From NCBI RefSeq assembly GCF_024584705.1, contig NZ_CP097384.1, positions 2,356,001 to 2,420,000 on the forward strand: a DNA stretch of 64,000 bases, given 5' to 3'. The position numbers and the translations under genes were made by a program. The notes under the pieces are model-generated. The model searched no databases. It saw only the letters and a list, made by a program, of their open reading frames with translations, and had not been told where the DNA came from. Of this stretch, positions 1-64,000 are shown in pieces (position 1 is the first letter of the stretch; each line of letters opens with the position of its first letter). Origin of the DNA: Blastopirellula sp. J2-11. Its GTDB lineage: Bacteria > Planctomycetota > Planctomycetia > Pirellulales > Pirellulaceae.

Positions 1-176
1 CCGCTGCTGGCCAATTTGAAGAATCGCTCGAAACCGCTTTGGCGGTTGTCCGCAAAGACCGCGCCGCCTACGGCGAAACCGCTCGACAGCTAATGGTAGA
101 TATCTTCCGACAGTTGGCGGATGACGAAGAGTTGGTGAATGATTATCGACGGAAGCTGGCGACAGCGTTGTATTAG
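1..176 (+). CDS. cnoX: Chaperedoxin CnoX/YbbN-type protein, C-terminal end (partial)
   Basis: Only the last 57 codons are inside the window; the reading frame is open from base 3 to the TAG. The peptide contains RDRAAYGETARQLMVDIF and ends DDEELVNDYRRKLATALY. This is the typical C-terminal tetratricopeptide end of YbbN/CnoX proteins, in which a thioredoxin-like domain is followed by TPR helices. Family members protect unfolded proteins from oxidation and hand them to chaperones. The thioredoxin part would lie upstream of the window, so the identification rests on the tail alone. The gene converges with the HAD phosphatase gene that follows. Confidence 0.75.
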   Translation, partial: AAGQFEESLETALAVVRKDRAAYGETARQLMVDIFRQLADDEELVNDYRRKLATALY

Positions 177-188
177 AGAGCGGCATTT

Positions 189-215
189 CGATACGAATAC
201 TAGTATCGTCGTTTT
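189..215 (+). terminator. Possible weak terminator after cnoX
   Basis: A 6-bp stem (cgatac/gtatcg) with an 8-nt loop is followed by a T-rich run in the short gap between two convergent genes. The stem is weak, so this is tentative. Confidence 0.3.
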
Positions 216-224
216 CTTTCGGTT

Positions 225-902
225 TTATCCCCTCAATTCCGCCAACAGCGCATCGGCGTTTTCCAGATCATCGAACAACAAATCGGGCTCGCTCATCGCC
301 AGCTCTTCACGCATGAAAACGCCGGTGGCGACTGCCGCCGCTTTGGCGCCGATGGCTCGGGCGCAGCGGACGTCGTTGGCGGTGTCGCCGATGACCCAGA
401 TTTGATCGCCGCGGACGGCATGACCAAGATGAGCTTCGCAGGCGTCCTTCGCCGCTTGGGCGACATCGTTGCGGTCGGGATGCTGATCACCGTATCCGCC
501 GAACTTGAAATGATGCATCAAGTCGTAGTGGGTCAGCTTCAGGTAGGCGCCTTGGGCGACGTTGCCGGTCAGAAGCCCCAAGGCGATGTCGTCTCTCTCG
601 GCTAATTGATTGAGCAGCGCTTCGATGCCAGGCAAGACGCGTCCGTCGCGTAGCGGAAGATTGCGCGCCAGACCTATCATGTAGCTATCTAAGAACTTGC
701 TCCACGCTTCGTCGGTCAACGGCATGTGATGCGCGTCAAACAGCTCTTGCGCGATGCCGCGATCGGTTTTGCCGCTGACGCGGACCTCGGTCGTCAGCAC
801 GTCGATTCCGGCAGTCGATTGAAAAGAATCGATCATCGCATCTTTGCCGGCGGCGGCGGTGTTGATCAACGTTCCATCGATATCGAACAGGCAGATTTTC
901 AT
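225..902 (-). CDS. HAD-superfamily hydrolase (phosphoglycolate phosphatase-like)
   Basis: A 225-residue protein with HAD motif I FDIDGTL at residues 6-12 (nucleophile Asp7, acid/base Asp9). The C-terminal motif IV region reads VIGDTANDV, with the metal-binding acidic residues. A helical cap domain (about 20-95) lies between them, as in the Gph/PGP branch. These enzymes are Mg-dependent cytoplasmic phosphomonoesterases. Phosphoglycolate phosphatase is a likely but unproven substrate class. The gene lies 21 bp downstream of the HtrA-type protease gene on the same strand and may be cotranscribed with it. Confidence 0.85.
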   Translation of the reverse strand: MKICLFDIDGTLINTAAAGKDAMIDSFQSTAGIDVLTTEVRVSGKTDRGIAQELFDAHHMPLTDEAWSKFLDSYMIGLARNLPLRDGRVLPGIEALLNQLAERDDIALGLLTGNVAQGAYLKLTHYDLMHHFKFGGYGDQHPDRNDVAQAAKDACEAHLGHAVRGDQIWVIGDTANDVRCARAIGAKAAAVATGVFMREELAMSEPDLLFDDLENADALLAELRG

Positions 903-923
903 GCGTATTTCTTTGAGACGGCG

Positions 924-2111
924 TTAGTGCGCTTCGGACAAAGTAACGTCCACATCCAGTTTTTCGGGCTTGTCGGTTCCGGCGCCGCGAATGATGGTGA
1001 CTTGGATCGTGTCACCCACTTTGTGCTGAATGAGTTGACTCACGACATCGGAGTGATTGGTGACCGGTTTTCCGTCGACGGCGATAATCACATCGCCCAT
1101 TTGATCGAGTCCTTGCTCGGTGACAATGGTCGGCTGCAGACCGGCGTTGGCGGCTGGACTTCCTTCGACCACTTCGCCGATCAGCGCGCCTTGCAGGTTG
1201 AGTTGGGCGACGGCCGACGCCGGTAACAACGCGACTCCCAAGTAAGGTTTCGAGACTTTGCCGGTGCGCAAGATCTCGGTCGTGACGGCGTTGACCGTAT
1301 CAACAGGAATCGCCAGGCCAATGCCGGAGTAGGCGCCTGAAGGGCTGTAAATCGCGGTGTTCACGCCGATCAACAGGCCGCTGCTGTCCAGCAATGGGCC
1401 GCCAGAATTGCCGGGGTTGATCGCCGCATCGGTTTGAATCAGGTCGTTGATTGGCTGGCCCGACTCGCTGCGGATCGATCGCCCGAGACCGCTAATCACG
1501 CCGGTCGTGAGCGTTTGATCAAAGCCAAACGGGTTGCCGATCGCGAAGGTCTTCTGGCCGACCTTGAGGTTCTTCGACTCGCCGACGCGAATCGGAATGA
1601 GGGTTGCGTTTTGCGGATCAACCAACTGCAGCACGGCGAGATCATTGTCGGGCGAGCCTCCCAAGACTCGCGCTTCATGCGAGGTATGATCGGCGAAGGT
1701 GACGATAGCTCGACCTCCATTCCCCTGCTCGACATCACGAATGACGTGGTAATTGGTGACGAGATGTCCTTTTTCATCCCAGACGAAACCGCTGCCGGCG
1801 CCGGCCGGAATCTCGACTGGGTTGACGTTCATCGAGCGGCGTGAGAGCGCCGTAGTAGTGATAAAGACGACGGACGGCGAGGCCGATTCAAACAACTCGA
1901 TTGTTGATTTTTCATCTTCGGCCAAATCCCCTCTGGCAGTTACCTGACGCGGTACGGCGCTGGGATCAATCCTGGGAGTCTGATCCGACAGCATAAAGCT
2001 GCTGACGATCCAGGAGACCCCTAAAGCAATCGCGAAACAGAAGACGAACAGTCGCAAAAAAGCGATCGCACTCGGCTGCGCCCGCCGCTCTGGCGGCATT
2101 CCAGCGCTCAT
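924..2111 (-). CDS. HtrA/DegP-type trypsin-like serine protease with PDZ domain
   Basis: A 395-residue S1C family protease. Residues about 18-40 form an uncleaved N-terminal membrane anchor, which places the protease domain in the periplasm. The catalytic triad is visible: His122 (NYHVIRD), Asp157 (DNDLAVL) and Ser236 (NPGNSGGPL). A single PDZ domain covers roughly residues 285-390 and includes YLGVALLP and GDVIIAVDGKPV. The architecture of anchor, protease and one PDZ resembles DegS/HhoB more than two-PDZ DegP. The expected role is envelope protein quality control or regulated proteolysis. The gene starts 56 bp from the tRNA-Gln gene and reads toward the HAD gene. Confidence 0.93.
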   Translation of the reverse strand: MSAGMPPERRAQPSAIAFLRLFVFCFAIALGVSWIVSSFMLSDQTPRIDPSAVPRQVTARGDLAEDEKSTIELFESASPSVVFITTTALSRRSMNVNPVEIPAGAGSGFVWDEKGHLVTNYHVIRDVEQGNGGRAIVTFADHTSHEARVLGGSPDNDLAVLQLVDPQNATLIPIRVGESKNLKVGQKTFAIGNPFGFDQTLTTGVISGLGRSIRSESGQPINDLIQTDAAINPGNSGGPLLDSSGLLIGVNTAIYSPSGAYSGIGLAIPVDTVNAVTTEILRTGKVSKPYLGVALLPASAVAQLNLQGALIGEVVEGSPAANAGLQPTIVTEQGLDQMGDVIIAVDGKPVTNHSDVVSQLIQHKVGDTIQVTIIRGAGTDKPEKLDVDVTLSEAH

Positions 2112-2167
2112 GGGGCCTCTCTAGGCATTGGGGGGCGAGGGGAATCGCCGCCGCTCATGGAAAGAAG

Positions 2168-2238
2168 CTGGGGAACTAGGATTTGAACCTAGACTGACAG
2201 AGTCAGAGTCTGTAGTGCTACCGTTACACTATTCCCCA
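2168..2238 (-). tRNA. tRNA-Gln (anticodon CUG)
   Basis: Read on the minus strand, 71 nt fold as a cloverleaf. The acceptor stem pairs TGGGGAA with TTCCCCA. The anticodon arm is acaga-CTCTGAC-tctgt, giving anticodon CTG. The T arm contains GGTTCAAATCC. The discriminator base is G and CCA is not encoded. The start TGGGG is characteristic of tRNA-Gln. Confidence 0.93.
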
Positions 2239-2406
2239 ATCGGTTTGTAAAGAGTATGGCGTAAGTCGCTTGTCGTCAAGGGATTCAGCCGCTGGCTATC
2301 TGCCGCTGCGGCTGATAAACTATTTCAAAACTAGTGGGGGAAACGAGCGAGTGGTTCGCGCAGCTACTTCCGCCCCTTTCGCTATTCCACTGACGCAGCC
2401 ACGCCG

Positions 2407-4083
2407 ATGAGCAGTTATCTAGTAGCGGTCAACGGATCCGACGCCGGAAAAAAAATCTACCTCGCGGGCGAAAAGTTCGTCATGGGGCGCCATCCCGAGT
2501 GCGATATTCTGGTAGACGCCGGCGCGGTCAGCCGCCATCACGCCCAAATCACCCGAAAGAACCAGGATCTCATGATTGAGGACCTGGGAAGCCGGAACGG
2601 CACTTTCGTCAACGACACGGCGATTAATTCGCTGCAAAAGTTGAAAGATGGTGATTCGATCCGCGTCTGCGACGTGACGTTTACCTTCCATTTGGATCAG
2701 CCGTTCGCCCCCCCTTCGGCCCGTAATCTGGGGCAAACCGGAGCAGGCGCCTACGGCACGATCATGGTCGATGATGACTCGGCGCCGTCGACCATCATGT
2801 CGCAGCTGGAAGTCTCGTCGCAAGCCGGCGGCGTCACGCTGCAGGCCAGCGCTGAAGTGAAGCTGGCCGCTTTGCTGGAGATTACCAAGAATCTCGGCGG
2901 CGTTATCGCTCCGGAGGACGTCTTTCCGCAGGTGCTGAACAGCCTGTTCAAGATTTTTTTGCAGGCCGACCGCGGTTTTATCATTCTGCAGGATGACAAA
3001 GGCAAATTAACGCCGCGGTGGACCAAAACGCGCCGCCCGGGGGACGAAAATATCCGGATCAGCCGCACGGTCATCAATCATGTGATCGAGAAAAAGCAGG
3101 CGATTCTCTCGGCTGACGCAGCGGCGGATTCGCGTTTTGAGATGAGCCAGAGCATTACCGATTTTCAGATTCGCTCGATCATGTGCGCCCCGTTGATCGA
3201 TAGCGACGGCAAAGCGTTTGGCGCGCTCCAAATTGATACGCTTGACCAACGCAAGCGTTTCCAGCAGGAAGATCTGGAAGTGCTGATGAGCGTCGCGACG
3301 CAGGCGGCGATCTCGATCGACAACGCGCAGCTTCATCAGCGCGCGTTGCGTCAGCAGGAAATGGAGCGTGATCTGAAGCTCGCCAGTCAGGTGCAGATCG
3401 GCTTTTTGCCGAAGGGAAAACCGGCCGCCGCCGGGTACGACTTCTTTGACTATTATCGCGCCGCCAATTCGGTCGGCGGCGACTATTACGACTATATTCC
3501 CTTGCCGAATAACCGGATGGCGATCTTGCTGGGGGATGTCGTCGGGCATGGCGTCGCCGCGTCGCTGTTGATGGCGAAGCTATCGGCCGACGCACGGTAT
3601 ACGCTCGCTTCGATTGAAGATCCGGCGGTCGCTTTTGCGACGCTGAATAACACCTTCAGCGAGAGTATTCCGGACGACCAGTTTGTGACGTTGGTCCTGA
3701 ATATCTTGAACTTTGAGACGCACGAGATGACCGTGCTGAACGCCGGTCACATGGCGCCGATGCTCCGCCGTAACGATGGTACGGTCGATGAAATTGGGGA
3801 ACCCGAGATTAGCCTGCCGTTGGGCGTTTTTCCGGATCTAGAGTACGAGAAGGTCACCATCCCGATCGCCGTGGGCGAACGAATCATTCTCTATACCGAC
3901 GGCATCAACGAAGCGATGGACGCCGACGGCGAGCAATTTGGCATTCCCCGCGTCCGCGAGCGTGCCCAAGAGCAATTTCCGTCGGTCGCACAACTTGGCC
4001 AGGCGATCGTCAAAGACGTTCGCGAGTTCATGGGCTCGCAGTTCGACGACATGTGCTTGGTTTGCTACGAGCGGTTGGAATAG
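2407..4083 (+). CDS. FHA-GAF-PP2C (SpoIIE/RsbU-type) serine phosphatase
   Basis: A 558-residue cytoplasmic signalling protein in three parts. The N-terminal FHA domain (about 5-98) has GRHPECDI, SRHHAQI and DLGSRNGTFVN, the phosphothreonine-binding signature. A GAF domain spans about 150-310. A C-terminal PP2C-like SpoIIE domain (about 330-558) has VGGDYYDYI, LLGDVVGHGVAASLLMA, NAGHMAPML and ILYTDGINEAMD, which carry the metal-binding aspartates. Such proteins act as phosphatases in partner-switching or general stress signalling, here probably recruited by phosphorylated Ser/Thr kinase targets. No anti-sigma or STAS partner gene is adjacent, so its target is unknown. Confidence 0.93.
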   Translation: MSSYLVAVNGSDAGKKIYLAGEKFVMGRHPECDILVDAGAVSRHHAQITRKNQDLMIEDLGSRNGTFVNDTAINSLQKLKDGDSIRVCDVTFTFHLDQPFAPPSARNLGQTGAGAYGTIMVDDDSAPSTIMSQLEVSSQAGGVTLQASAEVKLAALLEITKNLGGVIAPEDVFPQVLNSLFKIFLQADRGFIILQDDKGKLTPRWTKTRRPGDENIRISRTVINHVIEKKQAILSADAAADSRFEMSQSITDFQIRSIMCAPLIDSDGKAFGALQIDTLDQRKRFQQEDLEVLMSVATQAAISIDNAQLHQRALRQQEMERDLKLASQVQIGFLPKGKPAAAGYDFFDYYRAANSVGGDYYDYIPLPNNRMAILLGDVVGHGVAASLLMAKLSADARYTLASIEDPAVAFATLNNTFSESIPDDQFVTLVLNILNFETHEMTVLNAGHMAPMLRRNDGTVDEIGEPEISLPLGVFPDLEYEKVTIPIAVGERIILYTDGINEAMDADGEQFGIPRVRERAQEQFPSVAQLGQAIVKDVREFMGSQFDDMCLVCYERLE

Positions 4084-4112
4084 TCGGCGCCGTCACAAAC
4101 GCGCCTACAATC

Positions 4113-4260
4113 GGCGGCTTATCATGCCGTTTGAAGTGGCCGGCGCACCATGAACGGTACGCTTGGTCCTGACGCCTCTTACGGCTGCGCCGCCCCGATA
4201 GCGGAGCTATCGCGGCCAACCGGGGAAATGACGCAATTTTAAAACGCGCTGCGCGTTATG
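4113..4260 (+). repeat. Dispersed intergenic repeat, family A, copy 1
   Basis: The stretch containing cctcttacggctgcgccgcc, then an inner hairpin cgatagc-gga-gctatcg and gcggccaacc, recurs almost unchanged at about 9468-9565 and inverted at 9284-9390. Upstream similarity (gccgtttgaagtggc versus gccgtttaaaatggc) extends the repeat to about 4113. It has no coding content and fills the gap between the convergent phosphatase and DUF1080 genes. Confidence 0.75.
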
Positions 4261-4270
4261 AAGAGTGGAT

Positions 4271-5296
4271 TTACCGACAAACGCAAGTCTCTGCGGCAAA
4301 GTTCATCGGCGCTGACGGTTCGATGATCCAGATGTTGCGGAAGACGACCGGATCTTTGTGATCCTGCAACTTGATCGGCATCGGCTCGGCGCCCTCTTTT
4401 TTGCCGGCGCCAGTTTTGTTCGGGATACGTTCGTCACGTTGGACCGCGATGCCGTTGTGGAAGACAGTCAAACGAGCGTCGCCCACCTTGTTGCCGGCGT
4501 CGTCAAAGCGAGCGGCGTTGAAATAGATGTCGTAGGTTTGCCACTGCAGCGGCGGGAAGCACATGTTCATTTCTGGCGGCTTGGTGCGGTAGATCGACGC
4601 CGAGTCATTGAACTCAGGAGTTTTGCCGAACGAGTCGAGGATCTGCACTTCGTAGCGCTCTTGAATGTAGACGCCGCTATTGCCGCGTGCTTGCGATCCG
4701 CGGTCAGGCATATAAGGAGTGCGGAACTCAAGATGCAATTGGAAGTCGGAGACCGGGAACGTCGTGATCGTGCCGGCTTTCAGCAGCCCTTCCGCGGTCA
4801 GCTTGCCATCTTTAAAGAATTCAGTCGACGTGCCGTCAAATAGCACGCGGGCGTCGTGCGGCGGTCGGTGCCCCAAGGTAAGACTCTTGCGGCGAACTTT
4901 CGGCAGATCGCCGAGCTGTTGTCCCGCGGTGTTGATAACCACGGCATGATTGGGATCGACGGCAATCGTATAGGCGTCATGCTTCAACTGGATCAGGCCG
5001 CTTTGCATCTCGCCCTGCAGGGCCAGTTTGGGACCATTGTCCCAACCATTGCCGGGCAGTCCCCCTTTGTATTGCAGCGCCGAAAATTTGCCGTCTCCGA
5101 GCGCCACTACCTGTAGGCCGGTCATTTCGTAGCTGCCGTTCGGCAAGCGCAGCGGCCCGTAGAATTCGCCCTGGTAGACGAAGTCGGGATCGTTGACGTT
5201 GTCAGGATCCACAAAGACGCGGGGGTCATCCTCAGCGGCGATGCAAAACGAAGAGAGAAACAGGAGCACGAAAAGCGATGTGATATTGCGATGCAT
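4271..5296 (-). CDS. Secreted DUF1080 (3-keto-disaccharide hydrolase-like) protein
   Basis: A 341-residue exported protein. The chosen start gives MHRNITSLFVLLFLSSFCIA, a clean signal peptide; an upstream in-frame start would add 14 residues in front of it. The C-terminal half (about 150-341) is a DUF1080 concanavalin-like beta-sandwich with ARVLFDGTSTEFF, QLHLEFRTPYMP, GNSGVYIQERYEVQILDS, WQTYDIYFNAARFD and PVVFRNIWI. The family includes 3-keto-glycoside hydrolases and is greatly expanded in planctomycetes. The expected role is extracytoplasmic sugar breakdown, but the substrate is unknown. Confidence 0.88.
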   Translation of the reverse strand: MHRNITSLFVLLFLSSFCIAAEDDPRVFVDPDNVNDPDFVYQGEFYGPLRLPNGSYEMTGLQVVALGDGKFSALQYKGGLPGNGWDNGPKLALQGEMQSGLIQLKHDAYTIAVDPNHAVVINTAGQQLGDLPKVRRKSLTLGHRPPHDARVLFDGTSTEFFKDGKLTAEGLLKAGTITTFPVSDFQLHLEFRTPYMPDRGSQARGNSGVYIQERYEVQILDSFGKTPEFNDSASIYRTKPPEMNMCFPPLQWQTYDIYFNAARFDDAGNKVGDARLTVFHNGIAVQRDERIPNKTGAGKKEGAEPMPIKLQDHKDPVVFRNIWIIEPSAPMNFAAETCVCR

Positions 5297-5440
5297 GGGG
5301 CAGGCGTAAGGATCAAAGTGCACGGGAAGGTTAGGCAAAAAGCCAAGAATAGTCTGCTTTGCATTGTGACCAATTGCAAGGTGCTAGAGCGTGCTTACGA
5401 AAAAACGAGCAAATTGAGACTTCCGCGGTGCGATTGGCGC

Positions 5441-5482
5441 AAAAAAAGAGGCTGCGACCTTGGTTGGCCCCAGCCTCTTTTC
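5441..5482 (-). terminator. Rho-independent terminator of the small lipoprotein gene
   Basis: On the minus strand an 11-bp stem (aaaagaggctg/cagcctctttt) is followed by a run of T. It begins about 28 bp after the stop codon of the 66-residue lipoprotein gene. Confidence 0.8.
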
Positions 5483-5509
5483 ACAGTTTCGATCGGTAGA
5501 AACGCGGCC

Positions 5510-5710
5510 TTATTCAGGCTTGGCTTCTTCCATCGGCTTCTCTTCGGCCGGAGTTTCAGCGGCAGGAGTCGCCGGAGCTTCGGTCGATTCGGCCGGCATC
5601 GTCACTTCTGGCGTTTCGGCCGGCGTTTCCGTCGGAGTTTCAGCAGGAGCGCCGCAACCAACCAGCAAAGCCGCACCGCAGAACATCGCAGCAGAGATCC
5701 ACATCTTCAT
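5510..5710 (-). CDS. Small Pro/Glu/Ala/Thr-rich lipoprotein
   Basis: A 66-residue protein. It has a lipoprotein signal peptide with lipobox LLVGC at residues 16-20. The mature part is a low-complexity chain of PAETPTETPAE-type repeats ending EEAKPE. It is acidic, has no predicted fold and is probably a periplasmic or outer-membrane-anchored tail. A strong terminator lies directly downstream, which supports it as a real transcription unit. The SMP-30 gene upstream starts its own unit or reads into it (46 bp gap). No function can be assigned. Confidence 0.7.
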   Translation of the reverse strand: MKMWISAAMFCGAALLVGCGAPAETPTETPAETPEVTMPAESTEAPATPAAETPAEEKPMEEAKPE

Positions 5711-5756
5711 ACGTAAACTTCCCCCAAAATATAAGAAACTAAAAACTGAGCGTGCG

Positions 5757-6671
5757 CTATTCGCCAGGGAATTGGTGTCCCCGAACGCTCATTTCCACAG
5801 AGTAAAGCCCAGTACGGGCCGTCACAAACAATGTCTTTCCCTTGGGACCGCCAAACGTTGCGTTCGCCGGATGCTCAGGAAATTCAATGATTCCAAGGAT
5901 CTCCCCTTTCGGGCTGATCACCTGTACGCCGAGTTTAGTCGTGACGTACAGATTGCCATGTTCGTCGATCGTCAGACCGTCGCCCCCTTGATTGTCTTCG
6001 CCCTCGGGCTGACGAAATTGGCACACGACCCGTTTTTCGCCAATTTTCCCGGGGCCTAGAACATCGTAGGCGTACAGTTTGGTTTCCATTGAAGGAACGA
6101 CGTACAGCGTTTTTTCGTCAGGTGATAGGATCACGCCGTTGGGCGCGATGATATCGTCGATCAATCGCGTCACGACGTTGTCAGTCGAGAGATAATAAAC
6201 GGCTTCGATCTTTTGCGGCCAAGGAGTCGGCGCTCGATAGCGGGGATCGGTGAAATAAACGCCGCCGAAATGATCGCAAACCAAGTCGTTGGGCGCGTTG
6301 AAGCGTTCGTTCTTGTACTTGCCTGCCAGCACTTGTAAATCATCGCCGCTCAGCGAAACGCTGGCCAACTGCCCATCCATCTGACAGATCAGCAGTCGAT
6401 CGTCACGAACCATCGTGCCGTTGGTATGCCCCGATGGTTCCAGGAAAACAGCGATCTTACCGTCGGGCGTCCGCCGATAGATGCGATTGTTGGGGATATC
6501 CGTGAAGTAGAGATTGCCTGCGCCGTCAGAAGCGGCGCCTTCGGTGAACCCAAAGTCCTTTTGCAAGGTGCGGACTTCACCAATTGGACCAATTCCGGCG
6601 ATCGGCTCAGCAAAGCAAAGCGAGATGATCGTTAGGCAGAAGATGCCTGCGGCGAATGCGGACTTGTACAT
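5757..6671 (-). CDS. Exported SMP-30/gluconolactonase/LRE-family protein
   Basis: A 304-residue six-bladed beta-propeller protein with signal peptide MYKSAFAAGIFCLTIISLCFA. Family signatures include FTEGAASDGAGNLYFTDIP (metal-binding Glu), NAPNDLVCDHFGGVYFTDPR (Asn ligand), PNGVILSPDEKTLYV and GGDGLTIDEHGNLYV (Asp ligand). Family enzymes hydrolyse sugar lactones such as gluconolactone with a divalent metal. Secretion suggests it acts in the periplasm together with the nearby DUF1080 protein, but no pathway partner is visible. It lies 56 bp downstream of the GH10-like gene on the same strand. Confidence 0.88.
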   Translation of the reverse strand: MYKSAFAAGIFCLTIISLCFAEPIAGIGPIGEVRTLQKDFGFTEGAASDGAGNLYFTDIPNNRIYRRTPDGKIAVFLEPSGHTNGTMVRDDRLLICQMDGQLASVSLSGDDLQVLAGKYKNERFNAPNDLVCDHFGGVYFTDPRYRAPTPWPQKIEAVYYLSTDNVVTRLIDDIIAPNGVILSPDEKTLYVVPSMETKLYAYDVLGPGKIGEKRVVCQFRQPEGEDNQGGDGLTIDEHGNLYVTTKLGVQVISPKGEILGIIEFPEHPANATFGGPKGKTLFVTARTGLYSVEMSVRGHQFPGE

Positions 6672-6727
6672 GGAGGCCTATCGTCATGGGGGGCGGGTCT
6701 TCCTGTTAGTGGAACCCGGCGAGAGAG

Positions 6728-8263
6728 TTAAGTCAAATAGTGCTGACGAATTTCTCGTAAACTTCGTAGCGTTGACTTAGGACGATCCCGACGATCGAAC
6801 AAACCGGCATTGGGATAAACGTGCGCCGTCGCGTCTGTGAACTGGTTCCAGAAAATCGCCTGCGTTTGGGGATGCGACAAAATAAGGGGGACGAGCGACT
6901 CGACAAATTGTCGCTGACGACGGCGACTGATCGGAAAAGTTGGCGATTCGTGGTCTGAAATTTGATGCGCCGCGCGTTTGTCAAAGCGGCGTGAACTGGG
7001 AAAAGTCAGCGTGACAAAGAGCGGCAGCCCCAGCATTCCCCATTGATCCAGCAGGCGAATCACCTCGAACGGGTCACGAGGGAAAATGGCGCCCTCACAA
7101 TCGTTAAAATTCAACTCGACTCCGACGCCGGTCACGCCCAAATTCGCGCGTACGATTTCTTCGGCAAAGTGAATCGGCGCTAGATCTCGGTGAGCATGGC
7201 TCAGATAGTCGCCCCAGGGATGGTCAAAGCTGACCAGCACCGGAGTCTGCGGATCGTTGCGACGCATCGTTTCGATCGAGCCGACCAGCAGTCGCAACTG
7301 CTGCTCTTCGGTCAGATGAAAGGCCCGCGTCGTATTGACACCGGACGAGCAATACCAGAGATCGGTCATCCCATGTAGATTGCGCGTCGCCGTCTCGACA
7401 AACTGCAACTGAAAACCGAGCAGACTGTTGAAGTCGTTATCCCACAGGTAAAGCCAGTCGGGGACGTTCAAGTCGTCCAGATTGGCGACCGGCCCGCCGA
7501 CGACCCGCATTCCCTGACTGCGGCACCAGCGAATTTGCTCGCGGACTTTCTCAAAGTCGAAGTGACCCTCATTCGGCTCGCAATCTTTCCAAACCGGAGA
7601 GACGACGGCGGTGTTGAACGCCGGTCGCAGCAGCGCCGAGGCGTCGGCCGATGGATGCGCGTTGCGAATGTTCACGCCGTACAAAAAGGTGCGGTGAGGC
7701 GCATGCTCTTGAATGAAGTCGATCGCCGCGTCGCGATAGACGTTGGTGAGTTGGGCGAACGCTTCCGCCGTATGGCCAATGCATTCCTGGGCGGCGGATT
7801 GCGACGCTTCGCTGTGATGGTCGGATGTGGCGGCAATGGTAAACGCTTCGATCGCGTCCCCCAACGCCGCGTAAAACGCTTCGGTTTGTTCGATGTCGAC
7901 TCCGTCGCAAACCGCAATCAACGCTTTTAATCGTGAAAGAACCCCGCGCGCAACTTCCAGCGCCAGGTGATAAGGCTCGGACCGAGGTCGCAAGGAACAG
8001 GTCGCGAGAAAGTACGACTGGAACTCGTCCACGTTCCATGGGATGCGCAATTTGACCGAATCGTCTCCCTCGAACTCGATGGAGAGGATTTCGCCGTCAT
8101 GCTGCACCTTGGATCGGCGCGGAACTTGGTCGTAATCAACGACATACGCAGCGTCGAAACGCCGCGAAAGTCGCTCGATCGGCGGCGCATAGAATCGCAG
8201 TGCTCCCACGGGGCGCGAACCTCTTGCATTGGCGGAAACAGGAATGGCCGCAGATTTTGGCAC
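6728..8263 (-). CDS. GH10-like TIM-barrel protein with altered catalytic site
   Basis: A 511-residue protein without a signal peptide. The region 190-505 resembles a glycoside hydrolase family 10 barrel: YGVNIRNAH, FNTAVVSPVWKDCEPNEGHFDFEKV, then the beta-4 segment DLWYCSSGVNTT and the beta-7 segment VGVELNF, ending with FWNQFTDATAH. In true GH10 xylanases the beta-4 segment reads W-D-V-V-N-E; here Asn310 is followed by Thr311, so the acid/base Glu is missing, while Glu383 remains at the nucleophile position. The N-terminal 190 residues, including beta-strand segments like a carbohydrate-binding module, are not assignable. It may bind rather than cleave polysaccharide. Confidence 0.65.
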   Translation of the reverse strand: MPKSAAIPVSANARGSRPVGALRFYAPPIERLSRRFDAAYVVDYDQVPRRSKVQHDGEILSIEFEGDDSVKLRIPWNVDEFQSYFLATCSLRPRSEPYHLALEVARGVLSRLKALIAVCDGVDIEQTEAFYAALGDAIEAFTIAATSDHHSEASQSAAQECIGHTAEAFAQLTNVYRDAAIDFIQEHAPHRTFLYGVNIRNAHPSADASALLRPAFNTAVVSPVWKDCEPNEGHFDFEKVREQIRWCRSQGMRVVGGPVANLDDLNVPDWLYLWDNDFNSLLGFQLQFVETATRNLHGMTDLWYCSSGVNTTRAFHLTEEQQLRLLVGSIETMRRNDPQTPVLVSFDHPWGDYLSHAHRDLAPIHFAEEIVRANLGVTGVGVELNFNDCEGAIFPRDPFEVIRLLDQWGMLGLPLFVTLTFPSSRRFDKRAAHQISDHESPTFPISRRRQRQFVESLVPLILSHPQTQAIFWNQFTDATAHVYPNAGLFDRRDRPKSTLRSLREIRQHYLT

Positions 8264-8397
8264 GTAAGCTCTCTAGTCTAATCGGTTTACGGAAATCGTG
8301 CATCTATGCTTTTTGGCCGGTGCTAGCCAATCCTTTTGCATGTCTGTTAAGATTGCCGGGCTTAGGGGGTTTCTGACTCAATTGCAAGTGGCTCGAA

Positions 8398-9261
8398 ATG
8401 ACTATCGATTTACCCGTGCGGCATGGCAAGGTTCGTGATATCTACGATCTGGGAGACAAGTTGCTTCTGGTCGCTTCCGATCGCACCAGTGCGTTTGATT
8501 ATGTGTTGCCGTCAGCAATACCAGACAAAGGTCGAGTATTAACGCAGATCAGTCGCTTCTGGTTTGAGAAACTCGGCGTGGCGAATCATATGATTTCGAC
8601 CAATGTGGCCGATGCTGATCTGCCGAGCGGGACCGATCTGGCTTCGCTTGATGGACGCAGCATGCTGGTCCGCAAGACCGAAGTCGTGCCGATCGAATGC
8701 GTCGTGCGCGGCTATCTCGCCGGATCCGGCTGGAAAGAATATGGCCAAAGCCGCACTGTCTGCGGCATCCCCTTGCCTGCTGGACTTGATCAGAGCGCCC
8801 AGTTGGAAACGCCGATTTTTACGCCGGCGACCAAGGAAGAGTCAGGCCACGACATCAACATTTCGTACGAACGGATGTGCGAAATCGTCGGGGAAGAGTT
8901 GGCTTCGACCTTGCGTGAGAAAAGTCTCGATATCTACACGCGCGGCGCCGCTTTTGCGCGTGAAAAAGGGATTATCATCGCTGATACGAAGTTCGAGTGG
9001 GGGATCGTTGACGGCGAGTTGTTGCTGATTGACGAAGTGTTGACCCCAGACAGTTCGCGATTCTGGCCCGAAGATCAGTACCAGGTCGGCGTCAGTCCCC
9101 CCTCCTTCGACAAACAGATCGTGCGCGATTATCTCGAAACAACCAGTTGGGACAAAAACAGCACGCCGCCGCAGTTGCCGGATGCGATCGTCAACCAAAC
9201 GCGTGCGAAGTACATCGAAGCGTTCGAGGAACTGACCGGCCAGTCGTTCCCGTGGAAATAG
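8398..9261 (+). CDS. purC: Phosphoribosylaminoimidazole-succinocarboxamide synthase
   Basis: A 287-residue SAICAR synthetase, which joins CAIR and aspartate with ATP in purine synthesis. It begins [30 protein letters not shown], the nucleotide-binding start of the family. It continues with [33 protein letters not shown], and [11 protein letters not shown] followed by [15 protein letters not shown]. Length and motif order match the longer PurC form. The cytoplasmic gene stands alone, divergent from the GH10-like gene, with a 134-bp promoter region and a repeat element downstream. Confidence 0.97.
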
Positions 9262-9283
9262 CTTCGACGTCGCGCACTTCTTC

Positions 9284-9565
9284 ATAGCCCGCTGCGCAAG
9301 TTTTGAGGTTGCGCTATTTGGCCGAACGGATTCCGGTTGGCCCGGATAGCTCCGCTATCGGGGCCGACGAAGTCGGTAAGAGGCATCGAGCCGCGGTCGG
9401 ACCTGACAGCGGTGGTTGCCGCGCCGTTTAAAATGGCGAAATGGCCTCGAACCGCTTACCAGAAACCAATGCCTCTTACGGCTGCGCCGCCCCGATAGCG
9501 GAACTATCGCGGCCAACCAGGGAAATAACGCAACCTCAAAACTTGCGCAGCGGGCTACGAAGAGT
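9284..9565. repeat. Inverted pair of family A intergenic repeats
   Basis: Bases 9284-9390 are roughly the reverse complement of 9468-9565. Matching parts include tagcccgctgcgcaagtttt versus aaaacttgcgcagcgggcta and the cgatagc/gctatcg hairpin inside each arm. The arms are separated by about 80 bp. The right arm matches the copy at 4113-4260. The whole gap between purC and the lipoprotein gene could fold as one large hairpin; no gene is seen in it. Confidence 0.8.
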
Positions 9566-9583
9566 ATCAAGCAACCTTCCGAC

Positions 9584-11431
9584 TTATTCGCTGTCGGCGG
9601 GCGTTTTCTCGGCAGCTGATTTTGCGTCATCGGGATTGTCCGTCGACGCTTTGTCTGCACTCGATTCTTTCTCGGTCGCCGCTGTTGGCGGAATCAATCG
9701 TTCGGCCAGCAGCGTATTGCCGCGTCGTTGCGGTGATGCGAGATCGTCGGCGGAGGTGAGCCATTCGACGGCGGTCTGACGAGCGGCGGTCTGCTCTTCT
9801 GGCGTCAGTTGCGGATCTTGCGAAATCGCCATATCGGCTCGGGCCAATCCGTAACGAGCTTGTGAGGCGAACGGGATGAGCGGAAATTCTTTCAGCGTGC
9901 GGATCTCGAAGTAATCGATCGCCGACGGATACTGAGCGCTGTCGAGTGCGATCTGTCCCAGTTGATAACTGGCGATCATCTTGATTCCCTTGGCGTTCTG
10001 GATCATCTGCTCGACAAAAAATCGTTGTTGCTCGACATCTCGCGGCAGACGCATCCCTTGGGATTGAAACGCTTCCACTTGCTCGCGAAAGTTGAGCTTG
10101 TTGACCTGAAGCTCGAAACTACGTGCGAACAGGTACATCTTACGAGCGCCGGGACGTTGAACTTCGTTGTTAAATCGTCCCATCAGGTGCAGCAAACGGC
10201 CGATCGCCAACGGAGAGCTTTGATCGTAAAGTTGGCGTTCCATATAGAAGAGCTGTGCCTGGGATGGCTGCGAAGCGCCGGCGACCGGCAGATCCCGCAG
10301 ACGCAGACGGAGGCCATCTTCGGCCACGACCGGAACATCCCAGAGTCGCACCTTCTCGATGCCGGCGCTCTGCAAACTTTTGGCCACCTTGCTCGGTTCG
10401 ACCGCGAGTCGCAAGCGGAGTTTGCCGGTCAGCTGTGATTCAAACACGATGGCGGCTTGCAACAACGAAGTGCTGCACGCGTCGATCAACGCGGTCGCGT
10501 TTTGAAAGCTCTCGGTCGAATAGGGGTAGGCGTACTTCGATGAAGTCATCGCTTTGCTGACCGCGTCTCCTTGGCGCGCATCGGCAAGCGTTGCGATTCC
10601 TTTCCCCGACGAAACAGGCAGGCCATATGCGGCGTCAAACAAATAAATCTGGCCGGCGATTTCAACGCCGACCACACTGGCCTGCGGTTTACCTTCAGCG
10701 TCAGCAAGTTCCAAAGCGAAAGCGTTGAGACCTTGTTGTCGGGCTAAGTTGATGAAGATCCGCGCTCGCTCGACTGAATCGCCATAACCAATTTGCAGTG
10801 CCTCCCACGGTTCACGGGCTGTGCCGGGGGCGAACTGGCTGGCCTCGTTGCGAAGCTGGATATTGCGGACGGTCCAGTCGAACAGCAAGTAAGCGGTCTT
10901 CAAGTCTTCGCGTTGATTATTCGAGTAGGACTCTGGCAGCGACTTGAACCAGTCGGCTATTTCAGCCGGCAAAACTCCCTGTTGGCGGATGTAATTGGAG
11001 AGCGAGAAGGCCCAGACGCAGCCTTCGATGTAGTCATAATCGCTGCCGCGAAACGTATTGGGGTATTTCGGATCGCGAAAATAACTGGTCGCCAAATTCT
11101 GCATCCGCGACATGTTGCGAACTTCCTCCGGCAACTCTGCGATCATCGGATCGGGCGTCCACTCAGAGTCAAGTTTGCGATTGTGCAGCCAACGATTCAG
11201 CGATTGCAGTACTTCGCGCTGGACGACCTCGGCGTTGAACTGATCGAGATCTTCGAGCAGCACTAGCGCTTGTTGCAGCACGTCCGCTTGGGCGTCGCTC
11301 GACGCTTTTTGGGCGGCGATCGTCACCGCGGAACTTGGTCCGTCCGAGGGTTTGGGGTTCGGTTTTGAACCGCCGCAACCAAGGATGAGCGAAGTCAACG
11401 TCAGCAAAGCGAATAGGGAAGAGAAACGCAT
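9584..11431 (-). CDS. Lipoprotein with degenerate transglutaminase-like domain
   Basis: A 615-residue protein with lipoprotein signal MRFSSLFALLTLTSLILGC (Cys19). The region about 180-290 resembles a transglutaminase-like fold: LFDWTVRNIQL, GDSVERARIFINLARQQGLNAFAL, then QIYLFDAAYGLPV. The usual catalytic Cys and His are not found at the expected places, so it is probably non-catalytic. The C-terminal half is helical and TPR-like (AQYPSAIDYFEIRTLKEFP, ASQARYGLARADMA). The tail after residue 575 is Ala/Lys/Glu-rich. It lies 17 bp downstream of kdsA on the same strand and is probably cotranscribed. It is likely an envelope protein of unknown role. Confidence 0.75.
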   Translation of the reverse strand: MRFSSLFALLTLTSLILGCGGSKPNPKPSDGPSSAVTIAAQKASSDAQADVLQQALVLLEDLDQFNAEVVQREVLQSLNRWLHNRKLDSEWTPDPMIAELPEEVRNMSRMQNLATSYFRDPKYPNTFRGSDYDYIEGCVWAFSLSNYIRQQGVLPAEIADWFKSLPESYSNNQREDLKTAYLLFDWTVRNIQLRNEASQFAPGTAREPWEALQIGYGDSVERARIFINLARQQGLNAFALELADAEGKPQASVVGVEIAGQIYLFDAAYGLPVSSGKGIATLADARQGDAVSKAMTSSKYAYPYSTESFQNATALIDACSTSLLQAAIVFESQLTGKLRLRLAVEPSKVAKSLQSAGIEKVRLWDVPVVAEDGLRLRLRDLPVAGASQPSQAQLFYMERQLYDQSSPLAIGRLLHLMGRFNNEVQRPGARKMYLFARSFELQVNKLNFREQVEAFQSQGMRLPRDVEQQRFFVEQMIQNAKGIKMIASYQLGQIALDSAQYPSAIDYFEIRTLKEFPLIPFASQARYGLARADMAISQDPQLTPEEQTAARQTAVEWLTSADDLASPQRRGNTLLAERLIPPTAATEKESSADKASTDNPDDAKSAAEKTPADSE

Positions 11432-11448
11432 GGTTGTCGAATCGGGGG

Positions 11449-12276
11449 CTATTGGTTTTGGGAAACAGCTTCGCGAACCGCGAGCACCTGTCGAAGGAGT
11501 TTTTCCGCCGCATCCAACGGAACCATGTTCGGGCCGTCGCTGGGCGATTTATCAGGATCGGGATGAGTTTCAAAAAAGAGGCCGTCGATACCGACCGCCG
11601 CCGCGGCTCGCGCCATGGGAGGAACCATCGCTCGGTTGCCGCCGGTCGCGGCGCCCAGACCGCCTGGCTCTTGGACGCTATGGGTCGCATCGTAAATGAC
11701 CGGCACGCCGAGAGACGACATCTCCAACAGCGCTCGCATGTCATTGACCAACCGGCCGTAGCCAAAAAAAGTGCCGCGTTCGGTCAGCATCACGTTGGGA
11801 TTGCCAGACTCTTTTAGCTTGGCGACGACATGCTTCATGTCCCAAGGGGCCATGAATTGCCCTTTTTTTACGTTAATCGCTTTGCCGGTGTTCGCCGCGG
11901 CGAGCAGCAAATCGGTCTGTCGTGCCAAGAAAGCGGGGATCTGCAGCAGATCGCAAACCTCGGCCACTTGCGCCGCTTGGGTCGATTCATGAATGTCGGT
12001 TGTCACCGGCAACTCTAGTTGCCGGCGGACTTCGTCCAGCACGCGAAGTCCTTCGTCGATGCCGACACCACGAAAAGCGCCGCCGCTGGTGCGGTTCGCC
12101 TTGTCAAACGACGCTTTGAAGACCAGTTGGATCGGTAAGTCGGCGGCGATCTCTTTGAGTCGTGAAGCGATCGACAGCGTCAGATCCAGACTCTCGATCA
12201 CGCAAGGTCCGGCGACAACCAGCAAAGGTTGACCGTCGCCGCACGTTAGGTTGTTGATTTTGGCCGTTCCGCCCAC
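11449..12276 (-). CDS. kdsA: 3-deoxy-8-phosphooctulonate (Kdo-8-P) synthase
   Basis: A 275-residue class I DAHP-synthase-like enzyme. It condenses phosphoenolpyruvate and arabinose-5-phosphate to Kdo-8-phosphate for lipopolysaccharide. Motifs: [20 protein letters not shown] near the start, [12 protein letters not shown] (substrate loop), [40 protein letters not shown] and [11 protein letters not shown]. The presence of kdsA supports a Gram-negative-type outer membrane with Kdo. It heads a minus-strand pair with the downstream lipoprotein gene. Confidence 0.96.
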
Positions 12277-12344
12277 GTTCGCTCCTTCGGATAAGTCTCA
12301 GTTTGATTCTACTTGGAACGCTTGCCCAGGGCCGCGCGATAACT

Positions 12345-13292
12345 TCATAAAACGGGGGCGCTGTTCGCGATTTGTCGCTGAGTTTCCGCAAATTTTCGCG
12401 AAACCAAACAGCGAAACCGGGCCGGAGCGACGACGATCTCTACCGGCAAAGCTCCTCCAGGATCGCCGTCGGTTTGAAAGCGAACGTCACGCGATTCACT
12501 CGTAATGTGAACTCGGCGACAACGTCGATAGGTGATGTCGCTGCGCGCGTTCCATCCGCCGCGCAGCAGCGAATAAAGATAGCCGATTCCGCGTCCCAGA
12601 CCTCCCTGCTGCAAAATGCAGACGTCGAGCAGTCCATCCCACGGAATTGCCTGCGGTGCGAAACTCATTCCCCACGCGTATCGCGGCACATTGACAACAA
12701 AGGCCCATTTGCCGGTATGGTGCTCGATTTCGCCTGATTCGTTTTCTAGTTCCAACTGCAAATCGGGAAACGGATATCGCCACGAAGTTTGCACGATGGG
12801 GCCAAAATAGGCGGATTGCGATAAATGCCCCTTGCGCTGCGAAGCGACCTGGTGGACCACTTCGGCGTCATAGCCAACGCCGAGCATCAGCAGGAACAGT
12901 TGGCCGTTGGCGGTCGCCGCGTCCAACTGACAGACGACGGCCTGTGAAAGGAAGTCAATAAACGCATCGGTCGAATTGCTGATGCCCAGGTATTTTCCGT
13001 AAACATTTTCCGTCCCGGTCGGAAAAATCGCCAACGGCACATCGGGACCAATCCGCGCGACCGCGGCTGCGGCAGTTCCATCTCCTCCGGCCGAGATCAC
13101 CAAGCGGACCGATGGGGCGACGACAGTTTCGAGTTCGGCCAGCGTTGTCGCGTCGATGACCTCGTATCCCTTCTTCCGCAGCTTCCGCTTCAAGCGATCG
13201 ATTTTGTCATGTCGATGCAGCGGCCCAGCGATTGGATTGTGGAACAGGACGATCCTCCCGGGCTCGTCTTCTTGGAATGGCGGAAAATTCAC
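12345..13292 (-). CDS. Diacylglycerol kinase-family lipid kinase
   Basis: A 315-residue protein with the DAGK catalytic signature. It begins IVLFHNPIAGPLHRHDKI and has VISAGGDGTAAAAVARI, with the GGDGT nucleotide loop around residues 87-91. It continues with PLAIFPTGTENVYGKYLG. The C-terminal half forms the second beta-sandwich domain (WAFVVNVPRYAWGMSFAP, WDGLLDVCIL). Family members phosphorylate diacylglycerol, sphingoid bases or related lipids at the membrane. The start codon is GTG. It lies 68 bp upstream of kdsA and on the same strand, so the two could be cotranscribed in envelope lipid metabolism. The substrate is unknown. Confidence 0.87.
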   Translation of the reverse strand: MNFPPFQEDEPGRIVLFHNPIAGPLHRHDKIDRLKRKLRKKGYEVIDATTLAELETVVAPSVRLVISAGGDGTAAAAVARIGPDVPLAIFPTGTENVYGKYLGISNSTDAFIDFLSQAVVCQLDAATANGQLFLLMLGVGYDAEVVHQVASQRKGHLSQSAYFGPIVQTSWRYPFPDLQLELENESGEIEHHTGKWAFVVNVPRYAWGMSFAPQAIPWDGLLDVCILQQGGLGRGIGYLYSLLRGGWNARSDITYRRCRRVHITSESRDVRFQTDGDPGGALPVEIVVAPARFRCLVSRKFAETQRQIANSAPVL

Positions 13293-13991
13293 GTTGGCTC
13301 AAAGCGGGAGAGTTAGCGGTTGGGCGAATCTTCCATGGTATCGCCTGACCTTGGTAGAGATAGTCGAGTTTCCTCACGATTATTGTTTCAGAATGAGACG
13401 GATTTTAAGTCGAATTGGCGACTGGTTATGACTATTCTCAAAATGAAACAGCTGTGAGTTTTCTTAAGTTGTTTTATGCAATTGATTTAGCGTTTTTTCT
13501 GGTGCAGCATGATGGTGTGGAAATGCCTGGAAACTACCTAAATGGGTGGAGTGTTCTATTCGCATGTAGCAAGGTCCAACGGATTTGTGAAAGTCTCAGA
13601 TTGAGAATGCTCGGTTTGGTGTCCTGGATTTTTTTTAAATCCTTTCTGTGTAGTTGTTTATGGATTTTGTCTCATGGTTTTCACTGCCGTTGGTCCGTCG
13701 GTTGCATTAAGGGTTTCCCGTCATCTCCTCGGAGGAGGTGGCAAGCTGGCCCGTGGGGCCGCTGTCGTTCTGCACTGGGTGGTTTGCCTTGCCCCTGACG
13801 ATCCAGTGTGCTGACACGTGTTGGCGCGGCAGTTGGCCCCAGTTTTATTTCTTGGCTACCAATCTAGCCGGGGGCGTCAAATTGAAATTTTTTTGCCGAG
13901 CGATCGTTTCTTGGCACGAAAAATTCTTCTATGACTGATCCCCCCTTCACGAATCGTGTCCTTTGTGGCACTATTATTCGTTTCCGGCATT
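13293..13991. other. Unassigned 700-bp intergenic stretch
   Basis: The first part (to about 13690) is AT-richer than its surroundings. The last part (about 13700-13870) is GC-rich with several possible hairpins, such as ggccc-gtg-gggcc and cactgg/ccagtg. Open frames here lack coding character and a convincing ribosome site. It may hold promoters for the lipid kinase gene and tRNA-Thr, or a structured RNA; no known RNA family was recognised. Confidence 0.4.
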
Positions 13992-14064
13992 GCCGGCGTA
14001 GCTCAATTGGCAGAGCGCAGCATTCGTAATGCTGAGGTTGTGGGTTCAACTCCCACCGCTGGCT
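13992..14064 (+). tRNA. tRNA-Thr (anticodon CGU)
   Basis: 73 nt with acceptor stem GCCGGCG pairing with CGCTGGC (one G-U pair). The D arm is GCTCAATTGGCAGAGC, the anticodon arm cagca-TTCGTAA-tgctg gives CGT, and the T arm is GTGGGTTCAACTCCCAC. CCA is not encoded. It reads ACG codons. Confidence 0.95.
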
Positions 14065-14251
14065 CTTTTGTGATCGCATGCTCCGCTAGAAATTTCGCCG
14101 AGTTCATGGCGAGGGCTTCCCCCTCGAAGCGACGCTTCTTTGCCGTTCGCCATGAAATAACCCGCGATTGTTCGGGGCTCTTCGGCATTTCGGTCGCTCG
14201 TCTCGGACGACGATGCGTTTCGCCGACCACTTGATTTGGGAGAATCGACGG

Positions 14252-15580
14252 ATGGTTCAGGGTTTGGAATTTGACTTAAAGCATGTCGTTATGTCCAACA
14301 CGACATTCGGCCCAGAAGAGATTCGCCAGATCATTCGCCTGCTCTCGAAAGACTACGCAAGTTTCGCGGTCTTGCGCGACAGTGTGGCCGAGTTGGAGTC
14401 GAGCCAGCCTGAGCGATCGCCTGCGACGAATGTTCGCTTGGGCGTCTGCATGTATATCTTGGGCCGCAACGTTCGCTCGATCGACGTCTTGTCGAACGCG
14501 GACGGCGGAGCGCTGGCCCACTTCTATCTCGGTAAAGCGAATTACGCTTTGAACCGATTTGACAAAGCGATCGAAGGTTACCAGGCCGCGCAAACCGCCG
14601 GTTACAACCGTGATGATTGCCAATTGGCGATCGTCGAAGCGCTTCGCGCCGCCAATCGATACGACGTAGCGATGAAGCAGCTAGACGACCTGTTTGGTCC
14701 GATTGAGCAAACGGCCGACTATTTGTATCAACGTGGAGCGACGGTCGCCGCGTTGGGAGGGAATCCTTCCGAGGTCGTCGCGTTGTACGAACGAGCTGTC
14801 GAATCCGATTCGACGCATGCCGGCGCCTTGTTTGGCCTGGCGCTCGAAAATGATCGCCGCGGCAACGACGAAGAAGCGCTCGGCTACTATCAAAAGGCGG
14901 CTGCTTGCTTCCCGACGCACGTCGGCACGCTGCTCAATCTGGGCATCCTGTCGGAAGATCGCGGCGAGTACGAACGTGCCGCTCATTGTTATTCGCGCAT
15001 CCTGGACGCCTATCCGAACGAACCTCGCGCCAGCATGTTTCTCAAAGACGCCCAGGCGTCGAGCGACATGTTCTATGACGAAGAAGCCCAGAAGAAGCGA
15101 GATCGGATCGCTCAGGTCCTCAGCATTCCGGTCACCGACTTCGAATTGTCGGTTCGCAGCCGCAATTGTCTGCAGAAGATGGGAATCCAGACGCTAGGCG
15201 ATCTGTCCCGTTGCTCGGAGCAAGAGTTGCTCTCCAGTAAGAACTTTGGTGAGACCTCGCTCGTTGAAATTCGCGAGATGCTCAACTCGAAGGGCTTAGA
15301 GTTGGGCCAGTTCTCAGCCGACAAAGGACAGCCGGAACCGACTATCGAAGTTGCCGGGCTTTCGCCGGATGAGCAAGCGTTGCTGGATCGCCCGATTTCG
15401 GAACTCAACCTGTCGGTTCGTGCTCGCAAATGTATGGTTCGCTTGGGGATTTCGACGATCGGCGAACTGGTCCGTCGCACCGGCGACGAACTGCTGGAGT
15501 GCAAAAACTTCGGCGTGACCAGCTTGAACGAAGTTCGCGAAAAGTTGACCGCCAGCAACCTGAAGTTGCGCGGCGACTAG
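14252..15580 (+). CDS. TPR protein with two RNA polymerase alpha-CTD-like domains
   Basis: A 442-residue protein starting MVQGLEFDLKHVVMS; this start has gggag upstream, unlike the earlier in-frame ATG. Residues about 75-290 are tetratricopeptide helices (AHFYLGKANYALNRFDKAIEG; HAGALFGLALENDRRGND). Two copies of the alpha-CTD helix-hairpin fold follow. The first has FELSVRSRNCLQKMGIQTLG and KNFGETSLVEIREML. The second has LNLSVRARKCMVRLGIST and KNFGVTSLNEVREKL. The first copy keeps residues matching E. coli alpha Arg265, Asn268, Gly296 and Ser299. It may contact DNA or polymerase, but its role is unknown. It lies between tRNA-Thr and tgt. Confidence 0.85.
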   Translation: MVQGLEFDLKHVVMSNTTFGPEEIRQIIRLLSKDYASFAVLRDSVAELESSQPERSPATNVRLGVCMYILGRNVRSIDVLSNADGGALAHFYLGKANYALNRFDKAIEGYQAAQTAGYNRDDCQLAIVEALRAANRYDVAMKQLDDLFGPIEQTADYLYQRGATVAALGGNPSEVVALYERAVESDSTHAGALFGLALENDRRGNDEEALGYYQKAAACFPTHVGTLLNLGILSEDRGEYERAAHCYSRILDAYPNEPRASMFLKDAQASSDMFYDEEAQKKRDRIAQVLSIPVTDFELSVRSRNCLQKMGIQTLGDLSRCSEQELLSSKNFGETSLVEIREMLNSKGLELGQFSADKGQPEPTIEVAGLSPDEQALLDRPISELNLSVRARKCMVRLGISTIGELVRRTGDELLECKNFGVTSLNEVREKLTASNLKLRGD

Positions 15581-15594
15581 CACTTCGCAGTCGT

Positions 15595-15676
15595 AGGGCA
15601 GGCCGTGCCTGCCGGAATCGCGATTCAACAGCATGGGTAGCTATTGGGCAGGACGGCGGCAGGCACGGCCTGCCCT
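15595..15676. repeat. Perfect 20-bp inverted repeat with 42-nt loop
   Basis: Arms agggcaggccgtgcctgccg and cggcaggcacggcctgccct are exact reverse complements. Each arm itself contains a partial palindrome (ggcaggc/gcctgcc). It sits between the TPR/alpha-CTD gene and tgt. It could terminate the upstream gene, but no T run follows; it looks more like a mobile palindromic repeat. Confidence 0.8.
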
Positions 15677-15733
15677 GCAACTACAGCTTTGTCATTCGCT
15701 TGCGCTGCGGGCTACGAAGAGAAGAGTTAGCCG

Positions 15734-16861
15734 GTGACATCTTTGAGCGAGCGACCATTTCGCTACGATTTGCTGCAGCAAAGCGGCCAAGCGCGACGCG
15801 GCGTATTTCATACGCCGCATGGTCCGGTGCAGACGCCTGCTTTTATGCCGGTTGGTACGCAGGGAACGGTCAAAGGGCTGGAGATCGGGCTGGTTCGTGA
15901 AACCGGCGCCGAGATGATCTTGGGGAACACCTATCATCTCTCACTCCGACCTGGTGAGCAGATCGTCCGCGAGCTGGGAGGGCTGCATGAGTTCTCTGGC
16001 TGGCGCGGGCCGATCCTAACCGACAGCGGCGGGTTCCAGATCTTCAGTCTCGCCCAGATGGCGAAAATCACCGAAGAAGGCGCCGTTTTCCGGTCGCATA
16101 TTGACGGCTCGAAGGTCGCTTTGTCGCCAGAACGTTCGATCGAAATCCAAGAGGCGCTCGGCAGCGACGTGGCGATGGTGCTGGACCATGTGGTCGCATT
16201 GCCGAACGAAGCGGAGGTGATTCGTCAGGCATGTGATCGCTCGATTCGCTGGGCCGCGCGCTGTCAGCAGGCGGCGACGCGCGACGATCAGGCGCAGTTT
16301 GCTATTGTTCAGGGGGGGCTCGACGAAAAACTTCGTATTTATTGTGCAGAAGAATTGGGAAAGTTGGAGTTCCCCGGTTACGCAATCGGCGGGCTTAGCG
16401 TCGGTGAGCCGCCGCCCGAGATGTATCGCATTTTGGACGCGACTTGCCCGGTGTTGCCGGCGGACCGTCCGCGCTATCTGATGGGGGTTGGGCGTCCCGA
16501 GGATTTGTTGGAAGGAGTGCGTCGCGGCGTTGATTTGTTTGACTGCGTGATGCCGACCCGCAACGGCCGCAATGCGCTGGCGTTTACCGACGAAGGGACG
16601 CTCAGACTGCGTAACGCCAAGTATCAGACCGATAAGCGACCGATCTCGCCGACTTCACCAGAGCGCGTTCGCCAACATAGCCGGGGCTATATCCGACATT
16701 TATTCATGGCGAAAGAGATGCTGGGGCCCATTTTATTAACGCTGCAAAACCTGGCCTACTATCAACAATTGATGGCCGGAGCGCGTCAGGCGATCGAAGA
16801 AGATCGCTTTGAAGCCTTTTATGAGCAGAAGATGAACTCCTGGCGAAACGGTGATGAATGA
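15734..16861 (+). CDS. tgt: tRNA-guanine transglycosylase (queuine tRNA-ribosyltransferase)
   Basis: A 375-residue TIM-barrel enzyme that exchanges G34 for preQ1 in GUN-anticodon tRNAs. The start is GTG. Catalytic residues are present: Asp97 in [13 protein letters not shown] and nucleophile Asp270 in [16 protein letters not shown]. Tgt proteins normally carry C-x-C-x2-C plus His as zinc ligands near the C-terminus. Here the segment following [12 protein letters not shown] reads [20 protein letters not shown], with no cysteines, although the His remains. The usual D-E-C of the base pocket is replaced by Asp-His-Val at 151-153. The gene leads the classical tgt-yajC-secDF cluster. Confidence 0.95.
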
Positions 16862-17044
16862 GCCGTGTCGCCGGCGGTCGACGGCATTGCTGCTATTGCC
16901 GTCATTTTTGTGAAGTCTTATTATGTTGAGTTTCACGTCCTTAATCGGACCATGCCTTGAGGCGGTCGAACTTTCTGCGGAAAGGCCGACGCCGCGCCTT
17001 CCCGCAGCTGGGGAGTGCGGAAACCACGGGAAAGTGATAGCGCT

Positions 17045-17437
17045 GTGGATTTGACTGCTACCTACTTCGTACTATTCGCGCAAGCGGCCCCCAAGCCGGA
17101 AGCGAGCGTACTCGAGTCCCTCATGTGGTTGGCTCCGGCCGCTTTGTTGCTGATTGGTTTTTTCCTTTTGATGCGCCCAGAACAAAAAAAGCGCAAAGAA
17201 ATGGATGAAATGATCGCCAACTTGAAGAAGAACGATCGCATCGAGACGATCGGCGGCATCCTGGCGACCGTGGTGAGCGTGAAAAAAGATCAAGGCGAAC
17301 TCGTTGTCCGAATCGACGAAAAGACGAACGCCGAAATGCGATTAAAAGTGCGCGCTATCGCGCGTGTGCTGGACAAGAGTGATAAAAGCGGCAAAAGCGA
17401 TCAGCAAGACGAAGACAAAGCTTCGGCTGGATCATAA
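17045..17437 (+). CDS. yajC: Preprotein translocase subunit YajC
   Basis: A 130-residue single-span inner-membrane protein. A transmembrane helix (about 26-44: MWLAPAALLLIGFFLLM) is followed by the YajC signature RPEQKKRKEMDEMIANLKKN and a small cytoplasmic beta domain (DRIETIGGILATVVSVKKD). The C-terminal tail is Lys/Asp/Ser-rich. YajC associates with SecDF in the holotranslocon. The GTG start used here has gggaaag upstream; another GTG 30 bp earlier is possible. It lies between tgt and secDF, the standard gene order. Confidence 0.92.
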   Translation: MDLTATYFVLFAQAAPKPEASVLESLMWLAPAALLLIGFFLLMRPEQKKRKEMDEMIANLKKNDRIETIGGILATVVSVKKDQGELVVRIDEKTNAEMRLKVRAIARVLDKSDKSGKSDQQDEDKASAGS

Positions 17438-17489
17438 AACACGAATTCGGCGGCAAATCGGCCGCCGTGCGATACTGGAGTTATCGAAG

Positions 17490-20400
17490 ATGCAAAAATA
17501 CGTGGCAATGACGCTCGCGTTGGTTTTGACGGCTGCGGCCATGGCATGGGGCCCTGACGTCAACTCAGAAAGCTGGCTTGGAGACATCTCGCTGACCGCT
17601 CTAGCGTCAGCGCAGGATGAAGTGCTGACGGCTCCTGGTGATCCGGTGGCGCCGACGATCACGACTACCGAGGCCCCAGTCGCCGCCGATGGCGAAAATG
17701 GTTCGTCTCTCTTAAAGCTGGTGATGGCGCTCGCGATCTTGGGCGTTCCGATCGCCGCAGGCATCTTGCTCGCCAATACGCTGCGCATGCCGACTTACGG
17801 TTGGCGGTTGGCGGTGATCTTCTGCACGATGGTTATCGGCATTACCGCGGTCGTTCGTTATTGGCCGCCGAAGTTCGGGATCGACCTCCAGGGGGGCGTG
17901 ATCCTGATCTACGAAATCGACGAAGACGAAACGAAGATCTATCTGGCCGAACAGAAAACGACCGGTGAGGATCAGAAGCCTGCTGAGACTGAGCCGACCG
18001 CCGACCAAGATGGCGGAACGGCCTACAACATGAACGAGTTGCTCGCGAATCTGAAGAATCGCGTCAACCCGTCCGGCGTCCGTGAAGTGGTCATTCGCGC
18101 TTACGGCAGTAAGCAAGTCGAAGTCATCATTCCTAACGCCGAGTCAGCCGACCTGGCGGTGATTAAGGACAAGATCACGACGGCCGGCATGCTCGAATTC
18201 ATGATTGTGGCCAACGCCAATGATCATGTCACCCTGTTGAATCGTGCTCGTGAATCGAAGCAACGCGGCGAACGTTACGTCGTCAGCTCGACAGGGCGAG
18301 CCGAAGGAAAATGGGTCGGCATTCGCAAAGATGAAGATGGCGAGTACCAGTGGCCCAATTTTGGCTCGTTTAACGCGTCCACTGATGGCTCGCCGGTCCA
18401 AACTTCGGCAGGCTTTCTCGTTCGCGGCGGGCAATCGACCGGACAGCCGCTGCAAGTTTTGATGAAGATGGAGCCGAAGCCGCTCACCGGCGGTTATCTC
18501 ACCGCGGCTCGTCGAACCTACGATACGAACAGCGGAGGAGGACTCGCGGTCGAGTTCAACCTGAACAGTACGGGCGCTTCGCTGATGTCGAAGCTGACCC
18601 GCGACAATTTGCCCGACGATACCCGCGAGCGCCAATTGGGCATCGTGATGGATGACTACATCGTTTCGGCGCCCTCCGTGCAAGGCGTGATCGGTGATCG
18701 CGGCATTATCACCGGTAAGTTTACGGAAGCCGATATTGAAAAGCTGACCGGCGTGTTGCAAGCCGGTAAATTGCCGGTCGTGCTTCGCAAAGAACCGATC
18801 AGCGAACAGACGATCAGCGCTACGCTGGGTGACGACACCATCCGCAAGGGCCAATGGGCGGTCGGGATCAGTCTGTCGTTGGTCTTGGTGTTTATGGCGA
18901 TCTACTATCGGGTCGCCGGTTTGGTCGCGTGTGCTGCGGTGCTGTTGAACCTGGTGTTGATTTTGGCGGCGATGATTTTGTTCAACGCTGACCTGACGCT
19001 GCCGGGGATCGCCGGTTTGGTGCTAACCGTCGGCATGTCGGTCGACGCCAACGTTTTGATTTACGAACGTATCCGCGAAGAGCTCAATCATGGCGCTTCG
19101 TTACGCATGGCGTTGGTCAACGGTTTCAGCAAAGCGACCACGACCATCGTGGATGCAAACTTGACGACATTAATCACCGCGCTGGTTCTGTATCGCATCG
19201 GTACCGATCAGGTTCGCGGATTCGCCGTGACATTGGTTTTGGGTATTGTGATGAGCATGTTCACCGCGATCTTCTGCTCGCGGGTCTTCTTTGACATCGC
19301 CGAGAAGAAGCGTTGGCTGACGACCTTGAAGTTTATGCCGACCGCGAGCGGAGCGAAGTTTGACTTCCTCGGCAAGCGTCAAATGGCGATGAGCATTTCG
19401 CTGGTCTTGATTGTTATCGGCGTGATCGCCGTCGGCGCTCGCGGCAAGACGATCTTCGATATCGACTTCAACGGCGGTTCCTCGGTTCAGGTTTATCTGA
19501 AAGAAGCGTTGCCGATCGCGACGGTCCGAGAAATGGTCAGCGAAAAGTTGCCGGACGTTTCGATCAGCTCGGTGACGCTGGAAGGGAAAGAAAACCAGAT
19601 CTATAAGATCGACACTTCGATGACCGGGCTGGGGAAACTCGGCTCGATCAAAGTGACCGATCGGACCGGCAAGTCGGCCACCGTCGACCTCAGCGACGCC
19701 GATTCGCTGCGTGAAATTACGGTTGCAATTAACAACTCGGGAACGCAATTGAACGCTGACCTGACTGCAAATCGCGGCGGTATCCAGATTCGCGATACTT
19801 CCAAATCCACCAGCGGCACGATGTCAATCGAAAGTGCTGGCGATTTGAAGACGGCCGAGCGTCTGAATTTGAAATTTGCGGTCGACGAGCCTCGCTATGT
19901 GACCGGAGATATTCCGGAAGGAGTGCAGGTTGTTCAGGCCGAACTGGAAAGCATCTTCCGCACCGAAAGCGGCGAGAGCATGCTGATCATGCATAACGTC
20001 TCGGTGAGCGAAGTTGACGCTATCGGCGGTAGTGAAGAGCCGGAAACTACGGCGCCACCCGAAGCGACCAGCGAAGCCGCACCGGTAGAACCGGCTGCTG
20101 ACGCACAATCGAGCAATCGTACGCGTCGCACCGATTTGCCGAGCGACGAGATGTTGGCGTTGGCTCAAGAAGGCGAAATCGAACCGCCGGCCGAAACGCC
20201 TGCTCCGAAAGAGGAGCCGCCCAAGACGGAAGCTCCGATGAGCGAGACTCCGAAACCGGAAACCCCGGCCGAACCTGCGAAAGCAGAGCCCGCCAAGGAA
20301 GAACCGAAAACCGAAACTCCTGCGGAGCCTGCGAAAGAAGAACCGCAGCCAGAAACTCCGGCTGCAGAAATGAAAGAGCCGGCGCCGAAGGCGGAAGTTC

Positions 20401-21332
20401 CTGCCGCCGAACCGCCGGCAACGGAAGTTCCGCTGGAAGAGACGGACCCGGATGAAGAGCCGATCATCGACGCAGGCACGAAGATCGCCCCGTTGCAGTT
20501 CGAGTCGACTCTTTCGTTTGACGAGAAAATCACGGCCCAAACCTTGCAGAGCCTGGTTTTGCAAGCGGCCGACCAATTGGGAATCGAACGTCCGCAAATC
20601 CACCTGCTTCGCGATGGTCTGGCGATTCCGCTCGACAGCAGCGTCAGCGGCACTGAGTGGACGGTTCAACTCTCTGGCGCCAAAGAGAACGCCAGCAAGA
20701 TTTTTGATTCGATTCGTAGCGAATTGTCGAGCACGCCGGTTTGGCCGTCGTCCAGCAACATTGGCGCTCAGGTCGCCGGCGATATGCAGCAAATGGCGAT
20801 CTTCGCTTTGATTTTGAGCCTGGTCGGCGTGGTGGCCTACATTTGGTTCCGTTTTCAGAATCTTGCGTTCGGTCTGGCGGCCGTCGTGGCGCTGGTGCAT
20901 GACGTGTTGATCACGTTGGGCGCATTAGCACTGACAACCTGGTTGCAGTACGCCTTCGGCTTTTTGCAGATCGACGAGATGAAGATCAGCTTGCCGGTGG
21001 TCGCCGCCTTCCTGACGCTGATCGGTTACTCGCTCAACGATACGATCGTCGTCTTTGACCGTATTCGCGAGGTCCGTGGCAAGAGCCATGAATTGACGAT
21101 TGACATGGTCAACGCGTCGATCAATCAGACGTTGGGCCGTACGATTCTGACGTCGTTAACCACGTTTATCGTGGTGGTGATTCTCTTCTTCCTGGGCGGT
21201 GAAGGAGTTCATAGCTTTTCATTCGCCTTGGTGGTTGGCATCTTCGTCGGTACTTACAGCTCGATCTTCATCGCTTCGCCGGTGTTGGTCTGGTTGATGA
21301 ATCGCGAGAAGAAGCGCGGCGCCGCGGTCTAG
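17490..21332 (+). CDS. secDF: Fused SecD-SecF protein-export membrane protein with large Pro/Glu/Ala insert
   Basis: A 1280-residue fusion. Extra N-terminal membrane segments (about 5-20, 73-95, 103-122) precede the SecD part, whose P1 domain starts with FGIDLQGGVILIYEI and whose membrane block includes LPGIAGLVLTVGMSVDANVLIYERIREEL. SecF starts near 640 with a helix and FDIDFNGGSSVQVYL. Its membrane block near the end has the matching FLTLIGYSLNDTIVVFDRIRE. SecDF uses the proton gradient to pull proteins across the inner membrane. The SecF periplasmic part is about 430 residues, far larger than usual, and holds a linker of EPAKEEPKTETPAEP-type repeats (about 845-985). The ATG chosen follows ctggag and begins MQKYVAMTLALVL. 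Confidence 0.95.
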   Translation: MQKYVAMTLALVLTAAAMAWGPDVNSESWLGDISLTALASAQDEVLTAPGDPVAPTITTTEAPVAADGENGSSLLKLVMALAILGVPIAAGILLANTLRMPTYGWRLAVIFCTMVIGITAVVRYWPPKFGIDLQGGVILIYEIDEDETKIYLAEQKTTGEDQKPAETEPTADQDGGTAYNMNELLANLKNRVNPSGVREVVIRAYGSKQVEVIIPNAESADLAVIKDKITTAGMLEFMIVANANDHVTLLNRARESKQRGERYVVSSTGRAEGKWVGIRKDEDGEYQWPNFGSFNASTDGSPVQTSAGFLVRGGQSTGQPLQVLMKMEPKPLTGGYLTAARRTYDTNSGGGLAVEFNLNSTGASLMSKLTRDNLPDDTRERQLGIVMDDYIVSAPSVQGVIGDRGIITGKFTEADIEKLTGVLQAGKLPVVLRKEPISEQTISATLGDDTIRKGQWAVGISLSLVLVFMAIYYRVAGLVACAAVLLNLVLILAAMILFNADLTLPGIAGLVLTVGMSVDANVLIYERIREELNHGASLRMALVNGFSKATTTIVDANLTTLITALVLYRIGTDQVRGFAVTLVLGIVMSMFTAIFCSRVFFDIAEKKRWLTTLKFMPTASGAKFDFLGKRQMAMSISLVLIVIGVIAVGARGKTIFDIDFNGGSSVQVYLKEALPIATVREMVSEKLPDVSISSVTLEGKENQIYKIDTSMTGLGKLGSIKVTDRTGKSATVDLSDADSLREITVAINNSGTQLNADLTANRGGIQIRDTSKSTSGTMSIESAGDLKTAERLNLKFAVDEPRYVTGDIPEGVQVVQAELESIFRTESGESMLIMHNVSVSEVDAIGGSEEPETTAPPEATSEAAPVEPAADAQSSNRTRRTDLPSDEMLALAQEGEIEPPAETPAPKEEPPKTEAPMSETPKPETPAEPAKAEPAKEEPKTETPAEPAKEEPQPETPAAEMKEPAPKAEVPAAEPPATEVPLEETDPDEEPIIDAGTKIAPLQFESTLSFDEKITAQTLQSLVLQAADQLGIERPQIHLLRDGLAIPLDSSVSGTEWTVQLSGAKENASKIFDSIRSELSSTPVWPSSSNIGAQVAGDMQQMAIFALILSLVGVVAYIWFRFQNLAFGLAAVVALVHDVLITLGALALTTWLQYAFGFLQIDEMKISLPVVAAFLTLIGYSLNDTIVVFDRIREVRGKSHELTIDMVNASINQTLGRTILTSLTTFIVVVILFFLGGEGVHSFSFALVVGIFVGTYSSIFIASPVLVWLMNREKKRGAAV

Positions 21333-21416
21333 AGCCTTTCAGTTGGCTGCGGGCGATGCTAAAGCCTTCGAGGAAATCGCACGAAAGCCCGTAAGCGATA
21401 AAGTTTGACAAATAAC

Positions 21417-21447
21417 AGGGGGATGCTTCGGCGTCCCCCTTTTTTTG
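21417..21447 (+). terminator. Rho-independent terminator of the tgt-yajC-secDF operon
   Basis: The stem agggggatgc/gcgtccccct is closed by a TTCG tetraloop and followed by seven to eight T. It begins about 85 bp after the secDF stop codon. Confidence 0.9.
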
Positions 21448-21739
21448 TGCGACCTGGAGCGTTCGCCGCGTCGTACTAATGCTTGGCGATGTGCGACAGC
21501 CGCGTGCGGCACAGGTTTCCTGCTGCGATTGATTCGCAAAGTCGGGAGAGTTTGCCGCGGCAAAGTTGACGTAAACGCTAGGCGAAGAACGCCGTTTCTG
21601 AGAATTTCGATTTCCCAGAGGAAATCGCCACACCGATGCTAGCAATGGGTCGATAATCTATTGCTAGACGGATACATCAGAATTTGTAGCGACGGATTGC
21701 GCTCACCGCTTCATGCAGGCCCCATACTTGGGAGTCATC
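21448..21739. other. Intergenic region between secDF and the LysM gene
   Basis: No gene is supported here. The end holds the ribosome site (ttgggag) for the LysM gene; a promoter is expected but no clear consensus was recognised. Confidence 0.4.
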
Positions 21740-22669
21740 ATGCTGGGCAATTCGAAACTACTGACGATGGCGGCCATCGGCGTGATCGGCGTTGGCGCCG
21801 CGATGCCGTATTGGTCTCGCTCCGAACTTTCCTCTCCCCAGTCCGGTTCGTCGGGTTATGCCGATTCGCCGCGAGTAGATGCATTTATTGGGCAGGATCA
21901 GAATGACTCGCAGCCTGAGATCATGTTGCCGCAGATTCGGAAAATCGTCTCGCTGGAACCAACTTCCGGCGGGCTCGACACGGCGGCGGTCACTGCACCG
22001 AATCTGACCGGCGAATATCCGGCGCCAATTTCGTCGAGCAGCACGCAGCGGCAATTGGTCGATCTGAGTCCCCAGGGCTATCAGCGGGTTTCCATCGCTC
22101 GACGTGACGCGCCAGCCGGTTCGGTAGAATCCTTCGCGATTCCGGTCGAAATGCCTGCAGGCGACGTCTATGAGGCTCCAGAGCCGCGTCATGTCCAAGT
22201 GCCGGCCGAAATACCGGCGGCGCCCAGTGTGCCGGTGCAAGAGCCCAAGTCGCGTTGGCAGTCGCAGACGACATCGATTGTGGTGAACAAGCCGGTCGTG
22301 CCGCAAACCGAAGTGCAGCAGACGCAATCGCCGTCATCCTATGTCGCGCCGCCGCAACCGCGGTCGTTGGCGCCTGCCCAGCCGCGTCGACATCACCGGC
22401 TTGTCGACGGGGACACGTTGCCGAAACTAGCGGAACGTTATTTGGGCCGAGCGGATCTCGATTGGGCGATCTTTGAGGCGAATCGCGACGTTTTGAGCGA
22501 TCCACAACTGTTGCCGCTCAAAGTAGAGATCGACATTCCCGCCGTCGGCGAACTCGACTCGATCCGGCAGGGAACGCAGACAGCGACTCCCACGGCGATG
22601 CAGCCGCTCCAACCGCTCGGCGGTAATTCGCATTTGCGTCTGGTGCCGCTGGTTCCGAACACGCGATAG
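21740..22669 (+). CDS. Membrane-anchored LysM-domain protein
   Basis: A 309-residue protein. The start chosen, MLGNSKLLTMAAIGVIGVGA, follows ttgggag at good spacing; an ATG 27 bp upstream has no ribosome site. The N-terminal hydrophobic helix is a signal anchor. The middle (about 20-220) is low-complexity and Pro/Gln/Ser-rich, suggesting an unstructured periplasmic spacer. The LysM domain lies at about 222-275: HRLVDGDTLPKLAERYLGRA, then WAIFEANRDVLSDPQLLPL. LysM binds peptidoglycan or related glycans. It is likely a cell-envelope attachment protein. It is preceded by the secDF terminator and forms its own unit. Confidence 0.8.
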   Translation: MLGNSKLLTMAAIGVIGVGAAMPYWSRSELSSPQSGSSGYADSPRVDAFIGQDQNDSQPEIMLPQIRKIVSLEPTSGGLDTAAVTAPNLTGEYPAPISSSSTQRQLVDLSPQGYQRVSIARRDAPAGSVESFAIPVEMPAGDVYEAPEPRHVQVPAEIPAAPSVPVQEPKSRWQSQTTSIVVNKPVVPQTEVQQTQSPSSYVAPPQPRSLAPAQPRRHHRLVDGDTLPKLAERYLGRADLDWAIFEANRDVLSDPQLLPLKVEIDIPAVGELDSIRQGTQTATPTAMQPLQPLGGNSHLRLVPLVPNTR

Positions 22670-22846
22670 TGAGATTGGAGCCGTTTATTTGGCTTGCGAT
22701 TTTCGGCTGATTCTGGCCGTGTTCCATGCTGTAACCGAAAAATAGCGCAACTCCAAAACTTCGGGCTACGAAGAGGAAAGGCGTCGGCGACTTCCAGTAG
22801 CGCAGCTTCAACGCTCGCGTCTCAAGTGACGGTTGGGCCAAGCCGC
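22670..22846. repeat. Degenerate fragment of the family A intergenic repeat
   Basis: Around 22738-22778 the sequence aaatagcgcaactccaaaac followed by ttcgggctacgaagag resembles the tail of the repeats near 9.5 kb (acgcaacctcaaaacttgcg followed by cagcgggctacgaagag). The gap lies between convergent genes. Confidence 0.5.
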
Positions 22847-23779
22847 CTACTTGCTGAGCGGGCTCGAGCGATCGGTCCAGGGGAATTCATCCGCTCGGGC
22901 GATGACGCGAGAATCAATCAGGAATTTGATATCGCGGAGCACGTTGACCGAGGGATTCATCAGCAGCGCGGTTCCCTTGGCGTCAGATGGCTTGGCGGCG
23001 AGAAATAGATCGCGGCTTTCGGCTGCGGCGTTTAGCCGGCCGCGGGCCAATTGGCGTTCGATTTGCTTCACGTCGCTGAAGCTGCGCGACTCTTCGCCTG
23101 CGACCAGCATGATCGAGACCTTGGTCTGCAACGAAAAGTGATTCAGCGCTTGGACGGCGCTAAAGCCTTTGAAGGTGGTCTCGGGCGAAACCAAGACCAG
23201 CGCTTTGACGTCTTGTCCCTGTTTCAGGCCGGCCAAAACGGGCCAGCTCCAGTCTTTGGCGGTCCAGTTGGCGGCCAATATGCTGCTGAAATCATCGGCA
23301 GCGACGATCGTCAGCAGGTCAATATTCAATTTGCCCTTGTTGTTTTCTTCCATCAGAAAGCGTTTTACCGCTTCCATATCTTGGTTCATGAAAAGCTGCA
23401 TCTGCTGACGTTTGATGTCATCCGTATCAATCGTCTTGCTTACCCGATCGTTCAGTTGGTACGTCCATTGGCTGGCGCCGTGCGTGCGTAAGTCGGGCAC
23501 AATCACCGCATAGCCTTCTTGCTTTTGCAGAACCCCAGCCAAGCCGGAGACGTCTTCCTTCTTTCCTTTCCAGCCATGCAGCATGATGACGGGAACCGCT
23601 TTTTTTTCGTTAGGGCTCGGGTAATAAATCGCTCGAAGCGTCACGCCATCTTTGGTCTGCAACGAGATATTCTCGGGAGGCGGAATTTTCGATTTGGCTC
23701 CAGCAGGCGCTTGAGCCAGCGAGACCAGGGCGAAGCAGAGGACGAGCGCCAGGGGGGCGAAAGATTGGATGAGCGGCAT
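22847..23779 (-). CDS. Secreted alpha/beta-hydrolase-fold protein
   Basis: A 310-residue protein with signal peptide ending near FALVSLAQA. The fold is recognisable from VTLRAIYYPSPNEKKAVPVI, MLHGWKGKKEDVSGLA (oxyanion-loop HG) and GYAVIVPDLRTHGASQW. The strand and turn that should carry the G-x-S-x-G nucleophile elbow reads NIDLLTIVAADDFSSILAAN, so a canonical elbow is missing. The late strand LVLVSPETTF and IMLVAGEESRSFSDVKQ resemble the usual acid-residue region. It may be a non-catalytic or divergent hydrolase; the substrate is unknown. It ends a group of minus-strand envelope genes. Confidence 0.75.
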   Translation of the reverse strand: MPLIQSFAPLALVLCFALVSLAQAPAGAKSKIPPPENISLQTKDGVTLRAIYYPSPNEKKAVPVIMLHGWKGKKEDVSGLAGVLQKQEGYAVIVPDLRTHGASQWTYQLNDRVSKTIDTDDIKRQQMQLFMNQDMEAVKRFLMEENNKGKLNIDLLTIVAADDFSSILAANWTAKDWSWPVLAGLKQGQDVKALVLVSPETTFKGFSAVQALNHFSLQTKVSIMLVAGEESRSFSDVKQIERQLARGRLNAAAESRDLFLAAKPSDAKGTALLMNPSVNVLRDIKFLIDSRVIARADEFPWTDRSSPLSK

Positions 23780-23885
23780 AGGATTAGCGCTGACTGGGCG
23801 GGGTGATCGATTTTAAGTAGATACGACGTAGATACTTACCTCAATCGTAAGCCCCCGCTCCGCTTGGGTCAATCTTTCGCCCGAA

Positions 23886-24542
23886 TTACCGGTTGGTGAC
23901 GAAGGTTTCGTCCATGGCCAGATAATCGTGCGCGTCATGTTTGTAGAAGTCGTGGGCGATCCAGACCGAGATCGACTGCATAAACTTGCGACGGAATTTG
24001 TCTTCGGTCAAACTGGCCGATGAAAAAGTGCCGTTGGCCGGAAATTCCAGCGTTTGGTCGGTCGATTCAAAGACAACTTTGCCTTTGTCGGTCATGTCAA
24101 AGACGCTGACGGAGAAGTCCGCTTTTCCTTTGTACATCGACGGATGTTCCTGGATTTCGAGATGGGCGAGATCGATCGCCACCACGATATCGGCGCCGAC
24201 CCCTTTGCCCAGCTTGCGAGCATCCAGGCGGTCCCAGTTGGAAGTGTCTTGCCAGTCGTCGATTTTTTGCTGCGAAATGATCTGGATATCAGGAACATGC
24301 GCTCCCAGCAACTTTTCGACCATGGTGGCCAAATTGCGCGACGTGTCGGTCTCTGATCGGAACGAAGGGCTGGCGATGCAAACCACCACGACCTTCTTCT
24401 CTTTCATGCCGCTGTACCGAGCCGGAGTTTCGTTGGTCGGATAGAGGAGGCTTGAGACCAGGTTGATGCAGCCGACCGAGGGAACCAGGGTCAGCAGGAT
24501 CAGCAAAGCGATTGAACGTCGGAAGTTGTCGGTTCGATCCAT
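23886..24542 (-). CDS. Lipoprotein of unknown function
   Basis: A 218-residue protein with signal peptide and lipobox VGC (Cys about 25: LLTLVPSVGCINLVSSLLYP). The mature part has an alpha/beta pattern: KKVVVVCIASPSF, a helix LATMVEKLLG, DIQIISQQKIDDW, then GADIVVAIDLAHLEI and ADFSVSVFDM. It resembles nucleotide-free TolB-N or CsgG-like envelope folds, but this is a guess. It lies between the hydrolase and DUF2752 genes on the same strand. No family name could be assigned with confidence. Confidence 0.65.
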   Translation of the reverse strand: MDRTDNFRRSIALLILLTLVPSVGCINLVSSLLYPTNETPARYSGMKEKKVVVVCIASPSFRSETDTSRNLATMVEKLLGAHVPDIQIISQQKIDDWQDTSNWDRLDARKLGKGVGADIVVAIDLAHLEIQEHPSMYKGKADFSVSVFDMTDKGKVVFESTDQTLEFPANGTFSSASLTEDKFRRKFMQSISVWIAHDFYKHDAHDYLAMDETFVTNR

Positions 24543-24613
24543 CGAAATTCTTCCAGCGAAATGCGTAGTCGGGCGTCATCCTGACGCGTGATTTGTTGGT
24601 TAAAGCCTGCTCG

Positions 24614-25048
24614 TCACAGCACTCGGTAAAGCCATTCAGCGACCATGACCGCAGCGATGCCGCTGACGGCGATCAAGGCCGCGACCTCGTTGGGATAACC
24701 CAGCGGAGGACGTCCTCGCAGCGCCGTGATCAGCATCCATGGAGCGCTGGCCATCGCGGCGAGCCCGAGCAAAAAACCGGCGGCGTTCGAGCGAATCGAA
24801 CCGACCACGTTGCCTTTGGTCAGGTAAGCCCACGAAGTCGTCATGCCGCAAGCTGGGCAGCGGACGCCAAACCAAACTCGCGAAGAACAGGGAGGCAAAC
24901 CAAGTTGCTGGTGCGTTCCCAATCCTTGTGCGTTTGGCCTTAGCATCGCAGCCGTAGCCAGTAGTCCGGCGACAATCACTCCGGTCAGTCCCAGCAGTGA
25001 TCTGCGGAACCAGCCAAGTGAACCAGACGACGGCGACTCAGCGCTCAT
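24614..25048 (-). CDS. DUF2752 membrane protein
   Basis: A 144-residue protein with about three transmembrane segments. The family signature is the cysteine-containing CPACGMTTSWAYLTKGN (about residues 63-79), preceded by GLPPCSSRVWFGVR. DUF2752 proteins are small bacterial membrane proteins of unknown function with a conserved C-x-x-C-G-x-T motif, possibly metal-binding. The spacing to the upstream ymdB gene is 57 bp on the same strand, so it may share a transcript with ymdB-rny. Confidence 0.85.
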   Translation of the reverse strand: MSAESPSSGSLGWFRRSLLGLTGVIVAGLLATAAMLRPNAQGLGTHQQLGLPPCSSRVWFGVRCPACGMTTSWAYLTKGNVVGSIRSNAAGFLLGLAAMASAPWMLITALRGRPPLGYPNEVAALIAVSGIAAVMVAEWLYRVL

Positions 25049-25105
25049 AAAGCTATCAGGCGACGGAGGTTAGCGGACTCACTGGCTGGGGACAAGATCA
25101 AAACC

Positions 25106-25933
25106 TCAGCGAGACGCATCTTGGGGGTATTCCGCTTGCAGGGCTTTCGCCTCTTCTTCGCGAATCTGGATTCGGCGGATCCCGGTGGCTCGGCCAGTTT
25201 CGGGATCGACATCGACTATCGACCCGGTCAGGCGGACATCGTCGCGAGCGACGTCAAATTGGGTAGGACGAAAGGTGATGGTCGTTTCGGTGACCCGTTC
25301 GATGTTGCGGCCGATGATGCTTTCATGCGGACCGGTCATGCCGACATCGCACTGGAAAGCGGTGCCTCCTTTGAAAATCTGCTCGTCGGCGGTCGGTACA
25401 TGGGTATGCGTTCCCAGCACGTACGAGACCCTGCCGTCGAGGTAGCGTCCCATGACCTGTTTGTCGCTGGTCGCTTCGCCGTGAAAATCGACGCAGCGAA
25501 CTTTGACGCTAGCGGGGATCAGCGCCAGCACGCGATCGATCGCTTCCCAGGGACAGTCGACCGGCCGCATAAAGACGCGAGCCATAATGCTGATGACGGC
25601 GACACGGATGCCGCTGGCCGACTCGACGATAGCGAAATCTTTGCCCGGCGCCGTTTTGGGGAAGTTGGCCGGTTTGACGATGTTGTTCTGCGATTGCAAC
25701 GTTTGGAACAGCTCTTTGCGACGGTAGATGTGATCTCCCATTGTGATGCAATCGATGCCGCAGTCGATGATTTCCTTGTAAGCGGCTGGGGTGAGCCCCG
25801 AGCCGCCGCAGGCGTTTTCGGCATTGGCCACGATCAAACTGAGCCCCTCGCGCCGGCGTAGTCCATAGCTGGCCATCCGCACGATGTCGCGTCCCGGTTT
25901 GCCGACGATGTCGCCAATGTGCAATATCCGCAC
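25106..25933 (-). CDS. ymdB: YmdB-family metallophosphoesterase
   Basis: A 275-residue calcineurin-like phosphoesterase, YmdB/TIGR00282 family. It begins MRILHIGDIVGKPGRDIV (metal-binding Asp). It has LIVANAENACGGSGLTPAAY (Asn/Glu), DCITMGDHIYRRKE (Asp-His), VDFHGEATSDKQVMG and VLGTHTHVPTADEQI (His ligands). Family members hydrolyse 2',3'-cyclic nucleotides and affect developmental decisions in Bacillus. It lies 20 bp downstream of rny on the same strand, the conserved rny-ymdB pairing, so the two probably act in RNA metabolism from one transcript. Confidence 0.94.
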   Translation of the reverse strand: MRILHIGDIVGKPGRDIVRMASYGLRRREGLSLIVANAENACGGSGLTPAAYKEIIDCGIDCITMGDHIYRRKELFQTLQSQNNIVKPANFPKTAPGKDFAIVESASGIRVAVISIMARVFMRPVDCPWEAIDRVLALIPASVKVRCVDFHGEATSDKQVMGRYLDGRVSYVLGTHTHVPTADEQIFKGGTAFQCDVGMTGPHESIIGRNIERVTETTITFRPTQFDVARDDVRLTGSIVDVDPETGRATGIRRIQIREEEAKALQAEYPQDASR

Positions 25934-25953
25934 TATCTCTCCTTCGACTACTT

Positions 25954-27507
25954 TTAGCGGGCGAACTCAGTGAATCGTGATTCACGCACGACGGTCACTT
26001 TGATTTCACCGGGATAAGTCAGTTGGTCTTCGAACGCCTTGGCGATGTCGCGGGAGATTTTCGCCGCTTTCTCGTCATCGGTATCACGACTGCTAGCGAT
26101 CACGCGCAGTTCGCGTCCCGCTTGAATCGCGAACGCCTGCTCGACGCCGTTGAAACCGCGCGCGATCGATTCTAGCTCTTCCATGCGCTTGATGTAGCGC
26201 TCCAGCGTTTCGCGGCGAGCGCCAGGCCGTGATGCGCTGGTCGCATCGGCGGTCGCGACCAACATGGTATAAGGGTACTCGGTGATGATCTCGTCATGAT
26301 GACCAAACGCGGCATGAACCACCTCGGGCGATTCGCCATGACGTTTCAGCAGGTCGGCGCCAATTTTCGGGTGGCCCCCTTCCAACTCATGATCGGCCGC
26401 TTTGCCGATGTCGTGCAGCAGTCCGGCTCGACGAGCGATTCGCGCGTCGAGTCCGATCATCTCGGCCAGCATGCCGGCGATAAAGCCGACTTCGATCGAA
26501 TGCCGCAGCACATTTTGGCTGTAGCTAGTGCGGAAATGGAGTCGCCCCAGCATATGAATTAGACGGGGATGCAGTCCCATCACGTCCGCTTCACTGGCCG
26601 CTTCTTCCCCCTTTTTGTTGATGACGTCTTCGATTTCGCCTTGCGTTTCTTTGACGACTTCTTCGATCCGTGTCGGATGAATGCGGCCATCGGCGATCAG
26701 CTTGTTGAGCGAAATGCGTGCGATCTCGCGGCGGACGGGATCAAAGCCGCTGACGATCACCACGCCCGGCGTATCGTCAATGATGACGTCGACGCCTGTT
26801 TCTTTCTCGAAGGAGCGGATGTTGCGTCCTTCACGACCGATGATGCGACCTTTGATGTCGTCGGTCGGAATGTCGATCGCACTGGTCGTCGATTCGGCGG
26901 TATGGGCCGCGGCGAAACGCTGGATCGCGGTCAACAGCATGTCCTGCGCTTGCTGCTTGCAGGTTTCTTCGATGCGGCGCTGGTGCTTCAGGATGAGAGC
27001 GCCGGTTTCGCCTTGCAGCTCTTGATCGAGCAGACGCAATAGTTCGGTCTTGGCTTCGTCCCGATTGAGCCCGCTCATCTTGTGCAAGCGTTCCTGCTGC
27101 TCGCGGGTGATGGCCTTTAGTTCTTCCGCTTTGCGTCCGGTGTCTTCGATTTTCTCGGTGAGTCGACGTTCTTTGGTCTCGACCATGTGTTCTTGTTTGC
27201 GGAGATGATTCGCTTGCTGTTCGATCGCTTCTTCGCGGCGGTCGAGCGACTTTTCGCGTTCGCGGATCTCGTCGCGGCTGCGATTGAGATCAGATTCGGC
27301 TTTCGCTTTATGGTCGATGGCCTCTTCTTTGGCTTGGATCTTGGCTTCTTTCAGCAAGTTTTCAGAGTCTTGCTTGGCGCGATCCAGAATCAGCTGAGCT
27401 TCGGTTTCGGCATCCTTTTTCCGTAACCGATCGATGATCTTAACGAGCACAATCGCGAGCACAAAGCCGACGACGGCGAAGATCGCGTAAGTAATAGCGT
27501 CTGGCAC
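25954..27507 (-). CDS. rny: Ribonuclease Y
   Basis: A 517-residue membrane-bound endoribonuclease that starts mRNA decay. The GTG start chosen follows gagggagat and gives an N-terminal helix ([20 protein letters not shown]), as in the family; an in-frame start 81 bp upstream would bury the helix. A long coiled coil follows (about 25-190). Next come the KH domain, with [20 protein letters not shown], and the HD domain, with [21 protein letters not shown] and AAFGHHDE. Length and order match Rny exactly. It leads the operon with ymdB. Confidence 0.96.
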
Positions 27508-28186
27508 GTAGTATATCTCCCTCAATGGAAATGGGAGCGACTCCGGCGATCGCTTAAGCGCATAATGCGCCGCTGCGGCGTCGGCCACGCACGTTCAGAG
27601 GGAAATTGACAGTCGAGCGACAAGCGTCCGCGTTTTTAGCGATCGGCTCGCTGGCGGTCAGGATGGCGACCAGATGCTGACCGCGGCGGGCTGCCGCGCT
27701 CGATATGGCTAGAGCCGCATCGAGCTAGAAATTCGGTCGGCAATGTTTCGGCGTCAATTTCTAGCCAACCTAGCAGCGGCAATGCCACCACAAGCTTGGA
27801 AGGCGAATGCGGATTGAACTTGCGACCGCTTCTTTTCAACGCACTGGCTGGCCCAAGCACGTAGCATTTGCTCGGGCAAATTTGCATCACCAGACGCATC
27901 AAGAGAAGGAGTAGTGGTTGCATCGGTTCGTCTCGCTTTTCGCTGGGACTAGATTTCCGGAACCAGATCCAGGTGGCTCGAAGGCAATTTCCGCCTGTCG
28001 CGCGGCGGTCTATCGGCAAGCGGGGCTGGCCGAAAAAGTCGCTTAGTGCGATGGGTAATTGTCATCTGTAACGGCTCGCCGCAACTTAACGCTGCGAAAC
28101 CGTTTAAGGTATGTTAACAGACCAGGGCCACGCTGGGAAGATTTGCCTTCCCCCCTTTCTTCCCCCTTTCCGGAAAACCACACGGG
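27508..28186. other. Intergenic region between rny and tilS
   Basis: A divergent promoter region of almost 680 bp. A minus-strand open frame (27636-28019) has an arginine-rich tail, no clear domain and no good ribosome site, so it is not called as a gene. No terminator, repeat or RNA family was recognised. Confidence 0.4.
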
Positions 28187-29173
28187 ATGCATCTGTTTGA
28201 GAAAGTTGTCGCCGCCAGCTGGCCGCCGTCGCGCTGGGCTGATTGCACCGTTTTGGTCGCTGTGAGCGGTGGCGCTGATAGCGTGGCGCTGCTGCGATCG
28301 CTAGCGGCGATTCAAGAATCGGGGCCAGGCCGTCTTGTCGCGGTCCATGTGGATCATAATCTGCGCGAAGAATCAAACGCGGACGCCCAGTTTGTAGCGC
28401 AACTCGCCCAGCAATTGGGAATCGAAGCGATCATGGGCCGAGTTGATTTCGAATTGTCAGGCCCCGACGGCATTGAAGCGGCGGCTCGCTCTGCCCGATA
28501 TGACTTTCTACGGACTTTTGCGATGGATAGCGGCGCTCGCTATGTCGTCACGGGCCATACCGCGGATGATCAGATCGAAACTGTCTTGCAGCGGATTTTG
28601 CGCGGAACCAGTATCGCGGGGCTCTCCGCGATTCCCCGAGCCAGAGAGCTGGAACCAGGAATTAGTCTGTTGCGGCCGCTGTTGTCGATTCGCCGCTCCG
28701 AGGTCGAAGCGTACTTGGCCGATCTGGGGCAGGACTTTCGGCACGATGGCACGAATGACGAATCTTGCTTTTTTCGCAATCGCCTCCGTAACGAACTGTT
28801 GCCGTTGTTACGAGAAGCCTATTTGCCGCAAGTCGATCAATCGCTGTTGCGATTGGCGATCGGCGCCGCCGAATGCCGCGAATATGTCGAGTCGCAGGCC
28901 AGCCAACTGCTGGCCGCCTGCTTGCTGCAAGCGACCGACGAACAAGTGGTTCTTGATGCGAAGGAGCTGGGCGATGCTTCCCCTTTTTTGGCGAAGGAGG
29001 CCTGCGTGCTGCTATGGCGCCAACGCGACTGGCCGCGTCAGGCGATGAGTCGCGAGAAATGGGAAGCTTTGTCGGCGCTGATCGCCGGCGACTCCCCTGC
29101 CCCGTTTGAGTTGCCCGGAGGCGTTCGAGCCGAAAAAAAAGGGGAGCAGCTGCTGCTGACTCCCCTTTCGTAG
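28187..29173 (+). CDS. tilS: tRNA(Ile)-lysidine synthase
   Basis: A 328-residue N-type ATP pyrophosphatase that converts C34 to lysidine in tRNA-Ile(CAU), needed to read AUA. The P-loop VAVSGGADSVALL is at residues 25-37. It continues with VAVHVDHNLREESNADAQFV, a segment GIEAAARSARYDFL, VTGHTADDQIETVLQRILRG and RPLLSIRRSEVEAYL. The C-terminal part is short and lacks a clear second TilS C-domain, which is common in planctomycete forms. The last codons overlap the terminator of the convergent MFS gene. Confidence 0.94.
   Translation: MHLFEKVVAASWPPSRWADCTVLVAVSGGADSVALLRSLAAIQESGPGRLVAVHVDHNLREESNADAQFVAQLAQQLGIEAIMGRVDFELSGPDGIEAAARSARYDFLRTFAMDSGARYVVTGHTADDQIETVLQRILRGTSIAGLSAIPRARELEPGISLLRPLLSIRRSEVEAYLADLGQDFRHDGTNDESCFFRNRLRNELLPLLREAYLPQVDQSLLRLAIGAAECREYVESQASQLLAACLLQATDEQVVLDAKELGDASPFLAKEACVLLWRQRDWPRQAMSREKWEALSALIAGDSPAPFELPGGVRAEKKGEQLLLTPLS
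29133..29168 (-). terminator. Rho-independent terminator of the MFS gene
   Basis: On the minus strand the stem aaaggggag/ctcccctttt with a GC-rich loop is followed by eight T. It overlaps the final codons of tilS and lies about 27 bp after the MFS stop codon; on the plus strand it lacks a T run. Confidence 0.75.
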
Positions 29174-29194
29174 GTTCAAATTTTCGATCGAAGG

Positions 29195-30835
29195 TTAAGC
29201 GTCTGCTGGTCCTTCGACACCGCCGGTGAACTTGGCGTCTTCGGCCTCGTGGCCGACCAAGACTTCCGCCTTGTAACCGCCTTGGCTAGTGAAGTAGACG
29301 ATCAACGCCAAGTAACACGCGAGCATGATGCAGGGGAAGATCGCGACGGCGAACAATGCGTCTTTCTTCGCTTGTTCACTGGCGACGGTCACTTCTTCTT
29401 GCTCCGCTTCGGGCAACTCTTTCACCGCATCGGCGTTGACCGCATTGTATTTACCAAAGACCCACGTCTTCTCTTCTTCGACCTGTTTCAAGATCGCCGG
29501 TTTGTCTTCCAAAGCGGCGACTTGGGCCGAGTCTTGGAAATAACCGAGGAACACGGCTCCGACCACGCCGACGCCCAACATGCCGACGCCGCCGGTGGCG
29601 TTCAACGTGAGAGCGCCGCCGCGAGGCGATTGTTCGGCGACCACGCCGAGCATCGTTGGCCAGAAGAACGTTTTTCCAAGGCCATAAATGGTCGCAGCGA
29701 CAAAGATCAACGCGATACTGTCGACCTTCGATAGGAAGACCAAGCCCACGATCGCAATCACCGAACTAGCGGCCAACAGCCCCAGCGGCGAAAGTTTGTG
29801 GACGATCGGACCGGCGAAGAATCGCAAGATCATCATGATCAACGAGGTGTAGACGATCACCCAACCAGCGGCGTAGCCTGCTTTGGTCATGACCGGTTCC
29901 ATCAGCGAGGTAATCCAACTATCGGTGCCAAGCTCGGTAGTCGCCAACGGAACCATGATCAGCAACATGAACAGGAAGAGCGGGCGACCAATGGCGAACT
30001 TGGTGATCGCTCCCATGCCGATGGTCGCTGCGATGATGCAGCCCCAGACGACGTAGATCATCCATTCGCCCGATTCGACGCCTGCTTTGCCTAGTAGTTC
30101 GGTCGCGACGCGACCCAATTCGCTGAACATCAAGAAGCCGACGATCAACGCTCCGCCCATTCCGAACTCGGCCAGCATGTCGCCATACGAAACGCCAGCA
30201 GCGACTCGTTCGTTGACCGGAAACTTACAGGGCAACATCATCAGGCCGTAAACAACGGTCGGAATCAAGATCAACGCGACCTTGTATTGCCAGGCCATCG
30301 ATACGCCGCCGGAAAAGATATTGGAAAGGAAGCCATCTGGCCCCATGCCGATCGTGATAATGCCGCCCAAGACAAGACCGCCTGGCCAACCGGCGTGCAG
30401 CATGTTGAGCCATTTCGTCTTCTCATTGGGGAAGAGGGTCGCGACGACCGGATTCACGACCGCTTCGACCGTTCCATTACCCAACGCGACGATAAACGTA
30501 CCGAAATAGAGACTCCAGTACGGGTCAAAGTACATCGGCAGCACGATGGTCATTACGACCGACAGCGCATGGCAAGCGAACGCGAAGTACATCGCCGTCT
30601 TGTAGCCAATTTTGTCGATCACCAAACTGAACAGAATGATGCTGATCGCGAACGGCCAGAGGCCGACGCCGAAGATTTCACCCTTCTGCGTTTCGGTCAG
30701 ATTGAAAACGGTTCCCCAGTCATCGATGATGATCGCGCGGACGATAAACCCGAACGCGGTGGTGATCAGCGAGATAAAACAGGCCCAGAAGAGAAACTTC
30801 TTTTCTCCATCGCTTGGCGCCGACTTTTCATTCAT
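29195..30835 (-). CDS. Major facilitator superfamily transporter
   Basis: A 546-residue polytopic membrane protein. The ATG chosen follows gaggag and gives MNEKSAPSDGEKKFLFWACF. About twelve hydrophobic segments are visible. Features of the FucP/GlcP (FHS) sugar-transporter branch include GNGTVEAVVNPVVATLFPNE with LNMLHAGWPGGLVLGG. A long loop near residues 465-510 (LEDKPAILKQVEEEKTWVFG to PEAEQEEVTVASEQAKKDA) is charged and unusual. The substrate is unknown; a sugar is a reasonable guess. The gene has its own strong terminator and is divergent from the GT-C gene. Confidence 0.85.
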   Translation of the reverse strand: MNEKSAPSDGEKKFLFWACFISLITTAFGFIVRAIIIDDWGTVFNLTETQKGEIFGVGLWPFAISIILFSLVIDKIGYKTAMYFAFACHALSVVMTIVLPMYFDPYWSLYFGTFIVALGNGTVEAVVNPVVATLFPNEKTKWLNMLHAGWPGGLVLGGIITIGMGPDGFLSNIFSGGVSMAWQYKVALILIPTVVYGLMMLPCKFPVNERVAAGVSYGDMLAEFGMGGALIVGFLMFSELGRVATELLGKAGVESGEWMIYVVWGCIIAATIGMGAITKFAIGRPLFLFMLLIMVPLATTELGTDSWITSLMEPVMTKAGYAAGWVIVYTSLIMMILRFFAGPIVHKLSPLGLLAASSVIAIVGLVFLSKVDSIALIFVAATIYGLGKTFFWPTMLGVVAEQSPRGGALTLNATGGVGMLGVGVVGAVFLGYFQDSAQVAALEDKPAILKQVEEEKTWVFGKYNAVNADAVKELPEAEQEEVTVASEQAKKDALFAVAIFPCIMLACYLALIVYFTSQGGYKAEVLVGHEAEDAKFTGGVEGPADA

Positions 30836-31192
30836 ATCGGGAAGGCTCCTCTTCGCTTCAATGCATAATGGGAGGTGAGGGGGAAATCGCACGACCGCCG
30901 TAGGACCACGTTTCGGTCATCGCTGCCGGGGCAAGACGTGATCGGCGTCAGGCAAAAAACGACTAGTCGCCGGGCGAGTGTATAGCAAAATTCAGAGTAT
31001 AGCGAGTGCTAGCGGGAAGTAAACTATTACTGCGTTGAGATTTCGGGCGTTTTTTTTCCCAGATTCGCAAAATCTTAGGAGAGTTCGCATATTCCCAGAA
31101 TTTGCTAGTTTAAGGCTCGCGGATTTCCCCTTACTCGTCGTCCATTCGATTTCAAAACCCAACCTTTCAACTGCCAACGAATTGCTCGCCTG
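30836..31192. other. Divergent promoter region between MFS and GT-C genes
   Basis: No gene is seen. The region contains an AT-rich part with a T8 run (about 31051) that could support promoters for both neighbours; no consensus boxes were identified with confidence. Confidence 0.4.
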
Positions 31193-32476
31193 ATGTCAAA
31201 GCTATTCGCCAATCGCTGGTTCTGGGTGATCCTGCTTATCGCATTCGGGCTGCGCGTCGGCGCCGCCGTCTGGTGGCAAAGTCGAATTCCAGAGGGAGAT
31301 CGCTTCTTTTTTGGCGATAGTTTGTCGTATGAAACTTTGGCGCGGCAAGTTGCGCATGGTGAAGACTATCGCTACGGCGACTCGTATATCTTCCGCACGC
31401 CCGGCTATCCGGTGCTGCTTACGCCGTTCTATTGGTTCAGTGACGAACCCCATCCGCTGACGCTGCGAATGTTGGGCGTTGTGCTGGGGACAATCACGGC
31501 GGCGCTGTGCGGAATGTTGGCTGCCCGGTTTTTCTCGACCGCCGCGGGCCTAATCGCGACGCTGTTAGCGGCCCTCTATCCCGGCGGATTGGCGATGAGC
31601 GCCTTTGTGCTGAGCGAAGTTGCGTTTTGCCCGTGGATGCTGCTGCAGATCTTATTTTGGAACGAAGCGTATCAGGCGACCTCACGCCGCAGTTCGTTGC
31701 TGTGGGCGATCGCCGCCGGAGCGGTGATGGCGGCCGCCGTGCTGACGCGCCCCAGTTGGATGCTGTTTCCCTTTTTTGCGATGCCGATTTGCCTGTGGTT
31801 GGCGCCGCAGCGACGACGTCAGTTGGAAGTCATGCTGGTGCTCGGCCTGAGCTTCATGGCGGCGATGACCCCCTGGTGGGTTCGCAATTATCAAGTCGCT
31901 CAGCGGTTTGTGCCGACTTCGCTGCAGGTTGGGGCTAGCTTGTATGACGGCATTCGTCCCCACTCGGACGGCGGCAGTGATATGGCGTTTGTCGAGCCGT
32001 TTCGTGCGGAGCAACGCGCGGCCGACGCGGCCAATGATGGTCCACTGGTCGGCACGTTCGAGACGCGCCTCGATGATCGGATGAAAGCGGCGTCGATCGC
32101 ATGGGGGAAACAGCACCCAGGCGAAGTGGTGAGCCTGGCGGGGCGTAAACTACTGCGATATTGGAACTTCTGGCCCAACGAGTCCAGCTTCCAAAGCGTG
32201 AAGTTCCGCCTGATTATCGCGGTTGGCTACTTGCCTATCTTGCTATTGGGTTTGGCCGGTCTCGTGATTTATCGCCGACATAGCCTGGGCGTTTGGCTCT
32301 GCGGATTGCCGATCTTCTACTTTTCGCTGCTCCATATGATCTTTGTCAGCTCGATCCGCTATCGTCAACCGCCGATGCTGTCGCTGATCGTGTTGGCGGC
32401 TGGCGCCGCCGTTTGGCTCCTTTATCGCTGGCGAAACGGGCAAAATCTTCCGGCCGATTCGGATTCGCCTGCGTAA
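31193..32476 (+). CDS. GT-C family glycosyltransferase (ArnT/PMT-like)
   Basis: A 427-residue membrane protein with about ten hydrophobic segments. The first periplasmic loop has FFGDSLSYETLARQVAHGEDY, with the acidic residue typical of glycosyltransferase family 39 and its relatives. This is followed by IFRTPGYPVLLTPFYW. Such enzymes transfer sugars from lipid carriers to protein or lipid in the periplasm, for example ArnT or PMT. The acceptor cannot be told. The next gene, encoding an AsmA-like protein, lies about 210 bp downstream on the same strand, pointing to envelope biogenesis. Confidence 0.83.
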   Translation: MSKLFANRWFWVILLIAFGLRVGAAVWWQSRIPEGDRFFFGDSLSYETLARQVAHGEDYRYGDSYIFRTPGYPVLLTPFYWFSDEPHPLTLRMLGVVLGTITAALCGMLAARFFSTAAGLIATLLAALYPGGLAMSAFVLSEVAFCPWMLLQILFWNEAYQATSRRSSLLWAIAAGAVMAAAVLTRPSWMLFPFFAMPICLWLAPQRRRQLEVMLVLGLSFMAAMTPWWVRNYQVAQRFVPTSLQVGASLYDGIRPHSDGGSDMAFVEPFRAEQRAADAANDGPLVGTFETRLDDRMKAASIAWGKQHPGEVVSLAGRKLLRYWNFWPNESSFQSVKFRLIIAVGYLPILLLGLAGLVIYRRHSLGVWLCGLPIFYFSLLHMIFVSSIRYRQPPMLSLIVLAAGAAVWLLYRWRNGQNLPADSDSPA

Positions 32477-32490
32477 GACAATCGTGTGCT

Positions 32491-32507
32491 ACGGCTCTGT
32501 GAGCCGT
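32491..32507. other. Short perfect hairpin after the GT-C gene
   Basis: acggctc-tgt-gagccgt forms a 7-bp stem with a 3-nt loop, 15 bp after the stop codon. There is no T run, so it is a weak terminator candidate or a short repeat. Confidence 0.4.
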
Positions 32508-32685
32508 GGTGCAAGAGTTCTAAGTTGCGAATTATTGCTAGCTTTTGCCGCTATCGCGAAAGCTTCGCTTTACCCTGCGGGCGAATTTTGCCAAGATATC
32601 CGCTTCAGGCGGCGATCATGGAACGATCGCCCACGACACGACTTGCGGCAAATCGGCCGCACGCGGGAAAGGATTCCGTACGCCG

Positions 32686-35600
32686 TTGAAACGGTTCGTG
32701 CATACAAGCTGGCTCTTTTGCAAATGGACGGCGCTATCCGCAGTGATGGTCGCCGTGGCGATCGGTTTGTACCTGTACCACAACCTGAACGACGAAATTC
32801 GGATTCGCGTAGAACGTCGTTTCGCCGAGCATTATCAGCATCTTGATATTTCGGTTGCGTCGGCTCAATTTCATGAAGGCCAGGGAGTCGAAATTCGCGG
32901 GCTTCGTTTCGCCGAAAAGAATGTCTCCGGACATAGCGGCGAATTGCTCGACATCGACGAGATGTTCGTCTACTGCAACACCGACCCACGCGAACTTGTC
33001 ACCGGCAAATTGGACGTCGCTCGAATTGTGGTGAAGCGCGTGCGCATTTCCGCCGCATTGCAGGCGGATGGGCGAATTAACTTGCAATCGATGTTTCCGC
33101 TTCCCAAATTTGGCGACAGTGATCCGATCATCGAAATTCATGACGGTCTGTTTGAACTGTACGACTCGGTCAGCGGCGCTCGGTTACGTCTGGATCCGAT
33201 CGACCTGACGATCAAACCGCTTCATGATCCGCAGCTTGCCGCCAACGGCAAGAAGCGTCTAGCGGTCGAAGGAACATTACGCAGCGAGCATTTTGAAACG
33301 GCGAAAATCTCCGGCGTTCTCGAGCCCGATTCACAGTTTGGCATGATCCAAGGGAGCGTGGAGCAATTGCGGGTCACGCCAGAGTTGTTTCGCGATTTTC
33401 CGCAATGCGTGCAGCAGAAAGCAGAGAAGCTGGAACCGCTGGATGCGCGCGTTGATTTGAAGTTTTCGGTCGCTACGCCGACGAAGAACGCACCATGCCG
33501 GTTTGAAATCAGCGGCGATCTGAGCGAAGGACGCTGGAAAGATCGCTCGCTCCCCTTCCCTGTTTCCGAAATATTCGGTTCGTTTGTCGCCAACGCCGCC
33601 GGGTTGAATGTCGAGCGTCTCTCGGCCAACGTTGGCGATGGTTCGATCGTCGCATCGCTGGTGCGGCAAGGTTGGAGCGACGCGTCGCCGGTTCACTTCG
33701 AGGCGAACCTCTGCAATTACATCCTGCACGATCGGCTGACCGAAGCGATACCGCCTGATTTGCTGGAGCATTGGGATCACTATCAACCAGCCGGCGCCGT
33801 GGATGCTCAGGTAATCGTCGACTTTGACGGCGTCACGTGGAAGCCGGAACTGCATGTCACCTGTTTGGATTCACGCTTCGTCTATCATAAGTTTCCTTAT
33901 CCGGTGCATGCCGCCAAGGGACGAATAGATTACAAGAACGGGGTTCTCGATTTGAATCTGGCGGCGATGGCCGGCAAAGCGCCGATCAAAATCATCGCCA
34001 GCTTGCGCGACCTGGGCCCCGAGGCCAAAGGGTTCGCTCGCTTCACTTCGGTCGAACCGATTGAGTGCGACGAGACATTGCTGAAAGCGTTGGCGGCGGC
34101 GAGTTCCAAGGGAAGCGAGATCGCAGGCAAACTGCAGCCGAGCGGCACGACCAATTTCGACTTCCTGGTCCAATGCTACAAAGGGGACGAAGATCAGGAT
34201 AAGCGTCTGACGCTCGACATCGTCGACGCCCAGGTCACCTACGACGAGTTTCCGTACCCGATCCAAAAGATCCATGGTCGCGTCGTTTGGACCGACGACA
34301 AGACGATCATTGAGCGGCTCGAAGGGGTCAATGATTCTGGCTATGTCGTCTGCGGAGGATCGTGGACGCGCACCGAGGATCCCCGCGGCAAGTTGATGCT
34401 CAACTTCACCTGCACCGATATTCCGCTGGAAGATGAGCTTCGCTTGGCGCTGCCGGAGACTTCGCGCCGCGTGTGGGACGAACTGCGCCCCCGCGGGACG
34501 ATCGACCACATGGATTTGGCGGTCGCGTTTCCGGATGAAAATGGGAAGCTGGATGTCGACATTCGCGCTCAGAAATGGCGGCGCGATGAGCTGCTGCAAA
34601 GCGAACGCAAGTACAGCGCTGCGAGTCGCACCATTTCGATCGAACCACGGAGTTTTCCGTGGCTGATGGACGACGTGGTGGGCGCCGTTCATTTTCGCCG
34701 CGGCGTTGTGCAACTGCTGGGCGTGACGGCGCGACATGGCAATGTGCAGATCGCCACCGGCGGCGATTGCCAGGAATTGCCTGGCGGCCGTTGGCAGCTT
34801 CGTTTTCAAGACGTGCAAGTTGATCGGCTGTTTCCTGAACGAGATCTGTTAACTGCGCTGCCAGCTTCGTTGGCCGCGTCCGTGCGCCGCTTGAAACCAT
34901 CGACGCCGGTTAACATGCGTGGAGCGTTTACGTTAGTCGGCGGAGCGGAAGAGAGCGCGCCGCCAGACGCCTATTGGGACTTGGACTTCTTTTTGGCTGG
35001 CTGCGACGTGACCGCCGGAGTCGTGTTGAATCGGGTCTATGGCGCGGTGCGACTGACCGGCGAAGCGACCGCCGAGGGAGCGTTTACGTTTGGCGAGCTT
35101 TCGATCGATTCGCTCCTGTACAACGACATTCCGCTGACCAAGATTACCGGGCCGCTCTTTATCAGTTCGGATCACGCGGTGATCGGATCGCAGGTTCCCC
35201 GCCGTGAAGGGCGAACTCCGCAAAGCATCTTGGCGACCACCTTTGGCGGACAGTTGGCGATCGACAGCAGCGTGCTGCTGCAAGAGAACCAGCCGTTTAG
35301 TCTGCAATTGAAGCTATCCGAAGGGAAACTGCAGCAAACGCTGCTCGACCTAGGCCAGGCGAATCCCGGACGAAACACGGGACGCATGTTCGCCGAGATG
35401 CGCCTGGCCGGCAATTCGCTCGGTACGAACACCTTCCAAGGAAATGGTCGCGTCCAACTGCGCGACGGCAATCTTTATCAATTACCGTTGGCCGTTTCGT
35501 TGCTTAAAGTGTTCGCCGCGCGTACGCCCGACAACACCGCGTTTCATACCAGCGACATCGATTTTCAGATCAAAGGGGATTACGTCTATCTGAATCGCAT

Positions 35601-35943
35601 GACGTTGAGCGGCGACGCGATCTCGCTGACCGGCGCCGGCGAAGCGAATCTCGATGGTCGAATCTCGATGCGGTTCTATAGCGAACTGGGAAACAATCGT
35701 TATCAAATCCCGGTCATCCGCCCGTTGCTGGGAGAAGCTGGCCGCAATCTGATGGTGATTCACGTCAATGGAACGCTGGATCATCCTGAGACGCGGCAAG
35801 AGATCTTCCCGGCGGTCAACGAAACGCTGGAGCAACTCTTCCCCGACCAGCCGATCCGGTTTCCGGTCGGCGCGATGACTGACTCCGGCGGTGGTTCTAC
35901 TGCACGGCAACCTCCGGCCGCGGCGGGTGGAATTCCACGTTAA
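32686..35943 (+). CDS. AsmA/TamB-like (DUF3971-type) envelope protein
   Basis: About 1085 residues. A single N-terminal membrane helix (LSAVMVAVAIGLYLYH) is followed by a very long beta-rich periplasmic body. The first segment (RRFAEHYQHLDISVASAQFH, GVEIRGLRFAEKN) and the late part (GRMFAEMRLAGNSLGTNTFQ; MTLSGDAISLTGAGEANLDG) match AsmA-like repeat modules. Proteins of this type bridge the periplasm and move phospholipids toward the outer membrane. The start is uncertain: TTG at 32686 (aaagga upstream), GTG 12 bp later, or an upstream TTG. Context after the GT-C gene supports an envelope role. Confidence 0.8.
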   Translation: MKRFVHTSWLFCKWTALSAVMVAVAIGLYLYHNLNDEIRIRVERRFAEHYQHLDISVASAQFHEGQGVEIRGLRFAEKNVSGHSGELLDIDEMFVYCNTDPRELVTGKLDVARIVVKRVRISAALQADGRINLQSMFPLPKFGDSDPIIEIHDGLFELYDSVSGARLRLDPIDLTIKPLHDPQLAANGKKRLAVEGTLRSEHFETAKISGVLEPDSQFGMIQGSVEQLRVTPELFRDFPQCVQQKAEKLEPLDARVDLKFSVATPTKNAPCRFEISGDLSEGRWKDRSLPFPVSEIFGSFVANAAGLNVERLSANVGDGSIVASLVRQGWSDASPVHFEANLCNYILHDRLTEAIPPDLLEHWDHYQPAGAVDAQVIVDFDGVTWKPELHVTCLDSRFVYHKFPYPVHAAKGRIDYKNGVLDLNLAAMAGKAPIKIIASLRDLGPEAKGFARFTSVEPIECDETLLKALAAASSKGSEIAGKLQPSGTTNFDFLVQCYKGDEDQDKRLTLDIVDAQVTYDEFPYPIQKIHGRVVWTDDKTIIERLEGVNDSGYVVCGGSWTRTEDPRGKLMLNFTCTDIPLEDELRLALPETSRRVWDELRPRGTIDHMDLAVAFPDENGKLDVDIRAQKWRRDELLQSERKYSAASRTISIEPRSFPWLMDDVVGAVHFRRGVVQLLGVTARHGNVQIATGGDCQELPGGRWQLRFQDVQVDRLFPERDLLTALPASLAASVRRLKPSTPVNMRGAFTLVGGAEESAPPDAYWDLDFFLAGCDVTAGVVLNRVYGAVRLTGEATAEGAFTFGELSIDSLLYNDIPLTKITGPLFISSDHAVIGSQVPRREGRTPQSILATTFGGQLAIDSSVLLQENQPFSLQLKLSEGKLQQTLLDLGQANPGRNTGRMFAEMRLAGNSLGTNTFQGNGRVQLRDGNLYQLPLAVSLLKVFAARTPDNTAFHTSDIDFQIKGDYVYLNRMTLSGDAISLTGAGEANLDGRISMRFYSELGNNRYQIPVIRPLLGEAGRNLMVIHVNGTLDHPETRQEIFPAVNETLEQLFPDQPIRFPVGAMTDSGGGSTARQPPAAAGGIPR

Positions 35944-35998
35944 AATCAAAACGGACTTCCGATCGGAAGCCCTTTTTGAGCAAGTGAGGTCAAAGCTC

Positions 35999-36388
35999 TT
36001 ATTTGCCCGCTGGGATCTCAAAGTCGTACGACTTGGTCTCAGGAGAGATCGTCGTTTCGGTGACAAATACGTCACGCAACGGCGACGTTGACTTCTGCCC
36101 TGATCCAACGGCCGGCGGCATCACGCGAACGACATAGGGGCCTTCGCTGACGCCAAATTCTGGGTTGGTGACGAACTCGCCGTCCACTATGGGCGCGTAG
36201 GCCGTCAGGCCGCTGTTCTGCTTCGCAGCGTCGGCCTCAAAGGAAATGCTGCCCGATTCGAGCGGCCGTCCATCGTAGGTCACGTGGCCATGGATTTGCG
36301 TGCCGGTAGTTGGGCCTCCGCAGCCGCTGAGACCAACTGCCGACGCCGCCAAGCTCAGTGAGAGAGCAAACTTGAGAATTCGTGACAT
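35999..36388 (-). CDS. Small lipoprotein, partner of DUF1559 gene (module 1)
   Basis: A 129-residue protein. The lipoprotein signal is MSRILKFALSLSLAASAVGL followed by lipobox SGC (Cys about 23). A carboxypeptidase-regulatory/transthyretin-like beta domain follows: IHGHVTYDGRPLESGSISFE, ending in beta strands (SYDFEIPAG). Proteins of this kind are common next to DUF1559 genes in planctomycetes. Its ATG overlaps the TAA stop of the upstream DUF1559 gene (TAATG), which suggests translational coupling. It is similar to the module-4 lipoprotein (VTYQGSPLPAGTIYFEP). Its function is unknown. Confidence 0.85.
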   Translation of the reverse strand: MSRILKFALSLSLAASAVGLSGCGGPTTGTQIHGHVTYDGRPLESGSISFEADAAKQNSGLTAYAPIVDGEFVTNPEFGVSEGPYVVRVMPPAVGSGQKSTSPLRDVFVTETTISPETKSYDFEIPAGK

Positions 36389-37377
36389 TAGGGAAGACCT
36401 CCGACCGGGCCGCCGTCTGCGATCGCCCCAAGTGCGCGATGCGTGTTGATGTCCATCGTCTGACTCATGTAGTGAACGCTCGCGTCACCCAACAACATGT
36501 TGCAGCCGCCGGGGTGAAAGCTGCCGAACGTACGACCGACGACGGCTTCCGATTTGTTGGGGCCTTTGGTCGAAATACCGCTGACCGGCTGATTGATCGG
36601 TTCGACCGCCGCCGCCAGATTCGTGTAGTGGCGATAGTCCGCGCGATAGAAGGCGCCGCCTGCCCACGAGCTATGCTTCTGCAGCGAAAACGCGTCGACG
36701 GACGGATGAACGACGTAGAAGCTTTCTCCCATCAGATACGAGTTCGAAGTGCCGTCGAGCATGTTGCTGAACTTCGTCTTGGAATTGACCGAGAAGACGC
36801 CGTTGTAGTACAGGACAAACGAGGTCGTAGCGGTCGCTTTGCAGCCCTGATCGATTGTCGGGACCGAACCGCTGGGCGCCGGGCCCCCTCCGGCACAGGC
36901 CAAATAGCTGGGATGCATGTCGACTGCAAGGGGATCACTGGGGCAGTGAAAAGCGGTATTGGTAGACCACTGCAGTGCGTGATTCGTAGCGGTTCCTTGG
37001 TGCTGGTTGTTGATCGAAAACTGTTCGTTGAAACGAAATTGATCGTGCAGGTTTTGTTGTTCCAGAAACGGCAAAATCAAGACCGACCAAGGGGCCCGCG
37101 TTCCACTTGGATTCGCTTGATCGATGCAGGGACCGACTTGACCATTCACGATATAGCCAGACGGGAAGTTGCCGTGCGTATCGTGATAGTTGTGGTAAGC
37201 GATGCCAAACTGCTTCAGCCGGTTGGAGCAATCCATCCGCCGCGCCGCTTCGCGAGCTTGTTGCACCGCAGGCAGGAGTAAGGCAATAAGAACGCCGATG
37301 ATCGCGATGACGACCAGCAGTTCGACCAGCGTAAAACCGACCTGACGTCGGATGCGCGGTAAGCACGAGGTAGGCAT
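36388..37377 (-). CDS. DUF1559 pseudopilin-like protein (module 1)
   Basis: A 329-residue exported protein. The type IV pilin-like N-terminus is [19 protein letters not shown], with processing expected between Gly and Phe by a prepilin peptidase. It continues [20 protein letters not shown]. The DUF1559 body has HNYHDTHGNFPSG, APWSVLILPFLEQQ, FHCPSDPLA and LDGTSNSYLMGE. The tail is the H-X9-DG signature: GSFHPGGCNMLLGDASVHYM. The start follows gagggaa. The family is expanded in planctomycetes and is thought to form cell-surface or pilus-like structures. Its TAA overlaps the start of the partner lipoprotein gene. Confidence 0.93.
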   Translation of the reverse strand: MPTSCLPRIRRQVGFTLVELLVVIAIIGVLIALLLPAVQQAREAARRMDCSNRLKQFGIAYHNYHDTHGNFPSGYIVNGQVGPCIDQANPSGTRAPWSVLILPFLEQQNLHDQFRFNEQFSINNQHQGTATNHALQWSTNTAFHCPSDPLAVDMHPSYLACAGGGPAPSGSVPTIDQGCKATATTSFVLYYNGVFSVNSKTKFSNMLDGTSNSYLMGESFYVVHPSVDAFSLQKHSSWAGGAFYRADYRHYTNLAAAVEPINQPVSGISTKGPNKSEAVVGRTFGSFHPGGCNMLLGDASVHYMSQTMDINTHRALGAIADGGPVGGLP

Positions 37378-37813
37378 GGATAAATTCCCTCGGTAGGAAA
37401 AAAAAGAGCACATTAAAGGATATTTGATGTATCGCACTGCTGCAATATAGCGGTATGAATATTTCCAAAGGCGACTGATTACGGTGCTTTTTTCGACGCA
37501 ATGTCTGGCGACGTATTGGGTTGACGAGGGAGTACCGGTATCAGCTCCTCTCCGACCAACCGCTCCAATGACCGACCTGGCAAGTTCACCGAGGCAGGAA
37601 GCAGTCGCTCGGTTTGTCGAAAGTCGTGAGGTCCGCCGGTAGAGGGGTTTTTCCGTTTTCGGCAAACGATCTGGCGAACCAAGTCGATGGTTTGTCGATA
37701 AAGAAGTTAGTCGGGCAATCAGGCGATCGTTAAAACTGGACTTTCGCTCTCCATAACCTACGCTTCTTAGGCGAACTACTCTCCCATTCGCCGTCGATAA
37801 GAACTCGCATTGG
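37378..37813. other. Divergent promoter region upstream of DUF1559 module 1
   Basis: No gene seen. It separates module 1 from the small acidic protein gene. It is AT-richer near the DUF1559 start, consistent with a promoter; no consensus boxes are claimed. Confidence 0.4.
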
Positions 37814-37852
37814 CGGGGATCTTGCGATCCCCGACTCCTTCTGACTAAGGAG
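37814..37852 (+). promoter_or_regulatory. Tandem hairpins covering the ribosome binding site
   Basis: Hairpin 1 is cggggatc-ttgc-gatccccg (37814-37833, perfect 8-bp stem). Hairpin 2 is ctcctt-ctgact-aaggag (37835-37852), whose right arm is the Shine-Dalgarno itself. In the folded state the ribosome site of the small acidic protein gene would be hidden, so translation may be regulated. This is seen in sequence only. Confidence 0.5.
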
Positions 37853-37858
37853 ATGACG

Positions 37859-38203
37859 ATGAGCATTGGGCCCACGGGAGCCGCCATCATCAGTTCGCTG
37901 GCCGCATCGCCGCTTGCGCAAAACGCGTCGAGCGAAGTCGATCAAAACCGCCAGGCGACCAACAATCAGGCTCGTAAAGCCGATTCCGACCAAAAAGCGG
38001 TCAAAGCCTCCGGTGTCGGCGACCCAGAGGAGAGCCAGGAAGCCGGAGATCGCGATGCCGACGGCCGCCGTCTCTGGGAGATCCAGGACGAAGCCGAAGA
38101 GCTGCTCGCCGAAACCGAGTACTCCGACGACGAACCGCCGAAGAATCCCAAAGGACTCGACCCATCAGGCCAAACCGGCGGCGTTCTCGATATCAGCGGC
38201 TAG
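37859..38203 (+). CDS. Small acidic hydrophilic protein, unknown
   Basis: A 114-residue protein. The ATG has aaggag six bases upstream. The sequence is hydrophilic and acidic: ASSEVDQNRQATNNQARKAD, EDSQEAGDRD-like stretches (GDPEESQEAGDRDADGRRLW), EEAEELLAETEYSDDEPP-like region, and a Gly/Pro end (LDPSGQTGGVLDISG). It has no signal peptide, membrane helix or recognised domain and is probably largely disordered. A strong ribosome site preceded by a stable hairpin supports it as a real gene. It is alone, between DUF1559 module 1 and the AIM24 gene (convergent). The function is unknown. Confidence 0.65.
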   Translation: MSIGPTGAAIISSLAASPLAQNASSEVDQNRQATNNQARKADSDQKAVKASGVGDPEESQEAGDRDADGRRLWEIQDEAEELLAETEYSDDEPPKNPKGLDPSGQTGGVLDISG

Positions 38204-38251
38204 CCGCTGGATGGCGCATTTCTTCAAAACACAGGCGCCCAACTGACGGGG

Positions 38252-39001
38252 TTACCCTTTTCCACCGGCGCGAGCCAAAATGTGGTTCGCCATTCGCGAG
38301 AACGGCAGACTTTGCATCATGACCGTGCCGTGACCGCTTAGCTTCGCCAGGTAAAGTCCTTCGCCGCCGAGCAGCATCGACTTCAGGTTGCCGGCGCGCT
38401 CAATGTCGTAGTCGATCCCTTGCGTGAACGCGACCAGGCTGCCTGCTTCGACAAGCAGAGTTTCCCCTTCCAACTGGCGCGTGATGATCGCACCACAGGC
38501 ATGCAGGAACGCGTTGCCGTCTCCGGTCAGGTGTTGCAGGATGAAACCTTCACCCCCAAAAAAGCCGGCGCCCAGACGTTTCTGAAACGCAATATCCAAC
38601 CGTGTTCCCATCGCCGCACAGAGGAACGAATCCTTTTGGCAGGTAAGCGTCCCTCCCATGTCCGACAATTCGATCGGCAAAATCTTGCCGGGATACGGCG
38701 CTCCAAACGCGACGTGGCGCTTGGTCGACGCCTCGTTGGTGAAGTGTCCCATAAACAGCGAGTTGCCGCTGACCATCCGCTTGCCGGCGCTAAACAATTT
38801 GCCCATGAGTCCTTGATCAGGATCGCTGCCGTCTCCCATCTTGGTCGAGAATGTAATCCCTTCCTGCATGTAGTTCATCGCGCCCGCTTCTGCGATGACG
38901 GTCTCGCCTGGATCGAGTTCGATCTCGACCAACTGCATATCGTCGCCGATGATGTGATAGTCAACGTCATGCGAATGTTGCTGAAGGACGGTTAGGGACA
39001 T
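38252..39001 (-). CDS. TIGR00266/AIM24-family protein
   Basis: A 249-residue protein with the AIM24/TIGR00266 double beta-helix-like fold. It has [89 protein letters not shown] and [20 protein letters not shown], all typical. It lacks a signal peptide, so it is cytoplasmic or peripheral. The family is widespread but its biochemical role is unsettled; a Saccharomyces homologue affects mitochondrial inner-membrane organisation. It is convergent with the small acidic protein gene. Confidence 0.92.
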
Positions 39002-39175
39002 GATCGTGTTCTCGAGTTCGTGAAGGAAGCAAGTTTGAACGGTCTATCCGGGCGTTTCGCCTTTTCAGCGACGCGCGGAATACCCACTTCATCTACCTTG
39101 CAAAACGCCCGCTTTCAAACCAGTCGTCCGATTATTCCGCAGGTAAGGAAAGTGCGGTCGCAAGCTAGGGCCGGA

Positions 39176-39234
39176 GAGAAAAGGGGGTCAGACCCCAATT
39201 TCGCCGCGAAATTGGGGTCTGACCCCCTTTTCTC
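39176..39234. repeat. 59-nt perfect palindrome
   Basis: Two exact 29-nt reverse-complementary arms are separated by one base. They begin gagaaaagggggtcagaccc and end gggtctgacccccttttctc. It lies between the divergent AIM24 and dapF genes, so it is not an ordinary terminator of a gene end, although a T run (gttttt) follows on the plus strand. Confidence 0.95.
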
Positions 39235-39330
39235 GTTTTTGACTGTTGCGAACCCGGCGTACCCTCTGGGGGCTCTAATCGATAAAATAGGGGATGTATG
39301 TCCTCCAACTCTCCCCGCTGGAATGAGTGA

Positions 39331-40182
39331 ATGCGCTTCACCAAGATGCACGGTATCGGTAACGACTACGTCTACGTCAACTGCTTTGCCGAACAGTTGC
39401 CGGCTGCGCCAGAGACGATCGCGCCTTTGGTCTCGGATCGCCATTTTGGGATCGGCGGCGATGGGTTGATCTTGATCACGCCGTCGGAGGTTGCCGACGC
39501 GCGGATGCGGATGTTCAACGCCGACGGCAGCGAATCCGAGATGTGCGGCAACGGGCTCCGCTGCGTCGCCAAGTATGTGTTCGATCATGACATCGCGAAA
39601 AAAGAGACGTTGAAGTTAGAAACCGGCGCCGGCGTCCTGACCGTGCAGATCGAAGCCGAAAACGGCTTGGCTCGCCAGGTTCGCGTGAATATGGGCCCGC
39701 CGATCTTGGACGGCAAAAAGATTCCGACCATCTTTGACTGTGACCCCGTCGTCAACCAAAAGATCGAGATCGCCGGGCAATCGTTTGACGTAACCTGCGT
39801 TTCGATGGGAAATCCTCATTGCGTGATCTTTGTCGAAAAAGCGACCGACGAGCTGGTGTTGAAAATCGGCCCTCAGATCGAGCGTTCGACCTATTTCCCA
39901 GCTCGCGTGAATGTGGAGTTTGTCGAAGTCGTCTCGCCGACCGAAGTTCGCCAGCGCACTTGGGAGCGAGGTTCCGGCGAAACGCTAGCATGCGGCACTG
40001 GCGCCTCGGCCGTATGCGTAGCTGGCGTACTTACGGGAAGAACGGAGCGGAAAATTTTGAACCATCTGCTTGGGGGCGACCTGCAATTGGAGTGGAACGA
40101 AGCCGATCATTGCGTGTATAAGACCGGTGGAGCGACGGAGGTTTTTACCGGCGAGTGGATGTTGCCGGCGTCGCTCCCATAG
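39331..40182 (+). CDS. dapF: Diaminopimelate epimerase
   Basis: A 283-residue PLP-independent epimerase that converts LL- to meso-diaminopimelate for lysine and peptidoglycan. It begins [17 protein letters not shown]. The catalytic cysteines are Cys72 (EMCGNGLRC) and Cys221 ([13 protein letters not shown]). A substrate loop reads [11 protein letters not shown]. Length and both halves match the family. Planctomycetes were long thought to lack peptidoglycan; meso-DAP supply here fits the now-accepted view that they make it. It precedes the acyltransferase gene on the same strand with a 40-bp gap. Confidence 0.97.
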
Positions 40183-40222
40183 TCGGATCCGCTTGCCGCG
40201 GATCGCGAGATAGGAAGCTCGC

Positions 40223-41056
40223 ATGGCGCTTGATAATCGTTGGCTGTTAAGACTGGGCGGCTTCGCGCTGCATGAGACGATCCGGCATTGGCTCGATACG
40301 ATCGACCTGCGCGTCGCTTATCATGATCCGCAATTGGATCCGGCTCATCCGTTGAATGATCGCCCTCGCATCTATATCTTCTGGCACGAGTACATCAGCT
40401 TTCCGCTCTATTTGCGTCCCTTTTGCAACATCGCGATGCTGCTCAGCAAACATCGTGACGCCGAGTGGCTCGCCCACACCGCGACGATGATGGGCTTTGA
40501 CACCGTCCGCGGTTCGTCCCAGCGCGGCGGCGCGACCGCGCTGTTAGAACTGCTCGAAAAATCAAAAAGCATGCACTTGGCGATCACGCCGGATGGCCCG
40601 CGTGGTCCACGTCGTCGTTTAGCGCCAGGCGCGATCTATCTAGCGTCACGACTCGGCTTGCCGCTGATCCCGATGGGTTTTGGTTTTGATCGCCCGAAGC
40701 GTGCCAAGACCTGGGACCAATTCGCGATCCCGCGCCTCTTCTCGCGCGGCCGCGGCTTGATGGGCCCCGGCATTACGATTCCGCCGAATCAAACCCGCGA
40801 CCAACTAGAGCAGCATCGCCAACGGGTCGAACGCATCCTGAACCAAATCACCACCGTCGCCGAAGATTGGGCCGAGTCAGGTTTACGTCTCGAAGGGGAA
40901 GTTCCCGCCCAACCACGCAGCGTCCCGCTGGCCGGTCATCGCGAAGCGGCGCTGCATGATCCCTTTTGGATCGCCGCCGCCGCCGGAACGATCGACCTGA
41001 GCGAAGCAAATTTGTTTCCCCCGGCACAGGTTGCCGAGATTCGCAAAGCTGCCTAA
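40223..41056 (+). CDS. DUF374 lysophospholipid acyltransferase-family protein
   Basis: A 277-residue protein of the DUF374/LPLAT-like family. The signature is IYIFWHEYISFPLYLR (His and Glu near the active site), then RDAEWLAHTATMMGFDTVRG, GSSQRGGATALLELLEKS and AITPDGPRGPRRRLAPGAIYLA. These are membrane-associated acyltransferases or Kdo/lipid A-related enzymes. The acceptor is unknown. It lies 40 bp downstream of dapF on the same strand. A role in lipid A or other outer-membrane lipid would fit the kdsA gene elsewhere in the window. Confidence 0.85.
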   Translation: MALDNRWLLRLGGFALHETIRHWLDTIDLRVAYHDPQLDPAHPLNDRPRIYIFWHEYISFPLYLRPFCNIAMLLSKHRDAEWLAHTATMMGFDTVRGSSQRGGATALLELLEKSKSMHLAITPDGPRGPRRRLAPGAIYLASRLGLPLIPMGFGFDRPKRAKTWDQFAIPRLFSRGRGLMGPGITIPPNQTRDQLEQHRQRVERILNQITTVAEDWAESGLRLEGEVPAQPRSVPLAGHREAALHDPFWIAAAAGTIDLSEANLFPPAQVAEIRKAA

Positions 41057-41730
41057 ATCGCGCAGGCAGGACCGGACTGGACCGGACCGCATCATTTTTT
41101 TCTGGGCGAGCGTGTGGACCGGACCGCTCCGTTTTTTTTGTAGTCCGACGTGCATGTGGGAAATACGGCCTCTATTTCCAATAAAGACCACTTTACGGGT
41201 GTTTGTGTCAAATGCGACATGCGGGGTTCGAACTTCGTGATCAGTTTCACAATGTGGACTGGACCGCAACGTTTTTTTTCTGAGCGGAACATGGGACAGG
41301 ACCGTTCGTCCGGAATGCCTAATGACGAAGGACCCATGTCTATTGAGGGAGACTTCCAGCATCGATCTTCATTCAGACTCTCCCAGACCTGAACGCATGG
41401 GGTGAAAATGTGAAAACTGCTTGACGAGGAAGACAGTCGCTACGGCTGAACCAGTTGGATTGGACTGCGATTTTGCGGTGCGTTTATCTGCGCAGTTGAG
41501 GAGCCAGAGCTGGAGGGTTGAACCGCCGCGGGACGATCTCAGCAGCACTCCATAATCAACCACGAATCCGTGCGTTCTATCAAGCGACAATCTTCGCCGG
41601 GGGGGATCCGACTCATCTCGTGGCCAATTTTGTGCCGAGTTTCGTCAGACCCAAACCAGACCCACTATGCTGGAGAGAGAATCCAGCAAATCGCGGCAGA
41701 GAGAGGCCGCCCCGCCGAGGAAAAGTATTG
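41057..41730. repeat. Intergenic region with degenerate direct repeats
   Basis: Three copies of a unit tggaccggaccgc-N4-5-T7/8 (near 41076-41101, 41115-41139 and 41254-41279, the last with one change) and a fourth partial copy (gggacaggaccg, 41292-41303) are present. The bases between are unrelated. No gene or RNA family is recognised. Confidence 0.65.
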
Positions 41731-42345
41731 ATGAGCGACTACTACTATTACGAACCGCAGCAGGGGCATGGCTTGCCGCACAATCCGATGAACGCGATCA
41801 TCGCGCCACGGCCGATCGGTTGGATCTCCAGCATCGATAGGCAAGGAAAAGTGAACCTGGCGCCGTACAGTTTCTTCAACGCGTTCTGCTACGACCCGCC
41901 GATCATCGGCTTCTCCAGCGGCGGCCCGAAGGACAGCCAGCGGAACATCGCAGAGACCGGCGAATTCGTCTTTAACCTGGTCACCAAAAAGCACGCCGCG
42001 GCGATGAACCAAACGTCGTTCCCGTTCGAGCATGGGATCAACGAGTTCGAGCAGACCGGCCTCACCATGTCACCGTCGCGGCTCGTCCAACCGCCGCGCG
42101 TCGCCGACACGCCGGTCGCGTTCGAGTGCAAACTGCTGCAGATGTTGCCGCTGAAAGATCTGGAAGGAAACCCAACGCCCAACACGGTGATCTTTGGCCA
42201 AGTCGTCGCCGTTCATATTGACAAAGCATTCTTGAAAGAGGGCCTGTTCGACATCACCGCGGCCGGCACGGTGGGACGCTGCGGTTATCTGGCCGATTAT
42301 GTGGAGGTGAAGGAACTGTTTCAGATGGAGCGGCCAGGGGAATGA
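41731..42345 (+). CDS. Flavin reductase-like FMN-binding protein
   Basis: A 204-residue protein. The ATG is chosen because the family body begins directly after it: NPMNAIIAPRPIGWISSIDR, VNLAPYSFFNAFCYDPPIIG and TGEFVFNLVTKKHAAAMNQT. These residues form the split beta-barrel that binds FMN. It continues with VAFECKLLQMLPLKD and NTVIFGQVVAVHID. Such proteins reduce flavin with NAD(P)H or act as flavoprotein oxygenase partners; the partner is unknown. The gene is isolated, with a repeat-rich region upstream. Confidence 0.9.
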   Translation: MSDYYYYEPQQGHGLPHNPMNAIIAPRPIGWISSIDRQGKVNLAPYSFFNAFCYDPPIIGFSSGGPKDSQRNIAETGEFVFNLVTKKHAAAMNQTSFPFEHGINEFEQTGLTMSPSRLVQPPRVADTPVAFECKLLQMLPLKDLEGNPTPNTVIFGQVVAVHIDKAFLKEGLFDITAAGTVGRCGYLADYVEVKELFQMERPGE

Positions 42346-42567
42346 TTGATGGCATCGCGCTGTCAACCGCGCGGCTGCGTCTGCAGGCGAAGATTGGGTT
42401 GGCTGGCGGCGCCGTCGTGATCACTGATGTGTTATTTTTTACGGAGGTCAGCAGGTACAGGATTCGCTGAATCAATGCGGAATGACCTACGCGATCACGT
42501 AGGTTCTCCTTGACTTCGCACCGGTGCGAAATGAGGCCTCGAAGTTCGCTTCCATTGAGTAATCACT

Positions 42568-43731
42568 ATGAAATTGTTCCCGTGGCTCCCCGTTTTCCTC
42601 GTGCAACTTCTGCCGATCACTGCCTGGGCAGGGTTGCCCGCAGCAAGCTTCGAGGAAGTGCAAATGCGGAGCGAACTCGGCGCCAAGATCGAGTCGGAAG
42701 TTCAGGAGGCCCTTCAAGCGGACAAGATGCCCGGCTGCGTCGTGGCGATCGCCCGGCAGGGGAAGGTCGTCTATCTCCAAGCGTTTGGCAATCGGCGGAT
42801 TGAGCCTTCCGTCGAACCGATGAAGGTGGATACGGTGTTCGACATGGCTTCGCTCACCAAACCGATCGTCACGGCCACCAGCATCATGCAACTTGTGGAA
42901 GCGGGGAAGGTCGACCTGGATGCGCCGGTGGTGCAGTATCTTCCCGAATTCCGTGGAGAAGGAAAGGAGACGATCACCGTACGGCAACTGATGATCCACG
43001 TCAGCGGTCTGACTCCGGACAATGCGCTGCGCGACTACGATCACGGCTGGTCGGAGGCCTACGCGAAGATCTGCAATTTGTCGCTCCTTTCAGAGCCGGG
43101 CAAGCAGTTTCGCTATTCGGATGTCGGTTTTCTGCTGCTGGGAGAAATCGTGAAGCGAGCATCCGCGCAGCCGTTGGACGAATATGCGCGGCAGCATATT
43201 TTCCAACCGTTGGGGATGAACGAAACCGGCTTCAATCCTTCTGCGGCACTGCAAGATCGAGCCGTCACTACTACCCAGGTTGAAGACGTGTGGCTCCAGG
43301 GCATCGTCCACGATCCGCGTGCTCGCCGCTGTGGTGGAGTGGCCGGTCATGCCGGGCTATTCAGTACGGCCGAGGATCTTCTGGTCTACGCCCAGGCGAT
43401 GCTTGACGCCCGGTCTGAGGTCGGCGCCCTTTTGCAGCCCCATACCCTGGCCACGATGACCAAGGCTTACGATGCGGCCGGCAATGTCCGCGGGCTGGGC
43501 TGGGATAAGCGAAGCGCCTATTCCCGGAATCGTGGAAAAACGATGAGTGACGCCGCCTACGGTCACGGCGGGTTCACCGGGACTTCGCTCTGGATCGATC
43601 CCCAGCTTGACTTGGTGGTCCTCTTCCTGTCGAACCGCGTCCATCCCAACGGGAAAGGATCTGTCAACGATTTGGCGGGAACGATCGGTACGCTGGCGGC
43701 CGACGCGTGTCTTGCTGATCCAGCGCCGTGA
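42568..43731 (+). CDS. Exported serine hydrolase (class C beta-lactamase/PBP-like)
   Basis: A 387-residue protein with signal peptide MKLFPWLPVFLVQLLPITAW-AG. Active-site motifs: Ser95-x-x-Lys98 in FDMASLTKPI, Tyr183-Ser-Asp in RYSDVGFLLLGEIV, and a later AYGHGGFTGTSLWIDP as the third (HGG-type) motif. Relatives include esterases EstB, D-aminopeptidases and peptidoglycan hydrolases; the substrate is unknown. It lies 220 bp downstream of the flavin reductase gene and is followed by a long gap. Confidence 0.9.
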   Translation: MKLFPWLPVFLVQLLPITAWAGLPAASFEEVQMRSELGAKIESEVQEALQADKMPGCVVAIARQGKVVYLQAFGNRRIEPSVEPMKVDTVFDMASLTKPIVTATSIMQLVEAGKVDLDAPVVQYLPEFRGEGKETITVRQLMIHVSGLTPDNALRDYDHGWSEAYAKICNLSLLSEPGKQFRYSDVGFLLLGEIVKRASAQPLDEYARQHIFQPLGMNETGFNPSAALQDRAVTTTQVEDVWLQGIVHDPRARRCGGVAGHAGLFSTAEDLLVYAQAMLDARSEVGALLQPHTLATMTKAYDAAGNVRGLGWDKRSAYSRNRGKTMSDAAYGHGGFTGTSLWIDPQLDLVVLFLSNRVHPNGKGSVNDLAGTIGTLAADACLADPAP

Positions 43732-44117
43732 TTGAAAAACAGTTATTTGATCTGCCTTGGGCTGTAGTCCTCGAAGCGCTAAGTGCCTGGGCTCCGAATC
43801 GCGGGGTAGACTTGAGGAATTACACCCTCAAGTGCGCTGATCGCAGTCGAGCTGGTATAATATTTTTTCGGAAAAAGCGATAACTGCCCGGTAAATGGGA
43901 GAGCCAGTTAAGAGTCTGTGAACTTCTTGACCTTAGGGAAGCGTTACAAGTTAATTAGGTAAGTCACTTCGCGTTGTCGAAAACCGGATCCTCGGGGACT
44001 GCCTTTCCCAAAAAAAGGGGGGCGTCTGAGCCGTTACGTTTTGACGTTTTTTATGATTGGCGTTTTGCCGAAAAAAGGGGGGAGTAGAGATCCCTGCCTT
44101 TGTCTTCAATCAAGTCC
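43732..44117. promoter_or_regulatory. Upstream region of the ECF sigma gene with direct repeats
   Basis: Two units, aaaaaaggggggcg (44011) and aaaaaaggggggag (44071), lie exactly 60 bp apart, the second 37 bp before the ATG. A hairpin acttgagg/cctcaagt is at 43810-43833. The repeats could bind a regulator or be part of a sigma-dependent promoter; this is inference. Confidence 0.45.
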
Positions 44118-44699
44118 ATGAGCGAATCCCAATCCATCTTGACGGACGAGCGCCTCGCGATGTTGCTGGAAACAGCGTCGACGGATGCGAATGTTACCGA
44201 TGAGATGATCGCGTTGATTTATGGCCGGCTGCGAAAATTGGCCCATGGTTTGTTGTCGCGAGAATCCCCTGGCCAGTCATTACAGACTACCGATCTGGTT
44301 CACGAATTCTATCTTCGCTTCGCCGATGACCAGACGAAGTGGGAAAATCGGGGGCATCTTTTTGGTTCTGCGGCACGGTCGATGCGTCAGATCCTTGTCA
44401 ATCGAGCGACCCGTCGGAAGCGGCTCAAACGTGGAGGGGGCCAGAGAAACCTGGACATCGATTTAGAAACGCTGGCAATAAGTCACCCCGATGATTTGCT
44501 TGTGGATTTAGACCTTGCGCTCCAACGCCTTGCCGAGGCGGCTCCGCGGAAGGCCGAGATGGTCGACTTGCGTTGGTTCGGCGGGTTGAGCATTGAAGAA
44601 ATCGCGGTGGCGCTTTCCTTATCCACAGCGACAGTCAAGCGCGATCTTCGATTCGCGCGGAGTTGGCTCTATCGGGAAATCTGTGATGCCAGCAAGTGA
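44118..44699 (+). CDS. ECF-type RNA polymerase sigma factor (planctomycete ECF family)
   Basis: A 193-residue protein. Region 2 has LIYGRLRKLAHGLLSRES, with LQTTDLVHEFYLRFAD and the conserved RGHLFGSAARSMRQILVNRA segment. Region 4 has the DNA-reading helix LSIEEIAVALSLSTATVKRD. It matches the sigma type (TIGR02999-like) that is abundant in Planctomycetota. The ATG lacks a clear ribosome site; an upstream in-frame TTG is the alternative. Its end overlaps the kinase gene start by 14 bp, so the two form one unit and the kinase probably controls this factor. Confidence 0.92.
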   Translation: MSESQSILTDERLAMLLETASTDANVTDEMIALIYGRLRKLAHGLLSRESPGQSLQTTDLVHEFYLRFADDQTKWENRGHLFGSAARSMRQILVNRATRRKRLKRGGGQRNLDIDLETLAISHPDDLLVDLDLALQRLAEAAPRKAEMVDLRWFGGLSIEEIAVALSLSTATVKRDLRFARSWLYREICDASK

Positions 44700-47600
44700 T
44701 TCGCAACAGCTTGATTTTGTCCAGCAAATTTTCGACCAGGTGATTGATCTCCAGGGGAACGAGCGTCAGCAGCGTCTCGATGAACTTTGTCGCAATGATT
44801 CGGCGCTTCGCCAAACGATTACAGAGCTTTTAGCGGCTGAAGATGTCTCGGAGCATCTGTTCGACAGTTCCATCTTTTCCAGAAGCAAGCCTACCTCGAT
44901 CAGCGAGATTGAGATTGCTGGGTACAAACTGCTAGAGGAGATCAGTTGCGGTGGACAGGGGGTCGTTTATCGGGCTTTGCAACTGGGAACGCGGCGCGAA
45001 GTTGCGATTAAATTTTTGCTACCGCGTGAATCTTGGGATATCTCCGCAGCACGTTTGCGATTTCAACGGGAAGTCGACATTGTCTGCAGCTTGAATCATC
45101 CAGGAATTGTGCCGGTGTTTGACAGCGGCGTAGCCGATGGTCGGCATTACTACGTGATGGACTATGTGCGTGGACAGCATCTCGACCGCCATGTTCAAAC
45201 TGAAAAACTAACCGTGCCCGAGATTCTTGGCTTGATGGCTCGAGTTTGCGAAACGGTCGGCCATGCGCACCAACGCGGGGTGATTCATCGTGACTTAAAG
45301 CCCGGAAATATCTTGGTAGACGAAACGGGGCGACCGCGGATTTTGGATTTTGGGCTCTCGCGCGTCACCAACGTTGGCCCGGTGGCCGACAGTTCGGCAC
45401 GGTTGTCTTTGGCGGGGCAATTGCTAGGAACGCTCGGGTACATGGGGCCGGAGCATATTTGCGGACAACCGGAAGAGGTGGATATCCGCAGTGACGTATT
45501 CGCCTTGGGCGTGATTCTCTACGAATTGCTGGCGGAAGAATTGCCGTTTGATCTATCGGGGACCTTTGTCGAGAATCTGACGACGATCAAGAACTGCGTC
45601 GCCCGCCCGTTAAAGCGGCGCGGTCGTTCGATCAATCGTGAAGTGGAAACGATTACGTTGAAGGCGCTGAGCTCCGAGAAAAGCCGCCGATATCAAAACG
45701 GCTCGGCGATGGCGACAGATATTCAACGCTACCTGGACGGAAAAGCGATCGAGGCGCGGCGCGATAGCACGATTTACGTGTTGCAGAAAACGCTTCAGAT
45801 GCATTGGCCGGCCTCGCTTACGGCGCTGGCGGTCTTGCTGTGTCTGGTCTGCGGTTTGTTGATTTATCGGACGCAAAACGAACGTTTGCTGCGTCTACAA
45901 GAGGCGAACGAGCAGTATCTTTATGACGTTGAGATGGAGCTTGCAGGGCTTGCCGGCATGGGGCCTGGCGGAACGAGACAGATCGAGAAAATCAGGTCGG
46001 AATGGAGCGACAGCGAAAAGTCGCCGGATCGCCGGCGCTGGGAATGGTACTACTTAAATTCAGATGAGATTGAATCGCTGCAAGTCCGTTCTGGCCATCG
46101 AAAACAGGTTTGGGCGCTGGCGGTGCAATCGGGCGGCGAACGGCTTGCTTCGGGCGGAATGGATGGCGTCATTCGACTGTGGAGCATCGGTGACGACGGA
46201 CGCTTAGCGGACCTGTCGACGCAATTCGAGCATCCAGGAGGAGTCACCACCCTGCAGTTTCATCCCCAAGGAAATCTGCTCGCTTCCGCCGGAAAAAACA
46301 ACGCTGTTCAGATCTTCGACTTGGAAGCGAACAGGATTGTCAGTCGATTGGATCACCCTCAAGTGGTCACCGGCCTAGCGTGGAGTCCGGATGGACGCCG
46401 CCTGGTGACGGTTTGCGAAGACGGAGTTGCAAGACTCTGGAGGCTGGGAACGGCTACGGAATCCGTGACGCTCGTCAACATGGATCGTCCTCTTAAAGAT
46501 GTGCAATGGTGCGGTGATGGACGACGCGTTGCGGTCGCCTCCTCCGACGGACTCGTGGAGATCTGGGATGTCAACGAGCAACGCCGAGAGGTCCGTATTC
46601 AAGCGCATGTCGCCACCTTGGTCTCGGTCAACTGGAATCCTGACGGAACGCTAGTAGCGACAACGAGCGATGATGCGACGACGAGAATATGGAATGCGGA
46701 AAGCGGAGACCTGTTCGCTGTTTTGGCGGATCACTCGCTCGGCGTGACCGACGCGGTTTGGAGTGGAGACGGCAAACGGCTCGCGACCTGCAGTCGAGAT
46801 GCGACTATCTGCGTCTACCGCTTAGAGAAAAAGCGATTGCTGCTGGAAACAATCTTGCGCGGTCATACCGATGAAGTTCTTTCCTTGGAATGGGGAGGTG
46901 ATGGTAAGCGTCTTTTTTCGGCAGGTTGGGATCAATCCATTCGCACTTGGAATCTGGATGCTCGCGAAGAACGATCCTGGTCTCAAATGTTGGACGAATC
47001 GATCCTTATCATTCGCTGGGATCATTCTGGCAAGCGGTTTTTGACAATTGGCGAATACTCCACTTTGCTGCTCTGGACGCTTGATCAACCTGATCATCCG
47101 CTGCCGGTTCTACATAACTTATCGCAAGTTAACGGGGCATGTTGGAGCCCTGATAATCAGCTGGTCGCAATTTGCGGTATTCGTGATGGTCGCGGAGCCG
47201 TGGAGATCCGGAATCTGTCCGACGCTGAATTAGTGGCCGAGTTTCGAACCGCCGAACAGGAGGTCATCGATATCGCCTGGCGGCCGACCGGAGGTCAGAT
47301 TGCGGCGTGCGGTCCGCATGGGATGATCAAGGTGTGGAGCACCGACACATGGCGCCAGACCTACCAAAACGCTTCGTCACCCGACGGCCCCGAAATTCGA
47401 ATGGTCGACTGGAATTCGGCCGGGACGAGGCTCGCGACAGCCGGACCTTATGGATTTGAAGTGCGTAATGCGGGCTCCTTTGACGTGTTGTGGCAGAAAT
47501 CGCTGGACGCTGGCCTGGCCATCAACGGCCTAAAGTTCAGTCCCGACGGTAACTGCCTGGCTACGGTGCGAAGTGATGCGGAAGGGACGCTTTGGGATAG

Positions 47601-47892
47601 CGAATCAGGAGAACGATTAACCAATCTGATTGGGCATGGACTTCTGATTTACAATATCTGCTGGCATCCTGATTCGACGCGATTGGCTACGAGCAGTCGT
47701 GACGGCTCGGTAAGAATTTGGAATGCAAACACTGGTCGTGAAGTTCACCGATTTCTTATCAAACCTGTAGGGCGCGCCCGCGGCCTTGACTGGTCGCCCG
47801 ATGGTTATCGCCTTGCGATCTCGAATTCCGTTTCTCATTACGGCGTTCTCCGAATTTTCGACGCAGAATCGGGATATCGCCAACAGGATTGA
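44686..47892 (+). CDS. Membrane Ser/Thr protein kinase with WD40 sensor
   Basis: A 1068-residue protein. The kinase domain (about 79-350) has a Gly-loop CGGQGVVY, Lys109 (VAIKF), catalytic HRDLKPGN at 201-208 and DFG at 221-223. One membrane helix (about 376-394) is followed by a short coiled linker and WD40 repeats that continue to the end, for example WSPDGRRLVTVCEDGVARLW and WNPDGTLVATTSDDATTRIW. The WD40 part lies outside the membrane, so it may sense a ligand. The reading frame overlaps the sigma gene and the two are transcribed together. The Gly-loop has Ser/Cys where Gly is common. Confidence 0.92.
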   Translation: MPASDSQQLDFVQQIFDQVIDLQGNERQQRLDELCRNDSALRQTITELLAAEDVSEHLFDSSIFSRSKPTSISEIEIAGYKLLEEISCGGQGVVYRALQLGTRREVAIKFLLPRESWDISAARLRFQREVDIVCSLNHPGIVPVFDSGVADGRHYYVMDYVRGQHLDRHVQTEKLTVPEILGLMARVCETVGHAHQRGVIHRDLKPGNILVDETGRPRILDFGLSRVTNVGPVADSSARLSLAGQLLGTLGYMGPEHICGQPEEVDIRSDVFALGVILYELLAEELPFDLSGTFVENLTTIKNCVARPLKRRGRSINREVETITLKALSSEKSRRYQNGSAMATDIQRYLDGKAIEARRDSTIYVLQKTLQMHWPASLTALAVLLCLVCGLLIYRTQNERLLRLQEANEQYLYDVEMELAGLAGMGPGGTRQIEKIRSEWSDSEKSPDRRRWEWYYLNSDEIESLQVRSGHRKQVWALAVQSGGERLASGGMDGVIRLWSIGDDGRLADLSTQFEHPGGVTTLQFHPQGNLLASAGKNNAVQIFDLEANRIVSRLDHPQVVTGLAWSPDGRRLVTVCEDGVARLWRLGTATESVTLVNMDRPLKDVQWCGDGRRVAVASSDGLVEIWDVNEQRREVRIQAHVATLVSVNWNPDGTLVATTSDDATTRIWNAESGDLFAVLADHSLGVTDAVWSGDGKRLATCSRDATICVYRLEKKRLLLETILRGHTDEVLSLEWGGDGKRLFSAGWDQSIRTWNLDAREERSWSQMLDESILIIRWDHSGKRFLTIGEYSTLLLWTLDQPDHPLPVLHNLSQVNGACWSPDNQLVAICGIRDGRGAVEIRNLSDAELVAEFRTAEQEVIDIAWRPTGGQIAACGPHGMIKVWSTDTWRQTYQNASSPDGPEIRMVDWNSAGTRLATAGPYGFEVRNAGSFDVLWQKSLDAGLAINGLKFSPDGNCLATVRSDAEGTLWDSESGERLTNLIGHGLLIYNICWHPDSTRLATSSRDGSVRIWNANTGREVHRFLIKPVGRARGLDWSPDGYRLAISNSVSHYGVLRIFDAESGYRQQD

Positions 47893-48382
47893 TCGAAGCT
47901 ACGCGTCAAATTTAGATCGTCTTTGAGGGGGCGGCGTATCGCTAACCTGTTTCTGAGTAACAGGTTATCAGTTCTTGTGTCCCTGTTGTTCAAAAGGGAA
48001 CCGCTTATTGCCTTGGAAATCGCCCAGCCGGGGCTTTGTTAACCTTGGATGAAGCTCTGCTTTTCGGTGATCTCTTTCCGTCCCGAAAATTGCATGTCTT
48101 ATTGCGTGGAGAAAAGGCATTGCCCGTCTACGGCTCGCTCCTCAACAAACAGGTAGGTTCGCGGTTCCGGCTCCTAAGGGGGGCGGCGCTCCTTTTCTCG
48201 ACGCACTGAAATGAAACTGCACCGGCTTGTCGCCATCGCGATCGCCCCAGCAAACGTCACTAGGAGCGGAATTTTTGCTCCTGCCTAGCGTGAAAACTCC
48301 ACTTCGGGCAATTGGACGGCATGGCGAATTCAAGGCATTGTCCGGTTCCGATTTTCCATTTTTTCCACAAGGCCCCGTACTC
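47893..48382. other. Intergenic region between kinase and DUF1559 module 2
   Basis: A 9-bp stem (taacctgtt/aacaggtta, near 47953-47977) sits near the start but lacks a T run. A second stem aggagc/gctcct lies near 48263-48284. No gene or known RNA is seen. The promoter of the DUF1559 gene is expected at the end. Confidence 0.4.
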
Positions 48383-49417
48383 ATGTCCCAATCAGCATTA
48401 TCTCGTCGCGGCTTTACTCTTGTTGAATTGTTGGTGGTCATCGCCATCATCGGCGCTTTGATTGCTTTGCTGCTGCCTGCCGTCCAGCAGGCGCGTGAAG
48501 CGGCGCGCCGGATGTCATGCACGAACCAACTGCGGCAAATCGGTCTGGCGATGCACAACTATCATGACACTTACGGCAAGTTGCCGCCGCGCAACGGCGG
48601 TACGCAAGCGAACTCTTACCGTCTGAGCGGCTGGGTTGGCTTGTTGCCGTTTATCGAACAACCAGCGTTGTATGAACAGATCGCCAGCGGCAACGGGACG
48701 CATGCCTCGTTCGGTCCGCGACCTTGGGATAACTTTGCTCCATTTCGCACGCAAATCGCGATGTTGCTGTGTCCTTCAGAGCCCGCTGATCCGATCGACA
48801 GTGACAACATCGGCAGCTCGAATTACTGCTTTTCGATCGGCGATTGCTCACGCTACACCGACAGCGAAGTCGAGTCGCGAGGGATTTTCTCGCGATATCA
48901 CTATTGCGGCTTCAACCGAATCACCGATGGTCTAAGCAATACGGTCATGATGGGCGAAAAAGCATTGGGGACCCCCGGTCTGCGACGTATCATCGGCGGC
49001 ATCGCCGTCACCGGCACGCCCTGGACGGGCGATCAGGATGACATCAATCCCGGCGTTTGCATGGCCCTGCGCGGCGTCAGCGGAGAATATCAGTCTGGTA
49101 CGACGATGCTTGACCGCAACGGTCGTCGTTGGGTGGACGGCACTGTCAATTTCCAAGGGTTCTCGACCATTCTGCCCCCAAATGCCCCCAGTTGCAGTCG
49201 TTCTGGTTCGGACTGGAAAGAAAGCATTATCTCTGCATCCAGCCATCATCCAGGCGGGGTAAACACGCTCATGGCCGACGGTTCGGTCACCTTTATCCAG
49301 GAAACGATCGACACAGGCGACCTATCGAGTGTGGCGCCACAGCAAGGCGGAAGTTCCCCGTATGGCGTGTGGGGAGCCTTGGGGTCCAAGTCAGGCGGCG
49401 AAGTCACCGGCTTGTAG
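48383..49417 (+). CDS. DUF1559 pseudopilin-like protein (module 2)
   Basis: A 344-residue protein. The N-terminus [20 protein letters not shown] is the prepilin-like signal (processing at Gly-Phe). It continues with [18 protein letters not shown] and the body HNYHDTYGKLPP, GWVGLLPFIEQPALYEQI, and MLLCPSEPADPI. The tail HHPGGVNTLMADGSVTFI is the H-X9-DG signature. It is transcribed toward its partner lipoprotein gene and lies downstream of the sigma/kinase unit. No strong ribosome site is seen (acaaggccc). Confidence 0.92.
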   Translation: MSQSALSRRGFTLVELLVVIAIIGALIALLLPAVQQAREAARRMSCTNQLRQIGLAMHNYHDTYGKLPPRNGGTQANSYRLSGWVGLLPFIEQPALYEQIASGNGTHASFGPRPWDNFAPFRTQIAMLLCPSEPADPIDSDNIGSSNYCFSIGDCSRYTDSEVESRGIFSRYHYCGFNRITDGLSNTVMMGEKALGTPGLRRIIGGIAVTGTPWTGDQDDINPGVCMALRGVSGEYQSGTTMLDRNGRRWVDGTVNFQGFSTILPPNAPSCSRSGSDWKESIISASSHHPGGVNTLMADGSVTFIQETIDTGDLSSVAPQQGGSSPYGVWGALGSKSGGEVTGL

Positions 49418-49496
49418 CGTTTAACCAGTTTTGGTGAAAGCTGTGGAGCGGTCGTGCGGACCTGCCATGATTTTTTCTCACAATGGATACCAGGAC

Positions 49497-49955
49497 ATGA
49501 AGTGTAACCCGCGTAATTTCCTGATCAGTTTGACGATCTTATTGTTAATGGGCTGCACCGGCGGCACGCTTCAAGAGGGCGCTGCCAAGACAACGGTCTG
49601 GGTGACGCTGGATGACGATCCTGTCGAAGCGGCGGCTGTGGTCTTTACGCCGGCCAGCCAAGGCCGCTCCGCGTCGGGCATGACCGACGAGAATGGGCGA
49701 TGCGAAATGGGAACCTCAAACTACGGAGATGGCGTCTTCCCCGGCGTTTACCAGGTGACCGTTAGCAAATCGATTGATGATCCCGACTCGGTCGCGGAAG
49801 TTTCGGAAGAGTATGACGGACGTGGGATTCCGCCTTCCGCGAAGCAGATTTACCTAGTGCCCAAGAAGTACATCAGCCCGACGACGTCGGGTCTGACGGT
49901 GACCGTGCAGGAAGGGAAGGAGAATAAGGTCGAACTGGAACTCCATAGCAAGTAG
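49497..49955 (+). CDS. Small lipoprotein, partner of DUF1559 (module 2)
   Basis: A 152-residue protein. The signal MKCNPRNFLISLTILLLMGC gives a lipobox (Cys20). The mature part is a beta-rich transthyretin-like domain: TTVWVTLDDDPVEAAAVVFT, SGMTDENGRCEMG, FPGVYQVTVSKS and VTVQEGKENKVELELHSK. The start is uncertain because the ribosome site aggac is very close. It lies 79 bp after module 2 DUF1559 and 15 bp from the convergent module 3 lipoprotein gene. The function is unknown. Confidence 0.8.
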   Translation: MKCNPRNFLISLTILLLMGCTGGTLQEGAAKTTVWVTLDDDPVEAAAVVFTPASQGRSASGMTDENGRCEMGTSNYGDGVFPGVYQVTVSKSIDDPDSVAEVSEEYDGRGIPPSAKQIYLVPKKYISPTTSGLTVTVQEGKENKVELELHSK

Positions 49956-49970
49956 TTTGCCAGTGCTCCG

Positions 49971-50408
49971 CTACTTCGATTTCAGGTCGAAGTCGATTTC
50001 GTTTCGTTTGTCTTCGACTGTCGCCGTCAATTCGGTTTTGCGATTGTAGCGAGCCGGCAGCATTTCCATGTCGGCTTCGCTCCTGCCGGCGAATTCTCCT
50101 TGCTTGCCGGTCGAGGGTTTGTTCTTGGTGATGAAGACCTGGTTCTCGCCCAACTTGGCGCCAGCGCGACGTGCGGCGTAGTAAAGCTCGTACTTGCCGT
50201 TCTCGTCTGTGAAGCCGCTTCCTGAACTTCCGGTCTCGGGAGGAACGAAGGAAATTTGCGCATCCGGCAGCGGTTGCCCATCCAGAGTCACCATTCCCGA
50301 AACGGGTTTGTATTCAGGATCAATCGGTTCGCCGCCGCATCCCAAGGTGAGCGCCAGCAAGCCCACGGTCGGCAAGCATCCCAGCCAGCATCGAAAAGGA
50401 ATCTGCAT
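49971..50408 (-). CDS. Small lipoprotein, partner of DUF1559 (module 3)
   Basis: A 145-residue protein. The signal includes LPTVGLLALTLGCGG (lipobox Cys near 24). The beta domain reads VSGMVTLDGQPLPDAQISFV, SGFTDENGKYELYYAARRAG, and ends VEDKRNEIDFDLKSK. It is similar to the module 2 partner in its DENGKYE segment. It follows the module 3 DUF1559 gene by 22 bp on the same strand, so cotranscription is likely. It converges tail-to-tail with the module 2 lipoprotein gene. Confidence 0.85.
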   Translation of the reverse strand: MQIPFRCWLGCLPTVGLLALTLGCGGEPIDPEYKPVSGMVTLDGQPLPDAQISFVPPETGSSGSGFTDENGKYELYYAARRAGAKLGENQVFITKNKPSTGKQGEFAGRSEADMEMLPARYNRKTELTATVEDKRNEIDFDLKSK

Positions 50409-50430
50409 GATGTTTTCTCGGAGCGGATGG

Positions 50431-51465
50431 TTAGGGAAGCGTGACAGGTTGACCATCAGCACGGTGCAAGAGATAGTCGAACACGCACTCACCCCCAAGG
50501 GCCGGCCACGTTTGGACTTTATGCTCGATCGTCTCAGGCAAGAATCTTACCGAGCCGTCTCCCAAGGCGAAGTTGGCGCCGCCGGGATGTTGGCTGCTGA
50601 ACGAGCGACGCGAATAGTCGTAGGTTGCTCCGTTCGCTTCATTGATGTGTGCGCGAGCGCTCGCCAGCGCACCGGTGTGAACCCAGTTCGCGGTCGAATC
50701 TGCGGATTGGTCATAGATGGAGCTCGCCCCCGCCCACGTCGCGGCGCCGGCCACGACTTGCGTGCCGTTGTTCGCTTTCAGAACCCAGGCGCGTTCGCCA
50801 AAAAAGATCGTGTTCGAGAGTCCATCCACGATGTCGGCGAACCGCAGCGGCGGGTGTTTTAGGTATGAATATTCTCCGACCGGAACTAGCGTGCCGGTGC
50901 CGTAATTGCGGTCCCAACGCGGTAGGTTGCGGTGCCCTGAGTTGCCCACGTAAGAACTGGAAGCGGCCGGCACGCCGGTACCGCCTGTGACGGGGAGTAG
51001 TCCGCGAATGTTCTTGCTATCTTCGTCGCAACCAACATTCAAGTCGGGCATGGTCGAGCTGGGGCAGCGATAGCCGGTGATCGGAGTCTGAATCAAGGCC
51101 AGCTTGTTGGCGTCATTGATCGCCGCTCGCAAGTGATTCGCGGTGTCTTGCAAATCATTGAGTTCCAGTTGCTCGTACATCGCGTTCTGTTCGATGAAGG
51201 GAAGCAGAAACGCTCCCCAGCCCCAATGCGCCGACAAATCAGGTATTCCAGTCCCATCGCCGCGCTGGGTTCCCTGCACGATGTTGCCGTAGGTGCTTTC
51301 AAAGTTGTGCGTCGCCAACATGATTTGTTTCAAATTGTTGGTGCACTGCATTCGCCGAGCCGCTTCGCGTGCTTGTTGCACCGCCGGCAACAACAGGGCG
51401 ATCAAAACGCCGATGATCGCGATCACGACCAGCAATTCAACCAGAGTAAAACCTCTGCGAGACAT
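50431..51465 (-). CDS. DUF1559 pseudopilin-like protein (module 3)
   Basis: A 344-residue protein with prepilin-like start [20 protein letters not shown] and [18 protein letters not shown]. The body has THNFESTYGNIVQGTQ, WGAFLLPFIEQNAMYEQL and GYRCPSSTMPDLN. The tail is SSQHPGGANFALGDGSVRFL (H-X9-DG). The ATG follows aggaaag. It shares the N-terminal half with all other modules but its middle differs. The partner lipoprotein gene follows. Confidence 0.93.
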   Translation of the reverse strand: MSRRGFTLVELLVVIAIIGVLIALLLPAVQQAREAARRMQCTNNLKQIMLATHNFESTYGNIVQGTQRGDGTGIPDLSAHWGWGAFLLPFIEQNAMYEQLELNDLQDTANHLRAAINDANKLALIQTPITGYRCPSSTMPDLNVGCDEDSKNIRGLLPVTGGTGVPAASSSYVGNSGHRNLPRWDRNYGTGTLVPVGEYSYLKHPPLRFADIVDGLSNTIFFGERAWVLKANNGTQVVAGAATWAGASSIYDQSADSTANWVHTGALASARAHINEANGATYDYSRRSFSSQHPGGANFALGDGSVRFLPETIEHKVQTWPALGGECVFDYLLHRADGQPVTLP

Positions 51466-51613
51466 GATGGGTCTTTCCTGTAGGGGTGGAGAAGCGGGCT
51501 AATCGCCGAGCGGCGGGGCAATCAATGCCTGTAAGTATATTACCAGATAAATCAGGCTTGTAATTCGACTTTGTGCAGGAATGACGTCGCTCAGTCTTCT
51601 GGGGCATCGCACT

Positions 51614-51980
51614 CGCCTGCTGAACTGTTTCGCAAGATCTGTTACCCTAGCCGTTTACGAATTTCTTCCCTCACAAGCCCCCATTCCACCACACGCGCCG
51701 CATGGATGTTGACGTTCCCTCGTGGGAAGCTGCTGGAGAGAAGCCGCCCATTTTGACGGTGGCGCAGTTGACGGCGCTGATTAAAGGGACGCTGGAGACG
51801 GCGTTTCCGGCGGTTTGGGTCAGCGGTGAGATCTCGAATCTCGCGCAGCCGCGGTCTGGGCATTTTATCTGACGCTCAAAGATGACGCGGCCCAGATTCG
51901 CGCGGTGATGTGGAAAGGGACGGCCTCAAAACTCCACATTGATCTGGAAGATGGGCGGCAGCAGGTGATCTGCCGCGGCG
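51614..51980 (+). repeat. Direct repeat 1: copy of the xseA upstream and 5' region
   Basis: This matches 54002-54369. The part 51682-51980 is nearly identical to 54073-54369 apart from scattered substitutions, a 1-bp deletion and a 3-bp insertion. The upstream part (cgcctgctgaa, then ttcg.aa.atctg.taa) is weaker. The two copies flank DUF1559 module 4. Confidence 0.92.
51702..51980 (+). pseudogene. Truncated xseA fragment (exonuclease VII large subunit 5' end)
   Basis: Reading from the same ATG as xseA, the peptide matches it ([36 protein letters not shown]) for about 53 residues. A 1-bp deletion in the segment ggcattttatctga then creates a stop at 51870. The DNA match continues to the ctgccgcggcg junction at 51980 and breaks off there. 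It is a remnant of duplication, not a working gene. Confidence 0.92.
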
Positions 51981-52057
51981 TTTAGGATGTACAGCAAAGC
52001 ATGATTCTATCAATCTACTCTTCGTCAGCAGTACACAATGCGATGCGGGCAGGAGCT

Positions 52058-52453
52058 TTACTTTTCAATCGTGAAGTCTTGCGTAGCGGATTCCCTAGGA
52101 AGGTCGACACGCATTTCATGATTCATGAATAGTTCTTCCCCAAGGGGATTGTGTTCAGTGACATTCTCTCCGGTATACCCCTCGATACGCACCATATGCG
52201 GCCCTCCTACTGTTCCTTTTCGGTATGGGGTTTCATAGGCGCCATCACGAATTTTAGCGGATGTCATAGGCCCCGAATTTGACTTGGAGCCATCTGGTTC
52301 GAAATAAATGGTGCCAGCAGGAAGTGGGCTCCCTTGATAGGTGACCTCCCCAGACAGCGAATATCTTTCTGGGCCATCAGAATTTGGTCCCATGCAACCA
52401 AGTGAAAGGATGAAAAATCCTGCCGCACAAAGGAGCTTAAGGCATATGTTCAT
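52058..52453 (-). CDS. Small lipoprotein, partner of DUF1559 (module 4)
   Basis: A 131-residue protein. The lipoprotein signal MNICLKLLCAAGFFILSLGC (Cys20) is preceded by a possible TTG start nine bases upstream. The beta domain is YSLSGEVTYQGSPLPAGTIY followed by FEPDGSKSNSGPM, then HMVRIEGYTGENVTEHNPLG. It is clearly related to the module 1 partner, including SNSG and the VTY-G-PL segment. It is AT-richer than the surrounding genes and lies 36 bp after the module 4 DUF1559 gene on the same strand. It sits between the xseA fragment and the intact xseA. Confidence 0.85.
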   Translation of the reverse strand: MNICLKLLCAAGFFILSLGCMGPNSDGPERYSLSGEVTYQGSPLPAGTIYFEPDGSKSNSGPMTSAKIRDGAYETPYRKGTVGGPHMVRIEGYTGENVTEHNPLGEELFMNHEMRVDLPRESATQDFTIEK

Positions 52454-52489
52454 GTGGATCAACTATTCGGAGGTGAGTATCGGCTGAAA

Positions 52490-53482
52490 CTACAGGGCGC
52501 CAAATCCACTGACTGGTTCACTGTCGTTGCGTTTGGCCAAATTGCGATGGGTTGTAATATCGACGTTCTCGCTAAGGAAGTGGACTGACGCATCAGCCAT
52601 TGCCATGTGACATCCACCGGGGTGCCAGCTGCCAACTGTGCCTGGCATTTCAACCCACATGTGAACATTGGGGTCGAGGGGGTTATCTCCCGAATTTGGC
52701 TGAAATGTGCAGGCGACAATGTTTACCATCAATGATGAATTGCCGCCGATGCGCGCCGATGAAGACCATGCAGCTGTTTCGCAGCAAAAATCAGGCTGAA
52801 AAAGGTACTTGCTCTCTCCGATCAAATAGACATTTGTCGTGCCGTCAGTGATGCTCGCAAACTTCGTTTTTGAGTTCAGGTAGAGAATGCCTTCGTTGTA
52901 GTTCAGTCGCGTACCGTCCATCGTGCATGGGTAGTCGGTACCATTGCGGTTGCTCGGAAGCGGACCGCCGCCCATCACGCCCATGTAGTTGTTTGTCAGG
53001 CTATCGGCTCCAGCGAGTGGATCTGATGCGCAGTGAAAAGCTCCGACCGAAGTTGTTTGCACTGCAAAGTTATCATTTAGCGTTCCGCAGCTTGGGTTGG
53101 TATTTGTGTAGTCATCGTTGAAACCCCAGTAAAACTGCTGCGAAAAGTCAAATTGGTCGTGCAGTGCGCTTTGCTCAATGAATGGAAGGATCAAAACGGT
53201 CCACGGCGCCATTCCGTCCTGGCATTGGGTGCCGTCGGGCGTGCAATCGTCCGTCGATCCGCTTTTATTCATGTTGCCCGGAGGAAACGCTTTGAACGTA
53301 TCGTGGTAGTTGTGCAACGCAAGACCTAACTGCTTCATGTTGTTGTTGCAACTAATTCGTCTCGCCGCTTCTCGCGCTTGTTGCACTGCAGGTAGCAGCA
53401 GAGCAACCAGTACTCCGATGATTGCAATCACCACCAGCAATTCTACCAGCGTAAAGCCACGTCGAAATGATTTAGAAGTCAC
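52490..53482 (-). CDS. DUF1559 pseudopilin-like protein (module 4)
   Basis: A 330-residue protein with GTG start nine bases after ggag. It begins [20 protein letters not shown] and [18 protein letters not shown]. The body [46 protein letters not shown] and [20 protein letters not shown] resembles the module 1 protein more than its neighbour module 3. The tail is [20 protein letters not shown] (H-X9-DG). Lower GC and different third-base use than flanking genes suggest recent acquisition. It is flanked by the duplicated xseA segment. Confidence 0.93.
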
Positions 53483-54001
53483 TAGTAGATCTCCAATTTA
53501 TAAACAAATGAAATGTTGTTGTTCCAATTTGAATGATTTAAATTCAAACATTTGTAATTGAAAATTATGCGGTGCAGAAAGACGAGAGGGTTGCTGATTG
53601 AATGTGGCGTTCTATCGCAAAAGATGGAATTGCGCTTTTGTAGTACTTTCAACTACCATTGTTGTAGGTTGAGATTATGCCCATAGGAGTGGCGTTGCGT
53701 CTATCCCTGTGATCCGGCCATCGTCAAAATTCGCACAATATTAACGCATCATGTGATCTCTCTTTGGATGCGTTTTGGTTCCGAAGGTGATTGGGCAGTA
53801 AATCGCGATCGCGGCCAGTGGATTCGATCAGGCCGAAGTCTCTGCGCAGAATGTGCACTAACGCGAAGTCGGGTATGAGGTGCGAAAGATAAAACGGGGT
53901 GGAATGATATCTAAGGGTTGAGTGTGGGCGTCTTTTTTTAAATTCTCGCTTTAAAGATTCTTTAAAATGAAAGATTTGGTTATGCGTTGGGGCGAGCGAT
54001 C
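53483..54001. other. AT-rich intergenic region before xseA
   Basis: No gene seen. It contains AT-rich tracts (tttttttaaattctcg, ctttaaagattctttaaaat) and is probably the promoter side of the module 4 DUF1559 gene. It is less GC-rich than flanking DNA and belongs to the inserted segment. Confidence 0.45.
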
Positions 54002-54369
54002 CGCCTGCTGAAATATTTCGTAAAATCTGCTAACTTAGGTGATTGAAAATACTTCGATTCGCACGACTTCCTCATTCCACCACACGCGCCGCATGGATGT
54101 TGACGTTCCCTCGTGGGAAGCTGCTGGAGAGAAGCCGCCCGTTTTGACCGTGGCGCAGTTGACGGCGCTGATTAAAGGGACGCTGGAGACGGCGTTTCCG
54201 GCGGTTTGGGTCAGCGGCGAGATCTCGAATCTCGCGCAGCCTCGCTCGGGACATATCTATCTGACCCTCAAGGATGACGCGGCCCAGATTCGCGCGGTGA
54301 TGTGGAAAGGGACGGCGTCGAAGCTGCAGTTTGATTTGGAAGATGGGCAGCAGGTGATCTGCCGCGGCG
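54002..54369 (+). repeat. Direct repeat 2: source copy within the xseA region
   Basis: Intact counterpart of 51614-51980. It begins upstream of xseA and extends through its first 92 codons. Direct orientation and position on both sides of module 4 point to an insertion with duplication of the site. Confidence 0.92.
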
Positions 54370-55346
54370 ATCTGGACGTTTATGCGCCGCGCGGCAGTTA
54401 TCAACTAGTGATCCGCCAGATCGAGCCGCAAGGAGTCGGCGCGTTACAACTGGCCCTGCAGAAGTTGCAGCAGAAGTTGGCGGCCGAAGGGCTGTTTGAT
54501 CCCGGTTTGAAGCGTCCCCTCCCCCGCTTCCCGCGGCGGATTGTAGTGGTGACCAGTCCGACCGGCGCTGCGATTCGCGACTTTTTAGAAGTGATCCGCC
54601 GGCGGTGGCGCGGCGCCGATGTGCTGGTGATCCCGACACGCGTACAAGGCGCCGGAGCCGCGGCCGAAATTGCCGCCGCGATCAAGAAGGCGGCCAAGCT
54701 GCGTCCCCGGGCCGATGTCTTGGTCGCTACTCGCGGCGGCGGCAGCATCGAAGATCTGTGGTGCTTTAACGAAGAGCCGGTCGTTCGCGCGATCGCCGAG
54801 TGCCAGATTCCGGTGATCTCGGCCGTGGGACACGAGATCGACGTGACGCTGAGCGATCTGGCGGCCGACGTGCGCGCATTGACTCCCAGCGAAGCGGCCG
54901 AGCTCTGCGTTCCTTCGCAAAACGAAGTGAGCGATGCGCTCGACAACTATCGGGTGCGGCTCTCGCAGTCGCTTCGCCAACGCGCTCAAATGGCGCGACG
55001 CCGGCTGGATGCGTTGGCCGAACGGCGCGCCTTTCTTAAGCCGTTCTCATTGGTCCACGATGCGCAGCGTTTGTTAGACGGCTGGGACGAGCGGTTGTTG
55101 GCGGCGATGCGGCGGCAATTACAAACCGGCGAACAGCGCGTCCGCCAGACGACGGCGCGGCTCGAGGCGTTGTCGCCGTTGGCCGTGTTGGCTCGCGGAT
55201 ACAGCGTGACCCGCAACTTAGACGGCGGCGTATTAAAGAAGGCCGAGGATGTCGCGGTGGGCGACGAGATTGAAACGATCTTACCAGCGGGGCGACTGAC
55301 CAGTCGCGTCGAGTCGGTCAGTTCCGAGAAGAAGAAAGCAGAATAA
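54093..55346 (+). CDS. xseA: Exodeoxyribonuclease VII large subunit
   Basis: A 417-residue nuclease subunit, which degrades single-stranded DNA with XseB. The ATG chosen is the first one shared with the duplicated fragment. The OB domain (about 15-110) has [20 protein letters not shown] and [20 protein letters not shown]. The catalytic domain has VTSPTGAAIRDFLEVIRRRW, TRGGGSIEDLWCFNEEPVVR and ISAVGHEIDVTLSDLAADVR. The C-terminal helical part has LARGYSVTRN. It overlaps xseB by one base (TAATG). Bases 51682-51980 are a broken copy of its 5' end. Confidence 0.97.
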   Translation: MDVDVPSWEAAGEKPPVLTVAQLTALIKGTLETAFPAVWVSGEISNLAQPRSGHIYLTLKDDAAQIRAVMWKGTASKLQFDLEDGQQVICRGDLDVYAPRGSYQLVIRQIEPQGVGALQLALQKLQQKLAAEGLFDPGLKRPLPRFPRRIVVVTSPTGAAIRDFLEVIRRRWRGADVLVIPTRVQGAGAAAEIAAAIKKAAKLRPRADVLVATRGGGSIEDLWCFNEEPVVRAIAECQIPVISAVGHEIDVTLSDLAADVRALTPSEAAELCVPSQNEVSDALDNYRVRLSQSLRQRAQMARRRLDALAERRAFLKPFSLVHDAQRLLDGWDERLLAAMRRQLQTGEQRVRQTTARLEALSPLAVLARGYSVTRNLDGGVLKKAEDVAVGDEIETILPAGRLTSRVESVSSEKKKAE

Positions 55347-55705
55347 TGGCGAAAAAGAAGACGAGCAGCGAAGCGGCCGAGGCGCCTGCTTTTGAAGAAG
55401 AGTTGGCGACGCTGGAAACGCTGGTTCGCCGGCTGGAGTCAGGCGAAGCGGGGCTGGAAGAGTCGCTAAAGCTGTACGAACAGGGAGTCGGCAAGCTGAA
55501 ATCCTGCTACGGCTTGCTTCAACGGGCCGAACGCAAAATCGAGGTCCTCTCTGGGTTCAATGCCGACGGAGAGCCCGTGACCGCAGATTTTGACGAAGGG
55601 GAGACGACTTTGGCCGAAAAAGCGGAGTCGCGGACCAAGCGTCGCGGCGGCAAGGCCCGCACCGATGAGGGAGACGAGATAGACGAAGGGCCAAGACTTT
55701 TTTAA
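55346..55705 (+). CDS. xseB: Exodeoxyribonuclease VII small subunit
   Basis: A 119-residue partner of XseA. The family core is PAFEEELATLETLVRRLESG, then EAGLEESLKLYEQGVGKLKS with RAERKIEVLSG. The C-terminal part beyond residue 75 is charged and longer than usual. The ATG overlaps the xseA stop, so translation is coupled. It precedes ispA in the standard xse-ispA-dxs cluster. Confidence 0.95.
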   Translation: MAKKKTSSEAAEAPAFEEELATLETLVRRLESGEAGLEESLKLYEQGVGKLKSCYGLLQRAERKIEVLSGFNADGEPVTADFDEGETTLAEKAESRTKRRGGKARTDEGDEIDEGPRLF

Positions 55706-55787
55706 GATACCTTTATCGCTTTGAACGAAATAGTTTACGGCGTGATGACGCACTTCGCGCCCCTCCAGATGAGTACGACTGCCTGAC

Positions 55788-56684
55788 ATGATGTCTGCCT
55801 CGCTCGCTACGCTGCACGAATACTCGGCCACCTTGCGAGATGAGGTCGATCAGGCTCTTGACCGCTACTGCGGCTTTGGCGACGGTTGCCCCGAGCGGCT
55901 GGAAGCGGCGATACGCTATAGCCTTCTAGCGCCCGGCAAGCGATTACGGCCTTTGCTAACGTTAATGGCCGCCGAGACTTGCGGTTCTAATAGAGTCAAG
56001 GCGATGCCGGCCGCTTGTGCGGTGGAAATGATCCATGCATATTCGCTGATCCATGACGATCTGCCGGCGATGGACGACGATGATTTGCGTCGCGGTCGGC
56101 CGACTTGTCACAAGGCGTTTGACGAAGCGACCGCGATTTTGGCGGGAGACGCGCTGTTGGCGAGAGCCTTGGAGATTGTCGCAGATGGTTACCAAGACCC
56201 TGTCGTCGCGGCTCGATCATGCCGAGAATTGGCGAAAGCGGCCGGAGCGACAGCCCTGGTGGGTGGTCAGGCGGACGATTTAAACGAACAATTTGGAAGC
56301 GGTGACGTGGAGATGTTGAAAGCGATCCACCGCCGGAAGACGGGCGCGATGATTTGCGTCTCGCTCCGGTTGGGCGCGATCGCCGCCGGAGCGGGTGACC
56401 AGCAAGTCGCCCAATTAAACTTGTATGGAGAGCAAATCGGTCTGGCTTTTCAGATTGTGGATGATTTGCTCGACTATGCAGGAGACGAAGCGGCGCTCGG
56501 CAAACGCGTTGGCAAAGACGCCCAGCGCGGAAAGTTGACCTACCCCGGACTGATCGGCGTCGAAGAAAGTCGCCGCCAGGCCGAATCGCTGATTGCAGGA
56601 GCCAAACAATCGCTGGTCGATTTTGGCGAGCGGGCCAACCACTTGGAAGCGTTGGCGCAATACATCTTGGAAAGGAACCACTAA
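55788..56684 (+). CDS. ispA: Polyprenyl (farnesyl/geranylgeranyl) diphosphate synthase
   Basis: A 298-residue trans-prenyltransferase. The first Asp-rich motif is LIHDDLPAMDDDDLRRGRPT. The second is IVDDLLDYAGDEAALGKRVG with KLTYPGLIG following. LAPGKRLRPLLTLMAAE is also typical. It joins isopentenyl diphosphate units to make C15/C20 chains for quinones, undecaprenyl carriers and carotenoids. The sequence around the first motif matches IspA, but C15 versus C20 product is not decided. It lies 5 bp before dxs, so they form one unit. Confidence 0.95.
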   Translation: MMSASLATLHEYSATLRDEVDQALDRYCGFGDGCPERLEAAIRYSLLAPGKRLRPLLTLMAAETCGSNRVKAMPAACAVEMIHAYSLIHDDLPAMDDDDLRRGRPTCHKAFDEATAILAGDALLARALEIVADGYQDPVVAARSCRELAKAAGATALVGGQADDLNEQFGSGDVEMLKAIHRRKTGAMICVSLRLGAIAAGAGDQQVAQLNLYGEQIGLAFQIVDDLLDYAGDEAALGKRVGKDAQRGKLTYPGLIGVEESRRQAESLIAGAKQSLVDFGERANHLEALAQYILERNH

Positions 56685-56689
56685 AGGCG

Positions 56690-58609
56690 ATGCACCAGAT
56701 CCTTTCAAAAATCGAATCTCCCGCTGATCTCAGCAATCTCTCCAACGAACAATTGGAGCAGCTTTCCGCCGAGATTCGGGACGTGCTCTGCAGTTTAGTG
56801 GCCACCCGCACGGCCCACTTTGCGTCAAACCTGGGGGTGGTCGAGCTGTCGATCGCGCTTCATCGCACGTTTGACTTCAGCCGCGATCGGTTGATCTGGG
56901 ACACCGGACATCAGATTTACCCGCACAAGTTGCTGACCGGCCGCTATGACGAGTTCGGCACGATCCGGACCACCGGCGGCTTGATGGGTTATCCCAACCC
57001 GGCCGAAAGCGACTACGACCTGTTTGTGACCGGCCACGCCGGATCGAGCGTCTCGACGATGCTAGGTCTGCGCAGCGGCGACGATTTGCAAGGCGAGAAA
57101 GATCGTCACGCCGTCGCAGTGATCGGCGACGGCGCATTCCCCTCGGGCATCGTCTTTGAAGCGCTGAACAACGCCGGCGGCATGAACGCCAACTTGCTGG
57201 TGGTTTTGAATGACAACAAGATGTCGATCTGCCCGCGGGTTGGCGGCGTGGCCGACTACTTTGACCGGCTGCGGATGAATCCGTTCTATACCGGCGTCAA
57301 AAGCGAAGTTCTTAAGATCCTGAATCATGTTCCGCTGTTGGGCGATCCGACCGAACGTTTGTTGGCCCAATGCAAAGAAGCGGTCAAAGCCGGACTGCAC
57401 GGCGGCATGTTGTTTGAGGAACTCGGCTTCAGCTACATCGGCCCGATCGATGGTCACAACATCGGCCTGCTGCGCAAGTACATGGAGATGGTCAAAACCT
57501 TGCCGGGGCCGGTGCTATTGCACGTGGTGACCGAAAAGGGACACGGCTACCAACCGGCCGCCGCCGATCCGGTCTTCTTCCACACGCCGCCGGCGTTCAT
57601 TGATGACAACGGCAAGGCGGTGCCGAAGAAGTCGGGCGGCCCGAAAGCGTACACCAACTACGCACGCGACGCGATTGCAGAGCAGATGCGCAAGTGCGAC
57701 AAGGTGACCGTCATGACCGCGGCGATGTGCCAAGGAACGAAGATGGAGCCGGTTCGCGACGAGTTCCCGCATCGCTTTTTTGATACCGGCATTTGCGAAT
57801 CGCACGCCGTTGCGTTCGCCGCCGGACAAGCGAAGACCGGGCTGCGTCCGATCGTTAACATTTACAGCACCTTCCTGCAGCGCAGTTTCGATCAGATCTT
57901 CCAAGAGGTCGCGCTGCAAGACTTACCGGTTGTTTTTACGATGGACCGCGCCGGTCTGACGGCGGCTGATGGTCCGACGCATCATGGCTCATACGACATC
58001 GGCTACATGCGGTTGTTCCCCAATATGATCGTCATGGCGCCAGGCGACGCCGAAGAGGTGGGCGAGATGCTCAACTTCGCACTGCTGCAAGATCATCCGT
58101 CGGCGATCCGCTATCCGAAAGCCAACGCCGAAACGGTCGAGCGCGATCGCACGCCGATGGAACTGGGCAAAGCCGAAGTGCTCTCGACCGGCGCCGATGG
58201 TACGGTCATTTGTTACGGCGCCCAACTGGCCGACGCCCAGCGCGGCGTCGAAACGCTCAAGAGCGAAGGCCTGGACGTCGGGCTGATCAACGCTCGCTTC
58301 TGCAAGCCGATTGATCGCGAGACGATTGTCGGCGCCGTGAAGACGTCGCCGTTTGTGGTGACCGTCGAAGAAGGCGCATTGATGACCGGCTTTGGCAGCG
58401 CCGTGTTGGAAGCGTGCACGGACGAAGGAGTCGACGCAAGCCGCGTCAAACGACTCGGCATCCCTGACACGTTCATCGATCACGGCGAACGCGAAGAACG
58501 TTTGGCCGAGATCGGTTTAACCGCCGAAGGGATCGCGCAAACTTGCCGCGAGATGGCGGCCAAGACGAGCGCCTTGCACGGCGATGATTCAATTTCTGCG
58601 GGGCTGTAG
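56690..58609 (+). CDS. dxs: 1-deoxy-D-xylulose-5-phosphate synthase
   Basis: A 639-residue thiamine diphosphate enzyme. It makes DXP from pyruvate and glyceraldehyde-3-phosphate, the first step of the MEP isoprenoid pathway. Motifs: DTGHQIYPHKLLTGR, VIGDGAFPSGIVFEALNNAG with LNDNKMSICPRVG (TPP-Mg), TEKGHGYQPAAADPV, and DRAGLTAADGPTHHGSYDIG for the transketolase half. It supplies the adjacent ispA product. A strong terminator follows it. Confidence 0.97.
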   Translation: MHQILSKIESPADLSNLSNEQLEQLSAEIRDVLCSLVATRTAHFASNLGVVELSIALHRTFDFSRDRLIWDTGHQIYPHKLLTGRYDEFGTIRTTGGLMGYPNPAESDYDLFVTGHAGSSVSTMLGLRSGDDLQGEKDRHAVAVIGDGAFPSGIVFEALNNAGGMNANLLVVLNDNKMSICPRVGGVADYFDRLRMNPFYTGVKSEVLKILNHVPLLGDPTERLLAQCKEAVKAGLHGGMLFEELGFSYIGPIDGHNIGLLRKYMEMVKTLPGPVLLHVVTEKGHGYQPAAADPVFFHTPPAFIDDNGKAVPKKSGGPKAYTNYARDAIAEQMRKCDKVTVMTAAMCQGTKMEPVRDEFPHRFFDTGICESHAVAFAAGQAKTGLRPIVNIYSTFLQRSFDQIFQEVALQDLPVVFTMDRAGLTAADGPTHHGSYDIGYMRLFPNMIVMAPGDAEEVGEMLNFALLQDHPSAIRYPKANAETVERDRTPMELGKAEVLSTGADGTVICYGAQLADAQRGVETLKSEGLDVGLINARFCKPIDRETIVGAVKTSPFVVTVEEGALMTGFGSAVLEACTDEGVDASRVKRLGIPDTFIDHGEREERLAEIGLTAEGIAQTCREMAAKTSALHGDDSISAGL

Positions 58610-58641
58610 AAGCCGCACGCTGCGGAAACATCTCCATTAAA

Positions 58642-58677
58642 AGAGCCCATGCGACAGATCGCATGGGCTCTTTGTCT
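58642..58677. terminator. Bidirectional terminator after dxs
   Basis: Perfect stem agagcccatgcga/tcgcatgggctct, with a short loop and T run on the plus side (tttgtcttt) and the A-rich run aaaag on the other side. It serves dxs and the convergent lipoprotein gene. Confidence 0.85.
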
Positions 58678-58706
58678 TTCCGGGTTGGGTTGGGCGATCT
58701 TCGCCG

Positions 58707-59105
58707 TTACTTCGCTCGATCGATCTGGAAGTCGATCGTGTTCGAGCCATTCTTTATTTCAGCTGCGAGCGGCGATTGGCCGATGGCGCCGTACTTGCCA
58801 GCTACCGGCGAGGCGCCTCCATAGCCTGAGCTGCCGGTAATCGTCACTTTGTATTTGCCTTGCGGTGCGCCATCCGACTCACCGAACGTTCCCAACTGGT
58901 AAGTTCCATCTTTTTGCAAATAGCCAATCGAGCTGGAGTTGCCCTCGACGGCGGCGAAGACGATCGTACCGCCGGGAACAGGCGTGCCGTCGCTAAAAGT
59001 AACGGTTCCTTGGACTTGCTCCATTCCGCTATCGCTAAAGCATCCGCTGATGCAGAGCGCAAGCAGCGAAGCCAGCAGAACATATTGTAAATTGGATCGA
59101 GACAT
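58707..59105 (-). CDS. Small lipoprotein, partner of DUF1559 (module 5)
   Basis: A 132-residue protein. The signal MSRSNLQYVLLASLLALCIS followed by GC gives a lipobox (Cys22). The start follows aggtgac. The beta domain reads VQGTVTFSDGTPVPGGTIVF, GYLQKDGTYQLGTFGESDG and GKYKVTITGSSGYGG. It is the partner of the DUF1559 gene about 100 bp upstream on the same strand, and its end faces the dxs terminator. Confidence 0.87.
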   Translation of the reverse strand: MSRSNLQYVLLASLLALCISGCFSDSGMEQVQGTVTFSDGTPVPGGTIVFAAVEGNSSSIGYLQKDGTYQLGTFGESDGAPQGKYKVTITGSSGYGGASPVAGKYGAIGQSPLAAEIKNGSNTIDFQIDRAK

Positions 59106-59206
59106 GAATGTCACCTGAAGTTTACGTGGAGTGCGAGTCATCATCGCCGGCGTCGAAGTCGCTTCGTACGCCGGGGCGCGACGATGGGAAACTGCCGCTG
59201 CGACTC

Positions 59207-60139
59207 TTATTGGTCGTAGTTGTTCACGCGACCATCGCGGCGGTCAGCCATCAGCAAAGTAAACTCTGGGTTAACGTTCACGGCCACATTCTTGACGCTG
59301 CCGTCCCCCATTAGCATCTGGCTGATGCCGGGGTGAAGACTGCCAAAGCTCTTACGATAATCGGTATTATCATCGGTAATATCGGGACCACGCATCATGG
59401 GGAACTTCGAGTTGCGAATGATCATCCAAGTTTTCCAGTCGTCGATGTGCCAGTAGTACAACGTCCCGTCGCCGGCGTTGGCGTGGGCGTTGATCCGGCT
59501 GACCGGCACATACTTCTCACCCAGAATCGACGTGTTCGACAAACCGTCGGTGATGCTTGCGAACGACGTTTGCGATCTCCAGCCGACAAAACGCCCGCTG
59601 CCGTCCTCGGCTCCCCCCTTGGCCAAAATCAACGCGCTGTAGTGCAAGCTAGGCGTCGCATTGTCTCCATCGAGACGATCACAATCATCGCTGCTTTCTC
59701 GGTTACCGGTAATCGCATAGTCGGTCGCGGCGCCCAGCACCGAAATCGACGTTCCGCTGCGGCGGCTGGGGCACAGCAGCCCGGGGACCGCGGCCGCGTC
59801 GGAGTTGATAAACGTGTAGTTGTCACCGGTCGTCATCTTTTGCGTCAAATCGATCTGCTCGACGATGTTCTGCTGTTCCATGTACGGCATGATCAGTGGA
59901 TAAAAACTGGCGTACTCATTGCCCAACGCAGCTGGCGGCAGATAGCCGAACGTGTCATGAAAGTTGTGGATCGTCAGACCCAACTGCTTCAGATGGTTGC
60001 TGCATTGCATCCGCCGAGCCGCTTCTCGCGCTTGTTGCACCGCCGGCAACAACAAGGCGATCAAGACGCCGATAATAGCGATCACGACCAACAGTTCGAC
60101 CAGGGTAAAGCCCGACCGGTGATGAGCACGAAGTTTCAT
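59207..60139 (-). CDS. DUF1559 pseudopilin-like protein (module 5)
   Basis: A 310-residue protein with prepilin-like start [20 protein letters not shown] and [18 protein letters not shown]. The body has [39 protein letters not shown] and [10 protein letters not shown]. The tail [20 protein letters not shown] is the H-X9-DG signature. Two in-frame starts fifteen bases apart are possible (MRAGP or MKLRA). It is a distinct paralogue, shorter than the others. The partner lipoprotein gene follows. Confidence 0.92.
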
Positions 60140-60580
60140 GGGACCAGCTCTCATGGAAGAGGAGAAATAGAAGAATGACGAGAGAATGCACGTTGTTCAT
60201 CAAAACAGCGTGGAAAGGTATTCTATTGAGTGGGCCACTTGCTTCAAAGGCGTAAAACGTCCTCTTGGGTCAGGTTTACGGGGTTTACTTGCGCTGTTCT
60301 CAATTTGGGTGTGTTTTTTTGCGAATTGGCGGTCATTCCTACTACGGATGGTGTTTGTTGCATGCTTGTAGCGACGGATGGGATGGAGGATTAGGCCGTT
60401 GAAGAGAGCGGATGCTCACGATTCAGAGGAGTCATTCGACTTTGATTTGGATTGCCGCAAGGGGCTGGTGTTCGGGTTGTCCAGAATCTCCGGCCTTCAT
60501 GCGACATTCCGATCTCGACATTCGTTATTCCCGACAATAAGCGGCTTGTTTCTCCTTTTCCGGCAGCGGAAGATAGCCGT
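60140..60580. other. Intergenic region between DUF1559 module 5 and nadK
   Basis: Partly AT-rich leader sequence; no gene or known RNA is supported. Divergent promoters for DUF1559 module 5 and nadK are expected here. Confidence 0.4.
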
Positions 60581-61477
60581 ATGCCAAATCTCCAACCACC
60601 ATCGCCGTGCAAGCCCCTATGGCTGGCGGACGACCGGAAGCCGCGGGTTATGCTGATCGGCGCCGGCGATCGAGAGCACGTGCGCGAAGAAGCGGTCCGA
60701 CTGCAGCAGATCATTCCGCAGTACGCCGAGCTGGTGCATGTCGATCTCGACTGGAAGTCCGAACTCTCGGAGATTGACGCCGATTTCGCGATCGTGCTCG
60801 GCGGTGACGGCTCGCTGTTGGCGGCGGCGCGCAGTATGGGGCATCGTCAAGTGCCGGTGGCGGGCGTGAATATGGGCAAACTTGGGTTTCTGGCGGAATT
60901 TTCGCCCGAAGAGATGTGCGCCGAGTTGCCCAACATCTGCTGCGGCAAATGCTCGGTGATCGAGCATATGATGTTCCGCTGCCGCGTTTTTGAGGGAGAA
61001 GACCTGATCGGCGAGGCGATCGGGCTGAACGAGGCGGCGATTCTCGGGGGGCCGCCGTTTCAGATCCAAACGATCGATCTTTACGTTGACTCAAAATTGG
61101 CGACCACCTATAACTGCGACGGTTTGATCGTCAGCACCCCGGTTGGGTCGACCGCCCATAACCTGTCGGCAGGTGGGCCGATCTTGCGAGCCGACTTGCA
61201 TGCGTTTGTCGTTTCGCCGATTAGTCCCCATACGTTGACGGTCCGTCCGGTGGTCGATACGGCCGAGCGAACCTACGAGATTCGCGTGACCGGCGCCGAA
61301 GCGAACCTGTCGGTCGTCGTCGACGGCCGTGTACTGGCGCGGCTTACTCCTGAACTGCGAGTCGTGGTCGATCGAGCCGAACAGCGATTTAAACGAATCG
61401 CGATTGCAAGTCATAATTACTATCGAACCCTCCGCGAGAAATTAGGTTGGGGAGGGAGAATCGATAACGGCCGCTAG
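60581..61477 (+). CDS. nadK: NAD kinase
   Basis: A 298-residue ATP-NAD kinase that makes NADP. The ATG follows ggaag. Signature segments: IVLGGDGSLLAAARSM (GGDGS loop), VNMGKLGFLAEFSPEEM, LNEAAILGG-type NE/D motif, and CDGLIVSTPVGSTAHNLSAG followed by GPI. The C-terminal beta domain is present. The family is cytoplasmic. The gene lies about 40 bp before the next exported protein gene on the same strand. Confidence 0.95.
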   Translation: MPNLQPPSPCKPLWLADDRKPRVMLIGAGDREHVREEAVRLQQIIPQYAELVHVDLDWKSELSEIDADFAIVLGGDGSLLAAARSMGHRQVPVAGVNMGKLGFLAEFSPEEMCAELPNICCGKCSVIEHMMFRCRVFEGEDLIGEAIGLNEAAILGGPPFQIQTIDLYVDSKLATTYNCDGLIVSTPVGSTAHNLSAGGPILRADLHAFVVSPISPHTLTVRPVVDTAERTYEIRVTGAEANLSVVVDGRVLARLTPELRVVVDRAEQRFKRIAIASHNYYRTLREKLGWGGRIDNGR

Positions 61478-61518
61478 TCGGTCGTTCCCGCAGCAGATTC
61501 AACGCAAGGATGCCCGAG

Positions 61519-62409
61519 ATGACGCGAAATGGATTTTTCGGTCTGGTTCTTACTGCAACTTTGGCGACGGTCGCAACCGCCGACGAAAAGTACGACCTGA
61601 AGTACAAATATGCCGAAGGAGACGTTCTGCGCAGCAAGGTGACTCACCTGGTGAATGTGCAGACCAAGATTCAAGGTAATCAGCAAACCGCCCAGTCGCG
61701 GACCGCTTCGACCAAAAACTGGAAGGTCGAAAAGATCGACGACGACGGCAACATCACGCTGGTCCACTCGATCGAAGATCTGAACATGTGGAACAAGGTG
61801 ACCGATCGACCGGAGCAGGTCTACGACAGCAGTGCGGAAGAACCCCCTTCCCCGATCTTTGAGCGAGCCGCCAAATCGGTCGGCGTGCCGCTCTCGCGAT
61901 TTACGATCAGCAAGAACGGCCTGTTGGTCGAACGGGAAGAACTGCAAGAGAGCGCCACGGCCCCGTTCAATCAGGTGACCGTCGTGTTGCCGGAAGAGCC
62001 GGTCGAAATCGGCGCCAAATGGGATTCGCCGACCGACGTGCAAATTCGGACCTCGAAGCAACAGTTGAAGAAGGTGAAGACGCGGCAGCTGTTCACCCTT
62101 GAGACGGTTTCCAACGGCGTTGCGACGATCGACATGAAGACGCAGATCTTGACCCCGATCGAAAACCCGGAAATCAAGGTCGAGCTGATTCAGCAGTTGG
62201 CCAACGGCAAGATCAAGTTTGACATCGACAAGGGACGCATCATTCGCCAAGACCTGGAAATGGACGAAACCGTCATCGGCTTCCAAGGCGAAGCGAGCAT
62301 GATGAAGTTCCTGGGCCGCATGCAGGAAGAACTGCTGACCGAACCGGTCCGCACCGCCGGCGTGCCGACCCCGGCGAAACCGAAGCATGAGAAATCGGTC
62401 TTGGAATAG
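61519..62409 (+). CDS. Exported DUF6263-like protein of unknown function
   Basis: A 296-residue protein. Starting at MTRNGFFGLVLTATLATVAT, which follows aagga, gives a clear signal peptide ending ATADE. The mature part is beta-rich: YDLKYKYAEGDVLRSKVTHL, IDDDGNITLVHSIED, FTISKNGLLVEREEL and GAKWDSPTDVQI. It ends with a Lys/Pro-rich tail. It resembles the DUF6263 family of exported planctomycete proteins; no function is known. It probably shares a transcript with nadK, and a terminator follows. Confidence 0.75.
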   Translation: MTRNGFFGLVLTATLATVATADEKYDLKYKYAEGDVLRSKVTHLVNVQTKIQGNQQTAQSRTASTKNWKVEKIDDDGNITLVHSIEDLNMWNKVTDRPEQVYDSSAEEPPSPIFERAAKSVGVPLSRFTISKNGLLVEREELQESATAPFNQVTVVLPEEPVEIGAKWDSPTDVQIRTSKQQLKKVKTRQLFTLETVSNGVATIDMKTQILTPIENPEIKVELIQQLANGKIKFDIDKGRIIRQDLEMDETVIGFQGEASMMKFLGRMQEELLTEPVRTAGVPTPAKPKHEKSVLE

Positions 62410-62439
62410 TTGGGTTCTGAAGAACGAATGTCGAATTCC

Positions 62440-62467
62440 AGGGGGCGTTTCTACGCTCCCTTTTTTA
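62440..62467 (+). terminator. Rho-independent terminator after the exported protein gene
   Basis: gggggcg-tttcta-cgctccc stem with one G-T pair followed by six to seven T. Confidence 0.85.
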
Positions 62468-62617
62468 TGCGCTGGCCATTCGTTCCGTGCGAATGAATCC
62501 TCACCGTAGTCCGCGGCGCAAGTTTTGAAGGCGCTATTTGCAGGAAGATTAGAACACGACCAGGCCCCGGATGAAGAACGGAAAAACGGGGTCGGAATCA
62601 ATGAGAAATCGTCACAT

Positions 62618-62706
62618 TAGCCCGTTGCGCGAGCGAGGGAATACGCTTGGTGATACCAACTCGGAGTGAAGTAGCGAGCATATTCCCTCGCTGGCGCAGC
62701 GGGCTA
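62618..62706. repeat. Imperfect 26-bp inverted repeat
   Basis: Arms begin tagcccgttgcgcgagcgag and end ctggcgcagcgggcta. The two 26-base arms match at 24 positions. The motif tagcccg-tgcgc also occurs in the repeats near 9289. It is separate from but adjacent to the next element. Confidence 0.75.
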
Positions 62707-62878
62707 GTGTTCTGTCACGCGACAATTTTCAGGCGCCATGATTTTATTAGCCGTAGTGCGTTAGCACCGGTTTCTGAAGGGAACTCATTTGCGAAAGACA
62801 ATTGGTAACAGAAACCGCGGCTAACGCCGTGCGGCTGATTTCGTGGAAGCCGAAAATAGCGGTTTGACAGAACACTAG
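62704..62878. mobile_element. 175-bp MITE-like element with perfect 14-bp terminal inverted repeats
   Basis: Ends ctagtgttctgtca and tgacagaacactag are exact reverse complements. Inside, two further arms (agccgtagtgcgttagcacc and the reverse of ggctaacgccgtgcggct) are imperfect inverted repeats. No open frame fits inside. The outermost CTAG could be a palindromic target site. It looks like a miniature inverted-repeat transposable element without a transposase gene nearby. Confidence 0.75.
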
Positions 62879-62976
62879 TGTTGAATCGATTTGAAAAAAC
62901 GCAACTTCGACTTCGACTTTAAAAATATCGCCGCGGGCTATGGTGTTCATCGTGAAATTTGTTGGGACGCGTTCTA
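62879..62976. other. Short AT-rich stretch between MITE and RDD gene
   Basis: Contains another tail-like fragment (cgcgggcta near 62932). It resembles the end of repeat family A, weakly. Confidence 0.3.
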
Positions 62977-63525
62977 CTACGCTTTCACCACAATCGTCCC
63001 CGCGATGTAATCGTGCATGCAGCGTTTCTCGGCGTTAAAGATCATCAGTACGTCCACCAGCGTGAAGACGATGCCGATGTAGGGGATCTGTCCGAGCAGC
63101 GTCATCGGCATATAACGCAGCAACATCAGATGGCCGAGCGTCGTCAGCTCTTGATCTTCGTAGCGAACAATCTTGATTCCGCAGGCATACTTGCCGACCG
63201 TTTGCCCATAATAAGCGAGCAAATATCCGTTCACCAGCAAATGCCCCATCACGCCGATCACAAAGCCGATAATGCTGCTGAGGATCTGAATCAACCACGC
63301 ATTCGCGTCTCCTAAGCTGCCAAGGATCAAGATCATGACGATCGCGGCAGGCATGCAAATAACTAGCAGGATGATCGAGTCGATCAGCGCTGCGCCAAGC
63401 CGGAGCCAACGCGACGGCAGTTCGTCATGGTGGACCGCTTTCGGCGTCTGCGAGACGACGGTCATCGGCTCGGTGATCTGCGGCGACGCAAAGGGATTTT
63501 CGTCTTGATCGAAGTCGGCCATCAA
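62977..63525 (-). CDS. RDD-family membrane protein
   Basis: A 182-residue protein with a short hydrophilic N-terminus and the RDD domain: RWLRLGAALIDSIILLVICM (Arg-x-x-Ala-x-x-Asp of the family), then further membrane helices and YLLAYYGQTVGKYACGIKIV. About four helices in total. The function of the family is not established; transport or stress roles have been proposed. It is transcribed toward the repeat region, with the THUMP-like gene upstream on the same strand. Confidence 0.9.
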   Translation of the reverse strand: MMADFDQDENPFASPQITEPMTVVSQTPKAVHHDELPSRWLRLGAALIDSIILLVICMPAAIVMILILGSLGDANAWLIQILSSIIGFVIGVMGHLLVNGYLLAYYGQTVGKYACGIKIVRYEDQELTTLGHLMLLRYMPMTLLGQIPYIGIVFTLVDVLMIFNAEKRCMHDYIAGTIVVKA

Positions 63526-63580
63526 CGCGTCAGAGCTCCATGGACTGTCCTATATCCGTAGGCACAAAGTATAGACAGAC

Positions 63581-64000
63581 TCAAACTCGGTCGCAAAGAA
63601 TGGCCCGATTGCCGCTGGCGGTCGGCGTCAGAATGATGGTCGCCACACTGTCGCCTGCTAGTTTTAGCTTTTTCAGAAACGATTCGGGGCGAATGTCGAG
63701 CCCGCGGACTTTCAATTCGACGCGGCCAATCCCCTGCTCTCGCAGCTTTTTGGTGAGCGATTTGCGATCGATCGGCAACAACTCGCGGACGCGGAACTGC
63801 GCGACGAGCGAAGTCGCCAGCGGCGCGTCTCCGGTCAAATAAACGCTGCGCGGTAAGAGGCGTCCCAGTTGGTGCTCGATTGCGAAATGGTCGACCAGTT
63901 CCGCCGCCAACAGCGCCGGGCCAGGCTCCATCACATACGCGCCGACCTCCGCCGCAACTTGCAACGCTGTTTCGCCTGATGCGACAAAGCTGTGCGCGAC
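63581..64000 (-). CDS. THUMP-like domain protein, C-terminal part (partial)
   Basis: The minus-strand frame is open from the window end to the stop at 63581, giving about 139 residues. The peptide has GAYVMEPGPALLAAELVDHF, VYLTGDAPLATSLVAQF, REQGIGRVELKVRGLDI and SFLKKLKLAGD. This matches the C-terminal THUMP-like domain found after a class I SAM-dependent methyltransferase in many bacteria. The methyltransferase half would lie beyond the window. It is probably an RNA- or DNA-modifying enzyme; the identification rests on the tail. Confidence 0.7.
   Translation of the reverse strand, partial: VAHSFVASGETALQVAAEVGAYVMEPGPALLAAELVDHFAIEHQLGRLLPRSVYLTGDAPLATSLVAQFRVRELLPIDRKSLTKKLREQGIGRVELKVRGLDIRPESFLKKLKLAGDSVATIILTPTASGNRAILCDRV

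Follow-up and report, generated by a model that had tools for sequence, protein, structure and literature searches.

Can a tRNA-guanine transglycosylase (Tgt) do without its zinc ion? The question is raised by the tgt gene of Blastopirellula sp. J2-11, which lies in a window of 64,000 nucleotides (the whole stretch of DNA analysed here; all positions are counted within it). The zinc site is described as one of two hallmarks of TGTs (PMC6165067), and PMC9508795 states that zinc is required for TGT activity; a 1995 study of the E. coli enzyme is one of the papers it cites for this. An initial annotation of the gene, made from the sequence alone, had nevertheless reported a Tgt lacking the zinc-binding cysteines.

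The tgt gene

The gene, two of its neighbours and its catalytic residues are located as follows.

15734..16861, + strand: tgt, zinc-less tRNA-guanine(34) transglycosylase, 375 residues (PF01702, 1.2e-150; TIGR00430, 466.9 bits)
17015..17437, + strand: yajC, downstream of tgt, identified by sequence and position
17364..21332, + strand: secDF (fusion ORF), downstream of tgt, identified by sequence; it served as a phylogenetic marker
16022..16024, + strand: D97, catalytic Asp (Z. mobilis D102), intact, from alignment to Z. mobilis Tgt
16541..16543, + strand: D270, catalytic Asp (Z. mobilis D280), intact, from alignment to Z. mobilis Tgt

The listed start is a GTG at 15734, and the real start may be a few codons off. 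The region 15734-16861 reads through without a frameshift, and both catalytic aspartates are in place; on these two points the initial annotation was right. D97 and D270 are invariant in all 50 alignment rows. Loss of a catalytic aspartate marks the non-catalytic QTRT2 type (PMC6165067), a trait absent from the J2-11 protein. The score against TIGR00430, the equivalog model of bacterial Tgt, exceeds the curated cut-off of 306.75, and that against TIGR00432 (archaeosine TgtA) is 107.1 bits, below the cut-off of 350. The 6.43-Mb J2-11 genome contains no other PF01702 match.

Directly upstream of tgt, an ORF at 14168-15577 (+) encodes an unusual fusion protein, in which TPR repeats precede a tandem pair of domains resembling the RNA polymerase alpha C-terminal domain; rpoA models match it in two stretches.

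The zinc site

We take the zinc ligands of Z. mobilis Tgt to be C318, C320, C323 and H349. Residues were matched by phmmer alignment, with the Z. mobilis Tgt chain of 4e2v (a Y106F/C158V mutant) as the reference. This alignment has a gap at the third cysteine, where R313 was placed by close relatives.

16655..16657, + strand: S308, for the first Cys of C-x-C-x2-C (Z. mobilis C318), from alignments
16661..16663, + strand: E310, for the second Cys (Z. mobilis C320), from alignments
16670..16672, + strand: R313, for the third Cys (Z. mobilis C323), from alignments to close relatives
16697..16699, + strand: H322, dimer-interface residue, His of YIRHL (Z. mobilis H333), from the phmmer alignment
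16745..16747, + strand: Q338, for the zinc-ligand His (Z. mobilis H349), from alignments

In the human enzyme, the ligands are C317, C319, C322 and a histidine (PMC6165067). The earlier reading was that the cysteines are gone and only the histidine is kept. The three cysteines are indeed replaced, by S308, E310 and R313, but the remaining histidine, H322, is no ligand. Its Z. mobilis counterpart H333 lies at the dimer interface, in an aromatic hot spot formed with W326, Y330 and F92 (PMC5395182). Because H322 is an interface residue and Q338 occupies the true ligand position, the loss is complete and all four ligands are replaced. We therefore file the protein as a zinc-less Tgt variant rather than as a standard member of the family.

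Distribution of zinc-less Tgt

Of the 226 Pirellulaceae genomes in which Tgt was matched, 112 contributed one locus each, covering 60 of 68 genera. Zinc-less Tgt was found in 12 of the 60 genera and zinc-type Tgt in 48; no genus was mixed, with 49 of them sampled once and 11 more than once. By genomes, the sample holds 54 zinc-less and 58 zinc-type Tgts, a count that is not a prevalence because 29 loci were fetched for their likeness to zinc-less Tgt. Cysteines at the three positions are nearly all-or-nothing: 58 proteins have three, 53 have none and a single one (L224 of genome G482), classed as zinc-less throughout, has one.

In Blastopirellula, the cysteine loss and the His-to-Gln change are found in all four genomes, including B. 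marina DSM 3645. In the sister genus g2, the three cysteines are lost and the histidine is kept in all eight genomes that gave a Tgt match; a ninth genome, which is incomplete, yielded none. The g2 state is an apparent intermediate. The ligand histidine is kept in 49 of the 54 zinc-less genomes and was lost twice, in Blastopirellula and in G404, where a second His-to-Gln change occurred within another zinc-less clade.

A wider search with the J2-11 Tgt recovered 176 named loci; of the 80 best, 78 have a canonical zinc site. The two exceptions are B. marina DSM 3645 (98% identical) and a Mariniblastus. In Planctomycetota beyond Pirellulaceae, the site is canonical in 56 of the 57 Tgts viewed, a set biased towards the canonical form in that 30 of its members are the best-scoring ones. 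One Tgt from another family of the phylum (L261, genome G004) has the spacing C-x3-C-C (DSACGGPCCSR) and keeps the ligand histidine; it may bind zinc in another geometry.

Alignment with other planctomycete Tgts had been suggested at the outset, with the idea that close relatives with the cysteines in place would betray a sequencing error or a local mutation. Such relatives exist, and form the majority, but error is not indicated because entire genera share the loss in every genome examined, and it has at least two origins. Nor is it confined to J2-11. With the same or nearly the same residues in all four Blastopirellula genomes and loss in 12 of 60 genera, a sequencing error or strain-specific mutation is extremely improbable.

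Number of zinc losses

There were 115 candidate rows. A quick tgt tree was built from 98 of them, leaving aside 14 rows of g253 (L216 being partial) and three of g270. It places the zinc-less proteins in clades A (g1, g2), B (g253, g214, g245, g228, g230, g268, g218, g252) and C (g261, g272). Clade B, with Mariniblastus and its relatives, is the largest. The cysteine replacements are S/P/A and S/E/R in clade A and I-V-M/T/S or A in most of clade B.

The quick tree implies three changes of zinc state. Its search was poor, since a tree constrained to a single zinc-less clade was 48 log units better, and in an AU test on tgt the single clade is not rejected (p 0.915). A careful tree of 81 rows, from which 16 near-copies and the long-branched L238 were further removed, gives four changes and separates g230 from the other members of clade B. 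As the tgt tree alone did not settle the number of losses, secDF was added. The resulting tree has 36 rows, 15 of them zinc-less, with clade C represented by G482 only. It omits L271, L272 and L279 (no SecDF match), L277, L282, L012, L051 and L069 (short SecDF match), and L002 and L006 (copies of rows included). A careful search with secDF added gives three changes, of which the starred branches alone force two. A single origin appears in none of 200 bootstrap trees, and the grouping of all 15 zinc-less rows in a single clade is rejected (p-AU 0.0019); clades A and B as one clade are not rejected (p 0.116). By these alignments, the number of losses in Pirellulaceae is thus at least two, and probably three.

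Base pocket and substrate

Two elements of the base pocket were located by alignment.

16184..16192, + strand: D151-H152-V153, base pocket (Z. mobilis D156-E157-C158)
16400..16402, + strand: V223, preQ1-type pocket residue (Z. mobilis V233), kept

The initial annotation had read the pocket as changed from D-E-C to D-H-V, and had offered two outcomes of the zinc loss, a fold stable without zinc or a different substrate. The pocket change is real but it is a family-wide trait. Among the 112 Pirellulaceae Tgts, zinc-type ones included, 99 have DHV, 10 DHL and three DQV. Because D-H-V is common to zinc-type relatives, it is unlinked to the zinc loss, and as a mark of a new substrate it was rejected.

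A changed substrate would mean another base or another RNA, with the zinc loss as part of a remodelled RNA-binding surface. Human QTRT1 is a catalytic subunit that incorporates queuine. It resembles the J2-11 Tgt at two positions, having Val for C158 and Phe for Y106 (PMC6165067), and the former likeness would fit such a change. We regard a changed substrate as very unlikely. Zinc-type relatives have the same pocket, and a Z. mobilis Y106F/C158V mutant was deposited with preQ1 (4e2v). Human QTRT1 differs from the J2-11 protein in that it keeps its zinc and has a Gly at the Val233 position (PMC6165067); J2-11 has V223 there, and Val occupies this position in all 112 Pirellulaceae Tgts. Queuine-salvaging TGTs typically have GG[LS][AS]G (PMC11570991). 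The pocket residues of the J2-11 Tgt give no sign of queuine use, and V223 points to preQ1 as the substrate. The J2-11 genome also has QueC, QueF, QueA and QueG. Of the two outcomes first proposed, sequence, phylogeny, selection and the structural model thus favour the zinc-free fold, and V223 and the four pathway proteins speak against the changed substrate.

Selection and the queuosine pathway

The zinc-less Tgts might instead be decaying or inactive, the site having gone as function went. The zinc requirement reported for TGT (PMC9508795) would be in line with this, but most of what the genomes show is not, and we hold decay to be very unlikely. The frame is open and the catalytic residues are invariant. 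Between members of clade A, dN/dS is 0.026-0.043 over the whole gene. Within the 55-residue former zinc zone, it is 0-0.073 in eight of nine pairs, with dS above 1 in four of those eight; the ninth pair is saturated. Zinc state is uniform within genera as sampled, and a yajC match still lies downstream of tgt in 16 of 18 zinc-less stretches.

The preQ1-tRNA made by Tgt is the known substrate of QueA. QueA is about as frequent in zinc-less genomes (50 of 54) as in zinc-type genomes (52 of 58). The four zinc-less genomes in which it was not found (G316, G352, G426 and G427) are 77-87% complete. An intact gene kept under strong selection without the ligands suggests, on the basis of these comparisons, that the zinc of Tgt is dispensable.

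A crude motif scan of eight stretches for QueD, QueE and FolE near queC found none. The J2-11 genome has only one strong queC match; in G320, also a Blastopirellula, a second strong match (L150) lies beside an ORF that we presume to be queE.

Predicted structure and possible packing

AlphaFold2 predicts a TIM barrel with a C-terminal knuckle for the J2-11 Tgt. The mean pLDDT is 91.2, and 94-97 through the zinc zone. Compared with Z. mobilis Tgt (1efz), the model gives TM 0.95 and 1.4 Å over 371 columns; compared with 1q2r, Z 55.2 and 1.4 Å over 370 residues. Modelling of the C-terminal region, another check proposed at the outset, thus returns a confident prediction close to the Z. mobilis enzyme. 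A zinc-type relative modelled in the same way gives TM 0.96, with pLDDT 96-98 in the corresponding blocks, slightly higher than in J2-11. The confident knuckle is weak evidence because AlphaFold2 is familiar with many structures of Tgt and the alignment supplied to it was mostly zinc-type (47 of 50 rows); the program is no test of metal dependence.

The alignment columns tied most closely to zinc state, ligands aside, are 341, 312, 315, 314 and 337, all around the lost site in sequence. Three of them hold the following residues in J2-11.

16667..16669, + strand: V312; zinc-type rows have Ala (52 of 55), as does clade C, against Val in clade A and mainly Tyr in clade B
16742..16744, + strand: L337; Leu in 12 of 12 rows of clade A and in 17 of the 26 rows of clade B
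16754..16756, + strand: A341; zinc-type rows have Thr (50 of 55), zinc-less ones Ala (clade A 12 of 12, clade B 21 of 26, clade C 2 of 2)

It is possible that V312 packs in the former metal site, and from the pattern of replacements we infer local packing in place of the zinc ion. At column 315, most zinc-less proteins have Leu, Phe, Tyr or Val in place of His or Arg. Blastopirellula still has His there, so the packing idea suits the J2-11 Tgt less well than its relatives.

H315 and E310, both near the old site in Blastopirellula, could also be read as ligands in a new arrangement, with zinc or another metal still bound through other residues or a partner protein. The old ligand histidine, present in most zinc-less genomes, would fit. 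Against this, the three positions are devoid of Cys in 53 of 54 zinc-less genomes, the replacement residues vary between clades, and the histidine itself was lost twice, so we judge retained metal binding quite unlikely.

The explanation that we find most likely by a good measure is that the J2-11 Tgt is a working, metal-free preQ1-tRNA transglycosylase; catalysis, absence of metal and packing are here all deduced from sequence and model. The enzyme would replace G34 of GUN tRNAs by preQ1, using D97 and D270 in the usual mechanism. Its C-terminal knuckle would fold without metal. Along with the replacement of three cysteines and a histidine by S308, E310, R313 and Q338, the neighbours V312, L337 and A341 would have changed too, so that packing replaces the zinc ion. 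The same packing would still hold in place the helices from which the dimer interface is built and which aid tRNA binding.

Relation to known systems

Among the closest known systems is the Tgt of Zymomonas mobilis (TIGR00430; PDB 1efz and 1pud), 47-48% identical to the J2-11 protein. Bacterial Tgts of this kind and the J2-11 Tgt have in common the catalytic Asp pair, the Val233 residue and queuosine-pathway genes in the genome. J2-11 differs in the replacement of four of four zinc ligands and in DHV for DEC.

Zinc-independent paralogues are known in other families, such as DksA2 and the alternative ribosomal proteins of mycobacteria (PMC9213440, PMC5912738). As proposed for the J2-11 Tgt, a form lacking the zinc ligands takes over the task of the zinc form. 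These proteins, however, are extra copies, several of them made under zinc shortage, whereas the J2-11 Tgt is the only Tgt match of its genome. A Tgt without zinc ligands was not found in the literature searched, a search with most subscription journals outside its reach. Relative to sources that treat zinc as a hallmark or a requirement (PMC6165067, PMC9508795), the zinc-less Tgt is a new variant. Annotation rules demanding the cysteines would overlook real Tgts. The natural series of proteins with all ligands, with three Cys lost and with all four ligands lost offers a test of the role of zinc in folding, dimer formation and RNA binding.

Zinc sites of QueC, L31 and L36

Zinc sites of other proteins were surveyed in 26 genomes, 13 with zinc-less and 13 with zinc-type Tgt. 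QueC is described as binding zinc via C(x)8CxxCxxC (PMC13329287). The four cysteines are present in all four clade A and all 13 zinc-type genomes. All four are absent in seven of seven clade B genomes (L329-L335, of G348, G404, G424, G351, G405, G369 and G315) and in one of two clade C genomes (G482). In clade B, the former zinc region reads approximately TSYxPDxxGRxxGxTGSDVERILAF. The motifs SGGxDS, YxQxHxxE, VPxRN (LPARN in G482) and YPDC are kept in all eight zinc-less QueCs. Against the NCBIfam QueC cut-off of 150, G482 scores 211 and the two scanned clade B proteins score 132 and 102, so the assignment of the clade B proteins to QueC is provisional.

L31 has lost the zinc cysteines in six of seven clade B genomes (L305-L310), each with a single L31 match. 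The zinc form is kept in the seventh, G351 (L304), and the cysteines are present in the remaining 20 of the 26 genomes. One cysteine-less L31 was scanned (G424) and is of type B; type B L31 is another zinc-independent paralogue. The cysteines of L36 are kept in all 20 sequences recovered by pattern from 27 loci, eight of them from clade B.

To judge from these sequences, zinc loss in clade B extends to several proteins, not to all. Clade A keeps the zinc cysteines of QueC, L31 and L36 (4/4 each), so the idea that zinc proteins were lost in general in Blastopirellula is not supported. Of the four proteins viewed (Tgt, QueC, L31 and L36), Tgt is the only one in which Blastopirellula shows zinc loss; either zinc economy or neutral replacement may lie behind it.

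QueC and Tgt are both described as needing zinc. With the two clade B proteins devoid of zinc cysteines yet keeping their catalytic motifs, the parallel loss raises the question of whether structural zinc was shed from a whole tRNA-modification pathway. It is quite conceivable, although we would stop just short of calling it probable, that the queuosine pathway itself was rid of zinc. Blastopirellula would then have freed only Tgt, as far as tested. If true, the structural zincs of QueC and Tgt are replaceable, and zinc economy may have been the selective reason for their removal.

The QueC of G482 (L326) is of a different type, and its zinc cysteines are also gone: HTDYYGNRDEKHEWGYGRLDN. From its sequence, the cysteine loss in this protein looks independent.
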